Under the pieces are notes generated by a model. The model was not told the DNA's origin, made no database searches, and was given only the letters and a program-made list of their open reading frames with translations. A stretch of DNA of 64,000 nt from a virus. The stretch covers positions 1 through 64,000 of the IMG/VR virus record IMGVR_UViG_3300037137_001027; one strand, 5' to 3'. The position numbers and the translations under genes are program-made. Of the stretch, positions 1 through 64,000 are shown in pieces. Each line of letters begins with the position of its first letter. Positions within the stretch are counted from its first letter, which is position 1.

Positions 1-315
1 ATACTGCTAGCTTTACTTAAAGAAAAAGAAAGCGTTGCAATTCAAATCCTAACTAACTTTGGGCTTAATATTGAACAAATAAGGAAAGAAACTTTAAGTT
101 TGTTAGGATATTATGACAAAGATTACCAATTCGATCCTACCACCGATGAAAAAATTAAATCAGTAGTTATTGTAGAAAATGAAATGAAAGATATAATTGG
201 TCGTTATGATACAAGTAATGACGAATTGTTCTTCAACCGCCCTCTTTCTGTTGAAGAAATACAGAGAATTATCAGCGTCCTTAGAAGGATACAAAATGAC
301 CAAAAAGATCGGTGA
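1..315 (+). CDS. Clp N-domain-like protein, 3' end (5' truncated by window)
   Basis: The reading frame is open from base 1, so the gene starts outside the window; the first ATG (100) is probably internal. The upstream codons read LLALLKEKESVAIQILTNFG, followed by IEQIRKETLSLLG. This is the pattern of the second Clp N-terminal repeat (EHLLLALL...VA...L...G.....R......LG) of ClpA/B/C-type proteins. No AAA+ domain follows: about 70 residues of unrelated C-terminal sequence end at the TGA at 313-315. It may be a stand-alone adaptor-binding N-domain. It converges on the minus-strand tail block. Confidence 0.6.
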   Translation: MLLALLKEKESVAIQILTNFGLNIEQIRKETLSLLGYYDKDYQFDPTTDEKIKSVVIVENEMKDIIGRYDTSNDELFFNRPLSVEEIQRIISVLRRIQNDQKDR

Positions 316-324
316 CGCACCTGC

Positions 325-657
325 TTAACCACCCGTAAATCTCGTTGGACCACCACGAACAGTCAACCATTTGTTTAGGTCACTAGCATAGAACGACATA
401 AACCCGCCAGGAGTAAATGTCATTGGACCAGGCAATACTCCAAGTCGGTCCCACGGACAAGGACTGCCAGGTATAAACCAGGAAGGGTATACAAAATTAG
501 AAAGCTTATTAGATTGATAGCTAATTTCACTAACAGGATCACACACTTCTACTATAAAAACTCCTGGCTCGCCCATAAATGTTACTGTTGGTCCGTATCT
601 CCCGTTGGCAGTTGGCTGTGGGTCGGCAAGTATTTCTAATACTTCATGGTCTAACAA
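325..657 (-). CDS. Hypothetical virion/tail protein
   Basis: 110 residues, the last gene of the minus-strand tail block, overlapping the 3' end of the upstream gene by 14 bases. It is rich in proline, glycine and aromatic residues, with no motif I can name. Position suggests a small tail or fibre-tip protein co-expressed with the adhesins. Confidence 0.65.
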   Translation of the reverse strand: MLDHEVLEILADPQPTANGRYGPTVTFMGEPGVFIVEVCDPVSEISYQSNKLSNFVYPSWFIPGSPCPWDRLGVLPGPMTFTPGGFMSFYASDLNKWLTVRGGPTRFTGG

Positions 658-2071
658 GAATATTGTTTTCTAAAAATTCAGGATTAAACGGAGCCGCTGG
701 TTGCGCCAGCTTCCCGTTACAATGACAATATTGTAGTCCACGCTCAAGTAATGTTTGACTTCTACTAATTACCTGCCCTGTTCCAGTGAAAGACTGTTGA
801 ACTCTTACTTTATATCTACCAATACATACAACACACCCTGTTGTTGGCGTAATAGGCGTAATTGCTGCCAATCCTGCCGCCCGCAATGTCATTCTTAAGT
901 ATTTCTTGGCCGTAAATGGCTCTGGTGGAGGCGTTGGCTGACTTAATCCTGCCGCCCGTAGGGTCGCCCTTCTATATTTAGGTGCCGCAAACTTTTTTGG
1001 TCCAGGTGGAGCTTCCATTACCTCAAAATAAACCTGAGTAACTCTAATCTTTGGTGTTGATGGCGCAGGATCAACATTAAATACTTCTGCATACTGCTGA
1101 GTTATTCTTAAATCAGAAGGGTCTGCATACTTTATCCTTCTTATACTGATGCCCTTGGTGGTTGTATATTTGTTTATTGGCGTACAATGCATTATGGAAT
1201 AATTGGTTTGACCCGTATTGTGGAACTGGTGAATATCACCGCGTAAACCATAAGTGCTTGGATAAGTGATTTTCATTAAGCCATCTGCACCACCGCCGCC
1301 GCCGCCAACACCAAATGTACTACCACCACCACCTGCGCCAGCACCTGGATAACCGCCTGGATTACCAGCAGTATTTGGAGCGCCACCAGCACCACCTAAA
1401 CCACCACCTGGCGCAGAACCACCAGCGGCCCCACCAACTGGTGGCACCGAACCTGTCGTTCCATTAAACCCATCAATACCATCAAGTGTTACATTGCCAA
1501 CACTGCTTGCAGCTAATCCACCAGTGCCAGCCGTACTACCAGTAGCACCAACACCGAAATCTGCTAGAACTTGACCGCTGTTAAAATCAGTTGCTGTGCC
1601 ATCAACGCCATCGCCAGTACCACCAGTGCCAATTTGAATTGGATATATAGTAGCAGGTATTACATTTAGAAAAGATGCTGCATAAGCACCCGCTCCACCA
1701 CCGCCGCCACCATTTTCGCCTGCACCGCCGTCTCCACCACCACCGCCACCAGAAACACATTCAACATATATTTCTGTAACTTTAACAGGGATTATCCAGC
1801 TTGTAGTTTCAGTGAAAGTAGCTTGAACCACTCTTCCACAGAATGGAGGAATTGGGGGTACTTCTGGAATAAATGCAGTTGCTAATGCAGCAGCATAATA
1901 AGTGTATTTTGTATACAATGGTGCCGTAAATGGTACAAGAGGAATTGGCGATTCAAGAGGCAACTTCCTTCTCATACCGATGCCTTTGGTCGTAGTCCAT
2001 CTATTAAGCGGCTGACAATGCAGTATGCTTAAATTGGTTTGACCAGTAGTATGAGTCTGATGAGCAAACAT
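644..2071 (-). CDS. Glycine-rich tail adhesin-like protein
   Basis: 475 residues. It begins inside a module (HQTHTTGQTN...TTTKGIGMRRK) that is internal in neighbouring proteins. A SWIIP...IYVEC segment and a long glycine-rich stretch follow (about residues 105-270, many GGGGG runs), typical of the glycine-rich domain of phage receptor-binding proteins, which can fold as packed polyglycine-II helices. A second module copy (HQFHNTGQTN) follows near residue 280, then two similar repeats ending in RATLRAAGL and RMTLRAAGL. A late-promoter-like CGTAAATA lies 10 bases upstream of the start. The role is probably host recognition; that is inference from family. Confidence 0.8.
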   Translation of the reverse strand: MFAHQTHTTGQTNLSILHCQPLNRWTTTKGIGMRRKLPLESPIPLVPFTAPLYTKYTYYAAALATAFIPEVPPIPPFCGRVVQATFTETTSWIIPVKVTEIYVECVSGGGGGGDGGAGENGGGGGGAGAYAASFLNVIPATIYPIQIGTGGTGDGVDGTATDFNSGQVLADFGVGATGSTAGTGGLAASSVGNVTLDGIDGFNGTTGSVPPVGGAAGGSAPGGGLGGAGGAPNTAGNPGGYPGAGAGGGGSTFGVGGGGGGADGLMKITYPSTYGLRGDIHQFHNTGQTNYSIMHCTPINKYTTTKGISIRRIKYADPSDLRITQQYAEVFNVDPAPSTPKIRVTQVYFEVMEAPPGPKKFAAPKYRRATLRAAGLSQPTPPPEPFTAKKYLRMTLRAAGLAAITPITPTTGCVVCIGRYKVRVQQSFTGTGQVISRSQTLLERGLQYCHCNGKLAQPAAPFNPEFLENNILVRP

Positions 2072-2081
2072 ATTATAAACC

Positions 2082-2089
2082 TATTTACG
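2082..2089 (-). promoter_or_regulatory. T4-type late promoter-like octamer (CGTAAATA)
   Basis: On the minus strand CGTAAATAGG lies 10 bases before the ATG at 2071, at the position expected for a T4-like late -10 element (TATAAATA). It sits exactly at the break between two adhesin genes. Confidence 0.4.
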
Positions 2090-4685
2090 AACAAGGAATC
2101 TTTAATCCGAAAAGATTACCCCAGCTAATGCTTACAAAAGCCCCACCGCCAGCGCCAGGAGTGCCACCTGGACCTACGCTTCCACCGCCTCCACCACCGC
2201 CTCCACCGCCATAATTACTGCCAGGATCACCGCTTCCCCCAGCACCAGAGTTGGAAGCAGCACCAGTACCGCCGCCGCCGCCTACACCATTATAAGAGTT
2301 ACCCCCTTGACCACCAGAGCCGCCATCGCCAAATCCAGCATCAAAACAACCACCTGGGTTTCCTAAATTACCATACCAACCTGGATAACCATAGAAAACA
2401 AAATCACCTGTTGCTGTACCGCCTATTTGACCACTACTTGCCTGAAGAATAGGACCAGTGCCAAATTCAGTTACAACTCCAATATAAATGTTTACAGGAT
2501 AAACTTGACCTGGAATTACATTTATAATAGACGCTGCATAGCCACCACCTCCACCGCCATCGCCACCAGTTCCACCAGGACATGGAAAACTGTCACCCGC
2601 AATGCCACCATCAAAACCATTTCCACCATCTGCTTGACATTCAACTAATATCTGACAAACGCCTTCAGGCACGGTCCAAGTTGTGTTTAAATCTCCACCA
2701 CCAGTTGGAACATCAAAGCTTACTGTTGGCATATTTCTAGTTCTGACACAAGGTAATGATAATCCAGGCGGAAGTGGAGGAAGTAATAAAGCAGCACCAA
2801 GAATATACTTCCTTCTCATGCCAATACCTTTAGTGGCTGTAAATTGATTTAATGGAAGATCGTGTGGTATTGTATTAGTTGTTGGACCTGTATTAATGAA
2901 TTGATGGAAATTAAGCGCATACCCATAACCTGGGCCGATCTTAACTATACGGGGCTTTGTATTAATGTTGACAGGAAGTATAAAGCTTATTGTTTCAGGA
3001 TTGTAACCATTTTTGAGGTACAATGTAGGAGTCATCCCAGCTTTCCAAGCTAACCCATAAGGGGTATTGGTAGGCAAGGACATCACCCCCGTCAAAACGC
3101 CGCTAGTGGTGTTAATTGTATTTAGTTCGAAGTCAGGACTTGCTACAGCCCCGTATAATGTATTATTGGTTGGATGAAAAGATATATCAGGAACCTGTTT
3201 ACTGAAACCTGATCCAACAGGAGTTGCGGCACCAGTAATTTTACTAATAGTTACTAAACCTTCCGTGGCACTGCCGCTTACATACCCAAACAAAACAGAG
3301 TCAGAAGGTCTAATAGCAAGAGCAGTAACATGACTATATCCAGTCGCACCAATAGTTGATATTACTGCACCGTTAGCAGGATTAAGTTCATAAAGGGTAG
3401 ATGGATTATTGCCTGCACCACTCACTGCATAAAGGGTTGCCCCGTCAAAGGCCAATGCCGAAATATTGGCGATACCTATATTGCCTAGTTCAGTTGTAGC
3501 ACCCGTAGAAACATCAACAGTAAGTAAATAAGTAGTGCCTGGTGTCGTAGTACGATCAATAGTATAACATATACCGCTACCATCAAAAGCTAATGAATTG
3601 TCAGTAGTTCTAGTAATTGTAACTGAAGCTGCTACCGCGTTTTGTCCTACAAACAAAAACCCACTGGTACTATCCCAGGACATTGCATTAGCTGATTGAT
3701 ATATTCCACCACCAGTATCTAACTTGATTACAAGATTTGATGTAAAGGTAGAATAAATTAATTCATATATTTCTGTACCAGTTACGCTTGTCAAGCCATA
3801 ATACAAGCGGTCGCCAGCATCAATAGCACTTAAAACTGTACCGCCAGGGCTAAAAGAATTAGATGTAGTTAATGTAGATTTAGAAACTTGACGGAGGACA
3901 TTATCTGTCCCCGTCATTAAGTATAAGTTTCCATCCCCGCCATTTTCAATCCAATATGTATATCCAATAGCGGCATTGCTGGTAACAATGCTGTTTAGAT
4001 TGCTATTTGCTACTTTGAATAGAGCATCAAGGGCTGGGACAGCGAAAGTAGGATTTGCGGTTACATAGAAATGGCTTCCGTCATTAGTCATCCATTGACC
4101 AGCCGCCAACAAACCAACCGCTTCACTGTTTCTTGTTCCGCCACCAGAAGTCGTTGCTGAAGTAAAACTAAAGCTGGATTCTGTAAGGGTAGAAAGCCAG
4201 CTATTTTTACCTCCATCAAATCTCAAGCCATAGACTTTGCCGCCAAGAATTCTAGAATCATACCAATCACCAGATATATCATCGCCGTCGTCACCAGGCG
4301 AATAAACAAATGGAGTGCCTGGTTCTGTAAATGTAGAAATAGTTAATCTTCTAATTCCGTTTTGGTTAAAAAATGATGTTGGATTAGCCCAAATACATGT
4401 TATGTAAATGGTATCATTGGTAGGGTCGGCGTTATAAGTAGTTAAGTAGTAATAATCGCCGTTATCAAACGTCGGGCCTGGTCCCGTAAAATGTTTATAC
4501 GCAGTAATGCTCATGGATGATTGGTTGATCCTCAATAATCTAAATCCACCATATCCATTACCACCAACTGTATTAATAGACGCAAAAACATTGGTTCCAT
4601 CTACAGATAGCCGTGGCCAACCACTGTACGGATTAATCCCATTGGCTGCGTCAGTTAAAATTACAGAACCGAGTACGCTCCACAT
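2085..4685 (-). CDS. Tail fibre-like protein: beta-propeller region plus glycine-rich adhesin domain
   Basis: 866 residues. The N-terminal 560 or so contain repeated strands of the type LAFDGATLYAVSG / LYELNPANGAVISTIG / LAIRPSDSVLFGYVSG, a propeller-like or DUF4394-like repeat pattern. A copy of the HQ...TATKGIGMRRK module follows near residue 600, then a TTWTVPEGV...ILVECQADG segment and a glycine-rich domain ending in ISWGNLFGLKIPCS. In the paralogous gene at 5195-7876 the same ISWGNPFGL sequence runs straight into the next module, so this C-terminus looks like a fission point. Late virion gene. Confidence 0.8.
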   Translation of the reverse strand: MWSVLGSVILTDAANGINPYSGWPRLSVDGTNVFASINTVGGNGYGGFRLLRINQSSMSITAYKHFTGPGPTFDNGDYYYLTTYNADPTNDTIYITCIWANPTSFFNQNGIRRLTISTFTEPGTPFVYSPGDDGDDISGDWYDSRILGGKVYGLRFDGGKNSWLSTLTESSFSFTSATTSGGGTRNSEAVGLLAAGQWMTNDGSHFYVTANPTFAVPALDALFKVANSNLNSIVTSNAAIGYTYWIENGGDGNLYLMTGTDNVLRQVSKSTLTTSNSFSPGGTVLSAIDAGDRLYYGLTSVTGTEIYELIYSTFTSNLVIKLDTGGGIYQSANAMSWDSTSGFLFVGQNAVAASVTITRTTDNSLAFDGSGICYTIDRTTTPGTTYLLTVDVSTGATTELGNIGIANISALAFDGATLYAVSGAGNNPSTLYELNPANGAVISTIGATGYSHVTALAIRPSDSVLFGYVSGSATEGLVTISKITGAATPVGSGFSKQVPDISFHPTNNTLYGAVASPDFELNTINTTSGVLTGVMSLPTNTPYGLAWKAGMTPTLYLKNGYNPETISFILPVNINTKPRIVKIGPGYGYALNFHQFINTGPTTNTIPHDLPLNQFTATKGIGMRRKYILGAALLLPPLPPGLSLPCVRTRNMPTVSFDVPTGGGDLNTTWTVPEGVCQILVECQADGGNGFDGGIAGDSFPCPGGTGGDGGGGGGYAASIINVIPGQVYPVNIYIGVVTEFGTGPILQASSGQIGGTATGDFVFYGYPGWYGNLGNPGGCFDAGFGDGGSGGQGGNSYNGVGGGGGTGAASNSGAGGSGDPGSNYGGGGGGGGGGSVGPGGTPGAGGGAFVSISWGNLFGLKIPCS

Positions 4686-4709
4686 TAAATTTCCTTATAC
4701 AGCATTAAG

Positions 4710-5138
4710 TTATACAGTTGAAAGCTTCTTGCCCTCGAAGATAACGCTGAAGTTAGCGCCAGATGCATCCAAAGCATCACCTGTGCTATTAACAACCATT
4801 AGCTTCCATCTTGAAGGTAATACTTCAATGCTCATGCTTACAACCTGAGTTGTAGCTGATACTGTAGCTGGGAAATTGTCGATCAAGGTGGCTGTTGCAG
4901 CAACACCATCATCATACAAAGTGCCAGTACCATCAAGACTTCGCACCATGTAAACATCCAAGGTGCCGCTGCCTGAAACCGCTGCTCCTGTCTTGAACTT
5001 AATCTGAACATCAGCACCAATGTACAAAGTGGTGGAGTTGTCGATTGCGCTGGATAAAACGGTTGCTGCGTTTGCCAAGCTAGCTAGAGTAATCGTGATT
5101 GATTGATTACTCGTTAAATTCTGCTGAATTGTTGCCAT
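4710..5138 (-). CDS. Small virion structural protein
   Basis: 142 residues, threonine-, serine- and alanine-rich, with a predicted all-beta look (LYIGADVQIKFKTGAA, GTLDVYMVRSLDG). Such proteins accompany phage tail or decoration genes; the exact role is unknown. A clear Shine-Dalgarno (aaggag on the minus strand) precedes the start. It lies between the two adhesin genes. Confidence 0.7.
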   Translation of the reverse strand: MATIQQNLTSNQSITITLASLANAATVLSSAIDNSTTLYIGADVQIKFKTGAAVSGSGTLDVYMVRSLDGTGTLYDDGVAATATLIDNFPATVSATTQVVSMSIEVLPSRWKLMVVNSTGDALDASGANFSVIFEGKKLSTV

Positions 5139-5194
5139 ATATCTCCTTATTAATACTGTTGGCTTAACCTATATATCTACTTCTTATTCTATTT

Positions 5195-7876
5195 TTAATC
5201 AAATTGACAATTACATGATCGTTTATTTATATAAATAGGTATAGGAATAATAGGTGGAGCGGGCAACATAGCCGCTGCCAAAATATACTTCCTTCTTAAA
5301 CCTATACCCTTAGTAGTTGTATATTGGTTTAATGGTGTGCAATGTAATAAACTAAAGTTAGTTTGAGTAGTTGTATGAGTCTGGTGAGTATCTCCCTCAA
5401 ATCCGAAGAAACTTCTCCAGCTAATACGAATAAAAGCTGCACCACCAAGACCCCCAAAGCCAGGAGTTTCCATACTGCCACTACCGCCGCCGCCACCACC
5501 ACCACCAGCACCCCAATTGCTACCATTTGTACCATTGGTAGCTGGTGGACCTGGAAATGTTATTGAGCCAGCACCGCCACTGCCGCCAGCACTAGCATAA
5601 CCACTATCACCACCCGCACCACCATTACCACCATTGCCAATTGGCGTAGGGATACCTGGCTGGCCTGACCAACCAGGAGTGCCTGGAATTGCAAGATCGC
5701 CACTAGCACCACCACCAAGTCCACCACTACTTGCCTGGACAAGTGGAGAAGGACCAAATTCTGTTGTAACCCCAATATTACTGGTTAAGGTATAAGTAAC
5801 ACCAGGAATAACATTTATAATAGAAGATGCATACCCGCCACCAGTACCACCAGTACCACCCTGACCACCATTGCCATCACTGCCCAAATCACCATTATTG
5901 CCGTTTGCCCCGTCTGCTTGACATTCAACCAATATTTGGTAAACGCCAAATGGAACAGTCCAAGTGGTTTCTCCCTCTACAAAATCTTCAAATGATGAGT
6001 AAAGTCTAGTGCAAAGCAAAGTAAGATGAGGTGGGAATGGAGGAGGCAGCATCGCCGCCCCCAAGATTGCTTTCCTTCTCATACCAATGCCTTTAGTGGT
6101 TGTATATTGGTTTAATGGCGTGCAATTAGATACGGTAAAATTAGTTTGAGTGGTTGTGTGAGTCTGGTGAGCAAATCCATTTAATCCAAAAGGATTACCC
6201 CAACTAATCTCAATAAAACCAGCACCACCAACGCCGCCAACACCACCGCCAGAACCACCACCGCCACCACCACCGCCTGACCCTAATGTACCAGGCAAAC
6301 CAGGATTACCTGGAGTACAGGAACCAGCACCACCAGTAATTGTGGCAGATGCGCCACCAGCACCATATAATATGATATTACCGCAAGTGTTACCCCCATC
6401 TGGTATTAAATAAAATATAGGAGCTTCAAATTCTATAGTTATCATACCCCAGCCGCCGCAACAACTACCACCACCCCATGAAGTAGCATCTTTTGGGCAA
6501 GTACCATAATCTCCATCTCCAACAAATTCACTACCATTCCAGGTTAAAGTCTTTGTAAATGGACCGCCACAACCAGCTAAGTCGCCCGCATCATTAAAGA
6601 CAACTGTTACTGTCGCGCCGAAACTACAGCCTGGAAAGCCTATTCCACCAGCACCACCAAATGCTCCACTTCCAGCAAAACCACCAGCAGCGCCGTTATA
6701 AGGTGGTGGAACAAACGAATTACCGCCATTTGCCGTATATTGACCTAATGCACCACTACCTGGACCAAAATTAACACCTGCATAACCAATAACAGTACCG
6801 CCTGGACCGCTAAACAAAGTATCTGTGCCTGTTCCACCACTACCAACTGTAATATTATAAGTTTGTCCTGGCAGAACTGGTAAAAGGGAAACAGCATAAC
6901 CACCGCCACCGCCACCAATAGTACCACCAGCACAACTACCAGCATCACCACCATTACCACCTTCACCTTGAGCTTTTACCAAGACATTATAAACTCCAGG
7001 TGGGACAGTCCATGTAGTTGTGGTGGTGGAAACATGACTAACTGTTTGGGTATTTATACACTCAGGTAAGCTAGGTGGTAAAGGTAATAACCCAACACTA
7101 CCAAGGAACCACTTCCTTCTTAAACCAATACCTCTGGTTACTGTATATTGGTTTAATGGAACATCATGTGGTATAGGACCATAAGGGGAGGAAATCGGAC
7201 CAGGATTAGGTCCGTGAGGAGAAGGTCCGCCATGTCGTTGATGTGGTGGATTAGTAGTAAATCCATAAACTGTATAATATGATATTTTAACCGCGCCATC
7301 TGCGCCAGTGCCGCCGAAACCATTGCCGCTTAACCCACCACCACCACCACCACCACCACCACCATAAGGATTACCAACGCTACCATTGCCAAAAATAGGT
7401 GCGCCGCCAGCACCACCTGTGCCACCTAATCCGCCTGCTGCTCCACCTACAGAGCCAGCGACAGAAACGCTTTGAACACCATCAATGCCATCAAAACCGT
7501 TAATTGTAATATCACCAACACTATTACTGGCAAGACCGCCAGCCCCACCTGTGCCACCTATATCGCCAGCACCTATGCCACCATAAACCCCAAAATCTGC
7601 TAAAATTAAACCAGAATCAAAGCTAGTTGATCCCGCATCGTTAAATGGTAGTCCACCAGCACCAATCTCTATAGTGTGTGTATTGCCAGGATATGTAACT
7701 ATTGTTGATGCAGCATAAGCACCACCACCGCCACCTGCACCACCACCACCACTGTCATCATCAGTAGAATCATTGCCATCACCACCACCACCACCACCAC
7801 CAACGCATTCTACAAAAAGTGAGAAAACGCCTGGAGGAACTGTAAATATCCCATTTGTTGTAAACAATACTTGCAT
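5195..7876 (-). CDS. Large multi-module glycine-rich adhesin
   Basis: 893 residues built from three repeats of the same architecture: a (W/F)TVP.GV...VEC segment, a glycine-rich domain, then the module HQ(T/R)H...PLNQYT(T/V)(T)(K/R)GIG(M/L)RRK followed by a proline-rich linker. Module copies lie near residues 210, 565 and 840. The glycine-rich parts resemble the Gly-rich domain of phage receptor-binding proteins. Very similar modules in three adjacent genes suggest duplication and recombination. Antisense open frames here are compositional artefacts. Confidence 0.8.
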   Translation of the reverse strand: MQVLFTTNGIFTVPPGVFSLFVECVGGGGGGGDGNDSTDDDSGGGGAGGGGGAYAASTIVTYPGNTHTIEIGAGGLPFNDAGSTSFDSGLILADFGVYGGIGAGDIGGTGGAGGLASNSVGDITINGFDGIDGVQSVSVAGSVGGAAGGLGGTGGAGGAPIFGNGSVGNPYGGGGGGGGGGLSGNGFGGTGADGAVKISYYTVYGFTTNPPHQRHGGPSPHGPNPGPISSPYGPIPHDVPLNQYTVTRGIGLRRKWFLGSVGLLPLPPSLPECINTQTVSHVSTTTTTWTVPPGVYNVLVKAQGEGGNGGDAGSCAGGTIGGGGGGYAVSLLPVLPGQTYNITVGSGGTGTDTLFSGPGGTVIGYAGVNFGPGSGALGQYTANGGNSFVPPPYNGAAGGFAGSGAFGGAGGIGFPGCSFGATVTVVFNDAGDLAGCGGPFTKTLTWNGSEFVGDGDYGTCPKDATSWGGGSCCGGWGMITIEFEAPIFYLIPDGGNTCGNIILYGAGGASATITGGAGSCTPGNPGLPGTLGSGGGGGGGGSGGGVGGVGGAGFIEISWGNPFGLNGFAHQTHTTTQTNFTVSNCTPLNQYTTTKGIGMRRKAILGAAMLPPPFPPHLTLLCTRLYSSFEDFVEGETTWTVPFGVYQILVECQADGANGNNGDLGSDGNGGQGGTGGTGGGYASSIINVIPGVTYTLTSNIGVTTEFGPSPLVQASSGGLGGGASGDLAIPGTPGWSGQPGIPTPIGNGGNGGAGGDSGYASAGGSGGAGSITFPGPPATNGTNGSNWGAGGGGGGGGSGSMETPGFGGLGGAAFIRISWRSFFGFEGDTHQTHTTTQTNFSLLHCTPLNQYTTTKGIGLRRKYILAAAMLPAPPIIPIPIYINKRSCNCQFD
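5224..5237. promoter_or_regulatory. Palindromic TATTTATATAAATA, late-promoter-like on both strands
   Basis: The sequence contains TATAAATA on both strands. The minus-strand copy lies about 86 bases upstream of the gene starting at 5138 and inside the 3' end of the preceding gene. It matches the T4 late promoter octamer; no function is demonstrated. Confidence 0.35.
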
Positions 7877-7915
7877 AATTTACCTATATGTGGATTGATA
7901 GACTTAATGCTGAAA

Positions 7916-8905
7916 TTATATATCTACCTCTGCACCTATTTGTAGGCTATTAACTAAAGTCTCATCCCAAGGATTATTAGTCACAGGTTCCCGCTCGAAA
8001 ATATATTGATACTCTAAATAGCTACTGGTCACAGGGGTAGTTGTGCCAGACCCTAAATTTATGCCACTTTTAGCCAAAGGTATAAATCCTATAGAACCAG
8101 TATTATCTTTTCTGGCTACTGTATTAACCGCAATGCCTGGAATAACAATCGTTTGTCCAACAGGCATATCAGCTATTGTGTATAAATCCTGGTCAGTATC
8201 AACACCACTATAAACATAACTTGTATCACCATCAAAAGGTTGCTCAATAACTGCCTGCCAATTAGTAGCGGCTCCAAACAAACTAAAATCTGTTACGGCA
8301 CCTGGGCCATCAGGGAATAAAGTTAATATCTCGCCATCTTCTATAAAGCTTGTATTATATGTTCCTGTGTTATCACAAATATATAAATCATCATAACCTA
8401 TGGTATTGACTCCATCGCCATTTAGTACAAAACCACTTCCTGAACCCGAACCTAGTAATACAAAACCTGCTGGAGAAGAAAATATCTGTTCTCCGTTCAT
8501 ACGAACTAAAATATTTCCTGCTGCACTCGATGAAAAATTCAATATTGAGACTTCAAAATATATCCAGGTATTTAATGGAATAGGGGAACTTGAATAGGCG
8601 ACGGTACTAGAGGTTATAAATAATAAGGAATTGGTAGGATTGGTTCCTATATCCATTATGTAACTATCGGTATTATCACGCCATTGCATGAAGGCTCCAC
8701 CAGCTTCAGGCAATATTAATGAAAATCCAGCAGTCAAACCCGTTGATGCTCCTACTAATTTCTTAAGTGTGGTTGTACCAAGAAATGCCGCATTGCCACT
8801 AAACCTTCCACTTCCAAGTGTAACCACATTGGCGTTATCCCACTTATATGAAGATTGGAAACTTACAGCACCATATGAGTCGAATCCTTCTAAAAATTTC
8901 ATCAT
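7916..8905 (-). CDS. EGFDSY-type virion protein (lectin-fold-like), copy 2
   Basis: 329 residues. It starts MMKFLEGFDSYG and aligns by eye with the adjacent upstream gene through EGFDSY, Y(K)W, TG(L/F)..GF and the YDD(L/V)YICD(N/T)TG segment. This pattern occurs in phage structural proteins predicted to have a concanavalin-like (LamG) fold. Its start overlaps the stop of the upstream gene by four bases, so translation is probably coupled. Tandem paralogues may form a hetero-oligomer. Confidence 0.75.
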   Translation of the reverse strand: MMKFLEGFDSYGAVSFQSSYKWDNANVVTLGSGRFSGNAAFLGTTTLKKLVGASTGLTAGFSLILPEAGGAFMQWRDNTDSYIMDIGTNPTNSLLFITSSTVAYSSSPIPLNTWIYFEVSILNFSSSAAGNILVRMNGEQIFSSPAGFVLLGSGSGSGFVLNGDGVNTIGYDDLYICDNTGTYNTSFIEDGEILTLFPDGPGAVTDFSLFGAATNWQAVIEQPFDGDTSYVYSGVDTDQDLYTIADMPVGQTIVIPGIAVNTVARKDNTGSIGFIPLAKSGINLGSGTTTPVTSSYLEYQYIFEREPVTNNPWDETLVNSLQIGAEVDI

Positions 8906-9918
8906 GTTATTTTTACTCCAGCTTGCAAATTGTTTACATCAGTTTCGTTCCAAGGCATTGTGGTTATTGGGTTTACATCTAAAAGCCTTTGAAAAGTTTG
9001 ATAGCCAGATGGAACATAATGGTTATTACCATCGCTATCAGTTGCGGCGACTCTTACAGGGAGTTTGACATGGCCATAGCCAGATTTATCTTTTCTGACT
9101 ATTGCATTAATTACGACTGCTGCTACGGAGTCACCTGGGGTTAAAACTAAACCACCGCCTTTATACAAATCTTTATCTCCAAGTACATTTGATTCTACAT
9201 AAGTGGCATCTGGTGTAAGTACAGGATTATTTACTGCTTGATAATTAGTTCCAGCACCGACAGGGGTAAATTGGGTTATAAATCCATTGGCTGTTGGGAA
9301 GAAGGTATTTATCTTAACCGCACCAAGAAAATTGTTATTATAAGAGCCAGTGGTATCGCAGATATAAACGTCGTCATATTGTTGATTACCACGGGCATAA
9401 AATACACAACTGCATACTTTATTGTTAGCTCCGCTATTAAAATTTCTGGTTCCAGGGCTGGTATAGAATGTAGAAACAAGCGGCCCAACAGTACCCCTTG
9501 CTAATAAACTGCCAGCAGGAGCCGCATTGATAGCATTAAGTAATTTTACTTCTAAGTAGCTCCATTGATTAAGTGGCAAAGTAAAAGTTGTAATATCAGT
9601 ATTAGCGTTTAGGTAATCTGAAATATAAACAGTGTTATAGCCCATCATACCTATAGTGGCTACTGCTTCGTCTGCTTGGTTATTAAAAGTAGCTACCACG
9701 TAATTAAGGTCGCCAGTGTTGGTTGGTTTGATTGCAAAACCTAGAATTAGGCTTGTGGAATTTGTTATAGTTTTAGGGACAACATCGGCATAGGCGGGTT
9801 GCATACCATAGCCAGTTCTGCCTGTAATACGGGGTGCGGTTGTTTGACGATTCCATTTATACCAGAGGGGAATTGGGTTAGGATATGAGTCAAAACCTTC
9901 TGTAAATAATAAAGCCAT
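8902..9918 (-). CDS. EGFDSY-type virion protein (lectin-fold-like), copy 1
   Basis: 338 residues, first gene of the minus-strand block. Its N-terminus (LLFTEGFDSYPNPIPLWYKW) and the internal YDDVYICDTTGSYN motif match the following gene. Probably a tail or baseplate-associated structural protein. It is divergent from the early gene at 9990, with 71 bases between them. Confidence 0.75.
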   Translation of the reverse strand: MALLFTEGFDSYPNPIPLWYKWNRQTTAPRITGRTGYGMQPAYADVVPKTITNSTSLILGFAIKPTNTGDLNYVVATFNNQADEAVATIGMMGYNTVYISDYLNANTDITTFTLPLNQWSYLEVKLLNAINAAPAGSLLARGTVGPLVSTFYTSPGTRNFNSGANNKVCSCVFYARGNQQYDDVYICDTTGSYNNNFLGAVKINTFFPTANGFITQFTPVGAGTNYQAVNNPVLTPDATYVESNVLGDKDLYKGGGLVLTPGDSVAAVVINAIVRKDKSGYGHVKLPVRVAATDSDGNNHYVPSGYQTFQRLLDVNPITTMPWNETDVNNLQAGVKIT

Positions 9919-9944
9919 ACCTTATGTATGGTGAAAAATTCCTT

Positions 9945-9972
9945 TTTACAATTAGAGAATTTGTAGTATAAT
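9945..9972 (+). promoter_or_regulatory. Sigma70-like early promoter 1
   Basis: TTTACA (9945-9950), a 16-base spacer ending in TTGTAG, and TATAAT (9967-9972). A Shine-Dalgarno (aggagga) and the ATG at 9990 follow directly. One of six promoters of the same design in this window. Confidence 0.75.
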
Positions 9973-9989
9973 GGTGTAGGAGGACGACC

Positions 9990-10379
9990 ATGAAAATTAA
10001 ATTATCCAGCCGAGTTAGAAAATTAATCGAGAAGAACAGTCTGAGTGGTGTGATAGACGGGGTGCTACGGACTACTACGTTGGATAAGCTCCTTATGGAG
10101 TTTTCCAATCAGTGTATTTTTCGCGCCAATGCAGAAAAAGTTAAGAAACGGAAAGCCAGTTGGTATAAGATGGCCCGCGTTTTTCATCGAGCTTGCGACG
10201 AGATGACCCTTGAAAAGACGAAAAAACACGTCTTCAAGGTTGCACGGAGAGACATTTACTTGTGTCCGAAGTGCAAGAAGAAGTTCAAGGTGGATTACGC
10301 AAAAGAAGAGAATTGCAAATTTGAGTTGGATCGCGGCTTGATTGTGGTAAAATGCCCAAATTGTAGTTTCTGTGAATAG
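9990..10379 (+). CDS. Zinc-ribbon protein
   Basis: 129 residues, basic. The C-terminal half has two CxxC pairs (CPKC and CPNC, about residues 92-95 and 122-125), a typical zinc ribbon. The N-terminal half is lysine/arginine-rich and helical. It is the first gene behind a strong early promoter, as expected for a host-takeover protein, but the function is unknown. Confidence 0.75.
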   Translation: MKIKLSSRVRKLIEKNSLSGVIDGVLRTTTLDKLLMEFSNQCIFRANAEKVKKRKASWYKMARVFHRACDEMTLEKTKKHVFKVARRDIYLCPKCKKKFKVDYAKEENCKFELDRGLIVVKCPNCSFCE

Positions 10380-10387
10380 ATAGAAAC

Positions 10388-10594
10388 ATGTGCTGTGGAA
10401 AACGAAAACCAAAAACTAGAGTAAAAATGACCAGAAGTGGATTAAAAAAGAGGTGGCAAAGTCAGTCGGATGACCTTACCACCCCTCATGGAGAACCGAC
10501 AAGTAATACTACAATTACTTCATCTGAAAATCAAGAAATTAATTCTAATTTACCTAATCCTCCTCCATACGATGCGCAGTCATCCCAAGGTTAA
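10388..10594 (+). CDS. Small hypothetical protein
   Basis: 68 residues starting MCCGKRKPK; polar, low complexity, ending in a proline-rich NPPPYDAQ segment. It begins 8 bases after the zinc-ribbon gene. No family recognised. The 87 bases after it contain no clear gene. Confidence 0.5.
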   Translation: MCCGKRKPKTRVKMTRSGLKKRWQSQSDDLTTPHGEPTSNTTITSSENQEINSNLPNPPPYDAQSSQG

Positions 10595-10681
10595 TAACCA
10601 AAAGGGTTTATGGCAGGTAAATCTCAAAGTTGTAGAAAGTTCTGGAATCCCGTATCATATTTAGATTCTAAGGATTAAGTT

Positions 10682-11197
10682 ATGCGTGTGAAACCAGTCG
10701 AAACGGTTTGTGATGCTTTTGTTTGTGATGCTGTTCGCTACTACGATCACAGAGGTTCTTTTCAGGAATTATTCTCTCACAAAGACTTGCCTGCTTTCAG
10801 AGTGTCACAAATCAATTGTTCCATATCCAAAAAGAATGTTCTGCGTGGACTTCATGTTGTGCCTTTTGCAAAATTGGTATATTGTGTGAAGGGCAAAATA
10901 TTCGATGTGGTAGCCGATGTGAGAAAAGGATCGAAAACCTATTTGAAATGGTACGGAGTTGAATTAAGTGGCGAAAATCAAAAATCACTTTTCATTCCAC
11001 CTTTCTGTGGGCATGGCTTTCTAGCAATGGAAGACGACTCAATTGTAGTGTATGCACAGGATGCCGTCTATAATGCCCATGCCGAGAGCAGTGTGAACTA
11101 TGCTGATCCTAAACTGAATATTAAATGGCCGAATGTAATTCTTTCTGATAAAGATGGTGCCGCGCCGTTCCTAGATAGTTGTGATGTTGAAAGTTAA
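10682..11197 (+). CDS. RmlC-like dTDP-sugar 3,5-epimerase homologue
   Basis: 171 residues. The sequence follows the RmlC/dTDP-4-dehydrorhamnose 3,5-epimerase pattern: D.RGSF.E, VSQINCS, LRGLH (with the conserved histidine), V.CVKGKIFDV..D.R.GS, and FIPPFCGHGF. Full-length members are about 180 residues, so it is nearly complete. It overlaps the next gene, a glycosyltransferase-like protein, suggesting a two-gene sugar unit. It may modify virion, DNA or host surface glycans. Confidence 0.8.
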   Translation: MRVKPVETVCDAFVCDAVRYYDHRGSFQELFSHKDLPAFRVSQINCSISKKNVLRGLHVVPFAKLVYCVKGKIFDVVADVRKGSKTYLKWYGVELSGENQKSLFIPPFCGHGFLAMEDDSIVVYAQDAVYNAHAESSVNYADPKLNIKWPNVILSDKDGAAPFLDSCDVES

Positions 11198-11855
11198 AAA
11201 GCTAGTAATTAAAGATAAGATATATGGTTATTCAGAGTTGTGTGGATTCGGTGACATTTGGGCGATGACTAATTACCTTTTAAGGGTGTCACAAGAATTA
11301 GGTAAGCCAGCCAGGTTCTCTAGTAGAGCTAAACATATTGGCAATACAATTAAAACAATTGTTCCATTATTAAAGTCTAAATGGTCTGTGAACATAGTTG
11401 GCCATCCACATGAGAAGATACTTAGCTATTGCGAGCCGTTCTCAATTAAGTTTTTGCCGACGATTAAAGAGTGGAGTCCTACTAGCAATGTTGTAGCTTA
11501 TCAATTTGATGGTCGGCATTTACAACATCAAAAGAATCTTCCTTGTATAAGATTGGCCTATTTGATTAATTCTTTAATGGACATGGGTTATGATCCAGTG
11601 GATGTGGGCGGCTATAAGCCTTTAGAGTATATCATTGACGTTCTCTCAAAATGTCAGTTTTTTGTAGGATGTCCAAGTGGTTTAAGTGTGGTATCTTTAA
11701 GCGTGGGTAATCCAGTTTTTTTGATAACTCGGCAGATGGACCCGCGTTTCCTATTGTTTATGCACCATTGTCAGTACCGCAATAAGGATGTTCAAATGTA
11801 CACCACTGTTGACGAATTTTTGATTCAGATAAAAAGGATGCGAGGCAGCTTGTAA
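11184..11855 (+). CDS. Glycosyltransferase-like protein (GT-B/GT9 type)
   Basis: About 223 residues; ATG at 11184 (a GTG lies at 11181), overlapping the RmlC-like gene. An N-terminal GFGDIWAMTNYLLRV segment and a C-terminal VGCPSGLSVVSLSVGNPVF segment resemble the two ends of heptosyltransferase/GT9-like folds (GLGD... and G.DSG..HLA...G.P). It is short for that family, so the assignment is tentative. Its TAA stop abuts the first GTACTAA element. Confidence 0.5.
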   Translation: MLKVKKLVIKDKIYGYSELCGFGDIWAMTNYLLRVSQELGKPARFSSRAKHIGNTIKTIVPLLKSKWSVNIVGHPHEKILSYCEPFSIKFLPTIKEWSPTSNVVAYQFDGRHLQHQKNLPCIRLAYLINSLMDMGYDPVDVGGYKPLEYIIDVLSKCQFFVGCPSGLSVVSLSVGNPVFLITRQMDPRFLLFMHHCQYRNKDVQMYTTVDEFLIQIKRMRGSL

Positions 11856-11870
11856 TTGCGGTTGTACTAA
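11855..11870 (+). promoter_or_regulatory. GTACTAA element copy 1
   Basis: ATTGCGGTTGTACTAA directly after the TAA stop of the upstream gene. Followed within 15 bases by sigma70-like promoter 2; the next start is at 11952. Confidence 0.75.
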
Positions 11871-11882
11871 ACGGATCAACGT

Positions 11883-11910
11883 TTTCCAAAGTCGAATTTT
11901 GTAGTATAGT
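11883..11910 (+). promoter_or_regulatory. Sigma70-like early promoter 2
   Basis: TTTCCA (11883-11888), a 16-base spacer ending TTGTAG, and TATAGT (11905-11910). Same design as promoter 1 and nearly the same -35 region as promoter 5. Confidence 0.6.
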
Positions 11911-11951
11911 AGTAGATGCAACGTACACCGCAACCTGAACAGGAGTGAACC

Positions 11952-12242
11952 ATGTCTGATGGGGAAGATGAACGCATTGAAGATGGGCCGCTCGAATGCC
12001 AGCTATTCAGTTGGGATGGATGGGATGGGGACCACGAATGTATGACTTATTATAACCCTGTTCTTAAAGTCCAAATTGGCAAACATCCCGTTGGCACAAA
12101 GTTCGATAGTGCCACTATTCTTTTTGATAAGGGTGTTCTACAACTAGCTAATCATGGACCAATGGTTAATGGGCATGGTGCCGTGATTCCTGCTGGCGAG
12201 TATAATCTAAAGCTGAGTGTTGCGGAAACGCTCACCGAATAA
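11952..12242 (+). CDS. Small hypothetical protein
   Basis: 96 residues, preceded by aggag. Acidic N-terminus (DGEDERIEDG), then FSWDGWDGD. No recognised family. It sits between two GTACTAA elements just before rIIB, so it is a single-gene unit with its own promoter. Confidence 0.65.
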   Translation: MSDGEDERIEDGPLECQLFSWDGWDGDHECMTYYNPVLKVQIGKHPVGTKFDSATILFDKGVLQLANHGPMVNGHGAVIPAGEYNLKLSVAETLTE

Positions 12243-12257
12243 TTGCGGTTGTACTAA
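12242..12257 (+). promoter_or_regulatory. GTACTAA element copy 2
   Basis: ATTGCGGTTGTACTAA overlapping the stop of the gene at 11952; the rIIB-like gene starts 36 bases after it. Confidence 0.75.
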
Positions 12258-12293
12258 ACGGGGCAGACCCAAACTTAAACCAAGGAGATTAAC

Positions 12294-13244
<951 letters not shown>

Positions 13245-13252
13245 ACCCATTA

Positions 13253-13286
13253 TGCGAGGGTTAGGAAACTAACCCTCGCATTCTTT
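13253..13286 (+). terminator. Rho-independent terminator or attenuator after rIIB
   Basis: A 12-base perfect stem TGCGAGGGTTAG / CTAACCCTCGCA with a GAAA loop, followed by TTCTTT. The next gene's ATG (13287) follows immediately, so it may act as an attenuator. Confidence 0.75.
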
Positions 13287-13616
13287 ATGATTAAACTCCT
13301 AATTGATGAAGAATATGGCTATCGCACCTGGATAGCCGAATTGACGCAAGATGAATACGCTCAACTACTTACGCGGTGGGAAACCATGCGGGGAATGTCT
13401 TGTTTGGTGGCGGTTCGTTTGGTAATCCCGCAGGCGGTAGAAATCTCTGATGAAGAGATATGCAAGATGTATGATAAGGGAGAGACTTTCTACCGTTGTC
13501 ACATGCACGAAGATGACGACTCCTATTTGGAAGGGAGTAATTATACAATTCCAAAGGACACGCATTTCTGGATGGAAGGCCGCAAGTATGAAGAAAGTGA
13601 ATATTGGCCAAACTAA
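13287..13616 (+). CDS. Small hypothetical protein
   Basis: 109 residues between rIIB and rIIA. Acidic, with RCHMHEDDDSY. The ATG lies directly at the terminator T-tract and there is no obvious Shine-Dalgarno, so expression may need read-through of the hairpin. No family recognised. Confidence 0.6.
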   Translation: MIKLLIDEEYGYRTWIAELTQDEYAQLLTRWETMRGMSCLVAVRLVIPQAVEISDEEICKMYDKGETFYRCHMHEDDDSYLEGSNYTIPKDTHFWMEGRKYEESEYWPN

Positions 13617-13619
13617 GGA

Positions 13620-13635
13620 ATTGCGGTTGTACTAA
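13620..13635 (+). promoter_or_regulatory. GTACTAA element copy 3
   Basis: ATTGCGGTTGTACTAA, 58 bases before the rIIA-like start. It heads the longest run without another copy (to 21794). Confidence 0.75.
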
Positions 13636-13693
13636 TCAGTCTGTTGGCACAATGGAACAATAGAACTTTACTAATCCTATCAGGAGAACCAAC

Positions 13694-15814
13694 ATGAAGG
13701 TTGAAACCAAGGTTGGCAACGTTATTCTTTCCGAGGGCATGGTTACTCATAAGTTTCGCGTCAAGATTAACCGCCAGTCTTTCAAGTTGCTGTACGGCGA
13801 CTTGTATTCCGATCCTATCTCTGCTTTCATTCGTGAATTGTCCACGAACGCACACGATAGTCACATCAAGGCAAAGACCGATAATCCGTTTGAAATTCAC
13901 CTTCCGAATGATTTGGAGCCGTGGTTCTCCGTCAAGGATTTCGGCACGGGTCTTTCGCACGATCAGGTTTGCGGTGAAGATGGTATTTATATCACCTTTT
14001 GCGAATCTGATAAGGTGCATTCGGATGATTTCACGGGCTGTCTTGGCCTGGGTTCCAAGTCTCCGCTTGCTTATACGGACAATTTCATTGTCCAGAGCAA
14101 TTATAACGGCACGCAGTATAGCTATGCGGTCCACATGGACGAGGAAGGCAACCCGTCGCTGGCGGAATTGGGCAGTGCGCCGACTGACGAACCGAACGGT
14201 ATGAAGATTGAATTGCCCGTTCAGGAAAAGGATTTCGATACCATTCGCGGCAAGGTTGCTGAAGTTCTCAGTTGGTTCAAGGTCAAGCCGAACGTTGTTG
14301 GCGATGGTACGTTTGAATTCACCAACCGTGAATATCTTCGTAGGACGGATCGTTATGGTATCTGCAAGGAACGCGGTCAGTCTCACGTTGTCATGGGCAA
14401 CGTGGCGTATCCGATTTGCGCCAGCGATTTTAGTTACAATAAGATTGATGACACTGAACGGGCAGTGCTGGAATATGGTGTCGATTTGTTCGTGGGCGTG
14501 GGGGACGTTGAATTCGTTCCGTCGCGTGAAAAGCTGCGTTACACCGATAAGACGATTGCAGGCGTTAAGAAGTTCCTGAAGGATGCAATTAAGTCTATTC
14601 AGGATGAATTGGAATCGCAAGTTCAGGCGCAGCCTTCGGTTTGGGCCGCTCGCCGTATGATGCACGATTTTAAGCATAGCATCTTGGGCAAGGTCCGCAG
14701 TCTTGGCACGGTCATGTATCATGGCAAGGAAATTGCTGAATACATCAATCTTCATAATACCATGAAGAAGGTGCATCCTGCCCTTGACCGTACTATGGTT
14801 GGCTATCCGAAGCTGGAAATCCTTTCCAAGAAAAAGGAAAATTATCGTCGTCACGATGAAGACGTGCTTCATTGCGATACGACGAAGATTTACCTGAACG
14901 ATATGCAGCACGGCGGCTATGCTCGCATCAATAAGGATTTGCGGGAGAATGGTTACAGTAAGTCCGCTTACATGCTGTCTGGCGTAAGCGCTGAGTTTCT
15001 TGAAGAGACTGGTATCGCTGAGGTTGCTATCAAGGCGTCTACGCTACCCGCGCCTGAGCGTGTGAAGCGTGAAGTTGTCAATAGCGACGGCACGCGAACC
15101 TATGTCAAGCGCACCGTGTTGCAGCAGTATCGCGGTGAAGGCGGCAATTACATGACCGATTGGTGGCATGACGTGGAGGTTGACCCGCGTGCGGGCGGCA
15201 TCTATGTTGTCTGCTCTTACGGTCAGATTATTGACGGTGAACGGAAGACTCTGCCTTCTGAGATTAAGAGGAAGTATAATGCTGTCAAGGCGCTTCGTCC
15301 CGATTTCAAGCTTATGGGTATCCGTCCTGCCCATATGGGTCGGATTGAGAAGTACAAGAGTCGGTGGATGAAGTTCGATGACTATGCGGATTTGGTTTTG
15401 AAGACCGAATTCCCGCTGGCGATTGACAAAATCAATCTGCTTCGGCAGCATGATAATGTCGATAACAGGGAACGTTATCACACCTTCCTCAATGAGGTGT
15501 TTGAGGAATATTCGGTTTTCGGTCAGTTTATCGCAAAGCTTCGTGAAGCTAAGGCGGTTGCTGATGACCTGAAAATCAAGGCGGTTCTGGCTCTTAATGA
15601 CCATGTTAAGAGTCCGATGCCTTTGGATGGCGATGCGGGGGAATTGTGCGCCCTGGAGAATAAGTTGGATGAAGCGTATCCGATTCTCCAGTATATTGAC
15701 TGGTATCGGTGCCATCGCGGTTGCGAATTCGCTCAGCACTTGGCAGAAGTCCTCCGTGGCCTTGATGATCGTAATTTCAAGGCCAGTCTTCAGCCTATCA
15801 AGGAGGCAGTGTAA
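13694..15814 (+). CDS. rIIA: rIIA-like GHKL ATPase
   Basis: 706 residues, close to T4 rIIA in size. The N-terminal GHKL ATPase domain shows the N box RELSTNAHD (47-55), the G1 box DFGTG (82-86) and the G2 box GCLGLGSK (115-122), in canonical order. Placement next to a rIIB-like gene supports the assignment. A 432-codon antisense frame inside this gene is a codon-usage shadow. Shine-Dalgarno aggag. The downstream zinc-finger gene starts 2 bases after the stop. Confidence 0.85.
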   Translation: MKVETKVGNVILSEGMVTHKFRVKINRQSFKLLYGDLYSDPISAFIRELSTNAHDSHIKAKTDNPFEIHLPNDLEPWFSVKDFGTGLSHDQVCGEDGIYITFCESDKVHSDDFTGCLGLGSKSPLAYTDNFIVQSNYNGTQYSYAVHMDEEGNPSLAELGSAPTDEPNGMKIELPVQEKDFDTIRGKVAEVLSWFKVKPNVVGDGTFEFTNREYLRRTDRYGICKERGQSHVVMGNVAYPICASDFSYNKIDDTERAVLEYGVDLFVGVGDVEFVPSREKLRYTDKTIAGVKKFLKDAIKSIQDELESQVQAQPSVWAARRMMHDFKHSILGKVRSLGTVMYHGKEIAEYINLHNTMKKVHPALDRTMVGYPKLEILSKKKENYRRHDEDVLHCDTTKIYLNDMQHGGYARINKDLRENGYSKSAYMLSGVSAEFLEETGIAEVAIKASTLPAPERVKREVVNSDGTRTYVKRTVLQQYRGEGGNYMTDWWHDVEVDPRAGGIYVVCSYGQIIDGERKTLPSEIKRKYNAVKALRPDFKLMGIRPAHMGRIEKYKSRWMKFDDYADLVLKTEFPLAIDKINLLRQHDNVDNRERYHTFLNEVFEEYSVFGQFIAKLREAKAVADDLKIKAVLALNDHVKSPMPLDGDAGELCALENKLDEAYPILQYIDWYRCHRGCEFAQHLAEVLRGLDDRNFKASLQPIKEAV

Positions 15815-15816
15815 TC

Positions 15817-16017
15817 ATGGATGGGAAGGAAATTGTTGCCTTTCGGTATGATGGTGAGAAGTATTGTCGAGCGTGCTTTCACCAGCTACCGCCGAAGGAA
15901 ATTAAGTTCCTTCCCATCCCGTTTGCCTTGCAACGAACCAGTTGCGTAGAAAATTGTTCTAAATGTGGTAGGAATATAATCGAGGATTATAATGGCCAGA
16001 ACAAAGCTGGAAATTAA
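15817..16017 (+). CDS. Small zinc-finger protein
   Basis: 66 residues with CRAC and CSKC pairs plus an intervening CVENC, suggesting a treble-clef-like zinc site. Starts 2 bases after rIIA and overlaps the next gene by 26 bases. Confidence 0.65.
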   Translation: MDGKEIVAFRYDGEKYCRACFHQLPPKEIKFLPIPFALQRTSCVENCSKCGRNIIEDYNGQNKAGN

Positions 16018-16528
16018 CAAGGTTGAATTTCAAAAGGTAGTCACCGACCTGGAAGCTGCCCAAACATTTGAGAATCCATCGGCGCTATGGAAAACAGTGG
16101 AAGCCAGCGATTGGGGTAAGAATTTGAAGCCGCGTGCCTTGACAGCGGCAGTTGCCTATGTCCGTGCCAAAGAGCTAGGCATTGTTTATAAAACTCCTGC
16201 TGGTAAGCGTGGTATCCAGGGTGGCCCTATCGGTGGCGGTGTTCCCCGCGTTCGCGTGCCGCGTGCTAAGAAGATGAAGGCGTTTGCTGATACCTTCGCC
16301 AGTTTACGGAAGTCAACCCCGCTGCGGCATCTGCCGTTGGTTGATAAGGCAGAGAAGGGCAGTAAAAACGCTTGCATTAAATTGAAGTGTCTTGAGTGTT
16401 CTAACTGGCAATCGACCGAAGTGAAGCATTGCGTTATCATTGGTTGCCCGATGTATCCTATTCGCCCATTCCAAGGAAAAGGCAAGGAAGGCGAACCAGA
16501 GTCAGACGGGGTGCCGAATGTTGATTGA
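15992..16528 (+). CDS. Hypothetical protein with Cys-rich C-terminus
   Basis: 178 residues. Basic and glycine-rich middle (KRGIQGGPIGGGVPRVRVPR), then a cysteine cluster KCLEC..., KHCVIIGC that could bind a metal. No assigned family. Part of the rIIA operon. Confidence 0.7.
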   Translation: MARTKLEINKVEFQKVVTDLEAAQTFENPSALWKTVEASDWGKNLKPRALTAAVAYVRAKELGIVYKTPAGKRGIQGGPIGGGVPRVRVPRAKKMKAFADTFASLRKSTPLRHLPLVDKAEKGSKNACIKLKCLECSNWQSTEVKHCVIIGCPMYPIRPFQGKGKEGEPESDGVPNVD

Positions 16529-16553
16529 AAAAGTTAGATAAAGGATTCTCAAA

Positions 16554-16751
16554 ATGAACGAGAAATACCAGACTTTGGCTGATTTGCTGCGTGCTGATTC
16601 TAGTAAAATTACTGGTGGTATTAACAATGTATATTATTACAATGGTCAAGCCTATTGGGTAGTTAATGATTCGGAGAAAGGAAAAGGTCCAGGCACTCAA
16701 TGGCGATGGATCGGTCAGTTAGGGAACACCCACGTTTTTAGAAAGAATTGA
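16554..16751 (+). CDS. Small hypothetical protein
   Basis: 65 residues, aromatic-rich (NNVYYYNGQAYWVVND). Preceded by aaagga. The next 180 bases hold no clear gene but contain early promoter 3 and a tandem repeat. Confidence 0.6.
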   Translation: MNEKYQTLADLLRADSSKITGGINNVYYYNGQAYWVVNDSEKGKGPGTQWRWIGQLGNTHVFRKN

Positions 16752-16858
16752 GATATATAAGCAAAAGGAAAATTATAGAGACATGCGCGGCAATCAGCGA
16801 AAGCTTATAAAGCGGCTTTAATGGAGCATGAACGGTTAAAGAAGAAGTAAGAAATCTT

Positions 16859-16886
16859 TTGACAATGGCGATTTTCGTCGTATTGT
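16859..16886 (+). promoter_or_regulatory. Sigma70-like early promoter 3
   Basis: TTGACA (16859-16864), 16-base spacer ending TTCGTCG, TATTGT (16881-16886). It has the best -35 match of the six promoters. Confidence 0.75.
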
Positions 16887-16895
16887 AGTGCAGTA

Positions 16896-16935
16896 GTCCA
16901 CCAAAGGGCGAGCAAGTCTACCAAAGGGCGAGCAA
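16896..16935 (+). repeat. Tandem 20-bp duplication in a 5' leader
   Basis: GTCCACCAAAGGGCGAGCAA is followed directly by GTCTACCAAAGGGCGAGCAA (one mismatch). The second copy ends at the A of the ATG at 16935, so the ribosome-binding region itself is duplicated. Confidence 0.85.
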
Positions 16936-17288
16936 TGACTGAGTTAATGAAAATTGCGCGGAAGAATCGTCATTATTACTTGTCGGAGCATAAAGCGGAC
17001 AATGCCGCTAATCCGTGGTATCGCTATGTAAAAACGATGGATTCGTACTCGGAAGCGGTGTTGCTTTCCCCGTCAATGGCACGGGTATTGCTAGACTCCG
17101 ATACCGATTCGGCACTGAGGAAGCCGACGACTGCAAGGTTGGAGAATGTGCGACCTCTATCTATTAGTTTTTCTGGAAAATTGTTAAATGGTCATTCGAC
17201 CTTACAAGCGGTCGCAATGGGTGAGAAATCGGCAATTGTTTATATTTCATTTAATATTTCAGACAAATTGAGTTTTTTGTTTGGATAG
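16935..17288 (+). CDS. ParB/sulfiredoxin-like domain protein
   Basis: 117 residues. The C-terminal GKLLNGHSTLQAVAMG segment occupies the place of the G.L.DGQHRL.A....G motif of ParB-like nuclease-fold proteins common in phages; the usual DGQHR is altered to NGHST, so catalysis is doubtful. First gene behind early promoter 3. Confidence 0.5.
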   Translation: MTELMKIARKNRHYYLSEHKADNAANPWYRYVKTMDSYSEAVLLSPSMARVLLDSDTDSALRKPTTARLENVRPLSISFSGKLLNGHSTLQAVAMGEKSAIVYISFNISDKLSFLFG

Positions 17289-17350
17289 AGCATTAGTTTA
17301 TTTCCCGCTAAATTAGTGCTTATTGAAATGCGGGTCTAAAAGGTGCCGAA

Positions 17351-17800
17351 ATGGATAATGAAGAATTTAATGAGCAAGTAACTTTCGAGCAAGTAACTTT
17401 CGAGCCGAAGCCTGGTTTCGACCTAGTTAAGTATGGAAACGTTTTTACGTTTAATTTCAATCAGGAGTTTGCGCAACGACTCAATAACGTCTTGGCCGAC
17501 TGCCATAGGAATGATCTTATTCAAAGCCAAGTCCTATGCTTCTTTAAGAGGCTTAGGAACGTGATGGACCTTCCGAACGAAGACCCTGGCTGGGCCACAC
17601 AATTTATTCTGGAACGTTTTCAACACGTTTTCACCGTGGTCTGCGAGCGGGAGTTTGTTAAGACGCTTAATCAGCTTATGACTCAATTCCTAGTTCAGAA
17701 GCGGGTGTCTCCTGCGATGTTCAGTTTCATCAAACAGCTTGAAGGCGCTCTGTATCCTAAGCGGTTTGACCCGAAGACTAGCTACGCTGATGAATTCTAA
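17351..17800 (+). CDS. Hypothetical protein with N-terminal tandem repeat
   Basis: 149 residues, mostly helical. The N-terminus carries a perfect 15-base tandem repeat (17372-17401) giving EQVTF twice. A terminator-like hairpin follows the stop. No family recognised. Confidence 0.65.
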   Translation: MDNEEFNEQVTFEQVTFEPKPGFDLVKYGNVFTFNFNQEFAQRLNNVLADCHRNDLIQSQVLCFFKRLRNVMDLPNEDPGWATQFILERFQHVFTVVCEREFVKTLNQLMTQFLVQKRVSPAMFSFIKQLEGALYPKRFDPKTSYADEF

Positions 17801-17807
17801 CCGTTAA

Positions 17808-17834
17808 GACCCCCGAAAGGGGGTCGAACTTTTT
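17808..17834 (+). terminator. Rho-independent terminator
   Basis: GACCCCC-GAAA-GGGGGTC stem-loop followed by GAACTTTTT. It separates the gene ending at 17800 from the one starting at 17845. Confidence 0.75.
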
Positions 17835-17844
17835 AGGACGTGAT

Positions 17845-18108
17845 ATGCGATCACCCCATGCCGAGAGTATTGAAGAAGCGGTTCAGCAATTGGCCGAAGC
17901 TGAAAGCACTTTCCTGTTTGCAAGGAAGGGCATGGGCATGTATCCCCCAAAAGATGCCTGGGATAATTTTAAGAAACACTGTCAGCAATTATCCCAATGG
18001 ATTGAGCATGGTCGGGGCGTCACGGAAGAAATGAAGCCCGAATTGGTAAAAACACTTTTTGCGTCTGAGAAAATACTGCTAGACAACAAACAATATGGTG
18101 GAAAATGA
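17845..18108 (+). CDS. Small hypothetical protein
   Basis: 87 residues, helical. First of a chain of overlapping genes (its TGA overlaps the next ATG as ATGA). Function unknown. Confidence 0.65.
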   Translation: MRSPHAESIEEAVQQLAEAESTFLFARKGMGMYPPKDAWDNFKKHCQQLSQWIEHGRGVTEEMKPELVKTLFASEKILLDNKQYGGK

Positions 18109-18353
18109 ACCTTGAATCAATCCGCAAAGAATGGGAACGAAAACAGACCACGATTTTGGTGGTCACAAAGAAAACTGGCGATTATTCTGCTGTGTTTATT
18201 GTCTTGAAAAACACGGACGAACAGTATAGACTACACCGATATTTCCCGACTGGAGAACAGTGGAATGTCAGCGTGGACAAGCAAAGCGTGTCTTTGGAAG
18301 ACTGCCTTGCTCAACTGACGAAGGCTTTTAAGGAAGTTTATCCGAAGGTGTAG
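18105..18353 (+). CDS. Small hypothetical protein
   Basis: 82 residues; ATGA overlap with the upstream gene. A beta-rich middle and a helical C-terminus. No family recognised. The next 95 bases contain no convincing gene. Confidence 0.65.
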   Translation: MNLESIRKEWERKQTTILVVTKKTGDYSAVFIVLKNTDEQYRLHRYFPTGEQWNVSVDKQSVSLEDCLAQLTKAFKEVYPKV

Positions 18354-18449
18354 TATGTCTTCCAGAATTAACCGCATTGATTTTTGGAGCCATCCTCAGT
18401 GGTAGCGGAGCGTCTTGGCTAACAAACTTGTTGGTAACTGGTGATCCTA

Positions 18450-18878
18450 ATGAAAGCTAAAGTATTGGCTAAATTCCTTGAGTGTTCAGTTGGCGACCTT
18501 GAGCAAGCCAATCATGACCAAAATCTATTTGAGCATGGAATGGAATCTTACCTTGTCTTGAGTGACGGCGAAGCGGATGAATATACGGCACAACGCATTT
18601 TAGACAGTCTATGGGCTTTTAATGCTGATTTCATTCTGTCTAATAGCCGTATTGAAGTGAAACCAATGCCCGATATTCTCAAGGCGTTAAAGCAAATGCA
18701 AGAAAAGCTTTGCGAAAACGCTAACCCGCTAGTTCGTGCGCTGCTTGAAAATGAAGAAGAATTCATTGAAGCGGCAGTGGAAGCTGACGGTCGCGGCCAC
18801 TTTCTTAGCAGTTACGATGGCGAAGAACATGAGGTTACTCACGGCGAGGAACCCTTCTATATTTATAGACAAAACTAG
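18450..18878 (+). CDS. Conserved phage protein (DGRGHFLSSYDG family)
   Basis: 142 residues from the ATG at 18450. The C-terminal DGRGHFLSSYDGEEHEV...FYIYRQN block and the upstream LSDGEADEYTAQRILDSLW block are hallmarks of a conserved but uncharacterised protein I recognise from many large phages. The biochemical role is unknown. Confidence 0.7.
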   Translation: MKAKVLAKFLECSVGDLEQANHDQNLFEHGMESYLVLSDGEADEYTAQRILDSLWAFNADFILSNSRIEVKPMPDILKALKQMQEKLCENANPLVRALLENEEEFIEAAVEADGRGHFLSSYDGEEHEVTHGEEPFYIYRQN

Positions 18879-18885
18879 GTGAAAC

Positions 18886-19086
18886 ATGAATCAAACAGTG
18901 CAATTCGTGAGTCCTACGTTCCCTGCTTCTTTCATGGTCGATGAAGCGGTGGTTAAAGACCTGTTTGCAAAGGCAAAGGAATCGGTGGATTCTGGCAAAA
19001 CTAAGACGGCATCCGAGTATGTCAATCGCCTGGTTAGGTGGGCAGTGGATAATTACGAAGACAACGCGAAAAACTACAAGGAATGA
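18886..19086 (+). CDS. Small hypothetical protein
   Basis: 66 residues, helical (DEAVVKDLFAKAKESVDSGK). Starts 7 bases after the previous stop. No family recognised. Confidence 0.6.
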   Translation: MNQTVQFVSPTFPASFMVDEAVVKDLFAKAKESVDSGKTKTASEYVNRLVRWAVDNYEDNAKNYKE

Positions 19087-19088
19087 AA

Positions 19089-19181
19089 ATGCGGTATGAA
19101 ACGATCTGGAGAAACAAGTTTCTAACCGTTAAATGTAAGAGCATTGATGAAATGGTTGAGAAGCTGATCTTACATGATTAA
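19089..19181 (+). CDS. Mini-ORF, 30 residues
   Basis: A 30-residue frame starting 2 bases after the previous stop, with aagga upstream, and overlapping the next start by 8 bases. It ends KSIDEMVEKLILHD. The close packing makes it a plausible gene, but it is very short. Confidence 0.45.
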   Translation: MRYETIWRNKFLTVKCKSIDEMVEKLILHD

Positions 19182-19986
19182 ACTCGCCAACTATGAATGT
19201 AAATACTTTTGTGCGAGCGGAGCGTTGGGGTTTGATGGACGGGGTTATTGGTGGGAGCGACCATTCATTACCCCTGACTGCCTGGCAGTTATAACAAAAA
19301 CCCTGACGTTTCTCCCAAGGAAAGGCAACTATCGCTGGTGGAAATTCTGGAAGACATTTAGAATTAACCGTAAGTATACGCTGAACGCTCTCGGATTGCC
19401 GAATCCAGGCTATGAATACTGGATTAAGAAGATATATCCGAGAATCCGACATAAGAATATTATACCATCCATCTGCCCATTCAATACGGACGAAGCAAGA
19501 GCGATGGTGTTAGCTCTGAATCCCCTTAGTATTCGGGCAATTGAAGTAAATATAAGTTGCCCGACCATAGAGACATTCGACCCAATCGAAATCATTCAGG
19601 CTGTATTGGTGGCTTCCAAACATCCAGTGATAGTCAAAATTGGCGTAAGTCATAACTATCTAAGGCTTTGCGAAGTGTTCCGCAACCGTATTATAATTGA
19701 CGCAATCAATACAGTGCCGTGGGGAGCGGTTCATAAGATACAATCACCGCTTTACCCACTTGAAGGTGGTGTTTCAAATGCTGATACGGCAAAGACTGCA
19801 CGATATGTTTTAACAGACATTAAGAAACGTTACCCTGGCATTCAGGTAATCAGTGGTAATGGTATCTTTGATTACGAAGAAGCGAAGTTAAGGTTTGATT
19901 TAGGTGCTAACGGAATTTCTTTTGGAACAGTATTTGTTCTGACTCCGTGGCGTCCTGAACAGATAATTAAAAGGTTAGAAAAATGA
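19174..19986 (+). CDS. Dihydroorotate dehydrogenase-like (PyrD-type) TIM-barrel protein
   Basis: 270 residues. Key segments match class 1 DHODH: an N-terminal ASGALGFDGRG, VNISCPTIE (the ELNISCPN strand), HPVIVKIGVSHN, and the C-terminal phosphate-binding ISGNGIF...LGANGISFGTVF. It probably binds FMN and acts on pyrimidines, or is a related oxidoreductase. Slightly shorter than cellular enzymes. The stop overlaps the next ATG. Confidence 0.7.
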   Translation: MIKLANYECKYFCASGALGFDGRGYWWERPFITPDCLAVITKTLTFLPRKGNYRWWKFWKTFRINRKYTLNALGLPNPGYEYWIKKIYPRIRHKNIIPSICPFNTDEARAMVLALNPLSIRAIEVNISCPTIETFDPIEIIQAVLVASKHPVIVKIGVSHNYLRLCEVFRNRIIIDAINTVPWGAVHKIQSPLYPLEGGVSNADTAKTARYVLTDIKKRYPGIQVISGNGIFDYEEAKLRFDLGANGISFGTVFVLTPWRPEQIIKRLEK

Positions 19987-20243
19987 AAATAGGTGACGAT
20001 GTTTATTATTGGGAAGCTTCCGAGGGGCTAAGACATTGCGATGTTTCCATAAAAAAAGGCAACGTTCTTAGCTTCGATGAGAATAGCGTTATGGTAATCA
20101 CTACCAAATTCTTTTTCCTCCAAAGGATTGAATCCTATCCCATTAAGAACTTATTTTCTAATCCTTATGAAGTTATGGAAGAATTAATTACTAGGTTGAA
20201 GAAAGGCAGTATTAGAAATTTTAACATAGGCTTCCGAAAATGA
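19983..20243 (+). CDS. Small hypothetical protein
   Basis: 86 residues, ATGA overlap with the DHODH-like gene. Starts MKIGDDVYYWEASEG, like small SH3-barrel-type phage proteins. No firm family. Confidence 0.6.
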   Translation: MKIGDDVYYWEASEGLRHCDVSIKKGNVLSFDENSVMVITTKFFFLQRIESYPIKNLFSNPYEVMEELITRLKKGSIRNFNIGFRK

Positions 20244-20392
20244 GAACGCTCATTACAATGCAGATGTTTTTGCGAGTTAAAGACCTGGCTGGCGATGCTA
20301 TTGAGTTGGGTGTCGCCAGGGGCGATACTACTTTCCCCTTAGCAAACTTAATGCGGGCGTTTTACAATGAAAAAATCCAAGAAAATGTATAG
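20240..20392 (+). CDS. Small hypothetical protein, 50 residues
   Basis: A 50-residue frame with an ATGA overlap with the upstream gene and a 26-base overlap with the downstream one; starts MRTLITMQMFLRVKDLAGD. Overlap architecture supports it. Confidence 0.55.
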   Translation: MRTLITMQMFLRVKDLAGDAIELGVARGDTTFPLANLMRAFYNEKIQENV

Positions 20393-20552
20393 ACTTGCTT
20401 TAGCCATTGGCTTATTGATCTGTCCTGTTATGATTATGACGGACAGAGAAAGTCTTAAAAACATCTGGCTTGTTGGCATTCTTGCCGCCGTCACATTGGT
20501 TATGGTAAGTATCGGTTTCTACGCAATTAAACTTGAAGAACGAGGTGAGTGA
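20367..20552 (+). CDS. Small membrane protein
   Basis: 61 residues with a short basic N-terminus and two hydrophobic segments (about 9-25 and 33-53), so a likely two-pass inner-membrane protein. Function unknown; it lies among early genes. Confidence 0.65.
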   Translation: MKKSKKMYRLALAIGLLICPVMIMTDRESLKNIWLVGILAAVTLVMVSIGFYAIKLEERGE

Positions 20553-20626
20553 TGGGCTGGTTATGCAAGAAAGGTGATACTGTACAGGCGTTGAAAGGCT
20601 GGGAAACATGGCTAGAGAAACCATAA
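20552..20626 (+). CDS. Mini-ORF, 24 residues
   Basis: Starts by TGATG overlap with the membrane protein and ends inside the next gene. Starts MGWLCKKGDT. Kept only because of the coupled start; it may not be real. Confidence 0.3.
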   Translation: MGWLCKKGDTVQALKGWETWLEKP

Positions 20627-21102
20627 GGGAACATGGAAGACCTTGGTACGCCCGTAGGCATAGACTAAAAAATAATGTCGAGCCTGGCGATCAACCACTG
20701 GTTGAGCCTGGCGATCAACCACTGGTTGCACCAAAATACAGTAGCCGTGATAAGGACATTGAGCGACTTCGCCAAATAGAAATGTTAAGTAGGCAGCATG
20801 AACAACATCGTCTCTTAAAAGAAGCGGGTAAGCCCCCACAACATTGTTTGTTGTTTAAGCAACCCAAACGACGGCAAGAATTAAATAAACCATTACCGCC
20901 GATTCCCACAGATAATAGGATATGTTGTAAATGCAAGGATCATTTTCCATTCCATTTGTTGTCGATTATAGAAGGAAGTCCTGTATGCGGCATATGCTTG
21001 TTAAGGGAGATTTATAAGGACTTTCATTTACTGTCTGTGCAACAATTAAAAATGTACGATGCTACTATCAAGTACAACAAACACAGAAACGATCTTTTTT
21101 AA
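20608..21102 (+). CDS. Zinc-finger protein with perfect internal duplication
   Basis: 164 residues. A duplicated octapeptide (EPGDQPLV twice) near the N-terminus, a basic helical middle, and a C-terminal CCKC...CGIC zinc site. Function unknown. The stop TAA overlaps the next ATG. Confidence 0.65.
   Translation: MARETIREHGRPWYARRHRLKNNVEPGDQPLVEPGDQPLVAPKYSSRDKDIERLRQIEMLSRQHEQHRLLKEAGKPPQHCLLFKQPKRRQELNKPLPPIPTDNRICCKCKDHFPFHLLSIIEGSPVCGICLLREIYKDFHLLSVQQLKMYDATIKYNKHRNDLF
20680..20727 (+). repeat. Perfect 24-bp tandem duplication
   Basis: The 24-base unit beginning GAGCCTGGCGATC occurs twice in direct succession (20680-20703, 20704-20727), in frame within the zinc-finger gene. Confidence 0.9.
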
Positions 21103-21371
21103 TGGAAATTTGGCACGGCTACCCCCGCAAGGTAGTCGGAAATAAACAAGCCTGTGTGTTCCCTATGACCTACGGCAAGGGCCGCGTCTGTATAGGTCCA
21201 AAGGATGCTCTAACCTACGATAAAGGTTACTGATATGAAGAACATGATGCTGCGGTCGCAGCACTAGAATCCTGGGATGGCAAAAGCGAACCTGATGGCT
21301 GGTTCAGGTGTCCCAATGATGGAAGACGTAGACCAGACGGCGATCCTACTAAAGAGTATTATGAACCATGA
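21102..21371 (+). pseudogene. Small gene interrupted by an in-frame TGA
   Basis: From the ATG at 21102 (TAATG overlap) the frame runs 43 codons to a TGA at 21231-21233, then continues in the same frame for 45 protein-like codons (YEEHDAAVAALESWDG, WFRCPNDGRRRPDG) to a TGA at 21369-21371 that overlaps the next gene's ATG. Both halves look coding and both ends show normal gene coupling, so this is one 90-codon gene with an internal TGA. It could be inactivated, read through, or carry a sequencing error. Confidence 0.65.
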
Positions 21372-21589
21372 GCGCACTTTTGAAAATTCCATCGCTCGAA
21401 GACTCAGACAAAGAAATTTCTGTTGAGATTATGCAGGGCGATGGTTCTGGCGGTCTTTCTTATACGATCTTAACTATTGACGATGGTAAGAAAGAACATA
21501 AAATTGTTTTAGACCTTAAACAAACTGAGATATTAGGTTTGTTTTTGATAGATGGTGTGAGAACCGAACAGGAATTAGTAGACAAATAA
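21368..21589 (+). CDS. Small hypothetical protein
   Basis: 73 residues, acidic, ATGA overlap with the interrupted gene upstream. No family recognised. Confidence 0.6.
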   Translation: MSALLKIPSLEDSDKEISVEIMQGDGSGGLSYTILTIDDGKKEHKIVLDLKQTEILGLFLIDGVRTEQELVDK

Positions 21590-21600
21590 GAGGCTACCAG

Positions 21601-21798
21601 ATGACTCCCCAAGAGATATTTGAATTCATTCGGGATAATTTGAGCCTGGATTTGGCCGAAGATAGTGGGCGTGACTATGGGGGGCCAAACGGCATGTATA
21701 ACTTCCGTAGTTTTAGGCTAAAGTTAAATTTAACTAACCCAGCCACGGGGAAAGTGGAAGTAATATCTGAACATCAGTTCAGTATCGACTCTAATTGA
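21601..21798 (+). CDS. Small hypothetical protein
   Basis: 65 residues. Its TGA stop is formed by the TTGAGG part of GTACTAA element copy 4. Function unknown. Confidence 0.6.
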   Translation: MTPQEIFEFIRDNLSLDLAEDSGRDYGGPNGMYNFRSFRLKLNLTNPATGKVEVISEHQFSIDSN

Positions 21799-21809
21799 GG
21801 TTGTACTAG
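21794..21809 (+). promoter_or_regulatory. GTACTAA element copy 4 (variant TACTAG)
   Basis: ATTGAGGTTGTACTAG: one mismatch in the core. The stop codon of the upstream gene lies inside it; the next ATG is 20 bases downstream. Confidence 0.65.
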
Positions 21810-21829
21810 ATCAGACATTGAGGTGTAAC

Positions 21830-22015
21830 ATGAAAGCACACGAACTAACTCGTCCTGGTCACGGCGTCAAGAAGTTTTGCCTAAAGAATGGGCGGGTCTT
21901 CTGGACTAAGGCACACATGAACGGCGACCGTCGCCGTGTTTGTATCTCCCGCAAGGAAAAGGGGCAAGAAATTAAGCGGTATATTGGACCGCACACTGAG
22001 GTAATTCCAGTATGA
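21830..22015 (+). CDS. Small basic hypothetical protein
   Basis: 61 residues from the ATG at 21830 (aggtg upstream). Basic, with VFWTKAHMNGDRRRVCISRKEKG. Possibly nucleic-acid binding. Overlaps the next gene by 4 bases. Confidence 0.6.
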   Translation: MKAHELTRPGHGVKKFCLKNGRVFWTKAHMNGDRRRVCISRKEKGQEIKRYIGPHTEVIPV

Positions 22016-22620
22016 CCAAAGAAGAATTAGATCGGCAAATAGCGCTAATTGTCACGCAAAAATTCATTGGGAAGAGAGACGGGAATATGATAAGGGAATT
22101 AGCGAAAAAGTTAGCAGAAAAAGCACACGAAGGACAGTTTCGGAAGTGGTCTAATCCGCCGCAACCATATATTGTTCATCCTATTAGGGTTGCGGACAAG
22201 GTTGCTTCTCTTAAAGGTACAAACGACATTGATGTATCGGCAGCTTACCTCCACGATGTTCTGGAAGATTGTGGGGAACAATACGCTCCGAAAATCTTGG
22301 AGTTATGTGGTGAAGAAGTCTTGAATTTAGTACGAGAATTGACCTTTGAAACGGAAGGTGCGGAGTGGGCGGGTAAGCCGCGAGCGGAAAAGAATAAGGT
22401 TCGCTTCGCTCACATGCGTTCGATGAGTCCCCGAAGCCAAGTCATTAAATTGGTTGACCGCTGGGACAATCTGCTTGATATGAAGAACGCGCCGCACAAG
22501 CTGATTCATAAGACCGTGGACGAATCTTATGTTCTCTTGGAAATCTGCGGTCCTGCGGACCCTGATATGGCAAAGGAATTAGAGACTGTTATCAAGAAGG
22601 TCGAGAAGGGGCGTGCATAG
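22012..22620 (+). CDS. HD-domain (p)ppGpp hydrolase-like protein (SpoT/MESH1 type)
   Basis: 202 residues. AHEGQFRKW...PYIVHPIRVADKV and AAYLHDVLEDCGE are the signature blocks of the RelA/SpoT/MESH1 hydrolase domain (conserved H, HD and ED residues). No synthetase domain is present, and the length fits a stand-alone small alarmone hydrolase. It likely cleaves (p)ppGpp or a related nucleotide, which could blunt the host stringent response or alarmone-based defence; that is inference. Confidence 0.75.
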   Translation: MTKEELDRQIALIVTQKFIGKRDGNMIRELAKKLAEKAHEGQFRKWSNPPQPYIVHPIRVADKVASLKGTNDIDVSAAYLHDVLEDCGEQYAPKILELCGEEVLNLVRELTFETEGAEWAGKPRAEKNKVRFAHMRSMSPRSQVIKLVDRWDNLLDMKNAPHKLIHKTVDESYVLLEICGPADPDMAKELETVIKKVEKGRA

Positions 22621-22871
22621 TGCCATACTTAGGTGACATATACACCTTTGAAGAAATCGTAGAGAAGTTCCGCACCAAGGAATGGGACGTGAACAAGTGG
22701 AACTTCTGCATCTGTTATGAGCGGAATGACGCTGGCGAGCGTGTATTCGGTGCTTATATCATGGGCGAAGGTGCTGAGCAGCGATTGACTAGCAAGCATG
22801 GATTCGCTACTGAACAAGAGATTAAAGACTTGTATCATTCCTTGGGTGTCAAGCGTATATTGCCAATTTGA
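22620..22871 (+). CDS. Hypothetical protein (GTG start)
   Basis: 83 residues. GTG start overlapping the previous TAG. Its C-terminal KDLYHSLGVKR resembles KELYQTLGVKN in the product of the gene at 29862, so the two may share a small domain. Confidence 0.6.
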   Translation: MPYLGDIYTFEEIVEKFRTKEWDVNKWNFCICYERNDAGERVFGAYIMGEGAEQRLTSKHGFATEQEIKDLYHSLGVKRILPI

Positions 22872-22878
22872 GGACAAT

Positions 22879-23247
22879 ATGAAGTACGTTAATCTGACTC
22901 CCCATGAAATTTCGGTCGATGTAGACGCTGTGCGTATCTCTATTCCTTCTACGGGGGACTGCCGTGTTGCTGTCACAACCGTTGATGAAGGAAAAACTTT
23001 AGAGCTTCTGAACGAAGCTGGTATGAAATTTAAGGTGCCTTTGGTCCGTAATAATTACGGCGACATTGAAGGACTGCCAAAGCAGGAACCTGATACTGTC
23101 TATATCGTTAGCCTGATCGTCCTGAATGCTCTTAAAACTAAGGGGCGACTCGGCTACCGTCCCGACGTGGTTGCGCCTGATAGTGGTCCTTCGGCTATCC
23201 GAGAAAATGGTAAAATCGTGGCTGTGAGACAGTTTGTAAGAAATTAG
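22879..23247 (+). CDS. Conserved NLTPHEI-type protein
   Basis: 122 residues from the ATG at 22879 (gagga upstream). The pattern NLTPHEI...IPSTGDCRV...YGDIEGLP......TVYIVSLIVLNAL...R.DVVAPD is that of a widespread uncharacterised family in phages and bacteria. Function unknown. Confidence 0.65.
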   Translation: MKYVNLTPHEISVDVDAVRISIPSTGDCRVAVTTVDEGKTLELLNEAGMKFKVPLVRNNYGDIEGLPKQEPDTVYIVSLIVLNALKTKGRLGYRPDVVAPDSGPSAIRENGKIVAVRQFVRN

Positions 23248-23302
23248 ATATCATTTCTATAGTGGCGGTGCTGACGAGAAGGAAGGATACGCTGAGTGGC
23301 AA

Positions 23303-23461
23303 ATGATGGAAGAAGCTATCAAGAATTGCCGTAAAGTAAAGAGCGAATGGTATCGTTGTTACACTTTTGATGCTATTTGCCGTCAGGCCCGTTGCCGTAC
23401 CGCTCGTAAGTTGATCGAAAATAAGGAAATTACACCTGAACAATTAGAGGATCATCGGTGA
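23303..23461 (+). CDS. Small hypothetical protein; coding frame extends upstream without an ATG
   Basis: 52 residues from the ATG at 23303. The frame is open and protein-like further back to about 23243 (YHFYSGGADEKEGYAEWQ) but has no standard start there, so the gene may use a rare start or be 5'-damaged. GTGA overlap with the next gene supports the 3' end. Contains CRQARC. Confidence 0.5.
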   Translation: MMEEAIKNCRKVKSEWYRCYTFDAICRQARCRTARKLIENKEITPEQLEDHR

Positions 23462-23640
23462 GCGAAAGATCAAAATACAAACGAAGCAAAATGGGTCACT
23501 TGCCTGGCAACATTAGCAAGGGTAAGAAAGTCGCCATGTTAGAAGGCGAGAATACCAACGTCGCCAAATCGTATCGTAAAGATTTCCAAAAGAAGGCGAA
23601 TAGAAAGTTTCGCCACAATAAAGGGACCAATCATGAGTGA
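23458..23640 (+). CDS. Small basic hypothetical protein (GTG start)
   Basis: 60 residues, strongly basic (SERSKYKRSKMGH, KKANRKFRHNKG). Couples to both neighbours by overlap. Possibly RNA or DNA binding. Confidence 0.6.
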   Translation: MSERSKYKRSKMGHLPGNISKGKKVAMLEGENTNVAKSYRKDFQKKANRKFRHNKGTNHE

Positions 23641-24571
23641 AATTGTCCTAGTATTAGGCTATAATGCTGCTGGCAAAAGCACTTACGTCAAGGAATATAC
23701 CGATAAAGGCTATCATCGCCTTAATCGTGATGAGCTAGGTGGTAAACTCGACTCCCTACCGCAAATCCTTACAGATTTGTTTAAGAAGGGAACAAAGAGT
23801 TTCGTTCTCGATAACACCTACGTCAACGTCGAAAGCCGCAAGAGCATTATTGATTGCGGTAAGAAACTCGGTATTCCTGTTCGCGCCGTCTGGCTCACTA
23901 CGTCCTTTGAAGATGCTCAATTCAATGCTTGCCAGCGCATGATCCGCAAGGCTGGCCGTCTGCTTGATCCTGTCGATTTCAAGACAACTAAAGACCCCAA
24001 CCTCTTCCCGCCTGTTGCTCTCTTCACCTATAAAAAGAACTTTGAAGAACCAATGAAGAAAGAAGGGTTTTCGGACGTAGTTATAGTTCCTTTTGTCCGT
24101 AAGAAAGACCCCAAATACTGCAATAAGGCACTCATTTTGGACTATGATGATACGCTGCGGGTGACGGACAACAAACATGGTTATCCGACTAAGCCAAGCG
24201 AAGTAAAGATTCTTCCTGGCCGCAAAGAAAAGATTTCTGAATACGTTAAAAAGGGTTATAAGCTCTTGGGCGCATCCAATCAATCTGGTATTGCTAAGGG
24301 GGTTTTGACAGCGCAAGATGCAGTGGATTGTTTTGAAGAAACAAATCGGCAATTGGGGCATGAAATTGACTATTTCTTCTGCCGTCATTCGATTCCGCCT
24401 GTCGTTTGTTATTGCAGGAAACCCCACACAGGAATTGGGGTTCATTTCATTGAAAAGTATAAGTTAGATGCTTCGCAATGCTGGATGATCGGGGACGCCA
24501 CAAGCGATAAAACATTTGCGGCGCGTTGCGGGTTCAAATATATTGACCAAGCGGAGTTTTTCAATGGATGA
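23633..24571 (+). CDS. Polynucleotide kinase-phosphatase (T4 Pnkp-like)
   Basis: 312 residues. N-terminal P-loop kinase: GYNAAGKST (9-17) with a following LNRDE. C-terminal HAD phosphatase: motif I LDYDDTL (Asp170, Asp172), then LLGASNQSGI and a late MIGDATSDKTFAARCG. The kinase-then-phosphatase order and length match T4 Pnkp, which heals 5'-OH and 3'-phosphate ends, classically of cleaved tRNAs. It works naturally with the RNA ligase gene at 60827. Confidence 0.8.
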   Translation: MSEIVLVLGYNAAGKSTYVKEYTDKGYHRLNRDELGGKLDSLPQILTDLFKKGTKSFVLDNTYVNVESRKSIIDCGKKLGIPVRAVWLTTSFEDAQFNACQRMIRKAGRLLDPVDFKTTKDPNLFPPVALFTYKKNFEEPMKKEGFSDVVIVPFVRKKDPKYCNKALILDYDDTLRVTDNKHGYPTKPSEVKILPGRKEKISEYVKKGYKLLGASNQSGIAKGVLTAQDAVDCFEETNRQLGHEIDYFFCRHSIPPVVCYCRKPHTGIGVHFIEKYKLDASQCWMIGDATSDKTFAARCGFKYIDQAEFFNG

Positions 24572-24731
24572 AACCACAGCTATGCAAAGTCTTGAGGCTG
24601 CATTGAAGTCTGTTCAAGACCTTAAAGAAGAATATATCGCAATACAGGATTTTGATAATGCTGCCAAGTGGCGAGACATTGGCGATGCTATCAAGAAAAG
24701 CATCCTAATGACTAAGAGGCCAGTTAAATGA
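24564..24731 (+). CDS. Small UVR-motif-like protein
   Basis: 55 residues, overlapping the kinase gene by 8 bases. FDNAAKWRDIGDAIKK resembles the UVR motif (F..AA..RD.I..L) of UvrB/UvrC, a short helical hairpin used for protein contacts. No nuclease part. Confidence 0.5.
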   Translation: MDETTAMQSLEAALKSVQDLKEEYIAIQDFDNAAKWRDIGDAIKKSILMTKRPVK

Positions 24732-24741
24732 TTGCCTTACC

Positions 24742-24749
24742 CATAAATA
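24742..24749 (+). promoter_or_regulatory. T4-type late promoter-like octamer (CATAAATA)
   Basis: CATAAATAGG lies 4 bases before the ATG at 24754. If used like a T4 late -10, transcription would start at or next to the ATG. Confidence 0.45.
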
Positions 24750-24753
24750 GGGT

Positions 24754-25371
24754 ATGAAAAGGATATTCATAGGTGGCTATGCTACAAGCGGTAGCAGAGT
24801 ACCAGTAATGCTTTTGAAGAAAGCTGGTTACTATGTTGGTAAGGGTGTTAATGTAAGTTATGATTGCGGGGCAGGCACATTCCCCAACATCTTTCGTACA
24901 TGGATTTTAGATCAATCCGAAGAAAACGAAACAAAGTTAAAAGACTTTTTTGACGATCAGGTGCTTGGAAGGAATAATTGGGCATTGAAGCATGGACATA
25001 TGATGCTTATTATCCCCAAGTTAAAGAGTTGGTATCCTGGGAGTGAATTTATTTTAACGGTTAGACACCCACTTGACCAGATGAATAGGTGGCGGGGGTT
25101 TGATTTCCTAAAAGAAGAACGGTTGACCAGCGATATAGAACGACATGCTGAACTACATAATGAAGCCTTAAAACATACCGATTTACTTTGGAGATTGGAA
25201 GACGCATGTTTCGACACTGTAAACGCCATTGAAAGACTGTTTAAGTTCGCAGAAATAAACGATGATCCGAGTAAGTATGTGGATTTAATTAAGGTGTCGG
25301 AAACAGTAGGAACGTTCCGTAATCCAATTATTAAAAGGCTAGGTTATGAAAGTGACAGTGGATGGCGTTGA
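24754..25371 (+). CDS. Sulfotransferase-like protein
   Basis: 205 residues. The N-terminal IGGYATSGSRVPVMLLKKAG resembles the 5'-phosphosulfate loop and the central ILTVRHPLDQMNRW the 3'-phosphate-binding (RHP) motif of PAPS-dependent sulfotransferases. Likely transfers sulfate to a glycan or small molecule. Preceded by a late-promoter-like octamer, with no Shine-Dalgarno. Confidence 0.65.
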   Translation: MKRIFIGGYATSGSRVPVMLLKKAGYYVGKGVNVSYDCGAGTFPNIFRTWILDQSEENETKLKDFFDDQVLGRNNWALKHGHMMLIIPKLKSWYPGSEFILTVRHPLDQMNRWRGFDFLKEERLTSDIERHAELHNEALKHTDLLWRLEDACFDTVNAIERLFKFAEINDDPSKYVDLIKVSETVGTFRNPIIKRLGYESDSGWR

Positions 25372-25582
25372 GATGGATATTCCCCGTAAAATCAGTGCCG
25401 AAACACTGATAACGGAATATGCAAAAAGGTCATTAACAGGCGTTAGAGCCGTTCTTCACTATTTTGTTGATGGTGAAAGGCAGCGATTCTGGCCTATTGG
25501 CTGGAATGAGGTTATTGATAGTATTGAGGATGGCGACCGATTCGAGATAGAAATGGGCGAGTTAATTCCACCGCCTAACTAA
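25346..25582 (+). CDS. Small hypothetical protein
   Basis: 78 residues, overlapping the sulfotransferase-like gene by 26 bases. Starts MKVTVDGVEMDIP and ends in an acidic, proline-rich tail; could be a beta-grasp-type fold, but this is not certain. Confidence 0.55.
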   Translation: MKVTVDGVEMDIPRKISAETLITEYAKRSLTGVRAVLHYFVDGERQRFWPIGWNEVIDSIEDGDRFEIEMGELIPPPN

Positions 25583-25591
25583 TTTAATAGT

Positions 25592-26140
25592 ATGATTAGA
25601 ATACCATTAACTGCTAGAACAAACAATCTAGCCAAAGTCCTTGATAGAGTGATCTTCGATCATAAGATATTAAGGGAAGCAAATAACGCTGGTAGAATCG
25701 TTGGGGCATCTAATGATGCTCCAAAGTTATCAGAAGTAGACTTGGCGGAATGCAGGCAAAAAGGTGATATTGTCGTCGCTCCTGACGTTTATGCTTATTA
25801 TATCGAGAAGTTCGATGAGAATAAGGTCAAGGGAGCGGCAATGGCTTTATTCCCTAATAGTCCGTTAAAGTCTATTTCTGGCAGGTTCTTCTACCCGCCA
25901 AAAGGGTTTATGGGATGGCATACGAATTCCAATATGGAAGGTTGGCGGGTGTATGCGTCCTGGGCCGAAGAAGATAAACAGAGCTTTTTCCGCTACTCGC
26001 ACAAGAATAAGGTGCTGACAGAGTGGGAAGATAAGGGCTGGAACTTCCGAGCGTTTCAGGTAAAGAAACCAAACCTTTACTGGCATTGTGTTTACACCGA
26101 TTGCAACCGATATAGTTTTGGGTTTAGATTCGAGGGGTAA
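25592..26140 (+). CDS. 2OG-Fe(II) oxygenase-like protein
   Basis: 182 residues. FFYPPKGFMGWHTNSNMEGW looks like the first iron-binding segment of phage 2OG-Fe(II) dioxygenases (HxD/N plus a nearby GWR); a later WHCVYTDCNRYSFGFRF would supply the distal histidine and the 2OG-binding arginine. The Asp of HxD is Asn here, so activity is uncertain. Ends just before the NAD synthetase gene. Confidence 0.5.
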   Translation: MIRIPLTARTNNLAKVLDRVIFDHKILREANNAGRIVGASNDAPKLSEVDLAECRQKGDIVVAPDVYAYYIEKFDENKVKGAAMALFPNSPLKSISGRFFYPPKGFMGWHTNSNMEGWRVYASWAEEDKQSFFRYSHKNKVLTEWEDKGWNFRAFQVKKPNLYWHCVYTDCNRYSFGFRFEG

Positions 26141-27841
26141 ATGAAAACACTTATCTGTCAGACTAATCCTACCCCTAATGATTTTCATGGCAATTGCCAG
26201 CAAATTGTCACTGGACTCCGCGAAGGATATAAAAAGAATGCTGACCTAATCGTATTTCCAGAGTTGGCTATCCCTGGCTATCTCTGTAAGGATATGATGT
26301 TCCGCAAGGGCTTTGTAGATCAAAACCTGGACTGTCTACATAGTCTTCCAGGTTATCTTGAAGCTGATTATGAACCGCATATCGTGATTGGTTATATCGA
26401 CCGTAACTACAGTGGCATGGGCAAACCGTTCCGTAATATGGCGGCGGTATTCCACGGTCGTCGTTTAATTGCCACCTATCAGAAACATCTATTGCCGTTC
26501 TATGACGTTTTCGATGAAGGGCGATACTTCCAGCCTGGTACTGACCTAGCGGTGGTTGAAATCTGCGGTGAAAAATGGGGTATTTGCATTTGCGAAGACC
26601 TATGGAATGACAAAGGTAGTGACGATTACAATTACCAATGCAATCCCCTAGAAGACTACCGCAAGCGTGGTGTTTACAACATCATTAGCATTAATAGCTC
26701 ACCATTCGTGCGCAACAAGCCAAAGAATCGCATGACTATGGTAGCTAAAAGCGCTGATTTGGGGACTATTATCTATTGCAATCAGATTGGTGGTCAGGAC
26801 GAATTGGTATTTGATGGCAATAGTTTTATTGTTGAAAAAGGTCATGTTCGTAGTTGCGCTGGCATGAAGACTTATCAGCTTTATGATAGCGATAACAAGC
26901 TCGATCAATGGGGTTCTATTCTACGCGAAGAAACCTATGATATGCTCCAATTGGGCTTGAAAGACTATATCCGAAAAAGCGGTTTCAAGGAAGTGGTGGT
27001 CGGCTCCAGCGGCGGTATCGACAGCGCATTAGTATTGTCGCTGGCGTGCGATGCTATTGGGCCAGAGAACGTCCACGGTATTCGTATGCCATCCACCATT
27101 AGTAGCGATCATTCTAAGAGTGATGCTGAGCAATTGCATAAGAATTTGGGCTGTCACGATCATTTGGTTCCTATTGACCATGAGCCATTTGTCCAGAATA
27201 TCCTTGGACATTTGTTGAATATGGAAGAACCAAAGCCTATCGCAAATGAGAACATTCAGGCTCGCTTGCGTGGCATGATCCTAATGTATTACTCAAACGC
27301 CTTTAATGCTCTATTGCTTTCAACGGGCAATAAGACTGAATTGGCGCTAGGGTATTGCACACTTTATGGGGACATGAATGGCGGTTTCTGTCCTATTAAT
27401 GACCTGTATAAAATGCAGGTTTATGAAATGGCGCGGTTCTACAACAAAGATGCTCGCATGGGCCGCAAGCCTAATATGATCCCTGAAAACATCTTGAATA
27501 AGGCTCCAAGCGCTGAACTAGCGCCAGGGCAGACGGACGAAGCAAGTTTGTTACCATATCCTGTTTTGGATGCGATTGTTCAGGGTTACGTTGAGCATTT
27601 TATTGGGGATTTCAAAAGCTTTTGGATACATTGTTTTGGTGCAGACATGTTCGCGGCTAAGCATGTGGAAGATGGCGTTCTTGGCAATTGGTTCAAAGGT
27701 AAGGATGCCGAGGAACAATATAACAGAATGCTTCGCTTAATCAATAATAACGAATTTAAGCGGCGGCAAGCTGCTCCTGGTATCAAGGTCACACCAATTG
27801 CGTTCGGTATTGGGCGCAGACTTCCTATCGTTAAAGGTTAA
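26141..27841 (+). CDS. nadE: Glutamine-dependent NAD+ synthetase
   Basis: 566 residues, the full two-domain enzyme. The N-terminal nitrilase-type glutaminase has Glu41 (FPELA), Lys115 (YQKHLLPFYDVFDEGRYF) and the nucleophile Cys151 (GICICEDLW). The synthetase domain has the SSGGIDSALV ATP-pyrophosphatase loop near residue 290, RMPS..SS..S and STGNKTELALGYCTLYGDM. It converts deamido-NAD, ATP and glutamine to NAD+. In a phage it could restore NAD+ after host NAD-depleting defence or supply NAD-using enzymes. Confidence 0.92.
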   Translation: MKTLICQTNPTPNDFHGNCQQIVTGLREGYKKNADLIVFPELAIPGYLCKDMMFRKGFVDQNLDCLHSLPGYLEADYEPHIVIGYIDRNYSGMGKPFRNMAAVFHGRRLIATYQKHLLPFYDVFDEGRYFQPGTDLAVVEICGEKWGICICEDLWNDKGSDDYNYQCNPLEDYRKRGVYNIISINSSPFVRNKPKNRMTMVAKSADLGTIIYCNQIGGQDELVFDGNSFIVEKGHVRSCAGMKTYQLYDSDNKLDQWGSILREETYDMLQLGLKDYIRKSGFKEVVVGSSGGIDSALVLSLACDAIGPENVHGIRMPSTISSDHSKSDAEQLHKNLGCHDHLVPIDHEPFVQNILGHLLNMEEPKPIANENIQARLRGMILMYYSNAFNALLLSTGNKTELALGYCTLYGDMNGGFCPINDLYKMQVYEMARFYNKDARMGRKPNMIPENILNKAPSAELAPGQTDEASLLPYPVLDAIVQGYVEHFIGDFKSFWIHCFGADMFAAKHVEDGVLGNWFKGKDAEEQYNRMLRLINNNEFKRRQAAPGIKVTPIAFGIGRRLPIVKG

Positions 27842-27933
27842 TGGTGCCATAAAAAATAACTCGTTGGCAGGCGGATATGGTTTTGTCCTGGGTGCGCCAA
27901 GAAAACAACTGTCAAAGAAATGATGGATTCAAT

Positions 27934-27961
27934 CTGACATTGGTGTTTTTTGTGGTATAGT
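27934..27961 (+). promoter_or_regulatory. Sigma70-like early promoter 4
   Basis: CTGACA (27934-27939), 16-base spacer ending TTGTGG, TATAGT (27956-27961). The 150-base gap after nadE has no other feature. Confidence 0.7.
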
Positions 27962-27997
27962 AGGGAGTGACTTTGACAACCCAAAAAGGAGTTTGCC

Positions 27998-28495
27998 ATG
28001 AAGGATGTTGACTTTGTGCAGTTTTCGCGGCTTTTGGATAGCATCAATGCTGTTGGGTTGACTGAAACCCAAATCAAGGCAGTCGCAACCAGCATGGAAA
28101 TTGAGTCAAAGGACGTGCGACAGCTTCTTAATCGTGCTGCGGCACGATGGGAAGACCTGAAGCCCTTGGTCGAGAAGACGACTCCGCTCTCCGAAGATCA
28201 AGTCTCTGAAGAATTGGCAGAAAACGGTAAAGTCGTTGCATTGGTCAAGGTGGACTTTGCCGAGATTATCGGCAAGTTGGATGAAGAGGCGCTTGAAGAA
28301 TTCATTGATGACGTTACTCTTCGTGCGTCTCAAGTCGATTTCTCCAGTGTCGATCATAAGGTGCTGTTTGCTGAAAATGACACCTTATATATCAAGGTAT
28401 CGGCCACTGCGGAAGAAGTCGAAGACGACGAAGACGACGAAGACGACGAAGACGACGACATTGAGCCAGGCGACCCACGGGTAGGTCCAGGCTAA
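27998..28495 (+). CDS. Hypothetical protein with acidic repeat tail
   Basis: 165 residues. Helical body, then a (DDE)n tail encoded by repeated GAC GAC GAA triplets (about residues 140-155). Acidic tails can mimic nucleic acid or bind basic proteins. Aaaggag Shine-Dalgarno; a terminator follows. Confidence 0.65.
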   Translation: MKDVDFVQFSRLLDSINAVGLTETQIKAVATSMEIESKDVRQLLNRAAARWEDLKPLVEKTTPLSEDQVSEELAENGKVVALVKVDFAEIIGKLDEEALEEFIDDVTLRASQVDFSSVDHKVLFAENDTLYIKVSATAEEVEDDEDDEDDEDDDIEPGDPRVGPG

Positions 28496-28501
28496 ACTAC
28501 T

Positions 28502-28540
28502 ATGGGCATGACCCTATTATAGGGTCATGCCCATTTCTTG
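28502..28540 (+). terminator. Rho-independent terminator
   Basis: A 15-base perfect inverted repeat (ATGGGCATGACCCTA, loop TTA, then its complement) followed by TTCTTG. Confidence 0.75.
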
Positions 28541-28550
28541 TGGCCAGCTT

Positions 28551-28566
28551 GTTGAGGTTGTACTAA
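28551..28566 (+). promoter_or_regulatory. GTACTAA element copy 5
   Basis: GTTGAGGTTGTACTAA just behind a terminator, which fits a promoter role; the next ATG is 35 bases downstream with aggaggt. Confidence 0.75.
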
Positions 28567-28601
28567 TGGAACCGTCTAGTTGAACAATACAGGAGGTTGT
28601 A

Positions 28602-28602
28602 A
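28602..28602 (+). other. Start codon reference for the gene at 28602
   Basis: Aggaggttgta precedes this ATG, so the start is well supported. Confidence 0.5.
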
Positions 28603-29270
28603 TGGGAAGGGCGTTTAGTCTGAAAGCAGACAGCAAGTGCGGAGAATGTAACCAGCCAATTCACGAAGGCGACATTTACACTATCATTTATGAAGATGAT
28701 GATAGCGGAAAGATTAAGTGCCTGCAATGCGATAAGTGCGAAGTAGATGATGAAATTGCCTACTATCGCAAGACTGGTGAAATCTCTAGCCATTTGTCGT
28801 TGGAAGCGGCGATGGCTAATTATCATTATACTGAGGGCGGTCCTAATTCGATGGACAGTCTTCGGGCTGATGTGCGACGGTTCTTCATCAAGTATAAGAA
28901 GGAATTGGTGGAAATCGCTGCTGGCACTGATAGGATTCATGATGTAATTCGTGCTTTTGAAGAAAAGCACTGGCTTCCATACTTGAAAAAGTATTGGAAT
29001 GATACTGACCAGCGTGGACACGAAACCAAGGTCGGTGACATTAAGTTAATGTTATGGGGTTGCGCTGGTCGTGTCCTTATCACTGCCGAACGTGGTAATA
29101 GCGATATTACCATGATTTTCAGCGACTATGAGAGCCAAGTGACTGCCAATGGTGGGCAGCAAGGTATCCACGGCTCGCAAAAAGCGGCACAAGAAATCCT
29201 GCAAGAGTTGGTGGATGCAAAAAAGATTAAATTCAAGCATAACAAATCTGTAACAATGGCGGGGCTGTAA
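28602..29270 (+). CDS. Zinc-binding hypothetical protein
   Basis: 222 residues. N-terminal CGEC...CLQCDKC zinc site (about residues 13-50), then a helical region and a C-terminal beta/alpha segment (TKVGDIKLMLWGCAGRVLIT). No family I can name. Strong Shine-Dalgarno; ends at a bidirectional terminator facing a minus-strand gene. Confidence 0.65.
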   Translation: MGRAFSLKADSKCGECNQPIHEGDIYTIIYEDDDSGKIKCLQCDKCEVDDEIAYYRKTGEISSHLSLEAAMANYHYTEGGPNSMDSLRADVRRFFIKYKKELVEIAAGTDRIHDVIRAFEEKHWLPYLKKYWNDTDQRGHETKVGDIKLMLWGCAGRVLITAERGNSDITMIFSDYESQVTANGGQQGIHGSQKAAQEILQELVDAKKIKFKHNKSVTMAGL

Positions 29271-29292
29271 AAGCAGGTTTATGCCTGCTTTT
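29269..29292. terminator. Bidirectional terminator between convergent genes
   Basis: AAAAGCAGG / CCTGCTTTT inverted repeat with A-tract and T-tract, serving both the plus gene ending at 29270 and the minus gene ending at 29292. Confidence 0.8.
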
Positions 29293-29795
29293 TAAGTTCG
29301 TCTAGGCGGTGGTGTTGGCATACCAGAAGCTAATGGATTTCCAATATAATCAATTGTTCCAGGGTCTTGTTGAGGCTGTGGTTGTTGAACCCGCAATTGC
29401 TTTAATCCTTGTTTAGCCTGGTATCGTTTCCACATTGCGTGTCTTTTTTCATAACGAGGATCAAATACATCTGGATCAATAATGCTTCCGAAAGCCTGTT
29501 TTTCTTCTGGTCTTTCAATACGCGCTTCGGGTTTATCGAGTCCCATACGGGCGTAATGAGCGCGTAAAATGTTCTCTTTATCTTCCTCTAATTCAGGCGG
29601 CAAATGAAGTTGACCATTACTAATATTGTAGGTCCACATACCCACAGGATTATTAGCACTTTTAGCTGATTGCATTGCCGCTGGTAATTCTTTGGCTGAT
29701 CGTGGACCTATAACCTGATACTGGCCCGCACCATTTTTCATTAGGATATAAGTATAGGTGTCTTCGTGGAGTCTATAATATTCTTTGAATTTCAT
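29292..29795 (-). CDS. Candidate internal virion protein (capsid-targeting-like N-terminus)
   Basis: 167 residues on the strand opposite to its neighbours. It starts MKFKEYYRLHEDTYTYIL, recalling the short N-terminal capsid-targeting peptide of T4 internal proteins (MKTYQEF...). The C-terminus is proline/glutamine-rich. Two other isolated minus-strand genes share this kind of start. Function is inferred from N-terminus and orientation only. Confidence 0.55.
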   Translation of the reverse strand: MKFKEYYRLHEDTYTYILMKNGAGQYQVIGPRSAKELPAAMQSAKSANNPVGMWTYNISNGQLHLPPELEEDKENILRAHYARMGLDKPEARIERPEEKQAFGSIIDPDVFDPRYEKRHAMWKRYQAKQGLKQLRVQQPQPQQDPGTIDYIGNPLASGMPTPPPRRT

Positions 29796-29825
29796 ATGAT
29801 GTATCTAGTTTAGTCAAACTAAAAA

Positions 29826-29841
29826 ATTGAGGTTGTACTAA
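29826..29841 (+). promoter_or_regulatory. GTACTAA element copy 6
   Basis: ATTGAGGTTGTACTAA between divergent genes; next plus-strand ATG 20 bases downstream. Confidence 0.8.
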
Positions 29842-29861
29842 TTGGCGTAGGAGGAAAGACT

Positions 29862-30710
29862 ATGCGACGTGGAAATGATAGTGCTTGGATGGAAGACGAA
29901 AACAACCAGATGATTGCCTGCAATCTTGGCGCAGATTTCACCGCCGAGCATGAATGGGGCATCAAAGAATTGTATCAAACCCTTGGCGTTAAGAATGATA
30001 AAAACGTCATGGGTATTGACCGCTACCGTATCTGCGAACCAAAGATGGATAACATTGTTCTTATCGAAGAGAATAAGAACAATGTCGCTTTGATTTGTCT
30101 CCATTATCAATGCGATATGAAGTATCTTGTTGGTCAAACGCTAGACAAGATGTTTCATGGCGAGCTTACTATGCGGGGCGAGAGTGAGCTTGCAACTGCT
30201 TGGGACGGCAAAAGCTTTGGTATTCGGGTAAAGCGGCCAGTCAATATTAAACGTATCAAGCGGCTTTATGACACGATCAAGAACAAAGAAGCTGCAATCT
30301 GGCTTGGCGGCGGCGGTGTTTTTCAGAATGCGGGGCTGGTTATTGGCCTCATTAATGCCATTCCTGAAAACCTGAAACAACAAATGTATGAAGCCCACGT
30401 CGATACTAAGAAGTTATATGACGCATCTGATAAGACGGGTATTAAGGCCAAAATTGATGCTCTTAACGAGGCTCATCAGAAAAAATATAAGGATGATTTT
30501 AATACTTATTGGCGCACTCCGTTTGGTTATTATTCCTTGAAGCCAGGTTGGATTTCTGATAAGAGTAAGAGCGACTATCCCGTAATTTACTGGCTCAATC
30601 CACGGGAACAGGAAAAGAATCAATCGGGCTGGTATACCGTTGAGCAATTGGAACAGTGGATTGAAGGTAAAGGTCCAGTGGTTGAGAAGAAAGAAAAACA
30701 ATTTGCATAG
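29862..30710 (+). CDS. Hypothetical protein
   Basis: 282 residues. An N-terminal part shares KELYQTLGVKN with the gene at 22620; the centre has WLGGGGVFQNAGLVIGLINAIP; the C-terminus is lysine-rich. No known family. First gene after element copy 6, with aggagg. Confidence 0.65.
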   Translation: MRRGNDSAWMEDENNQMIACNLGADFTAEHEWGIKELYQTLGVKNDKNVMGIDRYRICEPKMDNIVLIEENKNNVALICLHYQCDMKYLVGQTLDKMFHGELTMRGESELATAWDGKSFGIRVKRPVNIKRIKRLYDTIKNKEAAIWLGGGGVFQNAGLVIGLINAIPENLKQQMYEAHVDTKKLYDASDKTGIKAKIDALNEAHQKKYKDDFNTYWRTPFGYYSLKPGWISDKSKSDYPVIYWLNPREQEKNQSGWYTVEQLEQWIEGKGPVVEKKEKQFA

Positions 30711-30719
30711 GAGTATTTT

Positions 30720-31034
30720 ATGAAGCAGCTTATGGAGTATGTTCGCAAGCAGCGCAAGGGTCAGCGGCTCAAGGTTGGCGTTTTGCTTGCTCAGAAGATC
30801 AAGACCAAGAAGGGCAAGCGAATCTTGATCGGCTGGAGTAAGTGTAAACTTACTGGCAAAAATGCCGATAAGTTCAATCGCACACGCGGTCTGGAAATCG
30901 CAGAAGGCCGTATCCAGAGTCGCCTTGAAAAGCAAGCCAAGACTAAGGTTCCACCGTCTATCAAGGAACAGGTGAAGGCGTTCGTGGAACGATGCAAGGT
31001 TTATTTCGAGACGAAGGAAGTGAAGGTGGTGTAA
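30720..31034 (+). CDS. Small basic protein
   Basis: 104 residues, very basic throughout (about 30 Lys/Arg), helical. Could bind RNA, DNA or ribosomes. Starts 9 bases after the upstream stop with aggag; its stop overlaps the next start as TAATG. Confidence 0.65.
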   Translation: MKQLMEYVRKQRKGQRLKVGVLLAQKIKTKKGKRILIGWSKCKLTGKNADKFNRTRGLEIAEGRIQSRLEKQAKTKVPPSIKEQVKAFVERCKVYFETKEVKVV

Positions 31035-31162
31035 TGCCACCGTCTGTTAGGGGCGGGAGAATCCTGGTTGCAGAATCGTACTCTGCTAGGGGCGCGCGAC
31101 CCTATAGGACTGGAATCAATAGGTTTATCAGAAGGCTAACCAGATTTAGAAAGCGGAGCTAA
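31034..31162 (+). CDS. Arginine-rich 42-residue peptide
   Basis: A 42-residue frame starting by TAATG overlap with the basic protein; it contains about 12 arginines (RGARPYRTGINRFIRRLTRF). Coupled start and composition like its neighbour favour a real gene. I checked this segment for a tRNA and found none. Confidence 0.5.
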   Translation: MPPSVRGGRILVAESYSARGARPYRTGINRFIRRLTRFRKRS

Positions 31163-31189
31163 AAGGCCGCTGAATCCCCAACCCTAACA

Positions 31190-31205
31190 ATTGAGGTTGT
31201 ACTAA
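31190..31205 (+). promoter_or_regulatory. GTACTAA element copy 7
   Basis: ATTGAGGTTGTACTAA with the ATG of the next gene immediately adjacent (zero spacing). Confidence 0.8.
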
Positions 31206-31367
31206 ATGGATTACTTAAACAGTAGCCACTATCTCCATCGTGCCTGGGCTAAAGGCTTCTATGCCGTGGATGACAATTGCCCTTATTGCGTTGGCACGCA
31301 TAAATGGGCATGGTGGTGGGATGGATGGAGTAGTGGCATTCCACATAAAAAGGTGAACAATGCCTGA
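31206..31367 (+). CDS. Ribosome modulation factor (RMF)-like protein
   Basis: 53 residues. RAWAKGFYA...NCPYCVGTHKWAWWWDGWSSG follows the pattern of RMF-like proteins (A...G..A......NPY..GT...AW..GW..G), small proteins that in bacteria bind the 30S subunit and drive ribosome hibernation. Phages carry short relatives. It overlaps the SWIM gene by 8 bases. Confidence 0.6.
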   Translation: MDYLNSSHYLHRAWAKGFYAVDDNCPYCVGTHKWAWWWDGWSSGIPHKKVNNA

Positions 31368-31686
31368 TTTGACGATTGAGTATTTCTATCATTGCGAATC
31401 CGCTGAGTCTTTTTCCACTCAAGTTGAAGGGAGCAATGGTAAGAAGTATACCGTCAGTTATGGCTTTGCCTCGCGTGGTCCATATCAATACGACTACACT
31501 TGCACTTGCGCCGCTTTCAAATTCAGCAAGGGACAACCTTGTAAGCACATCGAACAAGTCAAAGCATCGGGCAAGCATTGCAATTGGCAACAATTTGATG
31601 AAGGTGGGGAATTGTCTGAACAAGGTGGCGAGAAGTGCTGTCCGAAGTGCGGCTCGCCTGTTCGTTCTCAAGGGCATGGTGTTTAA
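31360..31686 (+). CDS. SWIM zinc-finger protein
   Basis: 108 residues. CTCAAFKFSKGQPCKH is a SWIM motif (CxC...CxH); a second zinc ribbon CCPKCGSPVR lies at the C-terminus. SWIM domains bind nucleic acid or proteins. A second SWIM protein is encoded at 50256. Confidence 0.75.
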   Translation: MPDLTIEYFYHCESAESFSTQVEGSNGKKYTVSYGFASRGPYQYDYTCTCAAFKFSKGQPCKHIEQVKASGKHCNWQQFDEGGELSEQGGEKCCPKCGSPVRSQGHGV

Positions 31687-31982
31687 TGATAATTCGAGTC
31701 ACTGATCCCTTGACGTTTAGAATTAAGATGGCCGAGGCACGCCGCTTGCGTAAACAGGGCAAAAAGGTTATCATTTGGGTAGATGATCTTGATGCTCTTT
31801 GTAAGGTTTATGATACGGAAGTCATCTGCGATATGCTTAATGGCATCCCATTGCATGTTGAGATTGATGAAGAAAACTTGAAGGTGCGTGATGAAAAAGA
31901 AACTAACCAAGGCACAAGAAGTCAAGCAGACGGAGGAGTATATCGCCTTCTTGCGGAAACGGCTCGACTCGAAGAACTATAA
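31686..31982 (+). CDS. Small hypothetical protein
   Basis: 98 residues, TAATG overlap with the SWIM gene. The first 70 residues look like a compact alpha/beta domain (KKVIIWVDDLDALCKVYDTE...MLNGIPLHVEID). The last 30 overlap another likely gene and look less protein-like. Confidence 0.6.
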   Translation: MIIRVTDPLTFRIKMAEARRLRKQGKKVIIWVDDLDALCKVYDTEVICDMLNGIPLHVEIDEENLKVRDEKETNQGTRSQADGGVYRLLAETARLEEL

Positions 31983-32067
31983 GGCGAATGTCTCTGCTGA
32001 AGAATACGAGAAAGAAAAGGGGAAGCTGGACAAAGCTAAATTCCGTCTCAAGATTATGAAGGGATAA
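31891..32067 (+). CDS. Small coiled-coil protein overlapping upstream gene
   Basis: 58 residues, highly charged and helical (MKKKLTKAQEVKQTEEYIAF). It overlaps the 3' end of the upstream gene by 92 bases in another frame, with aaggtg upstream. Composition supports this frame as coding. Confidence 0.55.
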   Translation: MKKKLTKAQEVKQTEEYIAFLRKRLDSKNYKANVSAEEYEKEKGKLDKAKFRLKIMKG

Positions 32068-32068
32068 T

Positions 32069-32344
32069 ATGGAAATCGAATACAACCTAGTAAATTACAA
32101 AGGCAACGTGGAGAAGGAAACGTCACGCATAGGTGACTACCTTTATAATGCGATTCTCTATAAAGAAGAGAAGATTCGGCTTGAGGATCAACCGAAGGTC
32201 GTTTGCGAAGCATTGGGGCGGTTGGTTGAACGTCTCTTAGACAAAAATGTATTGAATCTGGATGATTTCAAATACATTGCAGATTGTGGGTGGGACAGGG
32301 AGAGCGATTCGCTCAAGCTAAAACCTGCTGAGAAGGAGGAATAA
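32069..32344 (+). CDS. Small hypothetical protein
   Basis: 91 residues, alpha/beta and acidic; starts one base after the previous stop. No family recognised. Confidence 0.6.
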   Translation: MEIEYNLVNYKGNVEKETSRIGDYLYNAILYKEEKIRLEDQPKVVCEALGRLVERLLDKNVLNLDDFKYIADCGWDRESDSLKLKPAEKEE

Positions 32345-32345
32345 T

Positions 32346-32624
32346 GTGGCTACTGTAGTTTGCCAATTGTGGGAAGAAAGCGAAGCGGGGTGGGGTTGTC
32401 GGCCTGATGGCTGGACGGTACATAAAAGCGAAGCCGACCGCGTAGCTTTTTGTAAGGCGTATTGGGCGCGGCAACCTGCTGGTCCAGCACCAGATGAATA
32501 CACACGCGAATGCGGCGACCCGTATTTGATGGACCTTGACGCATGTTCAAAGCTTTATGAGGCTTTGGAAAAGTCTAATAATGGGGTTTGGGGCGAAGGA
32601 AATCGCCCGCCAACGTCTAAATAA
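32346..32624 (+). CDS. Small hypothetical protein (GTG start)
   Basis: 92 residues. An ATG at 32344 opens only 4 codons, so the GTG at 32346 behind aaggagga is the start. Trp-rich (WEESEAGWGCRPDGW). No family recognised. Confidence 0.6.
   Translation: MATVVCQLWEESEAGWGCRPDGWTVHKSEADRVAFCKAYWARQPAGPAPDEYTRECGDPYLMDLDACSKLYEALEKSNNGVWGEGNRPPTSK
32616..32623 (+). promoter_or_regulatory. Late promoter-like octamer (TCTAAATA)
   Basis: CTAAATAACGTTATGG: the octamer lies 5 bases before the ATG at 32629, like the minus-strand CTAAATAGG before the gene starting at 36266. Confidence 0.4.
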
Positions 32625-32628
32625 CGTT

Positions 32629-33153
32629 ATGGAGATGAATTTTAGGGAATATGCGGAAGCATATTGGGGCAAAGCATTAGGGGCTATTGGCGGCGGTATG
32701 TTGGGTGGAGTGCCTGGCGCTATTGGTGGCGCTTGGCTAGGACACAAAGCCGATCAATGGTATGATAAAGCAATGAACCCCCAACAGTACAGCAAACCAG
32801 ACCCTAAGTATTTCGTTTACTATAAGGATATAGGCGGGAATGTTAATAAGGAATTGTTGCCAAACGAGTATATTCCTATTGACAGAAAGTGGGAGAAATT
32901 AAACGCAGACCCATCACATCCTTATTATTACTATGGCGATGAGAAACAGAATAAGATTGTTACGAGAGTAAAGGCGGGTTATCAGAGCTATCAACGACAA
33001 TCAAAGCAAGGTCAATACCCAAGGGGTTATTTCAACCCACGTTATCAGCAAGGCTACGGTCAGCAAGGCTACGGTCAGCAAGGCTACGGTCAGCAAGGTC
33101 AGCAAGGCTACGGCGTGTATGGTCAACGTGGTTACGGTCAAAGCTGGCGATAA
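32629..33153 (+). CDS. Candidate internal/ejected virion protein: glycine zipper plus QQGYG repeats
   Basis: 174 residues (ATG 32629; 32635 also possible, giving MNFREYAEAYWGK). The N-terminus resembles a capsid-targeting peptide. A glycine-zipper segment follows (ALGAIGGGMLGGVPGAIGG, about residues 15-34), typical of membrane-inserting proteins. The C-terminal 45 residues are a QQGYG low-complexity repeat. A late-like octamer precedes it. I infer a structural, possibly injected protein. Confidence 0.55.
   Translation: MEMNFREYAEAYWGKALGAIGGGMLGGVPGAIGGAWLGHKADQWYDKAMNPQQYSKPDPKYFVYYKDIGGNVNKELLPNEYIPIDRKWEKLNADPSHPYYYYGDEKQNKIVTRVKAGYQSYQRQSKQGQYPRGYFNPRYQQGYGQQGYGQQGYGQQGQQGYGVYGQRGYGQSWR
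33046..33114 (+). repeat. 15-bp tandem repeat coding QQGYG
   Basis: CAGCAAGGCTACGGT occurs three times in succession (33046-33090), then a partial and a further near-copy to 33114. Confidence 0.9.
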
Positions 33154-33155
33154 TT

Positions 33156-33374
33156 ATGCAGTTTCCAACTTTACATTGTCATTGCGAGAAAGGCCATATT
33201 TGGGCGACATTGATCCCTGAATATTGGTTTGAGGTTAAGGACATTCAGTGTCCAGAATGCTATGGCGTCGTAGTTAAAATGAAGGCTGGAAACTGGAAAA
33301 CTCTGGAAGAAATTCAGCAAGCCTACGGGAATCGAGGTTGTACTAATCCTCCTGACGGTGAACAACAAAAATAG
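33156..33374 (+). CDS. Small zinc-ribbon protein
   Basis: 72 residues with CHC near the N-terminus and a CPEC pair. Its last 15 codons run through GTACTAA element copy 8, the only copy well inside a coding frame. The natural C-terminus may therefore have been extended or altered. Confidence 0.6.
   Translation: MQFPTLHCHCEKGHIWATLIPEYWFEVKDIQCPECYGVVVKMKAGNWKTLEEIQQAYGNRGCTNPPDGEQQK
33331..33346 (+). promoter_or_regulatory. GTACTAA element copy 8 (variant)
   Basis: ATCGAGGTTGTACTAA inside the 3' end of the upstream gene; next ATG 43 bases downstream. Confidence 0.65.
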
Positions 33375-33389
33375 TCAGGGGGTATTCAA

Positions 33390-33548
33390 ATGTATCATTG
33401 TACAACTTGCGGAGCGCCAATTTCGGCAAATGCTCCAATTTGCTTCAACTGTGGTGAAACGGCAAGCGACGGCTGTAGTGGCTGTTTCGTTATCATCGGC
33501 TTCATTTTATTCCTCATGTTTGCTGGATGTTGTGGTGGGTTTCTCTAA
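33390..33548 (+). CDS. Zinc-ribbon membrane peptide
   Basis: 52 residues. An N-terminal zinc ribbon (CTTCG...CFNCG) followed by one hydrophobic segment (FVIIGFILFLMFAG). Shine-Dalgarno caggggg lies rather far upstream. Stop overlaps the next ATG as TAATG. Confidence 0.6.
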   Translation: MYHCTTCGAPISANAPICFNCGETASDGCSGCFVIIGFILFLMFAGCCGGFL

Positions 33549-33670
33549 TGGAACACGTTGGAACAGCGAGAGTAGTTAAGGCGTTGGTCGAATGCGCTGA
33601 AAAGCTTAATGGAGCGTTAAGCGGCGCACAACTGGCCAAGTATGAACCTTTGTTCACACTATTGGTGTAA
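33548..33670 (+). CDS. Small hypothetical protein, 40 residues
   Basis: A 40-residue helical frame, TAATG-coupled to the upstream gene; starts MEHVGTARVVKALVE. No family. Confidence 0.5.
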   Translation: MEHVGTARVVKALVECAEKLNGALSGAQLAKYEPLFTLLV

Positions 33671-33671
33671 A

Positions 33672-34160
33672 ATGCCATTCTTCCTAAATGATAAGGAAGT
33701 TCAGCCTGACGATGAAGGCTGTTTTGAGGCGAATTGCAGTGTTTGTTTTTCTGACAAACAGTGTCATTCGATCACTTATCCTAAGATTCAGGAGATATGT
33801 GCCGCCTTCAAGATCACTCCGCATTCATTTGCAGTTTGTAAAGATTGCTTTAAGAACGTGGATAAGCGATCCTTACAGACTAATATAATGGATTATTTCG
33901 TCATGGACGAATTATATCGTTGGACAATGGGTGCAAAGGATGGTGTTGTAAGAAGCGATTTGGAATTTCGTACTTTGATACAGGTGGCTATGGATCAAGG
34001 TATTCTTTATCGTGAAGAGAAGCGAACCCGCCATCGCTATACAAAAAATGAACGTATAACCCACACAGGGCTTATTAGTATGCTTAGAAGGGAAAATACA
34101 GGTGATTTTACTCCTAGCTCGCTTTACCAAAGTTTGTTTAAGAAGTTGTATGATGGATAA
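33672..34160 (+). CDS. Cys-rich hypothetical protein
   Basis: 162 residues from the ATG at 33672. N-terminal zinc-like cluster (CFEANCSVC...C, later CKDC), then a helical C-terminus rich in Arg (REEKRTRHRYTKNER). Could be nucleic-acid binding. Confidence 0.6.
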   Translation: MPFFLNDKEVQPDDEGCFEANCSVCFSDKQCHSITYPKIQEICAAFKITPHSFAVCKDCFKNVDKRSLQTNIMDYFVMDELYRWTMGAKDGVVRSDLEFRTLIQVAMDQGILYREEKRTRHRYTKNERITHTGLISMLRRENTGDFTPSSLYQSLFKKLYDG

Positions 34161-34163
34161 ATA
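34156..34163 (+). promoter_or_regulatory. Late promoter-like octamer (GATAAATA)
   Basis: GGATAAATAGAG, 9 bases before the ATG of the PcfJ-like gene. Confidence 0.35.
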
Positions 34164-34172
34164 GAGAATATT

Positions 34173-35510
34173 ATGAAAGATTCTAGGTCACAAAAATCCT
34201 GTAAAATGAAGAAGAAAGAGCTTCGCGCTAAACGCGCTGCGATCATCGAACGGGCCGAGAAAGATAAGACCCCACCTAAAATCTTCATTTTGTCTCAAAA
34301 AGTCCGCAATATGCCAGTAGCCATTGAAGCGGCTTTTAACGGGGAAAATTTCCCTTATAGTGAACGTAAGATTCAGAACGTTATTCAGGCAAAAAACAAA
34401 CATCCCGACCCAGCTTTCTTAAAGCGAATCTTCCTTCATTTCGCTAATTTGAAAATCGAATTTGCTGACAAGAAACCAACCTACGCTGCAACAGGTTCCG
34501 CCCCTATTGATATACTTACGAATCTGGCTCACTATCAGGGTGATGTAATTCGTGAAGTAGAAACGTGGAAACCCAGCAGTCATAATCTTCAAAAACAGGT
34601 TTATTCTTTCGCACGGCATTTGTTTGCAAAATACTACATTCCAGCTTTCATGGACTCCGCTTGGACGGGTGGCCCTGGCAGCTTGTATATGAATTGGTTC
34701 GTTCAGATTGGGCAAGGGCATAACATTCGCACAATGAATGGACTGCCTATTCCCTTGACAAAGAAAGAAGCCCATCTGACAATGGAAGCGCCGAAGGATT
34801 TCACCATCCCGCAAGCAATCCGTTATGGGCAGGTTTTGAATCTCGGTGGAGACGAGCGGTTAGTTCGCCAGCTTCTTCGTACCCGAATTGGAGTGAATTT
34901 CGAGAATAATGAATTTTGGGTGAGCGTGTTTCGTTGGCTGCTCTTACACCCCATGCTTGACGTTGCCCATTATGCTCCTGTTGTCGATTACATTTTCAAT
35001 CAGAAATTCGTTCCGTATCGCATGGATGAGAAAGGATATATGGTTTGCGCTCAACCTAATTTAAGCATGAAAGGCCGCGACCCCGAAAGCCTGCTGCGTC
35101 AAGTTGAAGCGTGGCATAAGCAATTAGGGAAGGAAAAGAAGGGCAGCTTTTCTCAGTGGGCATCTTCGGGCATTAAGGGCTTTTATAGCAAGAATGACCG
35201 CGAAAATGTTATTCGTATGATTCAGGAGATTTGCACGCAAAAAGAATTGATTAACGAAGGTCGGGTAATGAAGCATTGTGCGGGTTCCTACGCTGGTTCC
35301 TGCGCTCAAGGGCGTATCTCCATTTGGAAGTTTGAAGAAATGTCGGCGGAAGGGATAGAGAAGAGATTGACAATCGAAGTCAGCAACCGCGATAAATCTA
35401 TTACTCAGGCTCGCGGTAAGTATAATGCTATTGCAAATGCCAGCGATAAATACTGGCTTAACCAGTGGGCAAGAGAAGCGGGATTAGGTGTTTCTCGCTA
35501 TATGATATAA
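34173..35510 (+). CDS. PcfJ-like protein
   Basis: 445 residues. The C-terminal third carries the PcfJ signature: EGRVMKHCAGSYAGSCAQGRISIWKFE, LTIEVSNRDKSITQARGKYNAIA, LNQWAREAGL. PcfJ-like proteins occur on conjugative plasmids and in phages; their biochemical role is unknown. The N-terminus is lysine/arginine-rich. A late-promoter-like octamer precedes the start. Confidence 0.75.
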   Translation: MKDSRSQKSCKMKKKELRAKRAAIIERAEKDKTPPKIFILSQKVRNMPVAIEAAFNGENFPYSERKIQNVIQAKNKHPDPAFLKRIFLHFANLKIEFADKKPTYAATGSAPIDILTNLAHYQGDVIREVETWKPSSHNLQKQVYSFARHLFAKYYIPAFMDSAWTGGPGSLYMNWFVQIGQGHNIRTMNGLPIPLTKKEAHLTMEAPKDFTIPQAIRYGQVLNLGGDERLVRQLLRTRIGVNFENNEFWVSVFRWLLLHPMLDVAHYAPVVDYIFNQKFVPYRMDEKGYMVCAQPNLSMKGRDPESLLRQVEAWHKQLGKEKKGSFSQWASSGIKGFYSKNDRENVIRMIQEICTQKELINEGRVMKHCAGSYAGSCAQGRISIWKFEEMSAEGIEKRLTIEVSNRDKSITQARGKYNAIANASDKYWLNQWAREAGLGVSRYMI

Positions 35511-35695
35511 TGGAAAAGATTAAACCTGGAATAGTAGTTAAAGACTACTATGGTAATGAAACCACAATATATCCCACGGGGATAGAGTGGCTTTTTGCAT
35601 TTGCTTTTAAGGGATGCGATTGGGCTATTAAGCAATTGGAGAGTTTAGAACCACATAGATATGATGCCGAAATCTGGAAGGGTGACGGCATTTGA
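35510..35695 (+). CDS. Small hypothetical protein
   Basis: 61 residues; the ATG overlaps the PcfJ-like stop (TAATG). Contains WLFAFAFKGCDWAIKQLE. No family. Confidence 0.6.
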   Translation: MEKIKPGIVVKDYYGNETTIYPTGIEWLFAFAFKGCDWAIKQLESLEPHRYDAEIWKGDGI

Positions 35696-35707
35696 AGGAG
35701 GATTAAC

Positions 35708-35908
35708 ATGGACGAAAACAGAACACTACAGGACGTACTGGCGGCTTTGGATGAATTCCTGATTTACCGTACTGATGGTAAATTGCAGGATTTGTTGAAG
35801 GTCCGTAACAAATTGCGTCAGGAACGACAGGAGAAGGAACATGCTGGACATGCTACTCCGCTTTCCAGTGGCTGGCCTTGCGTGTGGCCTTGGTACGGCG
35901 GTTATTAA
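35708..35908 (+). CDS. Small hypothetical protein
   Basis: 66 residues with aaggaggatt upstream; helical first 50 residues. The C-terminal 20 residues overlap a short hydrophobic frame and look atypical. Confidence 0.6.
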   Translation: MDENRTLQDVLAALDEFLIYRTDGKLQDLLKVRNKLRQERQEKEHAGHATPLSSGWPCVWPWYGGY

Positions 35909-35915
35909 CCTCTAA
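35841..35915 (+). CDS. Mini-ORF, hydrophobic 24-residue peptide
   Basis: MLDMLLRFPVAGLACGLGTA onward; aggagaagga upstream. Its TAA stop sits at the start of element copy 9, as the stops of many confirmed genes do, which supports it. Confidence 0.4.
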   Translation: MLDMLLRFPVAGLACGLGTAVINL

Positions 35916-35930
35916 TTGAGGTTGTACTAA
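35915..35930 (+). promoter_or_regulatory. GTACTAA element copy 9 (faces a minus-strand gene)
   Basis: ATTGAGGTTGTACTAA. The next annotated plus-strand gene is 400 bases away; a transcript from here would run antisense through the minus gene 35961-36266. Confidence 0.75.
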
Positions 35931-35960
35931 TTGGGTTGTAGCTTGCACAAAGGATCGAAC

Positions 35961-36266
35961 TTAGCGTTTCCATGTAGGGTCGTTGTATTGACCATAGGTG
36001 CGTGGTGATGCTCTTAAACCATGTGGCGTTGTTTCTGGTGGTACGAAACTTTGATAATACCGTAATTTATTTTTAGGTTCACTTAACCACCTTTGAAAAG
36101 CATCAACAAGCGAAACTCCTCGCCCTTGTCTTATATCATCAATTTCCTGAATGGCCTTCGGGTCAAGAAGATCATACAGGTTTTTCAGCCTCTGAGGTAA
36201 ATCGCCATATTGAGGGTTCCATTTACCTTTAACATACTGTTTGAACCCTTCATTGAAAGCTTCCAT
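35961..36266 (-). CDS. Candidate internal virion protein (capsid-targeting-like N-terminus)
   Basis: 101 residues on the minus strand. Begins MEAFNEGFKQYVKGKW, similar in pattern to MKTFNEFLEAR of the minus gene at 46858. Pro/Arg-rich C-terminus. On the minus strand CTAAATAGG lies directly upstream, a late-promoter-like signal. Confidence 0.55.
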   Translation of the reverse strand: MEAFNEGFKQYVKGKWNPQYGDLPQRLKNLYDLLDPKAIQEIDDIRQGRGVSLVDAFQRWLSEPKNKLRYYQSFVPPETTPHGLRASPRTYGQYNDPTWKR

Positions 36267-36269
36267 AAC

Positions 36270-36277
36270 CTATTTAG
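36270..36277 (-). promoter_or_regulatory. Late promoter-like octamer (CTAAATAG)
   Basis: On the minus strand CTAAATAGGTT runs directly into the ATG at 36266. Confidence 0.4.
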
Positions 36278-36301
36278 CCGATGGAGAATGATATTCTAAT
36301 G

Positions 36302-36309
36302 TATAAATA
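36302..36309 (+). promoter_or_regulatory. T4-type late promoter octamer (TATAAATA)
   Basis: Exact TATAAATA followed by CAACC, 28 bases before the ATG at 36338. The best late-promoter match in the window. Confidence 0.55.
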
Positions 36310-36337
36310 CAACCAATAAAGAAGCCTAAATTATGTT

Positions 36338-36628
36338 ATGAAAAATGAATTAAAAAGTTTATTAATCGGTGACGATAAGCAGCAATTACTCAAAGAACTA
36401 ATAATGTCTCTTAAATCTATATGCCAGGAACTAGACCTGGATTTTGATTTAGCCTTAGATAAATCTGATCCGCCTGTTGAATTTGTCTCAAGTGATTGCG
36501 AACATGTAAAAGCGTTCCCCTGTGGCGGCGACTCGGTTTTTTGTCCAACTTGCAACAGTTTCATTGTGAAGGGTAAAATGGGGGGCATGGACGTTTCTGA
36601 TTACCTGAAAATAAACCACTGGCGGTGA
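36338..36628 (+). CDS. Hypothetical protein with Cys pair
   Basis: 96 residues. Helical N-terminus; a C-terminal CEH...C...CPTC could bind zinc. An exact TATAAATA upstream suggests late expression, unlike its neighbours. Confidence 0.6.
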   Translation: MKNELKSLLIGDDKQQLLKELIMSLKSICQELDLDFDLALDKSDPPVEFVSSDCEHVKAFPCGGDSVFCPTCNSFIVKGKMGGMDVSDYLKINHWR

Positions 36629-36644
36629 ATTGCGGTTGTACTAA
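36629..36644 (+). promoter_or_regulatory. GTACTAA element copy 10
   Basis: ATTGCGGTTGTACTAA partly overlapping the preceding stop region, followed by early promoter 5 as copy 1 is by promoter 2. Confidence 0.8.
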
Positions 36645-36656
36645 TCAAATCGGAGC

Positions 36657-36684
36657 TTTCCAAAGGCAAAATTCGTGGTAAAAT
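36657..36684 (+). promoter_or_regulatory. Sigma70-like early promoter 5
   Basis: TTTCCA (36657-36662), 16-base spacer ending TTCGTGG, TAAAAT (36679-36684). The ATG at 36690 begins 6 bases after the -10, so this transcript would be nearly leaderless. Confidence 0.6.
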
Positions 36685-36689
36685 AAACT

Positions 36690-37007
36690 ATGTTGCGCAC
36701 TGACGGAAAATATGAAATTTACATTCTGGAGTTTAGCGTCAAGGGTGAGAACAAGTGGCATACACTTAGCTTCGACGCTGCCTGGGTGTCTCCAGAATTG
36801 TATAAAACCAAAAAAGAAATTTGGAAGACGTTCAGTGCATGTGGTCAATGCTGGCAAGAAATAGGTATCCACGGCACTTATGACGTGGAAATTGCGATTA
36901 AGTTATATGTTTTGCTTACACAATATGGCTTGCAGAAAGAACGGTATATGTACCGCGTAACCAAGAAGACCATTTCGCAAGAAAGCGAAGTTTTATGGTG
37001 TGGATGA
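36690..37007 (+). CDS. Hypothetical protein
   Basis: 105 residues. An N-terminal beta-rich part (KYEIYILEFSV...WHTLSFDAAW) and a helical part with CGQCW. No Shine-Dalgarno; the start lies at the predicted transcription start of promoter 5. Confidence 0.6.
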   Translation: MLRTDGKYEIYILEFSVKGENKWHTLSFDAAWVSPELYKTKKEIWKTFSACGQCWQEIGIHGTYDVEIAIKLYVLLTQYGLQKERYMYRVTKKTISQESEVLWCG

Positions 37008-37008
37008 A

Positions 37009-37164
37009 ATGGACGAATTAGAAAAATTGAAAAAAGAGAACGAACAGCTAAAGCTGACCATCAAGCAACTGCGTCAGCAGTTAGAAGCTTATCAGCAGCA
37101 GTCGCGGCGTCAATTCCATGATGACTACGACCACGTTCCCTATCACGAACATGACCGTGACTAA
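37009..37164 (+). CDS. Small coiled-coil protein
   Basis: 51 residues; leucine-zipper-like heptads (MDELEKLKKENEQLKLTIKQ) followed by a Gln-rich and a His/Asp-rich tail. Begins one base after the upstream stop; its TAA is at the start of element copy 11. Confidence 0.6.
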   Translation: MDELEKLKKENEQLKLTIKQLRQQLEAYQQQSRRQFHDDYDHVPYHEHDRD

Positions 37165-37179
37165 TTGAGGTTGTACTAA
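37164..37179 (+). promoter_or_regulatory. GTACTAA element copy 11
   Basis: ATTGAGGTTGTACTAA overlapping the upstream TAA stop. Confidence 0.8.
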
Positions 37180-37316
37180 ATCATGGTAGGAAGATCGGCG
37201 TGCAATGGATTTGTTGGAAGGACGCTGGCCCTAACCTAGACTAGCCTATGGTATGTCTGGATTCATTCCTTTTAAGAACATTTACGGGGTAGTAAAACAA
37301 CAAATGGAAAATTCAA
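37180..37316 (+). other. 137-base leader without a convincing gene
   Basis: After element copy 11 there are only very short frames: an 18-codon one at 37183 and a 34-codon one at 37253-37357 that overlaps the next gene. Neither has a Shine-Dalgarno. It may be an untranslated leader. Confidence 0.4.
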
Positions 37317-37775
37317 ATGGGGCTAATGGGTCCAAAACACCCGACTGTTCGGGTTAGAGTCCGATATATGGACGCAAGGATTGATGTGATTCTTGCGCCA
37401 CTAATCAAAACACTCTGGCAATATGGCATTGTGACACTGAATTGTTGCCAGGAGAACCGTCCAGGCATTGCCTGGATTCAGTTTCAAACTCCGTGGGACG
37501 CAACCAACTTTCTCAACGTGGTAGCTGACCTTCCTACTAAGCAACAGCTTAAAACCTACCAATTTTGGGATACAACGTATGGTCGCATTACCCGCGAAGG
37601 ACAATTTGGCGAATGGGAATATAAATGTCACGTTCGCAACGAAAATGAAAACATTGGAAAAGCACTATTTAATTTCGCTATTTCTGTTCGCTTTCCAGTG
37701 ACCGATCTTCCTGCAATTATGAAAGCATTTGGGGACAAACAAAGAGTTTTGGAGAGAATTCGTAATGTATATTAA
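37317..37775 (+). CDS. Hypothetical protein
   Basis: 152 residues, alpha/beta (VRYMDARIDVILAPLIKTLW, TLNCCQENRPGIAWIQF). It looks like a complete small domain, perhaps distantly like phage regulatory alpha/beta folds; no firm family. Confidence 0.6.
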   Translation: MGLMGPKHPTVRVRVRYMDARIDVILAPLIKTLWQYGIVTLNCCQENRPGIAWIQFQTPWDATNFLNVVADLPTKQQLKTYQFWDTTYGRITREGQFGEWEYKCHVRNENENIGKALFNFAISVRFPVTDLPAIMKAFGDKQRVLERIRNVY

Positions 37776-37977
37776 TAGTTGGAATACCGTCCCCGATGGG
37801 GCGAGAGTAATTGAGGACACATACAACGAGGTATATGTAGTCTTTACCAAGGATGACAAGAAATGGCTACGGCAAGTCGGCTGGCAGGTTGGCGATAAGC
37901 CTGTGCCTGATTGTGAGCGACCATGCGATTTTGAGCCTGATTGCATTTACGATCAACCCTGGATACGCCTTGATTGA
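37765..37977 (+). CDS. Small hypothetical protein
   Basis: 70 residues from the ATG at 37765 (ggagag upstream), overlapping the previous gene by 11 bases. Three cysteines near the C-terminus. Its TGA stop lies inside element copy 12. Confidence 0.6.
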   Translation: MYINSWNTVPDGARVIEDTYNEVYVVFTKDDKKWLRQVGWQVGDKPVPDCERPCDFEPDCIYDQPWIRLD

Positions 37978-37988
37978 GGTTGTACTAA
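37973..37988 (+). promoter_or_regulatory. GTACTAA element copy 12
   Basis: ATTGAGGTTGTACTAA; upstream stop inside the element; next ATG only 3 bases downstream. Confidence 0.8.
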
Positions 37989-37991
37989 ACC

Positions 37992-38273
37992 ATGTATGAT
38001 CCAGAAGCAAGTTTTACCGCTAACACTGAATTTGACAAAATGGCAGCAAGAGTAGAACAATTTGCCCAAACTCTTAGAGCTACTACTGATGATTTACCAG
38101 CGGCAATACGGGTTGGTGATGGCTTGAAGCAAGCTGTTGAGTTACTTCGTCATCAATATGACGAATATCTCAATGAATTTGATCCTGATAAGAAAGCAAT
38201 GCTCCACAAGCGATGGCACGCGAAAGTTGATGAATTTCTTGCAATACTAAAAGGAATGGCTGAACAACTATGA
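37992..38273 (+). CDS. Small helical hypothetical protein
   Basis: 93 residues, all-helical, no Shine-Dalgarno, start 3 bases after the element. ATGA overlap with the next gene. Confidence 0.6.
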   Translation: MYDPEASFTANTEFDKMAARVEQFAQTLRATTDDLPAAIRVGDGLKQAVELLRHQYDEYLNEFDPDKKAMLHKRWHAKVDEFLAILKGMAEQL

Positions 38274-38626
38274 TAAGCGGCAAACTAGACCATGAGTATG
38301 ATACCGAGGAAGGGGAGCTATTCGAGCTTGAAATCGAATACTCCTATGTCCCATATACCCCCGCCAAACTGACTGCTGATCCCTATTACAGTGAGCCAGC
38401 GGACGGCGGCGGCTGTGAAGAAATCATATTCAAAGTCGTAGGCTATCGTCAATATGATGAAAACAATGATGTTACTCAGGATTTGCCAAAGCTGACTCCT
38501 GAACAGAGTAAGAAACTAACGGACAAGTTTGATAAAATGGTAAGTGATAGTCAGCGATTGCAGAACTATTTCCAAGACCTTTGTAGCAGAGACGCTGAAC
38601 GATCAAGGGAGCCTGATTATGAGTAA
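38270..38626 (+). CDS. Hypothetical acidic protein
   Basis: 118 residues, strongly acidic (DHEYDTEEGELFELEIEYSY). Coupled to both neighbours by overlap. No family. Confidence 0.6.
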   Translation: MISGKLDHEYDTEEGELFELEIEYSYVPYTPAKLTADPYYSEPADGGGCEEIIFKVVGYRQYDENNDVTQDLPKLTPEQSKKLTDKFDKMVSDSQRLQNYFQDLCSRDAERSREPDYE

Positions 38627-39020
38627 TATCCAATACTACTACGGTACGAAAAAGGTTCGCCAAGCAATCGGCACCATTTATCGTGGTGACTTTGAAGGCG
38701 ATTTTGGCGAAGTCCTTAATAGCTTTATGGCAGAGTATGCCAGTTATAAGAAGTATCTTGATGAACCGCATGAAGTAACGGAGCGAAGCGGTTATGGAAA
38801 GCATTTGTATCTTGACGGCACGGATAAGAAGACCGTCAAGTTCGATAGCCTGCATCTTGACTGGCAAGACACTTATGACGACGAAAAGGAATTGCGGGTT
38901 GTCGGTGAGCGGGCAATGGATGCTGGTGAACTAGCTGCCTATGAAGCAGAACTTGAAAAGTCCAAGGAACGTGAAATTGAGCAACTGCGCAAGCTAAAGG
39001 AAAAGTACCCGAATGTCTGA
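38619..39020 (+). CDS. Hypothetical protein
   Basis: 133 residues from the ATG at 38619. Starts MSNIQYYYGTKKVRQAIGTI and ends in a charged coiled-coil (EAELEKSKEREIEQLRKLKE). No family recognised. Confidence 0.6.
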   Translation: MSNIQYYYGTKKVRQAIGTIYRGDFEGDFGEVLNSFMAEYASYKKYLDEPHEVTERSGYGKHLYLDGTDKKTVKFDSLHLDWQDTYDDEKELRVVGERAMDAGELAAYEAELEKSKEREIEQLRKLKEKYPNV

Positions 39021-39096
39021 GGCATTAAAGAGCGGTCAGACAGTACAAATTGAAGGGGAGTCGCCGTTAATTGCGGTTGTACTAATTCAGTCATGA
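39013..39096 (+). CDS. Possible mini-ORF running through element copy 13
   Basis: 27 residues, starting inside the previous gene's end (ATGTCTGA). It reads through the GTACTAA element and stops at the next ATG. Weak evidence. Confidence 0.25.
   Translation: MSEALKSGQTVQIEGESPLIAVVLIQS
39070..39085 (+). promoter_or_regulatory. GTACTAA element copy 13
   Basis: ATTGCGGTTGTACTAA, then TTCAGTC and the ATG: 7-base spacing, no Shine-Dalgarno. Confidence 0.8.
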
Positions 39097-39314
39097 ACAT
39101 CAATCAAAAACGAGAAGTCATCCTTGAAACTCTTTGGAGTGAATATGATTTTGGGGATGAAGTAGTCAAAGACGTTAATGGGTGGGAGCGCACTAGCGTT
39201 GACGACTACAACCGCGTGGTTTTCCTCGAAAAGGGCGACGAATCTTCGACGCGGGCCGTATTTCATGTCAAGTTTAAGAAAGGCACCGTAGAAGTCGAGA
39301 GTCATGGCTTTTGA
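39093..39314 (+). CDS. Small hypothetical protein (leaderless-type start)
   Basis: 73 residues, alpha/beta. Start 7 bases after element copy 13. Overlaps the next gene by 11 bases. No family. Confidence 0.6.
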   Translation: MNINQKREVILETLWSEYDFGDEVVKDVNGWERTSVDDYNRVVFLEKGDESSTRAVFHVKFKKGTVEVESHGF

Positions 39315-39831
39315 CAAACTGAGAATTCATATGGAGGGCTATATGCTTGAAGGCAACAAGATTCAACTAGAAATGGTTGAAGAGTTTCAATGTCCTGGCT
39401 GTATCAATGGTCATGGTCCTGAAACTTGCAAGTCATATAAACTGAAAGAAGACTACCTGGGTGGCAACCCACGTTACTTTCAGTGTGAAAACTGGCGTCC
39501 ATCGACGTTCATGAGTGGCGTGGGGCGTCTTTGTCTTGGCTTGCCCAAAGGTTTTTTGCGCACGGGTAGCGTGGAATTTGGTGAAAAGACACCGAATTAC
39601 TTGCGGCTCTATGAGAATCCTGAAAATCGTCCCCAATACAACAGGTTTAATATCCCTGTTTGGGCAATGGAGAAAGACGGATACCTCTATGTCCGTTGTT
39701 TCTGCCCACGAAGTTGTTGGGTATTCGTGGATGTAATCAAGGATGGCAAGGTTGAAATGGCGTCCTTTAAGGATGGCGCATACGAGCATAAAGCTATCAA
39801 CGTGGGTGAGTTTTACGATGAAATCGACTAA
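39304..39831 (+). CDS. Cys-rich hypothetical protein
   Basis: 175 residues. An N-terminal CPGC...C...C cluster suggests a metal site (about residues 28-55). Later segments are beta-rich (VWAMEKDGYLYVRCFCPRSC). No family recognised. Confidence 0.65.
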   Translation: MAFDKLRIHMEGYMLEGNKIQLEMVEEFQCPGCINGHGPETCKSYKLKEDYLGGNPRYFQCENWRPSTFMSGVGRLCLGLPKGFLRTGSVEFGEKTPNYLRLYENPENRPQYNRFNIPVWAMEKDGYLYVRCFCPRSCWVFVDVIKDGKVEMASFKDGAYEHKAINVGEFYDEID

Positions 39832-39843
39832 CAAGGGGACAAA

Positions 39844-40257
39844 ATGATTAATTTCTTCATTCTCAACGGCGATCAAAAGCGAACCTGTACCGCTTCCGAC
39901 GTGAGTAAAGCGACTCAAATTTTGTCGCTTATGTTTCCTACCAGCAGGGGTTATATTGTCGAAGACAATAAGGTTGTCTTCGCCCATAATATGACCCCTG
40001 ATGAAGCTGAAACTGTCGCTGGCTTGAAGCCTATGCAATCCATTACGCTTCTGGCTCCAAAGGCCGCTCTGGTCAAGCCGAAGAAAACTAAGGCTAAGAA
40101 GCCTGTTGTCAAGGCCAAGAAGACTAAGCTCAAGAGCAAGGTCGTGGTCAAGAATAACAAGAAGCCCGTCGTCAAGAAGACGGTGGTTAAGTCCAAGGTC
40201 AAGCCGAAGATTAAGGCTAAGAAGTCTGTCAAGGCTAAGGCGAAAGGCAAACGCTAA
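39844..40257 (+). CDS. Histone H1-like lysine-rich protein
   Basis: 137 residues. A folded N-terminal 75 residues, then a 60-residue KKTKAKKPVVKAKK-type tail made of Lys, Val, Ala and Pro, as in H1-like DNA-binding tails. Probably binds DNA or RNA non-specifically. It ends in AKAKGKR. Confidence 0.65.
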   Translation: MINFFILNGDQKRTCTASDVSKATQILSLMFPTSRGYIVEDNKVVFAHNMTPDEAETVAGLKPMQSITLLAPKAALVKPKKTKAKKPVVKAKKTKLKSKVVVKNNKKPVVKKTVVKSKVKPKIKAKKSVKAKAKGKR

Positions 40258-40281
40258 TGGCCATATCTTGGGAGAATCAAA

Positions 40282-40500
40282 ATGAAAGCAATAGAAAAGA
40301 ACTTGCGAGAGATTCTGGATAAGATGGATGTTCCTGCCATGCGGAAGGAATTAACGGTTCCTAATCTCCGCTGGTTGCAGAGAAATCTGTTCATCCGTAA
40401 TAAGGATAAGGATGAATTTCCATCTGCTGTCCATTTTATCGCTACATTGCTGACGTTCCACGGTGAAGACCCACGGATTGGAGCAATTGATGCTCACTAG
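40282..40500 (+). CDS. Small hypothetical protein
   Basis: 72 residues, helical, basic; ggag upstream. Overlaps the next gene by 11 bases. Confidence 0.6.
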   Translation: MKAIEKNLREILDKMDVPAMRKELTVPNLRWLQRNLFIRNKDKDEFPSAVHFIATLLTFHGEDPRIGAIDAH

Positions 40501-40687
40501 ATTGAGTCCAATGATTCCTGAAAACGGAGAAGGCATCAAACGGAATTCATTGCTTTGTATATCTGATTTCATTTTCTGGCTTAACAAGAATAAGCCCGAA
40601 GTGTTCAAAGAGGCTGTAAAAGCTGTTGACGATTGTAAAACAGCTTTTAATGACCTTGATAAGCACGTTGAACTTTGGAGAAAGTAA
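40490..40687 (+). CDS. Small hypothetical protein
   Basis: 65 residues from the ATG at 40490 (40511 is an alternative). Helical. Followed by 84 bases without a clear gene. Confidence 0.55.
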   Translation: MLTRLSPMIPENGEGIKRNSLLCISDFIFWLNKNKPEVFKEAVKAVDDCKTAFNDLDKHVELWRK

Positions 40688-40771
40688 TGAAAATTGTATC
40701 AAATTAATTCGTAGGGCTGTGGGCTGTTCCGTGCGATCATCCCCGTGATTACGCTGAAATTAGGAGCTAAT

Positions 40772-41107
40772 ATGCACCCGTTTCATCGAGACATGCTTAA
40801 CAAGATTCAGGAGAAGTGCCTGAATTACCCGACCAATCATCCTCTCAAGCGGAGTAGCAACGTCGCTTTCAGGGATTTGTTTGATCCTTATTGCGACGAA
40901 TACAAGGGTATTGATGACGATACTCGACTTGCCATTCTCCGCGAAATGTTCAAGGAAGGCATGATTACAAGCCTTCTGGTGTTTTATAAGTGTTTCATGG
41001 ACATATTTGCGGAGAAGCGGCCAGACATTGCAAACGCGGCACCTGATGCACTAGCACTACTGCTAGAACACGCAGTCGTAACTCCAATTGTACCCAAGAA
41101 GGTGTAA
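40772..41107 (+). CDS. Hypothetical helical protein
   Basis: 111 residues from the ATG at 40772, chosen for its aggag at the right distance. Helical throughout (DDDTRLAILREMFKEGMITS). No family. Confidence 0.6.
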   Translation: MHPFHRDMLNKIQEKCLNYPTNHPLKRSSNVAFRDLFDPYCDEYKGIDDDTRLAILREMFKEGMITSLLVFYKCFMDIFAEKRPDIANAAPDALALLLEHAVVTPIVPKKV

Positions 41108-41108
41108 G

Positions 41109-41246
41109 ATGACCCAAGAAGAAGCTGCTAAGGTTATCGCAATCCTAAAAACCGCCGATGGTGGTTGTAAGTTTTGTGCAGCAGAACTATTGAAGAAGTT
41201 TTTTAAGGATTTCCCTGAGTGGAAATCATTGGCTAAAAAGAAATGA
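41109..41246 (+). CDS. Small hypothetical protein, 45 residues
   Basis: A 45-residue frame starting 1 base after the previous stop and ATGA-coupled to the cREC gene. It has CKFC and a basic helical end. Gene packing supports it. Confidence 0.55.
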   Translation: MTQEEAAKVIAILKTADGGCKFCAAELLKKFFKDFPEWKSLAKKK

Positions 41247-41617
41247 GCGATTTCAAAATTAACGGCGTACCGTGGGAAAATTGTATTAGGTCGCCATACG
41301 AAGATCGAAGTATGCCTAAAGGAATTATCCTCTGGCTTGATGACGTGCGTGAAATGCCTGCCCATTATACGCATTGGGCCAAGACTGCCCGCCAAGCCAT
41401 TGAACTTCTCCAAACAGGGGAAGTTAGCGAGTGTTCGCTGGACCATGACTTAGGCAATCAGATTGAAACTGGTTACGATGTTGCGAAATGGATTGAAGAA
41501 CATGCCCATGACGGGACACTCAAACCGATTCGTTGCAGGGTTCATAGTCAAAACCCTGTAGGCGCAAAGAACATTAAAATGGCACTGCAAAGTGCTTATA
41601 GGGCATGGGGAACATGA
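41243..41617 (+). CDS. Cyclic-phosphate-processing receiver (cREC) domain protein
   Basis: 124 residues. IILWLDDVREMPA...ARQAIELLQTGEVSECSLDHDLG......TGYDVAKWIEEHAHDG...RCRVHSQNPVGAKNIKMAL matches the cREC domain pattern (LDD.R, SLDHDLG, TGYD, HS.N..G). cREC domains are predicted, from gene context in RNA-repair systems, to process 2',3'-cyclic phosphate ends of cleaved RNA. This fits the kinase-phosphatase and RNA ligase encoded in the same region. Confidence 0.75.
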   Translation: MSDFKINGVPWENCIRSPYEDRSMPKGIILWLDDVREMPAHYTHWAKTARQAIELLQTGEVSECSLDHDLGNQIETGYDVAKWIEEHAHDGTLKPIRCRVHSQNPVGAKNIKMALQSAYRAWGT

Positions 41618-41922
41618 AATCATTGCCATTATATCCTGGTGCTAGACAATGTGTGCGAAGTGGGTTTTGTTGTAAAGTCGCACCTTGTCCGTTCGGTACT
41701 TGGGATGAATTAGCCCATCAATGTAAACATCTTGTAAAGGATAAAAATGGGCAATACGAATGCGGAATCTATGAACAAATCGTTAGTAACCCGCACAGTG
41801 GATGGCAGTTCGCTCCAGCGTTCGGTGCGGGCTGTTGCTCCCCCTTCAACTCCGACCGTCAACGAATTATCAAAGAAGCAATTGATCGTGCTAATGGCAT
41901 TGTTCCAAGCACTCCTGAATAA
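41614..41922 (+). CDS. Cys-rich protein (possible YkgJ-like metal-binding protein)
   Basis: 102 residues from the ATG at 41614 (ATGA overlap with cREC). Cysteines CVRSGFCCKVAPCPFG, C, C and GCC resemble the CxxxxxC...CC spacing of YkgJ-type zinc- or iron-binding proteins. The match is partial. Confidence 0.55.
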   Translation: MKSLPLYPGARQCVRSGFCCKVAPCPFGTWDELAHQCKHLVKDKNGQYECGIYEQIVSNPHSGWQFAPAFGAGCCSPFNSDRQRIIKEAIDRANGIVPSTPE

Positions 41923-42067
41923 CACCATGAGTCCTGATGTACGAGAACTATCCATTGGCGCGACGTGCGGCGCATTGCGGGGCATAATGGACGAAAAAGA
42001 AGTGGAGCAAATTGCGCGGCGTCTTATGAATTTCCGTCAAGGCAACATTATGGACTCAATGTTCTAG
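41894..42067 (+). CDS. Small hypothetical protein
   Basis: 57 residues (ATG 41894; an ATG at 41927 avoids the overlap). The frame stays protein-like further upstream inside the Cys-rich gene, so the true start is uncertain. Ends RRLMNFRQGNIMDSMF. Confidence 0.5.
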   Translation: MALFQALLNNTMSPDVRELSIGATCGALRGIMDEKEVEQIARRLMNFRQGNIMDSMF

Positions 42068-42078
42068 GAGGTAGAATA

Positions 42079-42300
42079 ATGCACTGCCGCGACGAAAAGT
42101 GTCTTATATTCGCCAATGCAATCCTTTCCATGATGAAAGGACTAACAGCAATGGAAGCCAAACCATTGCACGGCGAAGCCCAATTAAACTTTTGCGTGCT
42201 GCCAATTCTTAATGCAGTCCAAGCAAAATTGGAGCAATTTAGAGAAGGCGAAGACGTTAAAGTGGACGATTTTGATGACCTTTGGAAAGGTAATGTATAA
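42079..42300 (+). CDS. Small hypothetical protein
   Basis: 73 residues from the ATG at 42079 (aggaggt upstream), helical, acidic C-terminus. No family. Confidence 0.6.
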   Translation: MHCRDEKCLIFANAILSMMKGLTAMEAKPLHGEAQLNFCVLPILNAVQAKLEQFREGEDVKVDDFDDLWKGNV

Positions 42301-42698
42301 TGGTCGCTCTGGCTGATAGATTGGCTATTCCTAACGGCCCGCGCTATGGCTGGCTCCAAACCAATGATACCTATTTGCTCTGCGAACTAAATAACATTTT
42401 TGGTAAGGAACTATTCATTCGCGGCGCAGTAGAGAGTAAGCAAAAAGGCTCAGAAAAAGCCAATGAGTATTTCGATAAGCATTTAGAAGTGGATTACTTC
42501 ATCTATTCCACTGACGCGCCAACGCAGTGCGACTTAGTTTATGTGGAAAAAAGTCGTATATTGTTTTATCGGCCTAGTAAAACTTGGTCGCGTGGTCGAA
42601 GCGGGCGGTCCCATTTTAGACCAGCTTCATGTAGGTTTGTTAGGCTGAAACGGCAAATTCTGACGATCTTTGATGAAGAGTTGTACATCAAAAAGTAA
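42300..42698 (+). CDS. Hypothetical protein
   Basis: 132 residues, TAATG-coupled. A central acidic alpha/beta part and a very basic RSGRSHFRPASCR loop. Its TAA stop opens element copy 14. Confidence 0.6.
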   Translation: MVALADRLAIPNGPRYGWLQTNDTYLLCELNNIFGKELFIRGAVESKQKGSEKANEYFDKHLEVDYFIYSTDAPTQCDLVYVEKSRILFYRPSKTWSRGRSGRSHFRPASCRFVRLKRQILTIFDEELYIKK

Positions 42699-42713
42699 TT
42701 GCGGTTGTACTAA
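42698..42713 (+). promoter_or_regulatory. GTACTAA element copy 14
   Basis: ATTGCGGTTGTACTAA, then TCCAAGC and the ATG: 7-base spacing, no Shine-Dalgarno. Confidence 0.8.
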
Positions 42714-42720
42714 TCCAAGC

Positions 42721-43206
42721 ATGGACACACTCAAATCCTACCTGGAATCTTCCATCTTGGCCTGGAAAGACTCGGCTATTGCAGCTTACAATAAGCTGAT
42801 TCTCGACCACGGCGAAAGGTTCTGTGGAGTAGTGCCTTCTGACTCAATCGAGGAGACAAGAAAGTGGCGCAAGGCTCGCAAGCCTAAGATCAAGCAATGT
42901 TTCTATAATTCGCAGATGTTTATACTAACCGCTGACAATGGCCTGTATTATGAAGGCTATTGCTTTGACGGTCTAATCCCATTTCATCATGCCTGGGTTG
43001 TCATTGATGGCAAAGTGGTCGATTTCACCCTGGAATCGCGGGATAAGTCGCTCAAACGTCAAAAGATTAAGAATACTGCCAGTAACCCTGTATATCTTGG
43101 CGTGGTCGTACCGAAACGGTTCATTATGACTAATATTGTCAAAACAGGCGTGGCTGAACCTTTGGCACACAAACACTATCTTAAATCAGAATTAAGATTT
43201 TTGTGA
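42721..43206 (+). CDS. Papain/transglutaminase-like fold protein
   Basis: 161 residues. KQCFYNSQMF, YYEGYCFDGLIPFHHAWVV and GKVVDFTL provide a Cys-His-Asp set in the order of a papain-like or transglutaminase-like fold. This arrangement (KQCF.N...YVEGY...HAWV...VIDPT) recurs in uncharacterised phage proteins. Substrate unknown. Leaderless-type start. Confidence 0.6.
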   Translation: MDTLKSYLESSILAWKDSAIAAYNKLILDHGERFCGVVPSDSIEETRKWRKARKPKIKQCFYNSQMFILTADNGLYYEGYCFDGLIPFHHAWVVIDGKVVDFTLESRDKSLKRQKIKNTASNPVYLGVVVPKRFIMTNIVKTGVAEPLAHKHYLKSELRFL

Positions 43207-43215
43207 GGTAATTTA

Positions 43216-43527
43216 ATGGAAATAGGTCAATGGGTCGCCCGCACTAAAACCCCCTACGAAGACTTCGACAGATTCACCTGAAGGCCACACTCATTCGGGC
43301 AGGTTGTCCGAAGAATAGATGAAGAATATAATCCCCCGCAAGAAGTATACAAGGTGAAACTGTTTTGCCCTAAGTGTATGCACAACAATGGTTTGGGTGA
43401 ACCATTTGATGATATGCCAGCAGAAAAAGACTGGCATATTGAAGAGATTGTAATACTAGATAGTTTGGAACTAGAAAATAGAATATCGAAACATGAAAAG
43501 GAATGTTATGCCGCCAGCAATTTGTAA
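43216..43527 (+). pseudogene. Gene interrupted by an in-frame TGA
   Basis: From the ATG at 43216 the frame reads 21 codons (MEIGQWVARTKTPYEDF...) to a TGA at 43279-43281, then continues in frame for 81 codons (RPHSFGQVVRRIDEEYNPPQ, later LFCPKCMHNNG) to the TAA at 43525-43527. Both parts look coding; the whole is one 103-codon gene with TGA at codon 22, where Trp would fit. Either inactivated, read through, or a sequence error. Confidence 0.65.
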
Positions 43528-43801
43528 TGGATGTGGAAATGAATCTCCTGCGTGGGATCAGCTTTGTGAGGTTTGCGCACAGTATGTAACTTGCCAGAAT
43601 TGTAATGGTAAGTATAAGCGTGGTCAGGGGTTGCAGGAAGTTTTCCTTTGTGCTGCCTGTTTACAGGAAGTTTTCACTAATCAGGATGAAGAAGAGGAAG
43701 TTTTCCGTCCTAAGAAGGCTCGATCCACGGATGTAACTGAACACAGTGACCCATACGCTGAATATGGGTTCGATCACCAATGGGAGCTTTATGATCGTTG
43801 A
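43508..43801 (+). CDS. Zinc-ribbon protein
   Basis: 97 residues from the ATG at 43508 (aaagga upstream; 43493 is an alternative). Four CxxC pairs (CNGC, CEVC, CQNC, CAAC) make a double zinc ribbon, then an acidic segment. The EVF-containing segment is repeated imperfectly three times. Confidence 0.65.
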   Translation: MPPAICNGCGNESPAWDQLCEVCAQYVTCQNCNGKYKRGQGLQEVFLCAACLQEVFTNQDEEEEVFRPKKARSTDVTEHSDPYAEYGFDHQWELYDR

Positions 43802-44027
43802 ACTAAAGAAACAGGCGAATGATCTGGCTCAGAATGTTTATCATAATCTCCAAAATGCTGTCATGGCAGCTTCAACTGGTGGGGATTATAGCGAAGATTG
43901 GGAGCGAGCAATGCAGAATCAAACTGAATTGCTCGCCGTCATTAACAACCTTAAATACAAACAATCCCAAAAACCACGGAGTACGCCAAATGAATCGCAA
44001 GGAACTAACTATGATGGAATGTCCTGA
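43791..44027 (+). CDS. Small helical hypothetical protein
   Basis: 78 residues from the ATG at 43791, overlapping the zinc-ribbon gene by 11 bases. Helical, polar. No family. Confidence 0.55.
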   Translation: MIVELKKQANDLAQNVYHNLQNAVMAASTGGDYSEDWERAMQNQTELLAVINNLKYKQSQKPRSTPNESQGTNYDGMS

Positions 44028-44265
44028 ATGCGGCAGCAACAAAGTAACTACCACCATTGAGCATGAAGTGCTTAAATGGGGTCAAGCTGGCGATACGTTT
44101 GAATGTGATACGCCAGTTCGACACTGCGAATGCGGTTTTAATTGGATCGACCATAAAGGCATGAATGCCCAAGACCTGGCTTGCTTTAAGTTTGAAAAGA
44201 GTAAGGGCATAAACAGAACCAAATTCTGTAGTGATACCGAGCGGCGTTTGTGGGAACAAGCATGA
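44011..44265 (+). CDS. Zinc-finger protein
   Basis: 84 residues from the ATG at 44011 (aaggaa upstream). MMECPECGSNKV and CDTPVRHCECGFNW give the two halves of a zinc ribbon of the YgiT/MqsA-like N-terminal type. No helix-turn-helix follows. Confidence 0.6.
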   Translation: MMECPECGSNKVTTTIEHEVLKWGQAGDTFECDTPVRHCECGFNWIDHKGMNAQDLACFKFEKSKGINRTKFCSDTERRLWEQA

Positions 44266-44287
44266 AAACAATTAGAATCCCTGGTCC

Positions 44288-44455
44288 GTGCCACCGCAAG
44301 AACTTATAGATAAGTTTATTAAAATGGGTGCGCCGAAGACGTTAATTGCTAATTCGACCCTAGATGATGATTTGGCAAAGATAATAGCTCTTAAATATTG
44401 CTGTTATCTTGAAAGGGCTGACTATGAAAGGGATGACGGGCAACAGAGCAATTAG
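44288..44455 (+). CDS. Small hypothetical protein (GTG start)
   Basis: 55 residues with a GTG start and no clear Shine-Dalgarno. The frame is protein-like (LIDKFIKMGAPKTLIANSTL). Overlaps the next gene by 32 bases. Confidence 0.45.
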   Translation: MPPQELIDKFIKMGAPKTLIANSTLDDDLAKIIALKYCCYLERADYERDDGQQSN

Positions 44456-44777
44456 AATACTCGAATGGGCTGTAGGAACGCTAAGATGGGCTGGTGACAC
44501 TGATCCCAGCCGCCTCACCCCATTTGAGCGAGAATTACTAGCCAAATGCAGGGAAATAGAAGTCAATATCCCTGGCTATGGCAGGGTGCCGACCCTTGAG
44601 GTTAGAGAAATTACCCCCAAAACCAAACTGGTATTAAACGATGGAACCGTATGGGAAGTGGAATCCATAATCAATGTGGATAGCGGTTTATTGGAACTTA
44701 CGCTGAACGGCATTTTATCTGGCCGACAAATCATAAGGAAACGCCCCACCACCAGAATAGGCTATATCAAGGATTGA
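44424..44777 (+). CDS. Hypothetical protein
   Basis: 117 residues from the ATG at 44424. Helical first half, beta-rich second half (TKLVLNDGTVWEVESIINVD). Its TGA stop lies in element copy 15. Confidence 0.6.
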   Translation: MKGMTGNRAIRILEWAVGTLRWAGDTDPSRLTPFERELLAKCREIEVNIPGYGRVPTLEVREITPKTKLVLNDGTVWEVESIINVDSGLLELTLNGILSGRQIIRKRPTTRIGYIKD

Positions 44778-44788
44778 GGTTGTACTAA
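44773..44788 (+). promoter_or_regulatory. GTACTAA element copy 15
   Basis: ATTGAGGTTGTACTAA, then TCGAGTT and the ATG: 7-base spacing, no Shine-Dalgarno. Confidence 0.8.
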
Positions 44789-44795
44789 TCGAGTT

Positions 44796-44996
44796 ATGAG
44801 CAATACCATTCGTGCTATCCCTGGCAGTCTTTGCAACTGTGACAAGTCCTTCACCAAGGACATTGAGCGCGGCCACGTTGACATCCCCAAGGCTGACATT
44901 TTTGGTGATGATGTTTGGGGGCAGGGCGGCAAGAAACACCGTAAGAAGATGCTCAAGCGTGCTGCTCGCCGTACCAATAAGGTTATTGAGGGCTAA
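44796..44996 (+). CDS. Small basic hypothetical protein (leaderless-type start)
   Basis: 66 residues with a basic C-terminus (KKHRKKMLKRAARRTNK). Could bind nucleic acid. Start 7 bases after element copy 15. Confidence 0.6.
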   Translation: MSNTIRAIPGSLCNCDKSFTKDIERGHVDIPKADIFGDDVWGQGGKKHRKKMLKRAARRTNKVIEG

Positions 44997-45000
44997 TCAA

Positions 45001-45339
45001 GTGAGAGGCTATATCTACAATAATCCGAAGCTGGCCTATGAAGGCGATGGCTATTGGTATTTTCTTGATAAGAACCCGCACGCCTATTGGCTTGTACTCC
45101 GCGAGCAAGAAGACGGCTATGTATTGCTTGCGCCAATCATCTTTGACGTGATAGACAATCTGCCTGAGTCCGTCATTGATTCTTGCCCTGTCCAAATTGA
45201 TAACGTAACCATTGGCATCGGGCGGTGCATTACCCGCCCCAAAGAAGACCTAACCACTGAACCAGTAATCTTTTTCAATCCAGAAAAAGCTAAACAGGTT
45301 TATAACATTCTGGCGCGTAGCGTGCGTGGAGATGACTAA
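45001..45339 (+). CDS. Hypothetical protein (GTG start)
   Basis: 112 residues from the GTG at 45001, 4 bases after the previous stop. Alpha/beta, with GYWYFLDKNPHAYWLVLRE. Its stop overlaps element copy 16. Confidence 0.55.
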   Translation: MRGYIYNNPKLAYEGDGYWYFLDKNPHAYWLVLREQEDGYVLLAPIIFDVIDNLPESVIDSCPVQIDNVTIGIGRCITRPKEDLTTEPVIFFNPEKAKQVYNILARSVRGDD

Positions 45340-45354
45340 TTGAGGTTGTACTAA
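45339..45354 (+). promoter_or_regulatory. GTACTAA element copy 16
   Basis: ATTGAGGTTGTACTAA; upstream TAA overlaps it; next ATG 24 bases downstream with aaggaggt. Confidence 0.8.
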
Positions 45355-45378
45355 ACAGTTCAACTAAGGAGGTCACTA

Positions 45379-45645
45379 ATGAGCATGGCATGGGAAGTAA
45401 CCGAAGAAGATATTACGCAAGTTCTGGTGGCGCACAACGTTACGTTCACTGATGAAGTTAGTGAACAAGTCTGCGAAGATGACGTGGAAGCTGCTGTTCT
45501 GAGTTATGTCGATTTCGACAATCAGGTTACGGCAGCGCTGTGCGAGATTGAAGACCAGCTTATCGCTGCTGGCGTTATTAAGGGTGAAAAGAAGTTCAAC
45601 CCGCCCGAAGGTGATGACGAATGGGAGGATGAAGATGACGAATAG
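45379..45645 (+). CDS. Acidic hypothetical protein
   Basis: 88 residues, strongly acidic, ending EGDDEWEDEDDE. One of several proteins here with acidic tails. Strong Shine-Dalgarno. Confidence 0.6.
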   Translation: MSMAWEVTEEDITQVLVAHNVTFTDEVSEQVCEDDVEAAVLSYVDFDNQVTAALCEIEDQLIAAGVIKGEKKFNPPEGDDEWEDEDDE

Positions 45646-45844
45646 AGAACGGGAATACGCATCCTGTGGGTTTGAATACGCTGAAGGAATTGAACGTGCA
45701 AACGTAGTAATCGTGCCTGGCACTGGTCGAGAAGTCAGGAAAATCGAAGAGGGTAGGTGGGAAGCACAACCCTGGAATGATAACTATTGGCTTGAATTCG
45801 ATGATCTGCTAGACGCCTTGAAAGCGGCAACGAGGCCAAAATGA
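45635..45844 (+). CDS. Small hypothetical protein
   Basis: 69 residues from the ATG at 45635, overlapping the previous gene by 11 bases and coupled to the next. No family. Confidence 0.6.
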   Translation: MTNREREYASCGFEYAEGIERANVVIVPGTGREVRKIEEGRWEAQPWNDNYWLEFDDLLDALKAATRPK

Positions 45845-46089
45845 ACTCATTAGCAGTTAAAAAAGGCCGTGAATGGCTAGATGCGAACCATCCTGGCTGG
45901 CAAACTAAAATCAATTTCGATACACTTGACCTCCGTATCTGGAGTCGGTGTATTTTAGGCCAAGTATTAGGAGTTGCCAATCTTATACAAACTCCTAACT
46001 TGGTCGAGCATGGTTTCTTCTCTGACCATACTGCCGAAACAAACCAAATGATGATCGAATTGTGGAAAAAGGAAATCAATGGAAACTAA
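45841..46089 (+). CDS. Small hypothetical protein
   Basis: 82 residues; starts MNSLAVKKGREWLDANHPGW; alpha-helical. ATGA overlap. No family. Confidence 0.6.
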   Translation: MNSLAVKKGREWLDANHPGWQTKINFDTLDLRIWSRCILGQVLGVANLIQTPNLVEHGFFSDHTAETNQMMIELWKKEINGN

Positions 46090-46183
46090 GACGCGGGACC
46101 GTGTTGCCCTGACAATCATCGCCATTCTTATCCCAATTATTATCAGTTGGGGTTATATGATGCTTAAAACCTACGGACAGTAA
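46079..46183 (+). CDS. Single-pass membrane peptide, 34 residues
   Basis: Short charged N-terminus then a hydrophobic segment (LTIIAILIPIIISWGYMM). Overlaps the upstream gene by 11 bases and precedes a larger membrane protein by one base. Confidence 0.55.
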   Translation: METKTRDRVALTIIAILIPIIISWGYMMLKTYGQ

Positions 46184-46184
46184 T

Positions 46185-46511
46185 ATGGAATGGTTCTGGC
46201 TCGCCATAGCCTTCGTCATATACATCATTTGCGCTTATCTTACCTATAAGGAAGAATGGCGCAATGAATGGTGGTATATCCCCGTTAGCTGTACTTTCGG
46301 TACTGTACTGGTGTTCATATGGTATTACGTTGTAAAATACATCGGTGACAAGGACCGAATCTACTTCTACAGCTTGTGTTGGGACGCAATTCTTGTTGGC
46401 GTCTATTATTTCTTACCAATCCTGTTTTTTGGCGTAAAATTGGATAGGTACGGCATCGCGGGACTGGTGCTGATGACTGCTGGCTTGATTTTGCTTAAAC
46501 TGAGACATTGA
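46185..46511 (+). CDS. Multi-pass membrane protein
   Basis: 108 residues with about four hydrophobic segments (residues 3-20, 33-50, 61-80, 88-104). Probably an inner-membrane protein; with the adjacent 34-residue peptide it may act on the host envelope. Its TGA stop lies in element copy 17. Confidence 0.65.
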   Translation: MEWFWLAIAFVIYIICAYLTYKEEWRNEWWYIPVSCTFGTVLVFIWYYVVKYIGDKDRIYFYSLCWDAILVGVYYFLPILFFGVKLDRYGIAGLVLMTAGLILLKLRH

Positions 46512-46522
46512 GGTTGTACTAA
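46507..46522 (+). promoter_or_regulatory. GTACTAA element copy 17
   Basis: ATTGAGGTTGTACTAA whose last A is the first base of the next ATG. Confidence 0.8.
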
Positions 46523-46665
46523 TGTGGAGAGAAGTGCTGGAAACCTACCGTTGTCTTGTCAGGGCCAAGAACAATCTTGAATTCCTAAAACGATTGGCGA
46601 AGGACAGTGGTTATATCGAAGACGAAACTGGCCTACGCGGTCAGTATGGAGGCCACCGTGAATGA
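46522..46665 (+). CDS. Small hypothetical protein, 47 residues
   Basis: The ATG is part of element copy 17 (TACTAATG). If that element fixes a start point 7 bases downstream, the real start would be the in-frame GTG at 46534. Helical and charged. Confidence 0.5.
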   Translation: MWREVLETYRCLVRAKNNLEFLKRLAKDSGYIEDETGLRGQYGGHRE

Positions 46666-46861
46666 ATTTGTAATGGTTTCTCCAATGGGGCAAGTCGTTG
46701 CATGGGCTTATGTCACGGCAGAATTGCTCCGCGCTCGTTATAAAGATGACGAAATGCGGTTGCCCGAAGTGGAAGAGTTTATTGAAAATTCAAAACCTGG
46801 GCATTTTATTGCCCTTGATGAAGGACATCTTCTTTTTAGGGTGACACAATGCTCAGATTAA
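46658..46861 (+). CDS. Small hypothetical protein (GTG start)
   Basis: 67 residues from the GTG at 46658, chosen because ggaggcc precedes it. Alpha/beta with an acidic middle. Ends against a convergent minus gene. Confidence 0.55.
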   Translation: MNEFVMVSPMGQVVAWAYVTAELLRARYKDDEMRLPEVEEFIENSKPGHFIALDEGHLLFRVTQCSD

Positions 46862-47130
46862 CCCTTGATTTTTGCTTCTAGCTCTCTAATTTGATCCTGT
46901 GTATTTTTCAAAACCCTCTTTAATTTTACCATTTGTAGGTAATCTTTCATTAAATCTGGTCTAGTTTGCGGGATTTGCGGCTCTGATAGGGAACCATAAG
47001 TAGAAGAATAACCATGAGGTAATGGTATTGCTTCTGGTATTTCTTCTCCACTTGGGTCGGGCTGGTATCCAGTTGGGAGATTCTTAAACCGTGGGAAACG
47101 GGCTTCTAAAAATTCATTAAAAGTTTTCAT
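46858..47130 (-). CDS. Candidate internal virion protein (capsid-targeting-like N-terminus)
   Basis: 90 residues on the minus strand from the ATG at 47130. MKTFNEFLEARFPRFKNLP is very like the T4 capsid-targeting start MKTYQEFIAEA. Proline-rich middle, then a coiled-coil C-terminus (KLKRVLKNTQDQIRELEAKI). Isolated orientation matches the genes at 29292 and 35961. Probably packaged inside the head; inferred. Confidence 0.6.
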   Translation of the reverse strand: MKTFNEFLEARFPRFKNLPTGYQPDPSGEEIPEAIPLPHGYSSTYGSLSEPQIPQTRPDLMKDYLQMVKLKRVLKNTQDQIRELEAKIKG

Positions 47131-47173
47131 GAAATTATATATCAAAAATGCGACAAATTATAAGGTGGAACAA

Positions 47174-47401
47174 ATGACTCTTTACGATCTAATTCAGGTG
47201 CAGAAGGGGAAAGAAACCGTAATGATGACGGATTCTCTTTCCAAGGTAAGCAACCGTATGCGGACCTTGCGGACCAGTCATAAGGGTAAAAATATCGTAT
47301 ATGTCATTCGTCCGTCAACGGGTGAAAAGTATAGGCGTCCTGCTGCGCCAGGTGGCTATCAGTCTGGCGATTACGCTATCAATCCACCGAGGATCAAATG
47401 A
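47174..47401 (+). CDS. Small basic hypothetical protein
   Basis: 75 residues from the ATG at 47174, chosen for its aaggtgg; an ATG at 47129 would overlap the divergent gene's start. Basic. ATGA overlap with the next gene. Confidence 0.55.
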   Translation: MTLYDLIQVQKGKETVMMTDSLSKVSNRMRTLRTSHKGKNIVYVIRPSTGEKYRRPAAPGGYQSGDYAINPPRIK

Positions 47402-47679
47402 AAGAATTCATTGATAATTTGCGTAAACAAGCTGCTGGTATCATGACGGAAGAGACTGCCGAATCGCAAAATCTCACCCTTACCAAAGAGCAATTCATGG
47501 CGGATATGCTCAAGGAAAAGGATGGTTTGGCGCTGTTGGATTGTTTGGAAAACGGCGAATGGCGAGTCGCTGAACGTTTGGGCCTGATTAACGGCTATCT
47601 CAAGGATGGTGCGCCCTATTTCGACGTGCCACGGTGGAACAATCTGGTTGCCCACTTGAGGATTGTAAACAGCGTATGA
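47398..47679 (+). CDS. Hypothetical helical protein
   Basis: 93 residues, helical (MKEFIDNLRKQAAGIMTEET). No family. Overlap-coupled on both sides. Confidence 0.6.
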   Translation: MKEFIDNLRKQAAGIMTEETAESQNLTLTKEQFMADMLKEKDGLALLDCLENGEWRVAERLGLINGYLKDGAPYFDVPRWNNLVAHLRIVNSV

Positions 47680-47894
47680 AATCCCAACACATAGAAGTCA
47701 AGACCGTTATTGAAGTTATAACTGAGGAAGAAATCAGTTATACGGAAGCAGAACGGCTTGCTCATGAAGTAGTCTCACGCGCATTGGAAAAACAATTAAA
47801 TAACATTGTTGAAAGAACAGAGAATCTTTCTCCACCTTTCTTTAACTTTGAGGTGAGTTATGCTCAAGGATATATTCCACAAAAGCAGAAGTGA
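47676..47894 (+). CDS. Small hypothetical protein
   Basis: 72 residues from the ATG at 47676 (ATGA overlap). Acidic helical. Overlaps the next gene by 35 bases. Confidence 0.55.
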   Translation: MKSQHIEVKTVIEVITEEEISYTEAERLAHEVVSRALEKQLNNIVERTENLSPPFFNFEVSYAQGYIPQKQK

Positions 47895-48087
47895 GTTGGA
47901 ACGCATGGTTAAGTCTCACAAAAATAGAATGAGACTAATACTCGTTGTGTTTATTGCCTGTCTCGCTGGCATCGCACTAACTGTTGTGATGGTGCTGAAT
48001 GATTATCAATTCCTTTGGCTTATCCCTTTTTCTTTTGTGATGGCTGGACAATGGTGGCTCTCAAATGGCGGTCGCTGGCGTAAATAG
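47860..48087 (+). CDS. Small two-pass membrane protein
   Basis: 75 residues. Basic N-terminal helix, then two hydrophobic segments (about 26-46 and 50-66). Possibly envelope-active. Stop TAG lies within the octamer before the next gene. Confidence 0.6.
   Translation: MLKDIFHKSRSELERMVKSHKNRMRLILVVFIACLAGIALTVVMVLNDYQFLWLIPFSFVMAGQWWLSNGGRWRK
48079..48086 (+). promoter_or_regulatory. Late promoter-like octamer (CGTAAATA)
   Basis: CGTAAATAGGGT runs into the ATG at 48091, the same layout as at 24742. Confidence 0.4.
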
Positions 48088-48090
48088 GGT

Positions 48091-48360
48091 ATGGAAGAAT
48101 TTGTAACTGCCGACCTTCTTAAACCTGGCGATATAATAAAATGTATATGCGAACAAGGATGTGTCAAGCCTGATACATGCCAGCAAATGCACTGTAAAAA
48201 CGATCCATGCAATACCACGCCACAAGGAACCTGGGAAAAGGTACTCCATGTCGCTATTCAACCCGCCACTAATAGCGACTGGTTTTACTTTACTTTAACC
48301 CATAATAAAGAATTTGGGACGTGGGGTAAGAACTTAGTTATACGCTTCAAACCCGATTGA
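48091..48360 (+). CDS. Cys-rich hypothetical protein
   Basis: 89 residues with six cysteines between residues 19 and 40 (CICEQGC, C, CKNDPC). May bind metal. No Shine-Dalgarno; late-like octamer upstream. Its TGA stop lies in element copy 18. Confidence 0.6.
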   Translation: MEEFVTADLLKPGDIIKCICEQGCVKPDTCQQMHCKNDPCNTTPQGTWEKVLHVAIQPATNSDWFYFTLTHNKEFGTWGKNLVIRFKPD

Positions 48361-48371
48361 GGTTGTACTAA
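48356..48371 (+). promoter_or_regulatory. GTACTAA element copy 18
   Basis: ATTGAGGTTGTACTAA, then TCAAGTC and the ATG: 7-base spacing, no Shine-Dalgarno. Confidence 0.8.
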
Positions 48372-48378
48372 TCAAGTC

Positions 48379-48624
48379 ATGCAAGACCCCAAGCTAGACC
48401 TGAAACACTTTCACTGGCATAAGGAAACTCGTACACTCACAACCGAGTTGTCTAGCCTGCCCATTAAGGTGCTGCCTTTCTATATCACTATTGAGAATCC
48501 CCAAACGGGGCAGTCTCGCGTGTTTAGAAAGGCAAATGTGGACGCAAACGAAGAAGGTGAAGTGCTGGCTTGGAAGTATGAAAACCTGAGTCATTCACTC
48601 CGTTTAACAATTTGGAACGATTAA
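48379..48624 (+). CDS. Small hypothetical protein (leaderless-type start)
   Basis: 81 residues, beta-rich (VLPFYITIENPQTGQSRVFR). Start 7 bases after element copy 18. No family. Confidence 0.6.
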   Translation: MQDPKLDLKHFHWHKETRTLTTELSSLPIKVLPFYITIENPQTGQSRVFRKANVDANEEGEVLAWKYENLSHSLRLTIWND

Positions 48625-48625
48625 C

Positions 48626-48832
48626 ATGGACTGGAATACTTTCGCTATTTGCTGGTTGGCGACTGCAACGTTTATCAATTTGTTTGATATGCGTTGGCAA
48701 CATTGGCATATGCCACGGTTTTATTTCTACTTCGTCCTGAATTTCATTATCATGGCTATCGCCTGGCCATACTTTGTGGCGAAGTGGATTTGTCACTGGA
48801 AGCGAACCGTCCCTACAAGGCTATACTCATGA
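48626..48832 (+). CDS. Small membrane protein
   Basis: 68 residues with two hydrophobic aromatic-rich segments (about 5-20 and 30-50) and a basic C-terminus. Starts one base after the upstream stop. Confidence 0.6.
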   Translation: MDWNTFAICWLATATFINLFDMRWQHWHMPRFYFYFVLNFIIMAIAWPYFVAKWICHWKRTVPTRLYS

Positions 48833-49005
48833 AACGTAAGGAAATTAAATCCAAAACCATAACCCAAAGCAATGACGCAACTTCTATCAATTGCAAGCGC
48901 GGCAAGATAAAGCGTGCTAAGCGCCATAGCAGTAAGAAGTTGCGTCAAGAATTGAGGAAAGAAAATGCGGAAGGTCGGCAAGATGAAGCTGATGAAGTTC
49001 GGTGA
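48829..49005 (+). CDS. Small basic protein
   Basis: 58 residues, Lys/Arg-rich (CKRGKIKRAKRHSSKKLRQE). ATGA overlap upstream; overlaps the next gene by 41 bases. Possible nucleic-acid binder. Confidence 0.55.
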   Translation: MKRKEIKSKTITQSNDATSINCKRGKIKRAKRHSSKKLRQELRKENAEGRQDEADEVR

Positions 49006-49300
49006 TATGCACTACGGTCAGTGGTTTCGAGAAGCTAACGGCGACCGTAGGTTTGTGAAGCTGCAAAACGTACTGCCGTCTGGCATCAAGGTTATTTATC
49101 GCAGCTTTGAAATTGAGAGCATTCCCGAAGGCCAAGACGCACGGCACGCAAAGCCTGGGCAGGCTTGTAGTTGTTTGCATTTCAATGCCGTCGATCAAGA
49201 CGGAATTCCAGGCTCTTGCCCTGATTGGCTTGAGTTTGAAATTATCGACGCACCATTTCCACAAAGGATTCATAATCATGTCGAAAGTTCTCACAGTTGA
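48965..49300 (+). CDS. Hypothetical protein
   Basis: 111 residues; starts MRKVGKMKLMKFGDMHYGQW; beta-rich with a CSC pair. No family. Confidence 0.55.
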   Translation: MRKVGKMKLMKFGDMHYGQWFREANGDRRFVKLQNVLPSGIKVIYRSFEIESIPEGQDARHAKPGQACSCLHFNAVDQDGIPGSCPDWLEFEIIDAPFPQRIHNHVESSHS

Positions 49301-49478
49301 TAAGGCTTTAGAAATTCTTTCTAGGGCGAAAAAGCGTGTTGGTGGCGATGCTGCCCTGATCCTAAGTCTCAGTGATAGCGAACTTTACGATGTTAATGTG
49401 AATAACATGGTTATTTGCAAAGACAAAGACAATCGCTATGTCGAAGTTCAAGTCAAACACGATGGATTGGTGAAGTAA
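49278..49478 (+). CDS. Small hypothetical protein
   Basis: 66 residues from the ATG at 49278 (aaagga upstream). Alpha then beta (VDKALEILSRAKKRVGGDAA). No family. Confidence 0.6.
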   Translation: MSKVLTVDKALEILSRAKKRVGGDAALILSLSDSELYDVNVNNMVICKDKDNRYVEVQVKHDGLVK

Positions 49479-49479
49479 T

Positions 49480-49686
49480 ATGAAATCTGCTTACGATTTT
49501 TGCATCTATACTCCTGGTGAACCTGATTATTGGGGACAATTCGATAATCAGAGGGAGTTGTTTAGCTATCTTTCTCTAGCGGTCCCTGGATTCGTACCCC
49601 ATCTGCATTTGCGGCCAGAAGAAAGCACGGAATTCCGCGCTAATTACAGAGTAGGCGGCACACTGGTTGTAGTAACTGGAATGTAA
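49480..49686 (+). CDS. Small hypothetical protein
   Basis: 68 residues; starts MKSAYDFCIYTPGEPDYWG. One base after the previous stop. No family. Confidence 0.6.
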   Translation: MKSAYDFCIYTPGEPDYWGQFDNQRELFSYLSLAVPGFVPHLHLRPEESTEFRANYRVGGTLVVVTGM

Positions 49687-49688
49687 CA

Positions 49689-49704
49689 ATTGAGGTTGTA
49701 CTAA
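49689..49704 (+). promoter_or_regulatory. GTACTAA element copy 19
   Basis: ATTGAGGTTGTACTAA, then TCGAGGTC and the ATG: 8-base spacing. Confidence 0.8.
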
Positions 49705-49712
49705 TCGAGGTC

Positions 49713-50024
49713 ATGATGGCTGAAAAGAAAGACTTCATGGGCGTCTATAAGAAGCGATACAACCCCACCAAAGAGGGCTATGGTAACGCTACCGAATGGA
49801 ACAGCGCATTCAGCGCTCGCATGGGCAGGGATGAAGCTAAGAAGACTCTTGGCGACACTGATCCCCTGGAAGCGCTTGAACTAACTGGCAAACCTACTTG
49901 GGAAGAAATCAAGACACAATATCGTAAGCTGGCAATGCGGTATCACCCTGACCGTGGCGGCGATGCTGTGATGTTCAAAAAGGTTCAGGCAGCTTACGAA
50001 CTACTGGAGGAGCAATACACATGA
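49713..50024 (+). CDS. J-domain (DnaJ-like) protein
   Basis: 103 residues. The C-terminal 60 form a J-domain: ALELTGKPTWEEIKTQYRKLAMRYHPDRGGD..MFKKVQAAYELLEEQ, with the HPD motif intact. No zinc or substrate-binding domain. Probably recruits host DnaK, as J-domain proteins do. Leaderless-type start. Confidence 0.85.
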   Translation: MMAEKKDFMGVYKKRYNPTKEGYGNATEWNSAFSARMGRDEAKKTLGDTDPLEALELTGKPTWEEIKTQYRKLAMRYHPDRGGDAVMFKKVQAAYELLEEQYT

Positions 50025-50242
50025 AATTGTTTCTTTATGATACTAAACGCCAACAGGTTACTGCCCAAAAAGATATGGGTAATTTAACCGAGAAAGATGT
50101 TGCTTTGGTTAATACTGTCTTGGAGTTTCTTCAAGATAATCTTGTCACCGATGGCCGATATAAGAATCTGACCTTGGCGGAAAGTATCGACGTAATTTAC
50201 GACGATGGTGAGCCACAGTTGGTAATCCGTGATGTACAATAA
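50021..50242 (+). CDS. Small hypothetical protein
   Basis: 73 residues, ATGA-coupled to the J-domain gene. Alpha/beta. No family. Confidence 0.6.
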   Translation: MKLFLYDTKRQQVTAQKDMGNLTEKDVALVNTVLEFLQDNLVTDGRYKNLTLAESIDVIYDDGEPQLVIRDVQ

Positions 50243-50255
50243 GGAGAGGAACAAA

Positions 50256-50498
50256 ATGGCTAATGCACTCGTTCTGCGGCGTGATGAAGTTCTCCCTGAC
50301 AATAATTTGTGGGAAAATAGGTTTGAAATTCATTCCGCCACTTCCGACCGCGTTTATATCGTGGCTCAGAACAAAGCAAGGCGGCATTGGGCTTGTTCCT
50401 GCCCTGGCTGGCGGCGGCACAGGAATTGCAAGCATCTGGATTGCCTGCGGCTCCCGAACTACGAAAAGCCGCATGAAGTTGTTCTACAATTGAGGTAA
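50256..50498 (+). CDS. SWIM zinc-finger protein
   Basis: 80 residues from the ATG at 50256 (aaggagagg upstream). WACSCPGWRRHRNCKHLDCL is a SWIM zinc finger (CxC...CxH). Short like the other SWIM gene at 31360. Probably nucleic-acid or protein binding. Confidence 0.75.
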   Translation: MANALVLRRDEVLPDNNLWENRFEIHSATSDRVYIVAQNKARRHWACSCPGWRRHRNCKHLDCLRLPNYEKPHEVVLQLR

Positions 50499-50501
50499 AA
50501 A

Positions 50502-50768
50502 ATGCACTGCACATTTAGTACCAATATCGACTGCATGAAGCGGTTTATGGGTAACATTTCTGGTCTACCCATCGAACCGTCTGTGGGCGATTTAGTTCGC
50601 GTCTGGAAAGATTCGGAATTAGAAGTGTATTTGCAAGTGGTGGCACGGACCTGGACCTTTACAAATGGCTCAGACCCGCACCTTACTTGCGAACTACATT
50701 TGCCTAAACATAATTGGGAGTCCTTGGCCCATTTCATCAAGGTAATGGGCGAGCATAACATCCGATGA
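50502..50768 (+). CDS. Small hypothetical protein
   Basis: 88 residues; beta-rich middle (VGDLVRVWKDSELEVYLQVV), resembling a small SH3-like barrel. Starts 3 bases after the SWIM gene. Confidence 0.6.
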   Translation: MHCTFSTNIDCMKRFMGNISGLPIEPSVGDLVRVWKDSELEVYLQVVARTWTFTNGSDPHLTCELHLPKHNWESLAHFIKVMGEHNIR

Positions 50769-50833
50769 ACACGGTGAGCGGGCAACGGAGGTATAAGCAG
50801 CGCCGCAATACCCACGGTGAGCGGTTGCTGTAG
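50765..50833 (+). CDS. Possible mini-ORF, 22 residues
   Basis: ATGA overlap with the upstream gene; Arg-rich (MNTVSGQRRYKQRRNTHGE). Too short for confidence; the following 30 bases are non-coding up to element copy 20. Confidence 0.3.
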   Translation: MNTVSGQRRYKQRRNTHGERLL

Positions 50834-50863
50834 ACTTATACCCCGCCCCGCAATACCCGCATA

Positions 50864-50879
50864 ATTGCGGTTGTACTAA
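50864..50879 (+). promoter_or_regulatory. GTACTAA element copy 20
   Basis: ATTGCGGTTGTACTAA; next start 35 bases downstream (an ATG also lies at +23). Confidence 0.8.
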
Positions 50880-50914
50880 TCGTGGTATAGAACACTAGAA
50901 CAATGGAGATTACC

Positions 50915-51328
50915 ATGATTCCTGAAGCACTGGAAAAGCGAAACAACGTCCTGTTTGAAAAGCTGGTTCCTGGGCAGGGCCAATGCGATACCCTGGAAGG
51001 TGAAACCCTTCGGGCCATTAACCGTATCATCTATCGCTATTACAACGATGGCGATTACTGGTTCGATGGCTATGGTTGCGAAACCGCTGGCCCCGCTGAG
51101 TCCTTCCTTCGCCAGTATGGTGTAATCGACCTTCGGATTGAACTTGAAGCAAGCAATGGCACCGAAGACAAAGAGTACGAAAAGCAGCTTGCAATCATGC
51201 TGGAAAAGGTTGTCACCTATATCGAGGCGCAGACTGAATATCGTAAGAATTACCACGATATGCTGGATTGCGAACCGCGATATGAGGAGGAATACGAAGA
51301 GGAGTACGAGGAGGAATATGAAAGTTAA
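50915..51328 (+). CDS. Hypothetical protein with acidic EEEY-repeat tail
   Basis: 137 residues from the ATG at 50915 (ggag upstream). LEGETLRAINRIIYRYYNDGDYW...GYG.ETAGPA is a conserved-looking block I have seen in phage hypotheticals; function unknown. The C-terminus repeats EEEY three times. Confidence 0.6.
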   Translation: MIPEALEKRNNVLFEKLVPGQGQCDTLEGETLRAINRIIYRYYNDGDYWFDGYGCETAGPAESFLRQYGVIDLRIELEASNGTEDKEYEKQLAIMLEKVVTYIEAQTEYRKNYHDMLDCEPRYEEEYEEEYEEEYES

Positions 51329-51500
51329 AATGACCGATCTTGAAATTCAGCAATCAACAGAAGTAAAGGCAGAAGCTCTAAAAGCTATTGCTGCCCTTAA
51401 TAACCTGATTATCGCTGGCGTGCGGCACGAAAACATCACCAATGCTGATTTTCTAGTCAATACTTGGTTTGATGCCATTATTGGCGAGGAGGAACGATAA
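51318..51500 (+). CDS. Small helical hypothetical protein
   Basis: 60 residues from the ATG at 51318 (gagga upstream), overlapping the upstream tail. Helical. No family. Confidence 0.55.
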   Translation: MKVKMTDLEIQQSTEVKAEALKAIAALNNLIIAGVRHENITNADFLVNTWFDAIIGEEER

Positions 51501-51886
51501 TGCTTGTTTGGAAGAAAATTATCTGGCTCCGTGAACGTGTCTACGAACAAAAGAAGTGGATTGACCGCTGCGGTGGCAGTCTTAGTGGTTATATCGACAA
51601 CTATGGCGACCCTGGCATTCCGCCCCTAAAGGACGGCAAGCCGCATATTCTCACTGTCCCTGCTAATAAGCAGCACTTTATCGAGAATAGCCATGCCCGC
51701 GTCCCTGGCACGGATGACCAGTTCTACGCCAATTACTACGGCGAGGGTGGCACCAAGATTTATGAAGCAGACTTTAATCGCCTGAAATCCTGGTACACCG
51801 AACTCAGTGAATTGCAAATCCATAACTTCGCTGCTCGCCAGAAGGCAGACGAAATGGAAAAGAAAGGCGTCAAGGTAAGAGAGTAA
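51500..51886 (+). CDS. Hypothetical protein
   Basis: 128 residues, TAATG-coupled. Mixed alpha/beta with a helical C-terminus. Its TAA opens element copy 21. Confidence 0.6.
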   Translation: MLVWKKIIWLRERVYEQKKWIDRCGGSLSGYIDNYGDPGIPPLKDGKPHILTVPANKQHFIENSHARVPGTDDQFYANYYGEGGTKIYEADFNRLKSWYTELSELQIHNFAARQKADEMEKKGVKVRE

Positions 51887-51901
51887 TTGCGGTTGTACTA
51901 A
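51886..51901 (+). promoter_or_regulatory. GTACTAA element copy 21
   Basis: ATTGCGGTTGTACTAA; upstream TAA overlaps it; next ATG 24 bases downstream with aaaggag. Confidence 0.8.
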
Positions 51902-51925
51902 ACAGAGCAACAAAGGAGAAATAAA

Positions 51926-52438
51926 ATGCCGCGAACCGACCCGATCACTGGTTGCTCAGTTATGACCTTCCCTGAATTCATCCACGGTGAAGCAGAACGG
52001 GAAGGCAAGGAACCACACGAAATCATGGATGAAATCGTCCAGAGTATCGAAGACGATAATGAAAAAATGCGGCAAGAATACCGCACCAATGCCCTCAAGT
52101 ATATCCAAGATGAAGCAAAGGAATTGCTCCACGGTTGGACCGAAGATGCCAAACATAACGGCCAAGTCGATAAATTCAATCGCTTTGATTTCAAGACTGA
52201 CCAGTATATCCACGAAACCCGTGTCTATGACGCTGGCCCCCGCCCGCCACAACCTATTGCCGTGATTGAAGTTGTGGACGTTGATTTCAAGCAGACTTTT
52301 CGTAGTTCGGGGTCCAAGATTGTCGCCAAGTGCGCGGCAGACGACGGCAAGGAATACACTTACACTCTGACCCGTAGTGACTGGTCTGGTTCATTCTATG
52401 AACCGCCAGATTGCGATGTTGAATTGACGTGGGAGTAA
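51926..52438 (+). CDS. Hypothetical protein
   Basis: 170 residues. Helical N-terminal half (EIMDEIVQSIEDDNEKMRQE) and beta-rich C-terminal half. Last plus-strand gene before the convergent methyltransferase. No family. Confidence 0.6.
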   Translation: MPRTDPITGCSVMTFPEFIHGEAEREGKEPHEIMDEIVQSIEDDNEKMRQEYRTNALKYIQDEAKELLHGWTEDAKHNGQVDKFNRFDFKTDQYIHETRVYDAGPRPPQPIAVIEVVDVDFKQTFRSSGSKIVAKCAADDGKEYTYTLTRSDWSGSFYEPPDCDVELTWE

Positions 52439-52440
52439 TT

Positions 52441-52512
52441 ATGCCTTCATCTGAAGATTGCATTGATGCTCGAAACAATGTCCGCGAATGGGCTATTCAA
52501 GCCTTAATTTAG
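52441..52512 (+). CDS. Possible 23-residue remnant
   Basis: A short frame (MPSSEDCIDARNNVREWAIQ onward) 2 bases after the previous stop. May be the truncated start of a lost gene. Confidence 0.3.
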   Translation: MPSSEDCIDARNNVREWAIQALI

Positions 52513-52552
52513 GACTAGGACTACCAGAAGTCCCGCTCCACATTTCAATTGG

Positions 52553-53326
52553 TCACGGAGTTTTATAACTTTTGATCCTGGGAGCGATAATTTCATCAAT
52601 ATAAATGGCGCTGATTTCATTCAAAATGAAATTTCGCTTATTGAGTATGCAGGACACAGCTTCGCTCCCCGAACCGCCAAAGGGGATATAAACTAAATCG
52701 CCTTCATTGGAACTAGCCTTGATAATCCGTTCGCACAGCTTGAGGGATTTTACAGTAGGAAACGCTGATCCATCACTAAGGTAAAAGCGTTCTTTTGAAC
52801 TTTGGCTTGCTTCGGTTATATCTGCCCAAACGTCGGTGCATCTTTTGAATTTGTTCTTGCGTGGCTTGCCATCGAATCCTAAATCCTTGCGGTTTGTAGG
52901 CTCATCCAGGTATATTGGGTTCCAAATGTACTTATCGCCTTTAGCCATGAATACTAATTCTTCTCTGGAATGGACAAAACCCTTTTTCGTTCCTCTGCCC
53001 CTGCTGTTTCTTTGGGTTATCCAATTGATTACTTTGAATAAGTTGTTCTGCTCTACCCACTCGGCCAATCGAAATAGGGGGTAGCCCTTATTATAACCAA
53101 TGGTCCCCCATAGGTAGAACGTACCATTAGGCTTTAATACTTTATGGCACCCTTTGATCCAGCGCTGGCACCAAGCTAGGTATTCATCAAGGGATTTCCA
53201 AATGAAATCAAATTCGCCACATATTTCAAAATAAGGCGGATCGGCAATGACTAAATCGAATATGCTGGGTTCGCAAGAATCGAGATATTCAATGCAATCT
53301 ATGTTGTTTATTGTATTGAGTTCCAT
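52553..53326 (-). CDS. Orphan beta-class DNA methyltransferase (N6-adenine/N4-cytosine type)
   Basis: 257 residues on the minus strand. Motif IV ADPPYF (Asp29-Tyr32) near the N-terminus and motif I VYIPFGGSGSEAV near the C-terminus give the beta-class order. The middle holds the target-recognition region. DPPY is compatible with N6-adenine or N4-cytosine methylation of DNA. No restriction enzyme is adjacent, so it probably protects phage DNA or regulates. Divergent from the helicase operon. Confidence 0.85.
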   Translation of the reverse strand: MELNTINNIDCIEYLDSCEPSIFDLVIADPPYFEICGEFDFIWKSLDEYLAWCQRWIKGCHKVLKPNGTFYLWGTIGYNKGYPLFRLAEWVEQNNLFKVINWITQRNSRGRGTKKGFVHSREELVFMAKGDKYIWNPIYLDEPTNRKDLGFDGKPRKNKFKRCTDVWADITEASQSSKERFYLSDGSAFPTVKSLKLCERIIKASSNEGDLVYIPFGGSGSEAVSCILNKRNFILNEISAIYIDEIIAPRIKSYKTP

Positions 53327-53355
53327 ACCTGTTCAATAATTCAGTAATCGCGGAC

Positions 53356-53405
53356 AAAAAATACAGCAATTAGCGGCATCTGAAAAAAATACAGCAGATG
53401 CCGCT
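53356..53405. promoter_or_regulatory. Divergent control region: direct repeats and inverted repeat
   Basis: AAAAAATACAGCA occurs twice (53356-53368, 53384-53396). AGCGGCATCTG (53372-53382) pairs with CAGATGCCGCT (53395-53405), whose last base is the first base of the -35 of promoter 6. The arrangement resembles an operator between the divergent methyltransferase and helicase genes. Confidence 0.5.
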
Positions 53406-53432
53406 TTACAATCGGAAAAATCGTCGTAGAAT
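53405..53432 (+). promoter_or_regulatory. Sigma70-like early promoter 6
   Basis: TTTACA (53405-53410), 16-base spacer ending ATCGTCG, TAGAAT (53427-53432). Element copy 22 begins 7 bases after it. Confidence 0.65.
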
Positions 53433-53438
53433 AAGGTT

Positions 53439-53454
53439 ATCGCGGTTGTACTGA
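53439..53454 (+). promoter_or_regulatory. GTACTAA element copy 22 (variant)
   Basis: ATCGCGGTTGTACTGA, two mismatches. Next ATG 39 bases downstream. Confidence 0.6.
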
Positions 53455-53493
53455 ACAGGGAAGCGACACCTCATTAGGGAGAAAACTAGCTTT

Positions 53494-54369
53494 ATGTTCC
53501 AACCAAAACTGACGGTTTCATCTTCTCACAAGGCTGAAAAACTTGTGAAGATCATGGGTGGTAGCTCGTTGCCATATAGTAACAAAGGTGTTACTGTAGA
53601 TCAAGTCAAAAAGATCATGGATGGCGTTATTGCGTCATCGGGTTACATGTCGTTTGTCCTTAATGCCATGTTGGGTGGTTTGGGTGATATTAAAATCTGC
53701 ACCAAAAAGCTTGAAAAGCAGTTAAGTGACCCTGAAGCTTACGGATGGCTCCAGAAAAAGGGCGTGCAATATGTAGTTGATGGTAAGTTTAAGGGCGTAT
53801 GGACACGGCAACACGTCCTTACTATTGGCACTACTTTGTATCGCTGGTATGAGGATGAGCGCCGCAATCCGTTAATTTGGGGGACCGAGCAAGCCGCTAA
53901 AACTATCGTTTATTGCTCTGTTTTCCTCTTACTGCCTTGTATCGAATGGCTCGCCCGCCGCAGGCTAGTGATTCCTTTAGTGTTTAGTGCTAATAGGAAT
54001 AATATCACTCTCAGTGCGCAAAAAGAACTTGAATGTCTTCTGGACCTATATGAGCATGTAGAGCTTATTTTTAATGGCGAGCGCCTACCTCTCAGCTATG
54101 TTAGAAATGAAATTTTGGATAAGAATATCCGAGCGTGTTATGATAACCATAATACAGACTGGACTAATTTGGTCTTTAACCGCGAACCTTCTGCCCTGGC
54201 CCGCTTCGTTGAAAAAATCGTCCTTAATAACAAAGACGTAGATTGCACTTTCGTCCCAATTTTAGATGAGGTGCAAATTGGTTCCGCTGTCGGTGGGCTG
54301 GTTGACCGCGTGATGCAACAATTAAAACTTATTAAGTCTGACCAAGAATTAAAGGCATTGGTTTCTTAA
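53494..54369 (+). CDS. SF2-like helicase, N-terminal half (motifs I-II)
   Basis: 291 residues. NPLIWGTEQAAKTIVY is in the position of a degenerate Walker A loop (GSGKT expected), RLVIPLVFSANR resembles motif Ia, and ILDEVQIG near the C-terminus is a DExx-box. The protein stops about 30 residues later, before motif III. The remaining motifs are in the gene at 54589, so the helicase is split. Confidence 0.6.
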   Translation: MFQPKLTVSSSHKAEKLVKIMGGSSLPYSNKGVTVDQVKKIMDGVIASSGYMSFVLNAMLGGLGDIKICTKKLEKQLSDPEAYGWLQKKGVQYVVDGKFKGVWTRQHVLTIGTTLYRWYEDERRNPLIWGTEQAAKTIVYCSVFLLLPCIEWLARRRLVIPLVFSANRNNITLSAQKELECLLDLYEHVELIFNGERLPLSYVRNEILDKNIRACYDNHNTDWTNLVFNREPSALARFVEKIVLNNKDVDCTFVPILDEVQIGSAVGGLVDRVMQQLKLIKSDQELKALVS

Positions 54370-54392
54370 CCCTTTTTACGACGGAGGATTTA

Positions 54393-54569
54393 ATGTTTAT
54401 TTTCGTGTCTGCTACACCTGTCTGCCTAGTGATTGACGAAACTCACTATGGGACTGAGTATCAAGGTGCCTGCCGCTGGCTTGTTCGCCTATCGGCAGGG
54501 CGCATTCATTCAGGAATTGACGAAACTTACTATGGGATTGCGATTTTTAACGGCACAACTTTGTCCTAA
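54393..54569 (+). CDS. Short ORF with a second helicase motif III (duplicate fragment)
   Basis: 58 residues with a strong ggagga Shine-Dalgarno. FVSATP...VIDET...GACRWLVRL...IFNGTTLS parallels AVSATP...WIDET...GQWLARFNGMVLPTLS at the start of the next gene. It also contains its own 25-base direct repeat (54432-54456 and 54516-54540) encoding IDET(H/Y)YG. It looks like a partial duplication of the motif III region. Confidence 0.5.
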   Translation: MFIFVSATPVCLVIDETHYGTEYQGACRWLVRLSAGRIHSGIDETYYGIAIFNGTTLS

Positions 54570-54588
54570 CTGTAATCAAGAGGTGTAT

Positions 54589-55455
54589 ATGGCTATTCAT
54601 ATTAGGGAAATCGCTGTCTCTGCTACTCCTACTGAACAATGGACTAAGTTCAAGTATGCCCGCTGTCCATTGTGGATTGATGAAACCCAAGGTCAATGGC
54701 TCGCACGTTTTAATGGCATGGTGCTACCTACGCTCTCAGGCGTTGAGCCTACGCCGCCGACTGTCCTTGCCCTGGAAGATGAATTTCCATCGCTTCGCCC
54801 CTATCTGGCGAATTCCGAAGACAGAAAGAAGTATAATCTCTGCAATGATCCTAAATTTGCCAAAGAACTTCTATCTGTCCTTTCTGGCCTTGTAAGCAAG
54901 AATAAGAATTGCGTCTTCTTGCGACCTGATAGCCGCAAGAAAAATTGCCGCAAGCTGACCGAGATTTTAAGTGGAATGGACCAGCATATCAAGTTTGATA
55001 TGCTCACCTACTTTGGAGCGCTGGATAAGGCTCTCTTTGGTGACAGCACTAAGAATCAGATGAAGACGGTAAAGGAAGTTCTGCTTGACGGATACCGCAA
55101 TAAGGATGCTTATGCAATCTTGGTGACTGGTAGTGGTCGCAGTAAATACGGGGATTCCTTCCCGAACATCATGTCTTATCATTTTGATTTCTATAATTCT
55201 CCCTTTAATTGGGAGAGTTTGCGGCAAGCAACGATTGGCCGCTCTTGCGGATTCTTTAAGGATTCTTTCGTCTACATGCGAAAGAATCTGGTCCGTGAAT
55301 GGAATTATTATTATGCCAATGGTTGTAAGGACGACCGCGTTGATGGACGCGACCCTAGCAATCGTTCCAGGCATTATCTCAATAAACGTCGTCGTGGTCG
55401 GGCTTCGCTAACCGCTCGCATTAACTTCCAAGATTGGAGTAGCTTCAATGCGTGA
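54589..55455 (+). CDS. SF2-like helicase, C-terminal half (motifs III-VI)
   Basis: 288 residues from the ATG at 54589 (aagaggtg upstream). Motif III VSATP at residues 10-14, motif IV-like NCVFLRPDSRK, motif V-like AILVTGSGRSKYGDSFPNI and motif VI-like ESLRQATIGRSCGF. The C-terminus is basic (NKRRRGRASL). With the gene at 53494 it would form one helicase; whether the two chains associate is unknown. Confidence 0.6.
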   Translation: MAIHIREIAVSATPTEQWTKFKYARCPLWIDETQGQWLARFNGMVLPTLSGVEPTPPTVLALEDEFPSLRPYLANSEDRKKYNLCNDPKFAKELLSVLSGLVSKNKNCVFLRPDSRKKNCRKLTEILSGMDQHIKFDMLTYFGALDKALFGDSTKNQMKTVKEVLLDGYRNKDAYAILVTGSGRSKYGDSFPNIMSYHFDFYNSPFNWESLRQATIGRSCGFFKDSFVYMRKNLVREWNYYYANGCKDDRVDGRDPSNRSRHYLNKRRRGRASLTARINFQDWSSFNA

Positions 55456-56233
55456 TATTAACTCTTCTGATATTCAGACCGATTTGATTAAGGATATTCA
55501 GAAGAACTTATGGGAGAATCTGAATAATTCTAAATTTAAGCGGCTGCAAGCCCCCGCCCAAGTTGGCGCTGCTGATATGCACTTTTATAAAAAAGTGTTT
55601 CCTAACGACGTTTTGAAAGCGTTGGAGTCTACAGGCACCGTCTTTTCTTTATGGGGAACAGTAATCACGCTTAAAAAGCGTAATCGTCCTAACCAAAAGC
55701 TTTATATTGGGTGCGGTCCTGATGGCTTTGCACCTGTCGGCCTTCGGTGGTGTCGGGACGCCACGGAATGGAAGCAAACAAATAAGCAGACTCGCCAAGT
55801 GGATAAGAGAGGCAATATCCAGATTTGGCGACCGCAGATTATCGTTACCATGCGGCCACAACATCTTTATGATAAGTGGCGCAATGATTCTTATTTTACT
55901 TCCGACAATGACAAAAGTGGCGGAAGTCGTAAATTCATTACAAGCCGTATCATCGCTCAACCCGAATGGAAAGATGTTAAAATTGTGCCGCTCCAGGTAA
56001 CACTCAGGATCACTAGCCATAGTAGCCACAGCTTCCCCACAGAAGCCTTGCAATACTCTAAAGGTATTGAAACCACAGAAGAGAGTCGGCATCATCATGA
56101 TGATGAAGAGTTTCTTAAGGATTCAGATTTCAAATCAAGACTTGGCAACGAAGAAGGACATATTAACGGGATGCTGGACTACCTGCGTAAGATTAACAAG
56201 CAGTATAACGAAGAGGTTGGCGTATCATGGTAG
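55448..56233 (+). CDS. Hypothetical protein of the helicase operon
   Basis: 261 residues, overlapping the helicase C-terminal half by 8 bases. No family recognised. Beta-rich centre (KLYIGCGPDGFAPVGLRWCR), a His-rich stretch (SRHHHDDEE) and a charged C-terminus. Its tight coupling between helicase and methyltransferase-like genes suggests a shared DNA or RNA process. Confidence 0.65.
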   Translation: MRDINSSDIQTDLIKDIQKNLWENLNNSKFKRLQAPAQVGAADMHFYKKVFPNDVLKALESTGTVFSLWGTVITLKKRNRPNQKLYIGCGPDGFAPVGLRWCRDATEWKQTNKQTRQVDKRGNIQIWRPQIIVTMRPQHLYDKWRNDSYFTSDNDKSGGSRKFITSRIIAQPEWKDVKIVPLQVTLRITSHSSHSFPTEALQYSKGIETTEESRHHHDDEEFLKDSDFKSRLGNEEGHINGMLDYLRKINKQYNEEVGVSW

Positions 56234-57174
56234 ACTGGACATTACGAAACAATAAACGTTTCCAAAGAGAACAACTCTTCGTTGGCGTGCCGCCTGTCAC
56301 TAACTACCTGACCCTTCCAGGGAACCAGGCGCTTGATGTGATTGAAGGGGCAAGCGAAGGAATTCTTACTAAGGGAACGCATATCTGCGCTGCCGAACGA
56401 GATAAGGAAGCCTATAAGGAAGCCAAAATTTGGTTCCGTGACAATTGGCCTGGGACAGTAAGTTTTTTCTGTGATGATTTACACCAGCTTAAACTAGACC
56501 GTCCTTATGATCTAGTCTTTCTGGATTATTTGGGCAATATCAGTCGAAGCGGAATTACATGGATGGAATCGGAATTACAGAATAATTTGGCTCCACTGGC
56601 ACGGGTTGCTCTTACCACTCTCAAAAGTTTTCGTGGCAATAAATTCTTTGCTCATTTGTATGGTAAACTCCATCAGGAATTGCCAGCACTAATGAAAAAA
56701 GATGCTATTACCTGGAGAGATAGAGGAAGTTATCCGATAAGTATGCTAGGGTATTTGTCGGTCTATAGCGTCTTGCTAAAGACGTTTATTTTCACCAGGA
56801 ATGTTTACCATATTTCTGCTTATTTTTATGGTGAAAACACTGCATCGGTTATGATCTTTTTCACCATTGATTTTAAGGAAGGGGTCCGCTGCCTAACACC
56901 AGAAGAAATACACGCTCAGCAAATAATTAGTGGCGTTTTAGGTTGTTCTGTTTCTAAACCATTTTCAGGAGAGGTTCCAATGGCAACAGCTAGTGAGTAT
57001 GTGGATAAGTTCTTGGCCGCTCCCAAGACTTATGACAGTATGCGGGGCTTGAAAGCAAGCCTCACTAAGTTCTGTGAGAAGAAAGAGCGCGAGACTGGTA
57101 CACCCGCTCGACGTTTTCGCGCCGCTATCAAGGCGGTCATTACCCGTAAGGGTGGCGACTCAAGCAGCTTGTAA
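56227..57174 (+). CDS. Methyltransferase-like protein with basic C-terminal domain
   Basis: 315 residues. ALDVIEGASEGILTKGTHICAAERD, then FFCDDLHQLKLDRPYDLVFLDYLGN, look like the SAM-binding core of a class I methyltransferase (acidic end of beta2, D at beta3, LDYLG in place of the catalytic motif). A basic C-terminal domain of 64 residues follows an in-frame ATG (56980) with its own aggagagg, so a short isoform may be made. Last gene of the helicase operon. Confidence 0.5.
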   Translation: MVDWTLRNNKRFQREQLFVGVPPVTNYLTLPGNQALDVIEGASEGILTKGTHICAAERDKEAYKEAKIWFRDNWPGTVSFFCDDLHQLKLDRPYDLVFLDYLGNISRSGITWMESELQNNLAPLARVALTTLKSFRGNKFFAHLYGKLHQELPALMKKDAITWRDRGSYPISMLGYLSVYSVLLKTFIFTRNVYHISAYFYGENTASVMIFFTIDFKEGVRCLTPEEIHAQQIISGVLGCSVSKPFSGEVPMATASEYVDKFLAAPKTYDSMRGLKASLTKFCEKKERETGTPARRFRAAIKAVITRKGGDSSSL

Positions 57175-57189
57175 TTGGGGTTGTACTAA
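57174..57189 (+). promoter_or_regulatory. GTACTAA element copy 23
   Basis: ATTGGGGTTGTACTAA directly after the operon's TAA stop; a pseudoknot-capable leader follows. Confidence 0.75.
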
Positions 57190-57225
57190 ACGTGATGGGC
57201 AATCACGTTAAAAGGCCCATAGGAG
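57189..57225 (+). ncRNA. Possible H-type pseudoknot overlapping a ribosome-binding region
   Basis: AACGTGAT (57189-57196) pairs with ATCACGTT (57202-57209); the loop GGGC (57197-57200) can pair with GCCC (57215-57218). The Shine-Dalgarno AGGAG (57221-57225) follows at once. Folding could control translation of the gene at 57232. Candidate only. Confidence 0.4.
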
Positions 57226-57231
57226 TTTGAA

Positions 57232-57473
57232 ATGAAAAAAGACCCAATGGTTGTCCTAGAGGAACTTGTCATAAAACATGGCGTTCCTGCTGTAATTAGT
57301 GCGCTGCAAAGCGCTATAACTATGGAATAACAATTACGAAGTATTACCTATTGTAGCAGATGCTTTAGAGGAAGCTGGCTGTACAAATCAAAGTATGTTA
57401 GATCACTTTAGAAATAACAAGGAATGGACAAGGGCTGATTGGTATGTGAGGAAACTTAATTAACGAAGAACTG
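57232..57473 (+). pseudogene. Frameshifted small gene (ADALEEAGC-type protein)
   Basis: The ATG frame runs 32 codons (MKKDPMVVLEELVIKHGVPA...) and stops at 57328-57330. A +1 shift just before the stop joins WNNNYEVLPIVADALEEAGC and a tail ending ADWYVRKLN, stop 57471-57473. The joined sequence matches a small-protein pattern (LV..HGV....AL...ADALEEAGC....L.H.R) I associate with Planctomycetes. Either a real mutation, programmed shift, or an indel error. Confidence 0.6.
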
Positions 57474-57514
57474 CCCGAAGCACTCACTGAATATGAAACC
57501 GAGATTACTGAGTA

Positions 57515-57530
57515 ATTGAGGTTGTACTAA
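57515..57530 (+). promoter_or_regulatory. GTACTAA element copy 24
   Basis: ATTGAGGTTGTACTAA; next start 44 bases downstream. Confidence 0.8.
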
Positions 57531-57574
57531 TCAGGGCAGAACAAGTCACCTAACTCTTAATGGAGAATAGAACA

Positions 57575-58960
57575 ATGTCTTACCTGATGATTAGGAATCC
57601 TGGCGTTGCTGATCCCTCCGCTTTTACCCTGTTGGGCGTTTCGACTACCCGCTACTCTGGCACCGCTGGCACCATCGGCCAGTATGGTAGCGGTAGCAAG
57701 AATGCCCTGGCCAAGTTGCTGCGGGATAATCATAATCCCGTTATCGTTCCTGGCAATTTGAAGATGGAATTCTTCTCCCGTCCCCGTATCATCGGTGGAC
57801 AGGAATTCAATCAGGTTTGCGTTAAGTATTCGGGCAAGGATTTTGACGGCACTAGCCGCACCTCTACCGAAGACCTTGGCTTCACCCTGGAATGGGGCGT
57901 CCAAGATTGGACCAACATTGCAATGGCGTTTCGTGAATTTGTCGCTAATGCAATCGACGGTGCTACCGTGTCTGGTGGTACTTATAAGGATGTGGAATTC
58001 GAGGTGGTCGATAAGCCCCGCGCCAAGGCTGGCTATACCGCCGTCTTCCTGCCCCTTACTCCTGAAATTCAGGAATGCTGGAAGCAGTTGGGTACTCTTT
58101 TCCTTCATTTCTCTCAGCCGCATTTGCTCGGCTCTAAGATTCTCCCGAAACTCAGCACTGGTAAAAATGTCCTAATCTATAAGAAGGGCGTCCTCGTCTC
58201 CCGCGTCGAAGAGGAAAGCGTCTTTGATTACAACTTGGGCGATGAATTGAGCCTGGATGAATCCCGTAATGCGCAAGTTTGGGACGTGCGTTATGCTTGC
58301 TCCAAGGCAATCGGCACCGCTGAAGCTGGCGATTTGGCGAAGATTCTCAAGGCGCAAATTGAAAATCGCAAGGTTTTTGAGAGCAAGTTTGAAACCAGTT
58401 ACGTCCATAATGAATATGATAACAAGGACGTAAAGGATAAGCGAAAGGAAAAGTTCCAAGCTGCCTTCAAGACCGTCGCTGGCAATAATGCCGTCCTTGT
58501 TTCTGGCAAGAAAGCTGTGTCTGATTTCGTCCAGAAAAAGGGTTTTGAGCCTGTTAAGATCGAAGGTAATTGGTTCCAAACTCTTCAGCAGCTAGGCATT
58601 ACGACCGAAGATAATGTCTTGGATGGACTGGAAAAGGAAGGATTCGCTGAGTCCGAAGCGTCTCCCGATATGCTCAAAGCGCTCGATATGGTCTGGAATT
58701 TGCTCGAAACCTATGGTAAACTGAATGGGCGTGAAAAGCCGCCTGTCAAGGGTTTCAATCCCATTATGAGCGCCGAAGCACAGACGGGCGGTATGTACTA
58801 CAAGGGAACCGTATACATTCATACGGACCACGCCACGATGGGTTATATGCTGCTCAAGGTCATGCTGGAGGAAGTTAGCCACCATACGACTGGAGCTACG
58901 GATATGTCCCGCGACCTGCAAGACTACCTGTTCCGCCTGATTGTAGAAACCGCCTTCTAA
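57575..58960 (+). CDS. GHKL-type ATPase with apparently permuted motif order
   Basis: 461 residues from the ATG at 57575 (ggag upstream). A G2-like box IGQYGSGSKNALAKLL (residues 34-49) closely resembles GCLGLGSKSPLAY of the rIIA-like protein, but here it precedes the N box REFVANAID (120-128; Glu121, Asn125, Asp128). A degenerate G1-like IRNPGVAD lies at 6-13. In normal GHKL proteins the order is N, G1, G2. The C-terminal half has no known domain; it contains VSHHTTGATD near the end. Probably a second, permuted rIIA-related ATPase; function unknown. Confidence 0.55.
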   Translation: MSYLMIRNPGVADPSAFTLLGVSTTRYSGTAGTIGQYGSGSKNALAKLLRDNHNPVIVPGNLKMEFFSRPRIIGGQEFNQVCVKYSGKDFDGTSRTSTEDLGFTLEWGVQDWTNIAMAFREFVANAIDGATVSGGTYKDVEFEVVDKPRAKAGYTAVFLPLTPEIQECWKQLGTLFLHFSQPHLLGSKILPKLSTGKNVLIYKKGVLVSRVEEESVFDYNLGDELSLDESRNAQVWDVRYACSKAIGTAEAGDLAKILKAQIENRKVFESKFETSYVHNEYDNKDVKDKRKEKFQAAFKTVAGNNAVLVSGKKAVSDFVQKKGFEPVKIEGNWFQTLQQLGITTEDNVLDGLEKEGFAESEASPDMLKALDMVWNLLETYGKLNGREKPPVKGFNPIMSAEAQTGGMYYKGTVYIHTDHATMGYMLLKVMLEEVSHHTTGATDMSRDLQDYLFRLIVETAF

Positions 58961-58966
58961 TTGATA

Positions 58967-59027
58967 TGGCTTAGAGTTAGGTAGTCGCCCGCCGTTAGGA
59001 GGGGAGAAGACGCCTAACTCTAAGCCA
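58967..59027 (+). ncRNA. Long stem-loop between genes
   Basis: TGGCTTAGAGTTAGG (58967-58981) is perfectly complementary to CCTAACTCTAAGCCA (59013-59027), with a 31-base G-rich loop containing AGGAGGGGAG. No T-tract follows. May be a structured 3' end or a regulatory RNA. Confidence 0.5.
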
Positions 59028-59032
59028 CCATA

Positions 59033-59048
59033 ATTGGGGTTGTACTAA
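59033..59048 (+). promoter_or_regulatory. GTACTAA element copy 25
   Basis: ATTGGGGTTGTACTAA, then TTGCGGT and an ATG at 59056 (7-base spacing), followed by the Shine-Dalgarno-led ATG at 59068. Confidence 0.8.
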
Positions 59049-59067
59049 TTGCGGTATGGAGGTAACA

Positions 59068-59388
59068 ATGGAAATTTCTCGACTCCGCGATTCTCTGGTA
59101 GGCAAGCGTTACCGCATCTGCGGTGAACCCGAAAACAAAACCTGGACCGTCCGCGAAGGCAAAGAACCTTGGTGCGAAATCACCGTCAGCGAAGAAGTTT
59201 ATAGTGACAATAAGCCCACTGGCCGATTGCTCGTTACTTCTTTCGGCGGCGAACTCTGGCCTTCCGCATGGCCGTCAATGTTCGCCTGCCACCCCAATGC
59301 CATGACCTCTAATGGCACCATCGTTACTGAAAATGGACGCAAACTCTTGGAGAATGCAAATGAACCGTCGCAAGCTGGAACAACTTAG
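59068..59388 (+). CDS. Small hypothetical protein
   Basis: 106 residues from the ATG at 59068 (ggaggt); 59056 is in frame and would give four more residues. Beta-rich. No family. Confidence 0.6.
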   Translation: MEISRLRDSLVGKRYRICGEPENKTWTVREGKEPWCEITVSEEVYSDNKPTGRLLVTSFGGELWPSAWPSMFACHPNAMTSNGTIVTENGRKLLENANEPSQAGTT

Positions 59389-59509
59389 AATGCTGATGGA
59401 TTGGCAACTTCGTCAGTTGGGCTATGATCCAATTGAAATTACGCGACTCTGCATGAAAGCCGATGAACGGGATGAAAAGGCCACACTAGATGATTTGAGG
59501 AGAAACTAA
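59360..59509 (+). CDS. Small hypothetical protein, 49 residues
   Basis: ATG at 59360 (ggag upstream), 29-base overlap. Helical and charged (MNRRKLEQLRMLMDWQLRQL). No family. Confidence 0.55.
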   Translation: MNRRKLEQLRMLMDWQLRQLGYDPIEITRLCMKADERDEKATLDDLRRN

Positions 59510-59510
59510 A

Positions 59511-59723
59511 ATGATCCGTGAAGCAACCTATACCAGCGTGTTCGATGACTCCATTACCTGCACTTCCAAGTGCAAGTATGATACCGATACCAAAACGGTA
59601 ACAGACATTGAAGACGCCGATAACACCGAAGAAGCGGATGACGCTAATGGCCTGACCGATGAATATGTCACCATTGACGGACACCAGCTTCGGGAAGATG
59701 ATGGAATAACTTTCGAGTATTAA
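59511..59723 (+). CDS. Small acidic protein
   Basis: 70 residues, about one third Asp/Glu/Thr (TDIEDADNTEEADDANG). aggag upstream. Could be a nucleic-acid mimic; no evidence beyond composition. Confidence 0.6.
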   Translation: MIREATYTSVFDDSITCTSKCKYDTDTKTVTDIEDADNTEEADDANGLTDEYVTIDGHQLREDDGITFEY

Positions 59724-59733
59724 GAGGATCAAC

Positions 59734-59952
59734 GTGGTTGTCAAAGCAAAAGACCTGAAAGTAGGAATGAAAGTAGTTGTCGTTGAATTTGGAGAGAGAA
59801 AAGTCTACTCCCTGACCCATGTTCAAGAATTTCCTTCTCTTGCCAAAACCTTTGGTCCAGGCTTTATCGCTGTCGGCACCGCAGAATGGGACCAAGGCAT
59901 TCTAGGCTTAGGTTGCACTTTTGACCTGGATGAAGATATTGAAATTGAATAG
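59734..59952 (+). CDS. Small hypothetical protein (GTG start)
   Basis: 72 residues from the GTG at 59734 (agagga upstream). VKAKDLKVGMKVVVVEFGER suggests a small beta-barrel. No family. Confidence 0.6.
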   Translation: MVVKAKDLKVGMKVVVVEFGERKVYSLTHVQEFPSLAKTFGPGFIAVGTAEWDQGILGLGCTFDLDEDIEIE

Positions 59953-59987
59953 TAATTGAACTATAATAATGGGAAGGAGTCTTCAAA

Positions 59988-60305
59988 ATGTTCACTTTAC
60001 TACTCGTAGCGTTCCTTGCACCCGAACCCCTTCCCATGCCCACCCCTGTAGCGGCACCAGCATATTTTGAAATCACCGTTGAGGCCCGCACCCCTTACTC
60101 TCTATTTATAGACGGTAAGCCTATTGAGGCTAATGCCTGTTATAAGACTGAACCCATCACCGAAGTACATTGCGTAGAAATCGAAATTCGATATGTCTGC
60201 GGCGAAGAAGTGATTAAGAAGAAATTCTTTGTGGACCTTGAACCTGGATATAAACATCGCTTTTTAATTTCACTCTCTGCCCGACCTTCTTATGTCTGGT
60301 GTTAA
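59988..60305 (+). CDS. Secreted/periplasmic TIGR03000-like small protein
   Basis: 105 residues. N-terminal hydrophobic segment (FTLLLVAFLAPEPLP) like a signal peptide, then ITVEARTPYSLFIDGKPIEA ... VEIEIRYVCGEEVIKKKFFVDLEPG, resembling the TIGR03000 domain, which I know mainly from planctomycetes. Shine-Dalgarno aaggag. Possibly exported. Confidence 0.5.
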   Translation: MFTLLLVAFLAPEPLPMPTPVAAPAYFEITVEARTPYSLFIDGKPIEANACYKTEPITEVHCVEIEIRYVCGEEVIKKKFFVDLEPGYKHRFLISLSARPSYVWC

Positions 60306-60320
60306 TTGAGGTTGTACTAA
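60305..60320 (+). promoter_or_regulatory. GTACTAA element copy 26
   Basis: ATTGAGGTTGTACTAA overlapping the upstream TAA, then ACGAAGC and the ATG: 7-base spacing. Confidence 0.8.
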
Positions 60321-60327
60321 ACGAAGC

Positions 60328-60651
60328 ATGATGCACCATAAGAAGTTCCAAACCAAAAAGGACCAACAAAAAGACCATGCAAAACGGCGGTTTGCCGAAC
60401 GCCTGCGAATTAAGTTCTCCCAATACCTAAACGATCTGCTTCTAAACAAGATTTATACTCAACAGTGTAAACTGGTAGAGAGGCAGTCGCATCGCGTTAG
60501 CGTATTTGAAGTAACTTTTACGCCAAGACCCGTCGATATGCTAGATGGCGCTCCATCCGAAATCACTGTCCATCTTGTGTTTGATAAATTCAGGAAGACA
60601 ATCGTTACCGTTGCCCCACCTGGCGAACCTTTTGATTGTGAGGAAACCTAA
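60328..60651 (+). CDS. Small hypothetical protein (leaderless-type start)
   Basis: 107 residues; basic N-terminus (MMHHKKFQTKKDQQKDHAKR), beta-rich C-terminus. Start 7 bases after element copy 26, no Shine-Dalgarno. Confidence 0.6.
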   Translation: MMHHKKFQTKKDQQKDHAKRRFAERLRIKFSQYLNDLLLNKIYTQQCKLVERQSHRVSVFEVTFTPRPVDMLDGAPSEITVHLVFDKFRKTIVTVAPPGEPFDCEET

Positions 60652-60840
60652 ATGCAAGATCGCGTTGATACTTTGGAGAAAATCTCTGGCCTTGAAGTTC
60701 GCTGCCGCAAGGAAAAAGCTCAAAATGTATTTGAGTTTTATTCTAATAACAAGTGTGTGAAAGCCTGCTTTACTTACGATAAAGCTAAACTGTTCGCAGA
60801 AGGCATTTGCTTTGGAAAGGAAATCAATGTCCATTCATAA
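60652..60840 (+). CDS. Small hypothetical protein
   Basis: 62 residues, directly adjacent to the upstream stop; overlaps the RNA ligase gene by 14 bases. Alpha/beta. No family. Confidence 0.55.
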   Translation: MQDRVDTLEKISGLEVRCRKEKAQNVFEFYSNNKCVKACFTYDKAKLFAEGICFGKEINVHS

Positions 60841-61813
60841 AATCCCCGTCGTCCCCGTTGTCCTTGAAAAACACCCGAACGCTGATTCCCTGTCTCTTGT
60901 CAAGGTGAATAACTTCACCTACGTTGCCCGTACCGAAGATTGGGTTAATAATCCACTCGGCGTCTGGATTGAACCTGATTACATCGTCCCCGCTGACCGA
61001 CCTGAATTCGCTTGGCTTGAGAAATCCCATAAAGTTATTGAAAACAATGGGGTTAAAGGCTACCGAATTAAAGTCAAACGGCTCCGTGGCATTATGTCTA
61101 TGGGCCTCATGGTTCCCGCTCCAGAAGGCGCTAAATTGGGCGATGATTTGATGGAGCATTTTGGTATCGTTCGCTATGACCCGCCTGTGATGTCCACTGG
61201 CGGCGAAGCTACCAAACCGCCCCCTGGCATCCGCTATGTCTATGACGTGGAAAATGCCTATAACTTTGCCCACCTCTTCACCGATAATGAAGAAGTTGTC
61301 GCCACCGAGAAAATCCACGGTGCAAATGCACGCTTCTGCTACACCACCGAAATGCACGCTGGCTCCCGTACCGAATGGAAACGTAATGATCCTAATATCA
61401 TTTGGTGGAAAGCAGTCTCTAATCACCCCGAAGTTGAGGAATTCTGCAAGAATAATCCCAATATCACTGTCTATGGCGAAGTCTACGGCAATGTCGGCGG
61501 CTTCCAATATGGACTGAAAAATAAAATCAGTATCCTCGTCTTCGACCTGCTCCGCGATGGCAACTGGATCGACCATGATGAATCGCGGGAAATTGGTAAA
61601 AATCTTCCTTGGGTTCCCGTATTGTATCGTGGACCGTGGAACAAGGAAGTGCTGTTTGCTCTGGCTGAGGGAAAGTCCGAAGTGGCTAAGAAGAATGATG
61701 CTGACCAGATTCGGGAAGGCATCGTTATTAAGCCTATCAAGGAACGTGGCAACCTTGAGATTGGCCGCACCCAATTGAAAATTGTCTCTAATGCGTATCT
61801 GGAACGGGGATAA
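60827..61813 (+). CDS. Rnl5-family (DraRnl-like) RNA ligase
   Basis: 328 residues from the ATG at 60827 (ggaaagga upstream). Nucleotidyltransferase motif I EKIHGAN (Lys162 as nucleophile), motif III/IIIa YGEVYG, motif IV EGIVIKP, motif V LKIVS. The N-terminal 130 residues (HKIPVVPVVLEKHPNADSLS...VKRLRGIMSMGLM) match the extra N-terminal OB-type domain of the Deinococcus RnlA/DRB0094 group. It likely seals 3'-OH/5'-phosphate RNA nicks. A 382-codon antisense frame here is a shadow. Confidence 0.85.
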   Translation: MSIHKIPVVPVVLEKHPNADSLSLVKVNNFTYVARTEDWVNNPLGVWIEPDYIVPADRPEFAWLEKSHKVIENNGVKGYRIKVKRLRGIMSMGLMVPAPEGAKLGDDLMEHFGIVRYDPPVMSTGGEATKPPPGIRYVYDVENAYNFAHLFTDNEEVVATEKIHGANARFCYTTEMHAGSRTEWKRNDPNIIWWKAVSNHPEVEEFCKNNPNITVYGEVYGNVGGFQYGLKNKISILVFDLLRDGNWIDHDESREIGKNLPWVPVLYRGPWNKEVLFALAEGKSEVAKKNDADQIREGIVIKPIKERGNLEIGRTQLKIVSNAYLERG

Positions 61814-61817
61814 GGCA

Positions 61818-61833
61818 ATTGCGGTTGTACTAA
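61818..61833 (+). promoter_or_regulatory. GTACTAA element copy 27
   Basis: ATTGCGGTTGTACTAA, 4 bases after the RNA ligase gene ends; next ATG 19 bases downstream with aggagggg. Confidence 0.8.
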
Positions 61834-61852
61834 TGATGGCAGGAGGGGAAAA

Positions 61853-62056
61853 ATGGATTTTGAAAAACGTAAGCTGACTGATGCGGAATTGTCTGATACC
61901 TGGGAAGCTATCGAAATAATTTGTGGTCAAGTCTATAGGGAAGGACACCGCAACCTGGGCCAGTTTTCTCAAACACTAGACAGGCTCCGTGAACTTGAAA
62001 AGAAAATCAAGTGGCATGAAGTGGCCTGTACCATCGAAAAGGGAGAACAAAAGTGA
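61853..62056 (+). CDS. Small helical hypothetical protein
   Basis: 67 residues, helical and charged. Good Shine-Dalgarno. GTGA overlap with the next gene. No family. Confidence 0.6.
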   Translation: MDFEKRKLTDAELSDTWEAIEIICGQVYREGHRNLGQFSQTLDRLRELEKKIKWHEVACTIEKGEQK

Positions 62057-62238
62057 ACGCCACTCTTACCGCTTGCGACAAGGATTCGAGCGCTGGCTAT
62101 GTCGATACCCTTCGGTTTGAGAATAAGGAACAATTCCTTGAACGATATAATGAATTCAAGGAAAATGTCCCGTTTTCTCGCTGGTATGTCGAAGTCGAAA
62201 GCGAAAACGACGAAGTTGAATCTTGGCTGGAAGACTAA
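62053..62238 (+). CDS. Small hypothetical protein (GTG start)
   Basis: 61 residues; FENKEQFLERYNEFKENVPF and an acidic C-terminus. No family. Confidence 0.55.
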   Translation: MNATLTACDKDSSAGYVDTLRFENKEQFLERYNEFKENVPFSRWYVEVESENDEVESWLED

Positions 62239-62257
62239 TAATTATCCTTCTTATCTG

Positions 62258-62265
62258 CATAAATA
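62258..62265 (+). promoter_or_regulatory. T4-type late promoter-like octamer (CATAAATA)
   Basis: CATAAATACAA, followed by aaggagga and the ATG at 62281; suggests late expression of the holin-like gene. Confidence 0.45.
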
Positions 62266-62280
62266 CAATAAGGAGGATAT

Positions 62281-62469
62281 ATGAAACTTAAAATCGCACC
62301 TGATTCACAGGCCCACGTTTTTGAACTCGCAGTCCTAGCCGCCCTTGGCGCTGGATTGACAGTAATTGCTACTAACCTAGCAGGCTTGAACTTGGGCGCA
62401 TGGTCAGCAATTGTCTCGGCGGGCCTTACAATCGCAATGTCCCTAATCAAAAATATCGAAAATAGCTAA
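62281..62469 (+). CDS. Holin-like small membrane protein
   Basis: 62 residues with two hydrophobic segments (about 14-34 and 40-55) rich in Gly and Ala, and a polar C-terminus. Size, topology and a late-type promoter fit a class II holin or a small virion membrane protein; no endolysin is adjacent, so this is tentative. Confidence 0.45.
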   Translation: MKLKIAPDSQAHVFELAVLAALGAGLTVIATNLAGLNLGAWSAIVSAGLTIAMSLIKNIENS

Positions 62470-62490
62470 TGTAAGCTATAATCACCCCAT

Positions 62491-62515
62491 GAACAAGAGT
62501 ACACCACTCTTGTTC
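62491..62515 (+). terminator. Stem-loop, possible terminator
   Basis: GAACAAGAGT-ACACC-ACTCTTGTTC, a 10-base perfect stem between the holin-like and KH genes. Only a weak T-rich tail follows. Confidence 0.5.
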
Positions 62516-62535
62516 TGTCGTTTAAGGACGCAATA

Positions 62536-62838
62536 ATGCTTTCTAAACCCATTAGAGACGTGGCCGAAACCATTGGCCAATTCTATCTCCAAAAGAATAA
62601 CGGCGACTATGCCGCTACTGCCCAAGAAATCGCCAATCTCCGCATCGTTAAATTAGACCCAACAGGGGATTCAGTATCAATTACCACTGGTCGCCCTGGT
62701 ATCCTAATTGGCCGACGTGGAATAACCATAATTGCTCTATCCAAATTCATCCATGAAAAAATGCAGTTGAAAATCAAAATCATCGAAGATACCGATAATC
62801 TGCAAGATTGCCTGACACCACGAAGAGATGACTATTGA
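62536..62838 (+). CDS. KH-domain protein resembling ribosomal protein S3
   Basis: 100 residues. VSITTGRPGILIGRRGITIIALSKFIHEKM...KIKIIED matches the type II KH core of ribosomal protein uS3 (RPGIVIGKKG.EI..L). The GxxG loop is GRRG. Likely binds single-stranded RNA, perhaps on the 30S subunit. Its TGA lies in element copy 28. Confidence 0.65.
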   Translation: MLSKPIRDVAETIGQFYLQKNNGDYAATAQEIANLRIVKLDPTGDSVSITTGRPGILIGRRGITIIALSKFIHEKMQLKIKIIEDTDNLQDCLTPRRDDY

Positions 62839-62849
62839 GGTTGTACTAA
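62834..62849 (+). promoter_or_regulatory. GTACTAA element copy 28
   Basis: ATTGAGGTTGTACTAA; next ATG 24 bases downstream with aaaggagg. Confidence 0.8.
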
Positions 62850-62873
62850 TCAGAGCATAGAAAGGAGGACACC

Positions 62874-63563
62874 ATGAACATTAAGTTGTACCGTGTTGGC
62901 GGATTTGTTCGGGATGAACTCCTGGGCGTCCGCTCCAAAGACCTAGACTTCGCCGTTGAAGCTCCGTCCTACGAAGCTATGGTCGAATGGGTCCGAAGTC
63001 AAGGTGAGATTTATCTTGAATCTCCCCAATTCTGGACCGTTCGCGCCCACATCAAGGGCAAATTGCCAGCAGACTTCGTTCTCTGCCGTAAGGACGGCCA
63101 GTATTCTGACGGACGTAGACCCGATAGCGTTAGTGTCGGTACTCTATTCGATGATCTTTCGCGTCGAGACTTCACCATGAACGCTATCGCCGTGGACGAA
63201 ATCACTGGCGAATTTATCGACCCGTTCAACGGTAGAATTGATCTTGAAAACCGACTCATTCGTTGCGTCGGTAAGGCTTATGATCGTTTCTTCGAGGACT
63301 CTCTGCGTCTTCTTAGAGCTATCCGCTTCAAGATTGTTAAGGGTTTCAATTTGCACGAAGATGTTGTGGATTGTCTTCATAATGAAACGCTTGCGGAACG
63401 GCTTGCTAACGTGAGCGATGAACGCAAGCGGGAAGAATTGCACAAGTGTCTGGCAAATGATACTCCCGCCACGCTTGCTCTACTGGCCGAATTCGACCTT
63501 ATCACTAAGGCTGTTTTCGGCTCTAGGAAGCTGTGGCTCATGCCAACCATGCGTGATGCGTAA
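62874..63563 (+). CDS. CCA-adding enzyme/poly(A) polymerase-like nucleotidyltransferase (compact)
   Basis: 229 residues. Class II motif A GGFVRDELLG...DLDFAVE (the DxD carboxylates), motif B RRDFTMNAIA, motif C EDSLRLLRAIRF. The protein ends after the neck; the body and tail of cellular enzymes (about 400 residues) are missing, as in other compact phage forms. It may repair tRNA 3' ends or add nucleotides to RNA. A GC-rich hairpin follows. Confidence 0.8.
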   Translation: MNIKLYRVGGFVRDELLGVRSKDLDFAVEAPSYEAMVEWVRSQGEIYLESPQFWTVRAHIKGKLPADFVLCRKDGQYSDGRRPDSVSVGTLFDDLSRRDFTMNAIAVDEITGEFIDPFNGRIDLENRLIRCVGKAYDRFFEDSLRLLRAIRFKIVKGFNLHEDVVDCLHNETLAERLANVSDERKREELHKCLANDTPATLALLAEFDLITKAVFGSRKLWLMPTMRDA

Positions 63564-63568
63564 AAACA

Positions 63569-63593
63569 GGGCAGGGGACCGCAAACCCTGCCC
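63569..63593 (+). terminator. GC-rich stem-loop, probable terminator
   Basis: GGGCAGGG (63569-63576) pairs with CCCTGCCC (63586-63593); followed by CATTT. Confidence 0.55.
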
Positions 63594-63608
63594 CATTTAG
63601 GAGAACAA

Positions 63609-64000
63609 ATGAAAACCAATTTGATTGGCGTTGCTGTTAAGACCCATTTGACCAGCACAACCGATGAAACCGTTGCCACCATTCGCGGTATCTATCGCAA
63701 GAATGGTTATACAATGACCATCCTTGTCGATGGTAAGGGCAAACTTTACGACCATATCCCTGTCGAAAAACTTACCCTTATTATGGATGAACGCCAATGG
63801 AGCGTCGTCCTTTATTGGGGTATTAACGACAAGATTAAGGCTATTAAAGCCATTCGTTGTATTACTTCAATGGACCTGAAGGCCGCAAAGGAACACGTTG
63901 AAGCACATCCTAATTGCGTGCCAATCAAGGATAAATTGACCCACGAAGAAGCCCAAGAAATCAGGCGTCGTATTAGCCAAGATGAAAGAATGGAATGCGA
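63609..64000 (+). CDS. Ribosomal bL12 C-terminal-domain-like protein (3' end outside window)
   Basis: At least 130 residues, open at the right edge. After about 65 residues of unrelated N-terminal sequence comes DKIKAIKAIRCITSMDLKAA, then KEHVEAHPN...LTHEEAQEIRRRIS, closely following the bL12 CTD (K...IK.VR..T.L.LKEAK..VE..P....EEAE.....L). The bL12 CTD recruits translation GTPases to the ribosome. Aggag upstream at 63600. Confidence 0.7.
   Translation, partial: MKTNLIGVAVKTHLTSTTDETVATIRGIYRKNGYTMTILVDGKGKLYDHIPVEKLTLIMDERQWSVVLYWGINDKIKAIKAIRCITSMDLKAAKEHVEAHPNCVPIKDKLTHEEAQEIRRRISQDERMEC

What the first reader, a model, noticed from the sequence alone, without database searches (positions are those of the whole stretch)
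53494..57174. Uncharacterised operon: split SF2-like helicase, unknown protein, methyltransferase-like protein
Four to five coupled genes carry helicase motifs I-II and III-VI on separate chains, a 261-residue protein of no known family, and a class I methyltransferase-like protein with a basic tail. An orphan DNA methyltransferase diverges from the same control region. This could be a DNA modification, replication or counter-restriction system that has not been described.
Basis: partly seen in the sequence, partly recalled or inferred. Interest (0 to 1): 0.68.

Follow-up and report, generated by a model that had tools for sequence, protein, structure and literature searches.

The report
Broken phage helicase with methyltransferase-like partner
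A large phage carries, in its early-gene region, a far-diverged and broken-up version of a two-gene cassette (a DNA-motor protein plus a methyltransferase-like protein) that two related large phages keep intact; no database family describes the pair and its job is unknown, so it is a modest lead, not a proven new system.

Summary
The ORFs are real, at the stated coordinates. They form one unit bounded by copies of an early-region motif (53436, 57171). Two related large phages, G001 (340.9 kb) and LR756511 (595 kb), carry an intact SF2-like ORF (702 and 740 aa) directly followed by a homologue of the last gene. So helicase-like plus MTase-like is a conserved pair. Here the helicase-like part lies on separate chains. 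ORF2 is homologous to the second RecA-like domain. ORF1 is supported only by motifs and their spacing, ORF3 only by position. The break falls inside the first RecA-like domain, between motifs II and III. The spacer holds a decayed second copy of the motif III region and a 55-bp piece copied from another gene of the same phage. That looks like rearrangement, not designed subunits; function cannot be judged. The pair sits at a different place in each phage, and the window's copy is only about 22% identical to the others although neighbouring genes are up to 92% identical: an exchanged accessory cassette. The last protein lacks DNA-methylase catalytic motifs; DNA modification is unproven. An ordinary DNA methylase lies next to it here, and one of another class in G001. 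Both structure predictions failed (pLDDT 41 and 34).

The parts
53436..53454 (+). Early-region motif copy (2 mismatches), the only one before ORF1; probable promoter of the unit
   Evidence: 29 matches in the window against 0.17 expected, all on +; next copies at 57171 and 57512.
53494..54369 (+). ORF1, 291 aa: probable first RecA-like domain (motif I-like GTEQAAKT, motif II-like LDEVQ)
   Evidence: open, coding signal, motif spacing 127 (relatives 120-123). No significant sequence similarity to relatives.
54393..54569 (+). 58-codon frame, probably not a gene: decayed second copy of the motif III region (FVSATP, IDETYYGIAIFNG) with an insert
   Evidence: second half against start of ORF2 p 0.001, first half against relatives p 0.003-0.005; weak coding signal.
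54432..54456 (+). Direct repeat copy 1 flanking the insert
   Evidence: 92% identical to 54516-54540; found nowhere else in the window.
54461..54515 (+). 55-bp insert copied from inside another gene of the same phage (G000:80681-80735)
   Evidence: 98% identity, E 4e-22; donor frame reads KVPAAGLFAYRQGAFIQ.
54516..54540 (+). Direct repeat copy 2 flanking the insert
54589..55455 (+). ORF2, 288 aa: motif III (SATP), second RecA-like domain and motif VI (QATIGRSCG)
   Evidence: BLASTP 9e-5 to the LR756511 protein in a two-sequence search, z 7.7, top of 89 proteins, hhalign E 0.005.
55448..56233 (+). ORF3, 261 aa: occupies the place of the helicase C-terminal part; no family
   Evidence: Overlaps ORF2 by 8 nt and the next gene by 7 nt, as the intact helicase overlaps the MTase-like gene in L006. 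Sequence similarity not significant.
56227..57174 (+). MTase-like protein, 315 aa, with conserved basic C-terminal segment
   Evidence: tblastn 1e-10 to LR756511; z 14-28 against two relatives; partial PADLOC mad2 match 8.5e-6; no DPPY-type or conserved PC motif.
52553..53326 (-). Divergently transcribed orphan DNA MTase of the N6/N4 class (DPPY at 29, FGGSG at 216)
   Evidence: Pfam 6e-35; motif order.

Best explanation
The unit at 53436-57171 is this phage's far-diverged version of an early-expressed accessory cassette: a divergent SF2 DNA translocase plus a Rossmann-type, methyltransferase-like partner. Shown: the pair is adjacent in three related large phages, intact in two, at three different positions. 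Shown: in the window the helicase-like part is spread over separate ORFs, with a decayed duplicate and a foreign insert at the break. Inferred: recombination in the early region, probably between two alleles, broke the translocase gene, and the pieces are still translated from their own ribosome sites with the MTase-like gene coupled behind. Inferred: the intact pair acts on DNA early in infection, the translocase moving along DNA and the partner binding SAM or DNA, most likely in protection from host defence or in DNA marking, given that DNA MTase genes lie next to it in two of the three phages. Whether the broken translocase still works by reassembly of its chains is open.
For: Intact 740-aa ORF next to the MTase-like homologue in LR756511; intact 702-aa ORF and MTase-like gene overlapping by 8 nt in G001/L006, 43% identical to LR756511. 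Weak DEAD match to the L006 protein, E 0.009, and weak cpSF2-GREB1 matches, 4e-4 and 3e-3, all below cut-off. ORF2 homology; motif spacing; remnant and insert at the break. Extensive synteny with G001 with the pair at another site and at a third site in LR756511. MTase-like identity 22-23% from the window to both relatives, but 50% between them, where the median of shared proteins is 51%. Single unit between motif copies. D12-class DNA MTase beside the pair in L006.
Against: ORF1 and ORF3 have no significant sequence similarity to the intact relatives, so calling them parts of one helicase rests on motifs, spacing and position. Only three lineages are known. LR756511 has an HNH gene rather than a DNA MTase beside the pair. 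No activity is shown for any product, and both structure models are unreliable.
Confidence: 0.5

Rival explanations
1. Functional split translocase: ORF1 and ORF2 (with ORF3) are separate subunits that assemble into one working SF2 motor.
For: All pieces are open, carry coding signal in the right frame, have ribosome-site-like sequences before their starts, and ORF2-ORF3-MTase overlap as in coupled genes. The motif I lysine and motif II DE are kept.
Against: The break lies inside the first RecA-like domain, next to a decayed duplicate and an insert. Both relatives have one chain. The motif I-like sequence reads AAKT where the relatives have GKN.
Confidence: 0.22
2. Decaying gene: the helicase pieces are remnants without function, and only the MTase-like gene and perhaps ORF3 still matter.
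For: Break inside a domain, remnant plus templated insert at the break; degenerate motif I; weak match to the helicase profile.
Against: Four long ORFs without frameshifts and with coding signal no lower than that of many conserved genes of the phage.
Confidence: 0.3
3. ORF1 and ORF3 are new proteins unrelated to the helicase, and ORF2 is a stand-alone domain next to them.
For: ORF1 and ORF3 do not rank above unrelated proteins in similarity to the relatives (rank 19 and 10 of 88).
Against: Motif I-II pattern and spacing in ORF1; summed length 840 aa against 702-740; conserved overlap with the MTase-like gene.
Confidence: 0.2
4. A phage-borne restriction-modification-like system (orphan DNA MTase plus SF2 motor plus partner) that attacks competing DNA.
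For: DNA MTase beside the pair in two of three phages; PADLOC mad2 partial match of the MTase-like protein.
Against: No nuclease family match in the window unit; the two DNA MTases are of different classes; none was seen beside the pair in LR756511.
Confidence: 0.12

Closest known systems
Helicase plus MTase-like pair of uncultured phage LR756511.1 (L001:5717-7939 and 7965-8825)
   Same: Adjacent genes in the same order; MTase-like 23% identical, E 1e-10; ORF2 homologous to the second RecA-like part.
   Different: Helicase is one 740-aa ORF; HNH gene downstream; different position in the early region.
Helicase plus MTase-like pair of IMGVR_UViG_3300014202_001521 (L006:7956-10064 and 10057-10980)
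   Same: Same order and overlapping genes; a DNA MTase gene adjoins; closely related phage (RIIA-like neighbour 86% identical).
   Different: Helicase is one 702-aa ORF; adjoining DNA MTase is D12 class; position corresponds to window 48360-48379.
SF2 DEAD/DEAH helicases (Pfam DEAD; cpSF2-GREB1)
   Same: Motif order I, II, III, VI in the intact relatives.
   Different: Matches below Pfam cut-offs; motif I reads GKN, motif VI lacks the second arginine (QGLxGRAA[GI]).
MADS mad2 methyltransferase (PADLOC)
   Same: Partial match over residues 48-118 of the MTase-like protein, E 8.5e-6.
   Different: Only one of the system's proteins, partial, and no catalytic motif.

Membership tests
SF2 helicase/translocase | Walker A (motif I) and DExx (motif II) in the first RecA domain | tested here: inconclusive
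   ORF1 has GTEQAAKT and LDEVQ at the right spacing, but no family match and no significant similarity to relatives.
SF2 helicase/translocase | Motif III SAT and motif VI QxxGRxxR in ORF2 | tested here: inconclusive
   SATP present; motif VI is QATIGRSCG, without the last arginine; relatives read QGLVGRAAG and QGLAGRAAI.
SF2 helicase/translocase | Two RecA-like folds | tested here: inconclusive
   Only the intact L006 homologue was modelled, pLDDT 34; ORF1 and ORF2 were not modelled.
Class I SAM methyltransferase | Rossmann fold with SAM-binding motif | tested here: inconclusive
   mad2 partial match; conserved LPG..., E and FLDxxG segments in three homologues; model pLDDT 41 with beta-alpha-beta start.
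DNA N6/N4 or C5 methyltransferase (for the 315-aa protein) | [DNS]PP[YF] or PC catalytic motif | tested here: not met
   No DPPY-type motif in any of three homologues; PC only in one, not conserved.
DNA N6/N4 methyltransferase (for 52553-53326) | Pfam N6_N4_Mtase, DPPY and FxGxG | tested here: met
Type III restriction-modification | Mod plus Res with nuclease domain | tested here: not met
   No Res or nuclease family match for ORF1-3; a nuclease too diverged to match is not excluded.
Known defence systems (PADLOC) | Match of the system's core genes | tested here: not met
   ORF1-3 and the L001 helicase have no match; only partial mad2 for the MTase-like protein.

The most novel reading that the evidence does not exclude
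A working SF2 motor assembled from separately encoded RecA-like chains, paired with a methyltransferase-like protein of a new family, forming an undescribed early counter-defence or DNA-marking system of large phages.
Probability: 0.15. Interest if true: 0.65.

Novelty: new variant of a known kind. Interest (0 to 1): 0.38.

Why it matters
The helicase-like and MTase-like proteins match no usable family model, yet stay paired in three related large phages while moving within the early region, which marks the pair as a candidate accessory (possibly counter-defence) system. The intact G001 and LR756511 copies are the ones to test. The broken window copy shows how such early-region genes are rearranged.

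Tried and rejected
Foreign codon usage of the unit: an in-frame score looked low against a few neighbours, but leave-one-out scores of 21 conserved genes put it inside the normal range; dropped. DNA-motif scans for further relatives gave two false hits (L003, L018) or none (that pattern missed TCN serine codons, so its silence means little). Protein-pattern scans of bacterial genomes and further viral scans gave no new lineage. Homology of ORF1 and ORF3 by sequence: not significant. Structure prediction: MTase-like pLDDT 41, L006 helicase 34; no fold search was run on such models. Known RNA family: none. RNA structure in the spacer: not unusual (z -0.87). Sequencing error as cause of the break: unlikely, since the spacer holds 92%-identical repeats and an insert rather than a single-base slip.

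Full report
Setting. The window is the first 64 kb of a 159.5-kb virus record. It holds an RIIA homologue, tail genes and NAD synthetase. No phage record matches the region 50-64 kb at DNA level.

Observation. The four ORFs stand at the stated coordinates, with ORF2 best started at ATG 54589. In-frame codon scores are highest in the called frame for ORF1, ORF2, ORF3 and the MTase-like gene and near zero for the 58-codon frame between ORF1 and ORF2. A motif, GTAATTGNGGTTGTACTNA, occurs 29 times in the window on the + strand (0.17 expected). One copy precedes ORF1 and the next follows the MTase-like gene, so 53436-57171 behaves as one unit. No family model matched ORF1, ORF3 or the MTase-like protein at a useful level, apart from a partial mad2 match of the last.

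Relatives. The MTase-like protein found one phage record, LR756511.1 (E 1e-10). Directly upstream of its homologue is one intact 740-aa ORF with motifs I, II, III and VI. An alignment-guided scan then found IMGVR_UViG_3300014202_001521 and a second contig of the same sample. There an intact 702-aa ORF overlaps the MTase-like gene, and a D12-class DNA MTase adjoins. The two intact helicase-like proteins are 43% identical over 97% of their length.

What the window pieces are. ORF2 is homologous to the second RecA-like part: z 7.7 against LR756511, 2.5-3.0 against L006, and by far the best of 89 proteins. ORF1 and ORF3 are not significant by sequence. ORF1 carries a motif I-like and a motif II-like site 127 residues apart, against 120-123 in the relatives, and is the only one of 146 proteins fitting a permissive pattern. 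That pattern was written after seeing the sequence. ORF3 takes the place of the helicase C-terminus: it overlaps the MTase-like gene by 7 nt, as the intact helicase does by 8 nt in L006.

The break. Between ORF1 and ORF2 lie 219 bases. They contain FVSATP and IDETYYGIAIFNG, which resemble the start of ORF2 and the motif III region of the relatives (p 0.001-0.015). Inside is a 55-bp piece, 98% identical to part of another gene of the same phage at 80681-80735, between two 25-bp direct repeats. The break falls between motifs II and III, within the first RecA-like domain. I read this as rearrangement, possibly recombination between two alleles; whether the product still works is undecided.

Movement. 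Proteins around the locus are mostly 45-92% identical between the window phage and G001, in the same order. The pair sits between window-equivalent positions 48360 and 48379 in G001, between equivalents of 43801 and 45841 in LR756511, and at 53.5-57.2 kb here. The MTase-like protein is 22-23% identical from the window to both, but 50% between G001 and LR756511, close to the 51% median of their shared proteins. So the window copy is not simply the local copy inherited in place.

Function. Best guess: an early accessory cassette acting on DNA, protective or marking. The MTase-like protein lacks amino- and C5-methylase catalytic motifs in all three phages, so it is not shown to methylate DNA. The orphan DNA MTase next door does carry DPPY and a strong Pfam match. 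Both structure predictions are too poor to use.

Known or new. Jumbo-phage surveys describe DNA adenine methylases and a Swi2/Snf2-type SF2 helicase tied to the phage RNA polymerase (PMC7824862); in the passages I read I saw no helicase plus MTase-like pair of this kind. Literature searches were few and limited to open papers.

Noticed in passing
window 11856-62849 and G000 64020-95094: Motif TTGNGGTTGTACT occurs 75 times, only on +, between 11.8 and 95.1 kb, and not in 104-159.5 kb. G001 has AATTGCAATTGTACC about 51 times in the region read and LR756511 has a TAAAGCTGTACT motif: each phage has its own version, probably an early promoter or processing signal.
   Followed up: partly
54461-54515 and G000:80681-80735: A 55-bp piece of a 96-aa gene is copied into the helicase spacer between 25-bp direct repeats, like a templated insertion.
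   Followed up: partly
57560-58960: RIIA-like neighbour of no Pfam family, PHROG 8203 match 1e-26, 86% identical to G001 and 64% to LR756511.
   Followed up: no
53371-53413: Inverted repeat GCGGCATCTG...CAGATGCCGC between the two divergent units, perhaps a terminator or regulatory hairpin (read; weak hits).
   Followed up: no
26141-27841: Phage NAD synthetase with an amidase domain (Pfam 8e-64 and 5e-16).
   Followed up: no
L001:8894-9616: HNH endonuclease gene directly after the MTase-like gene in LR756511.
   Followed up: no
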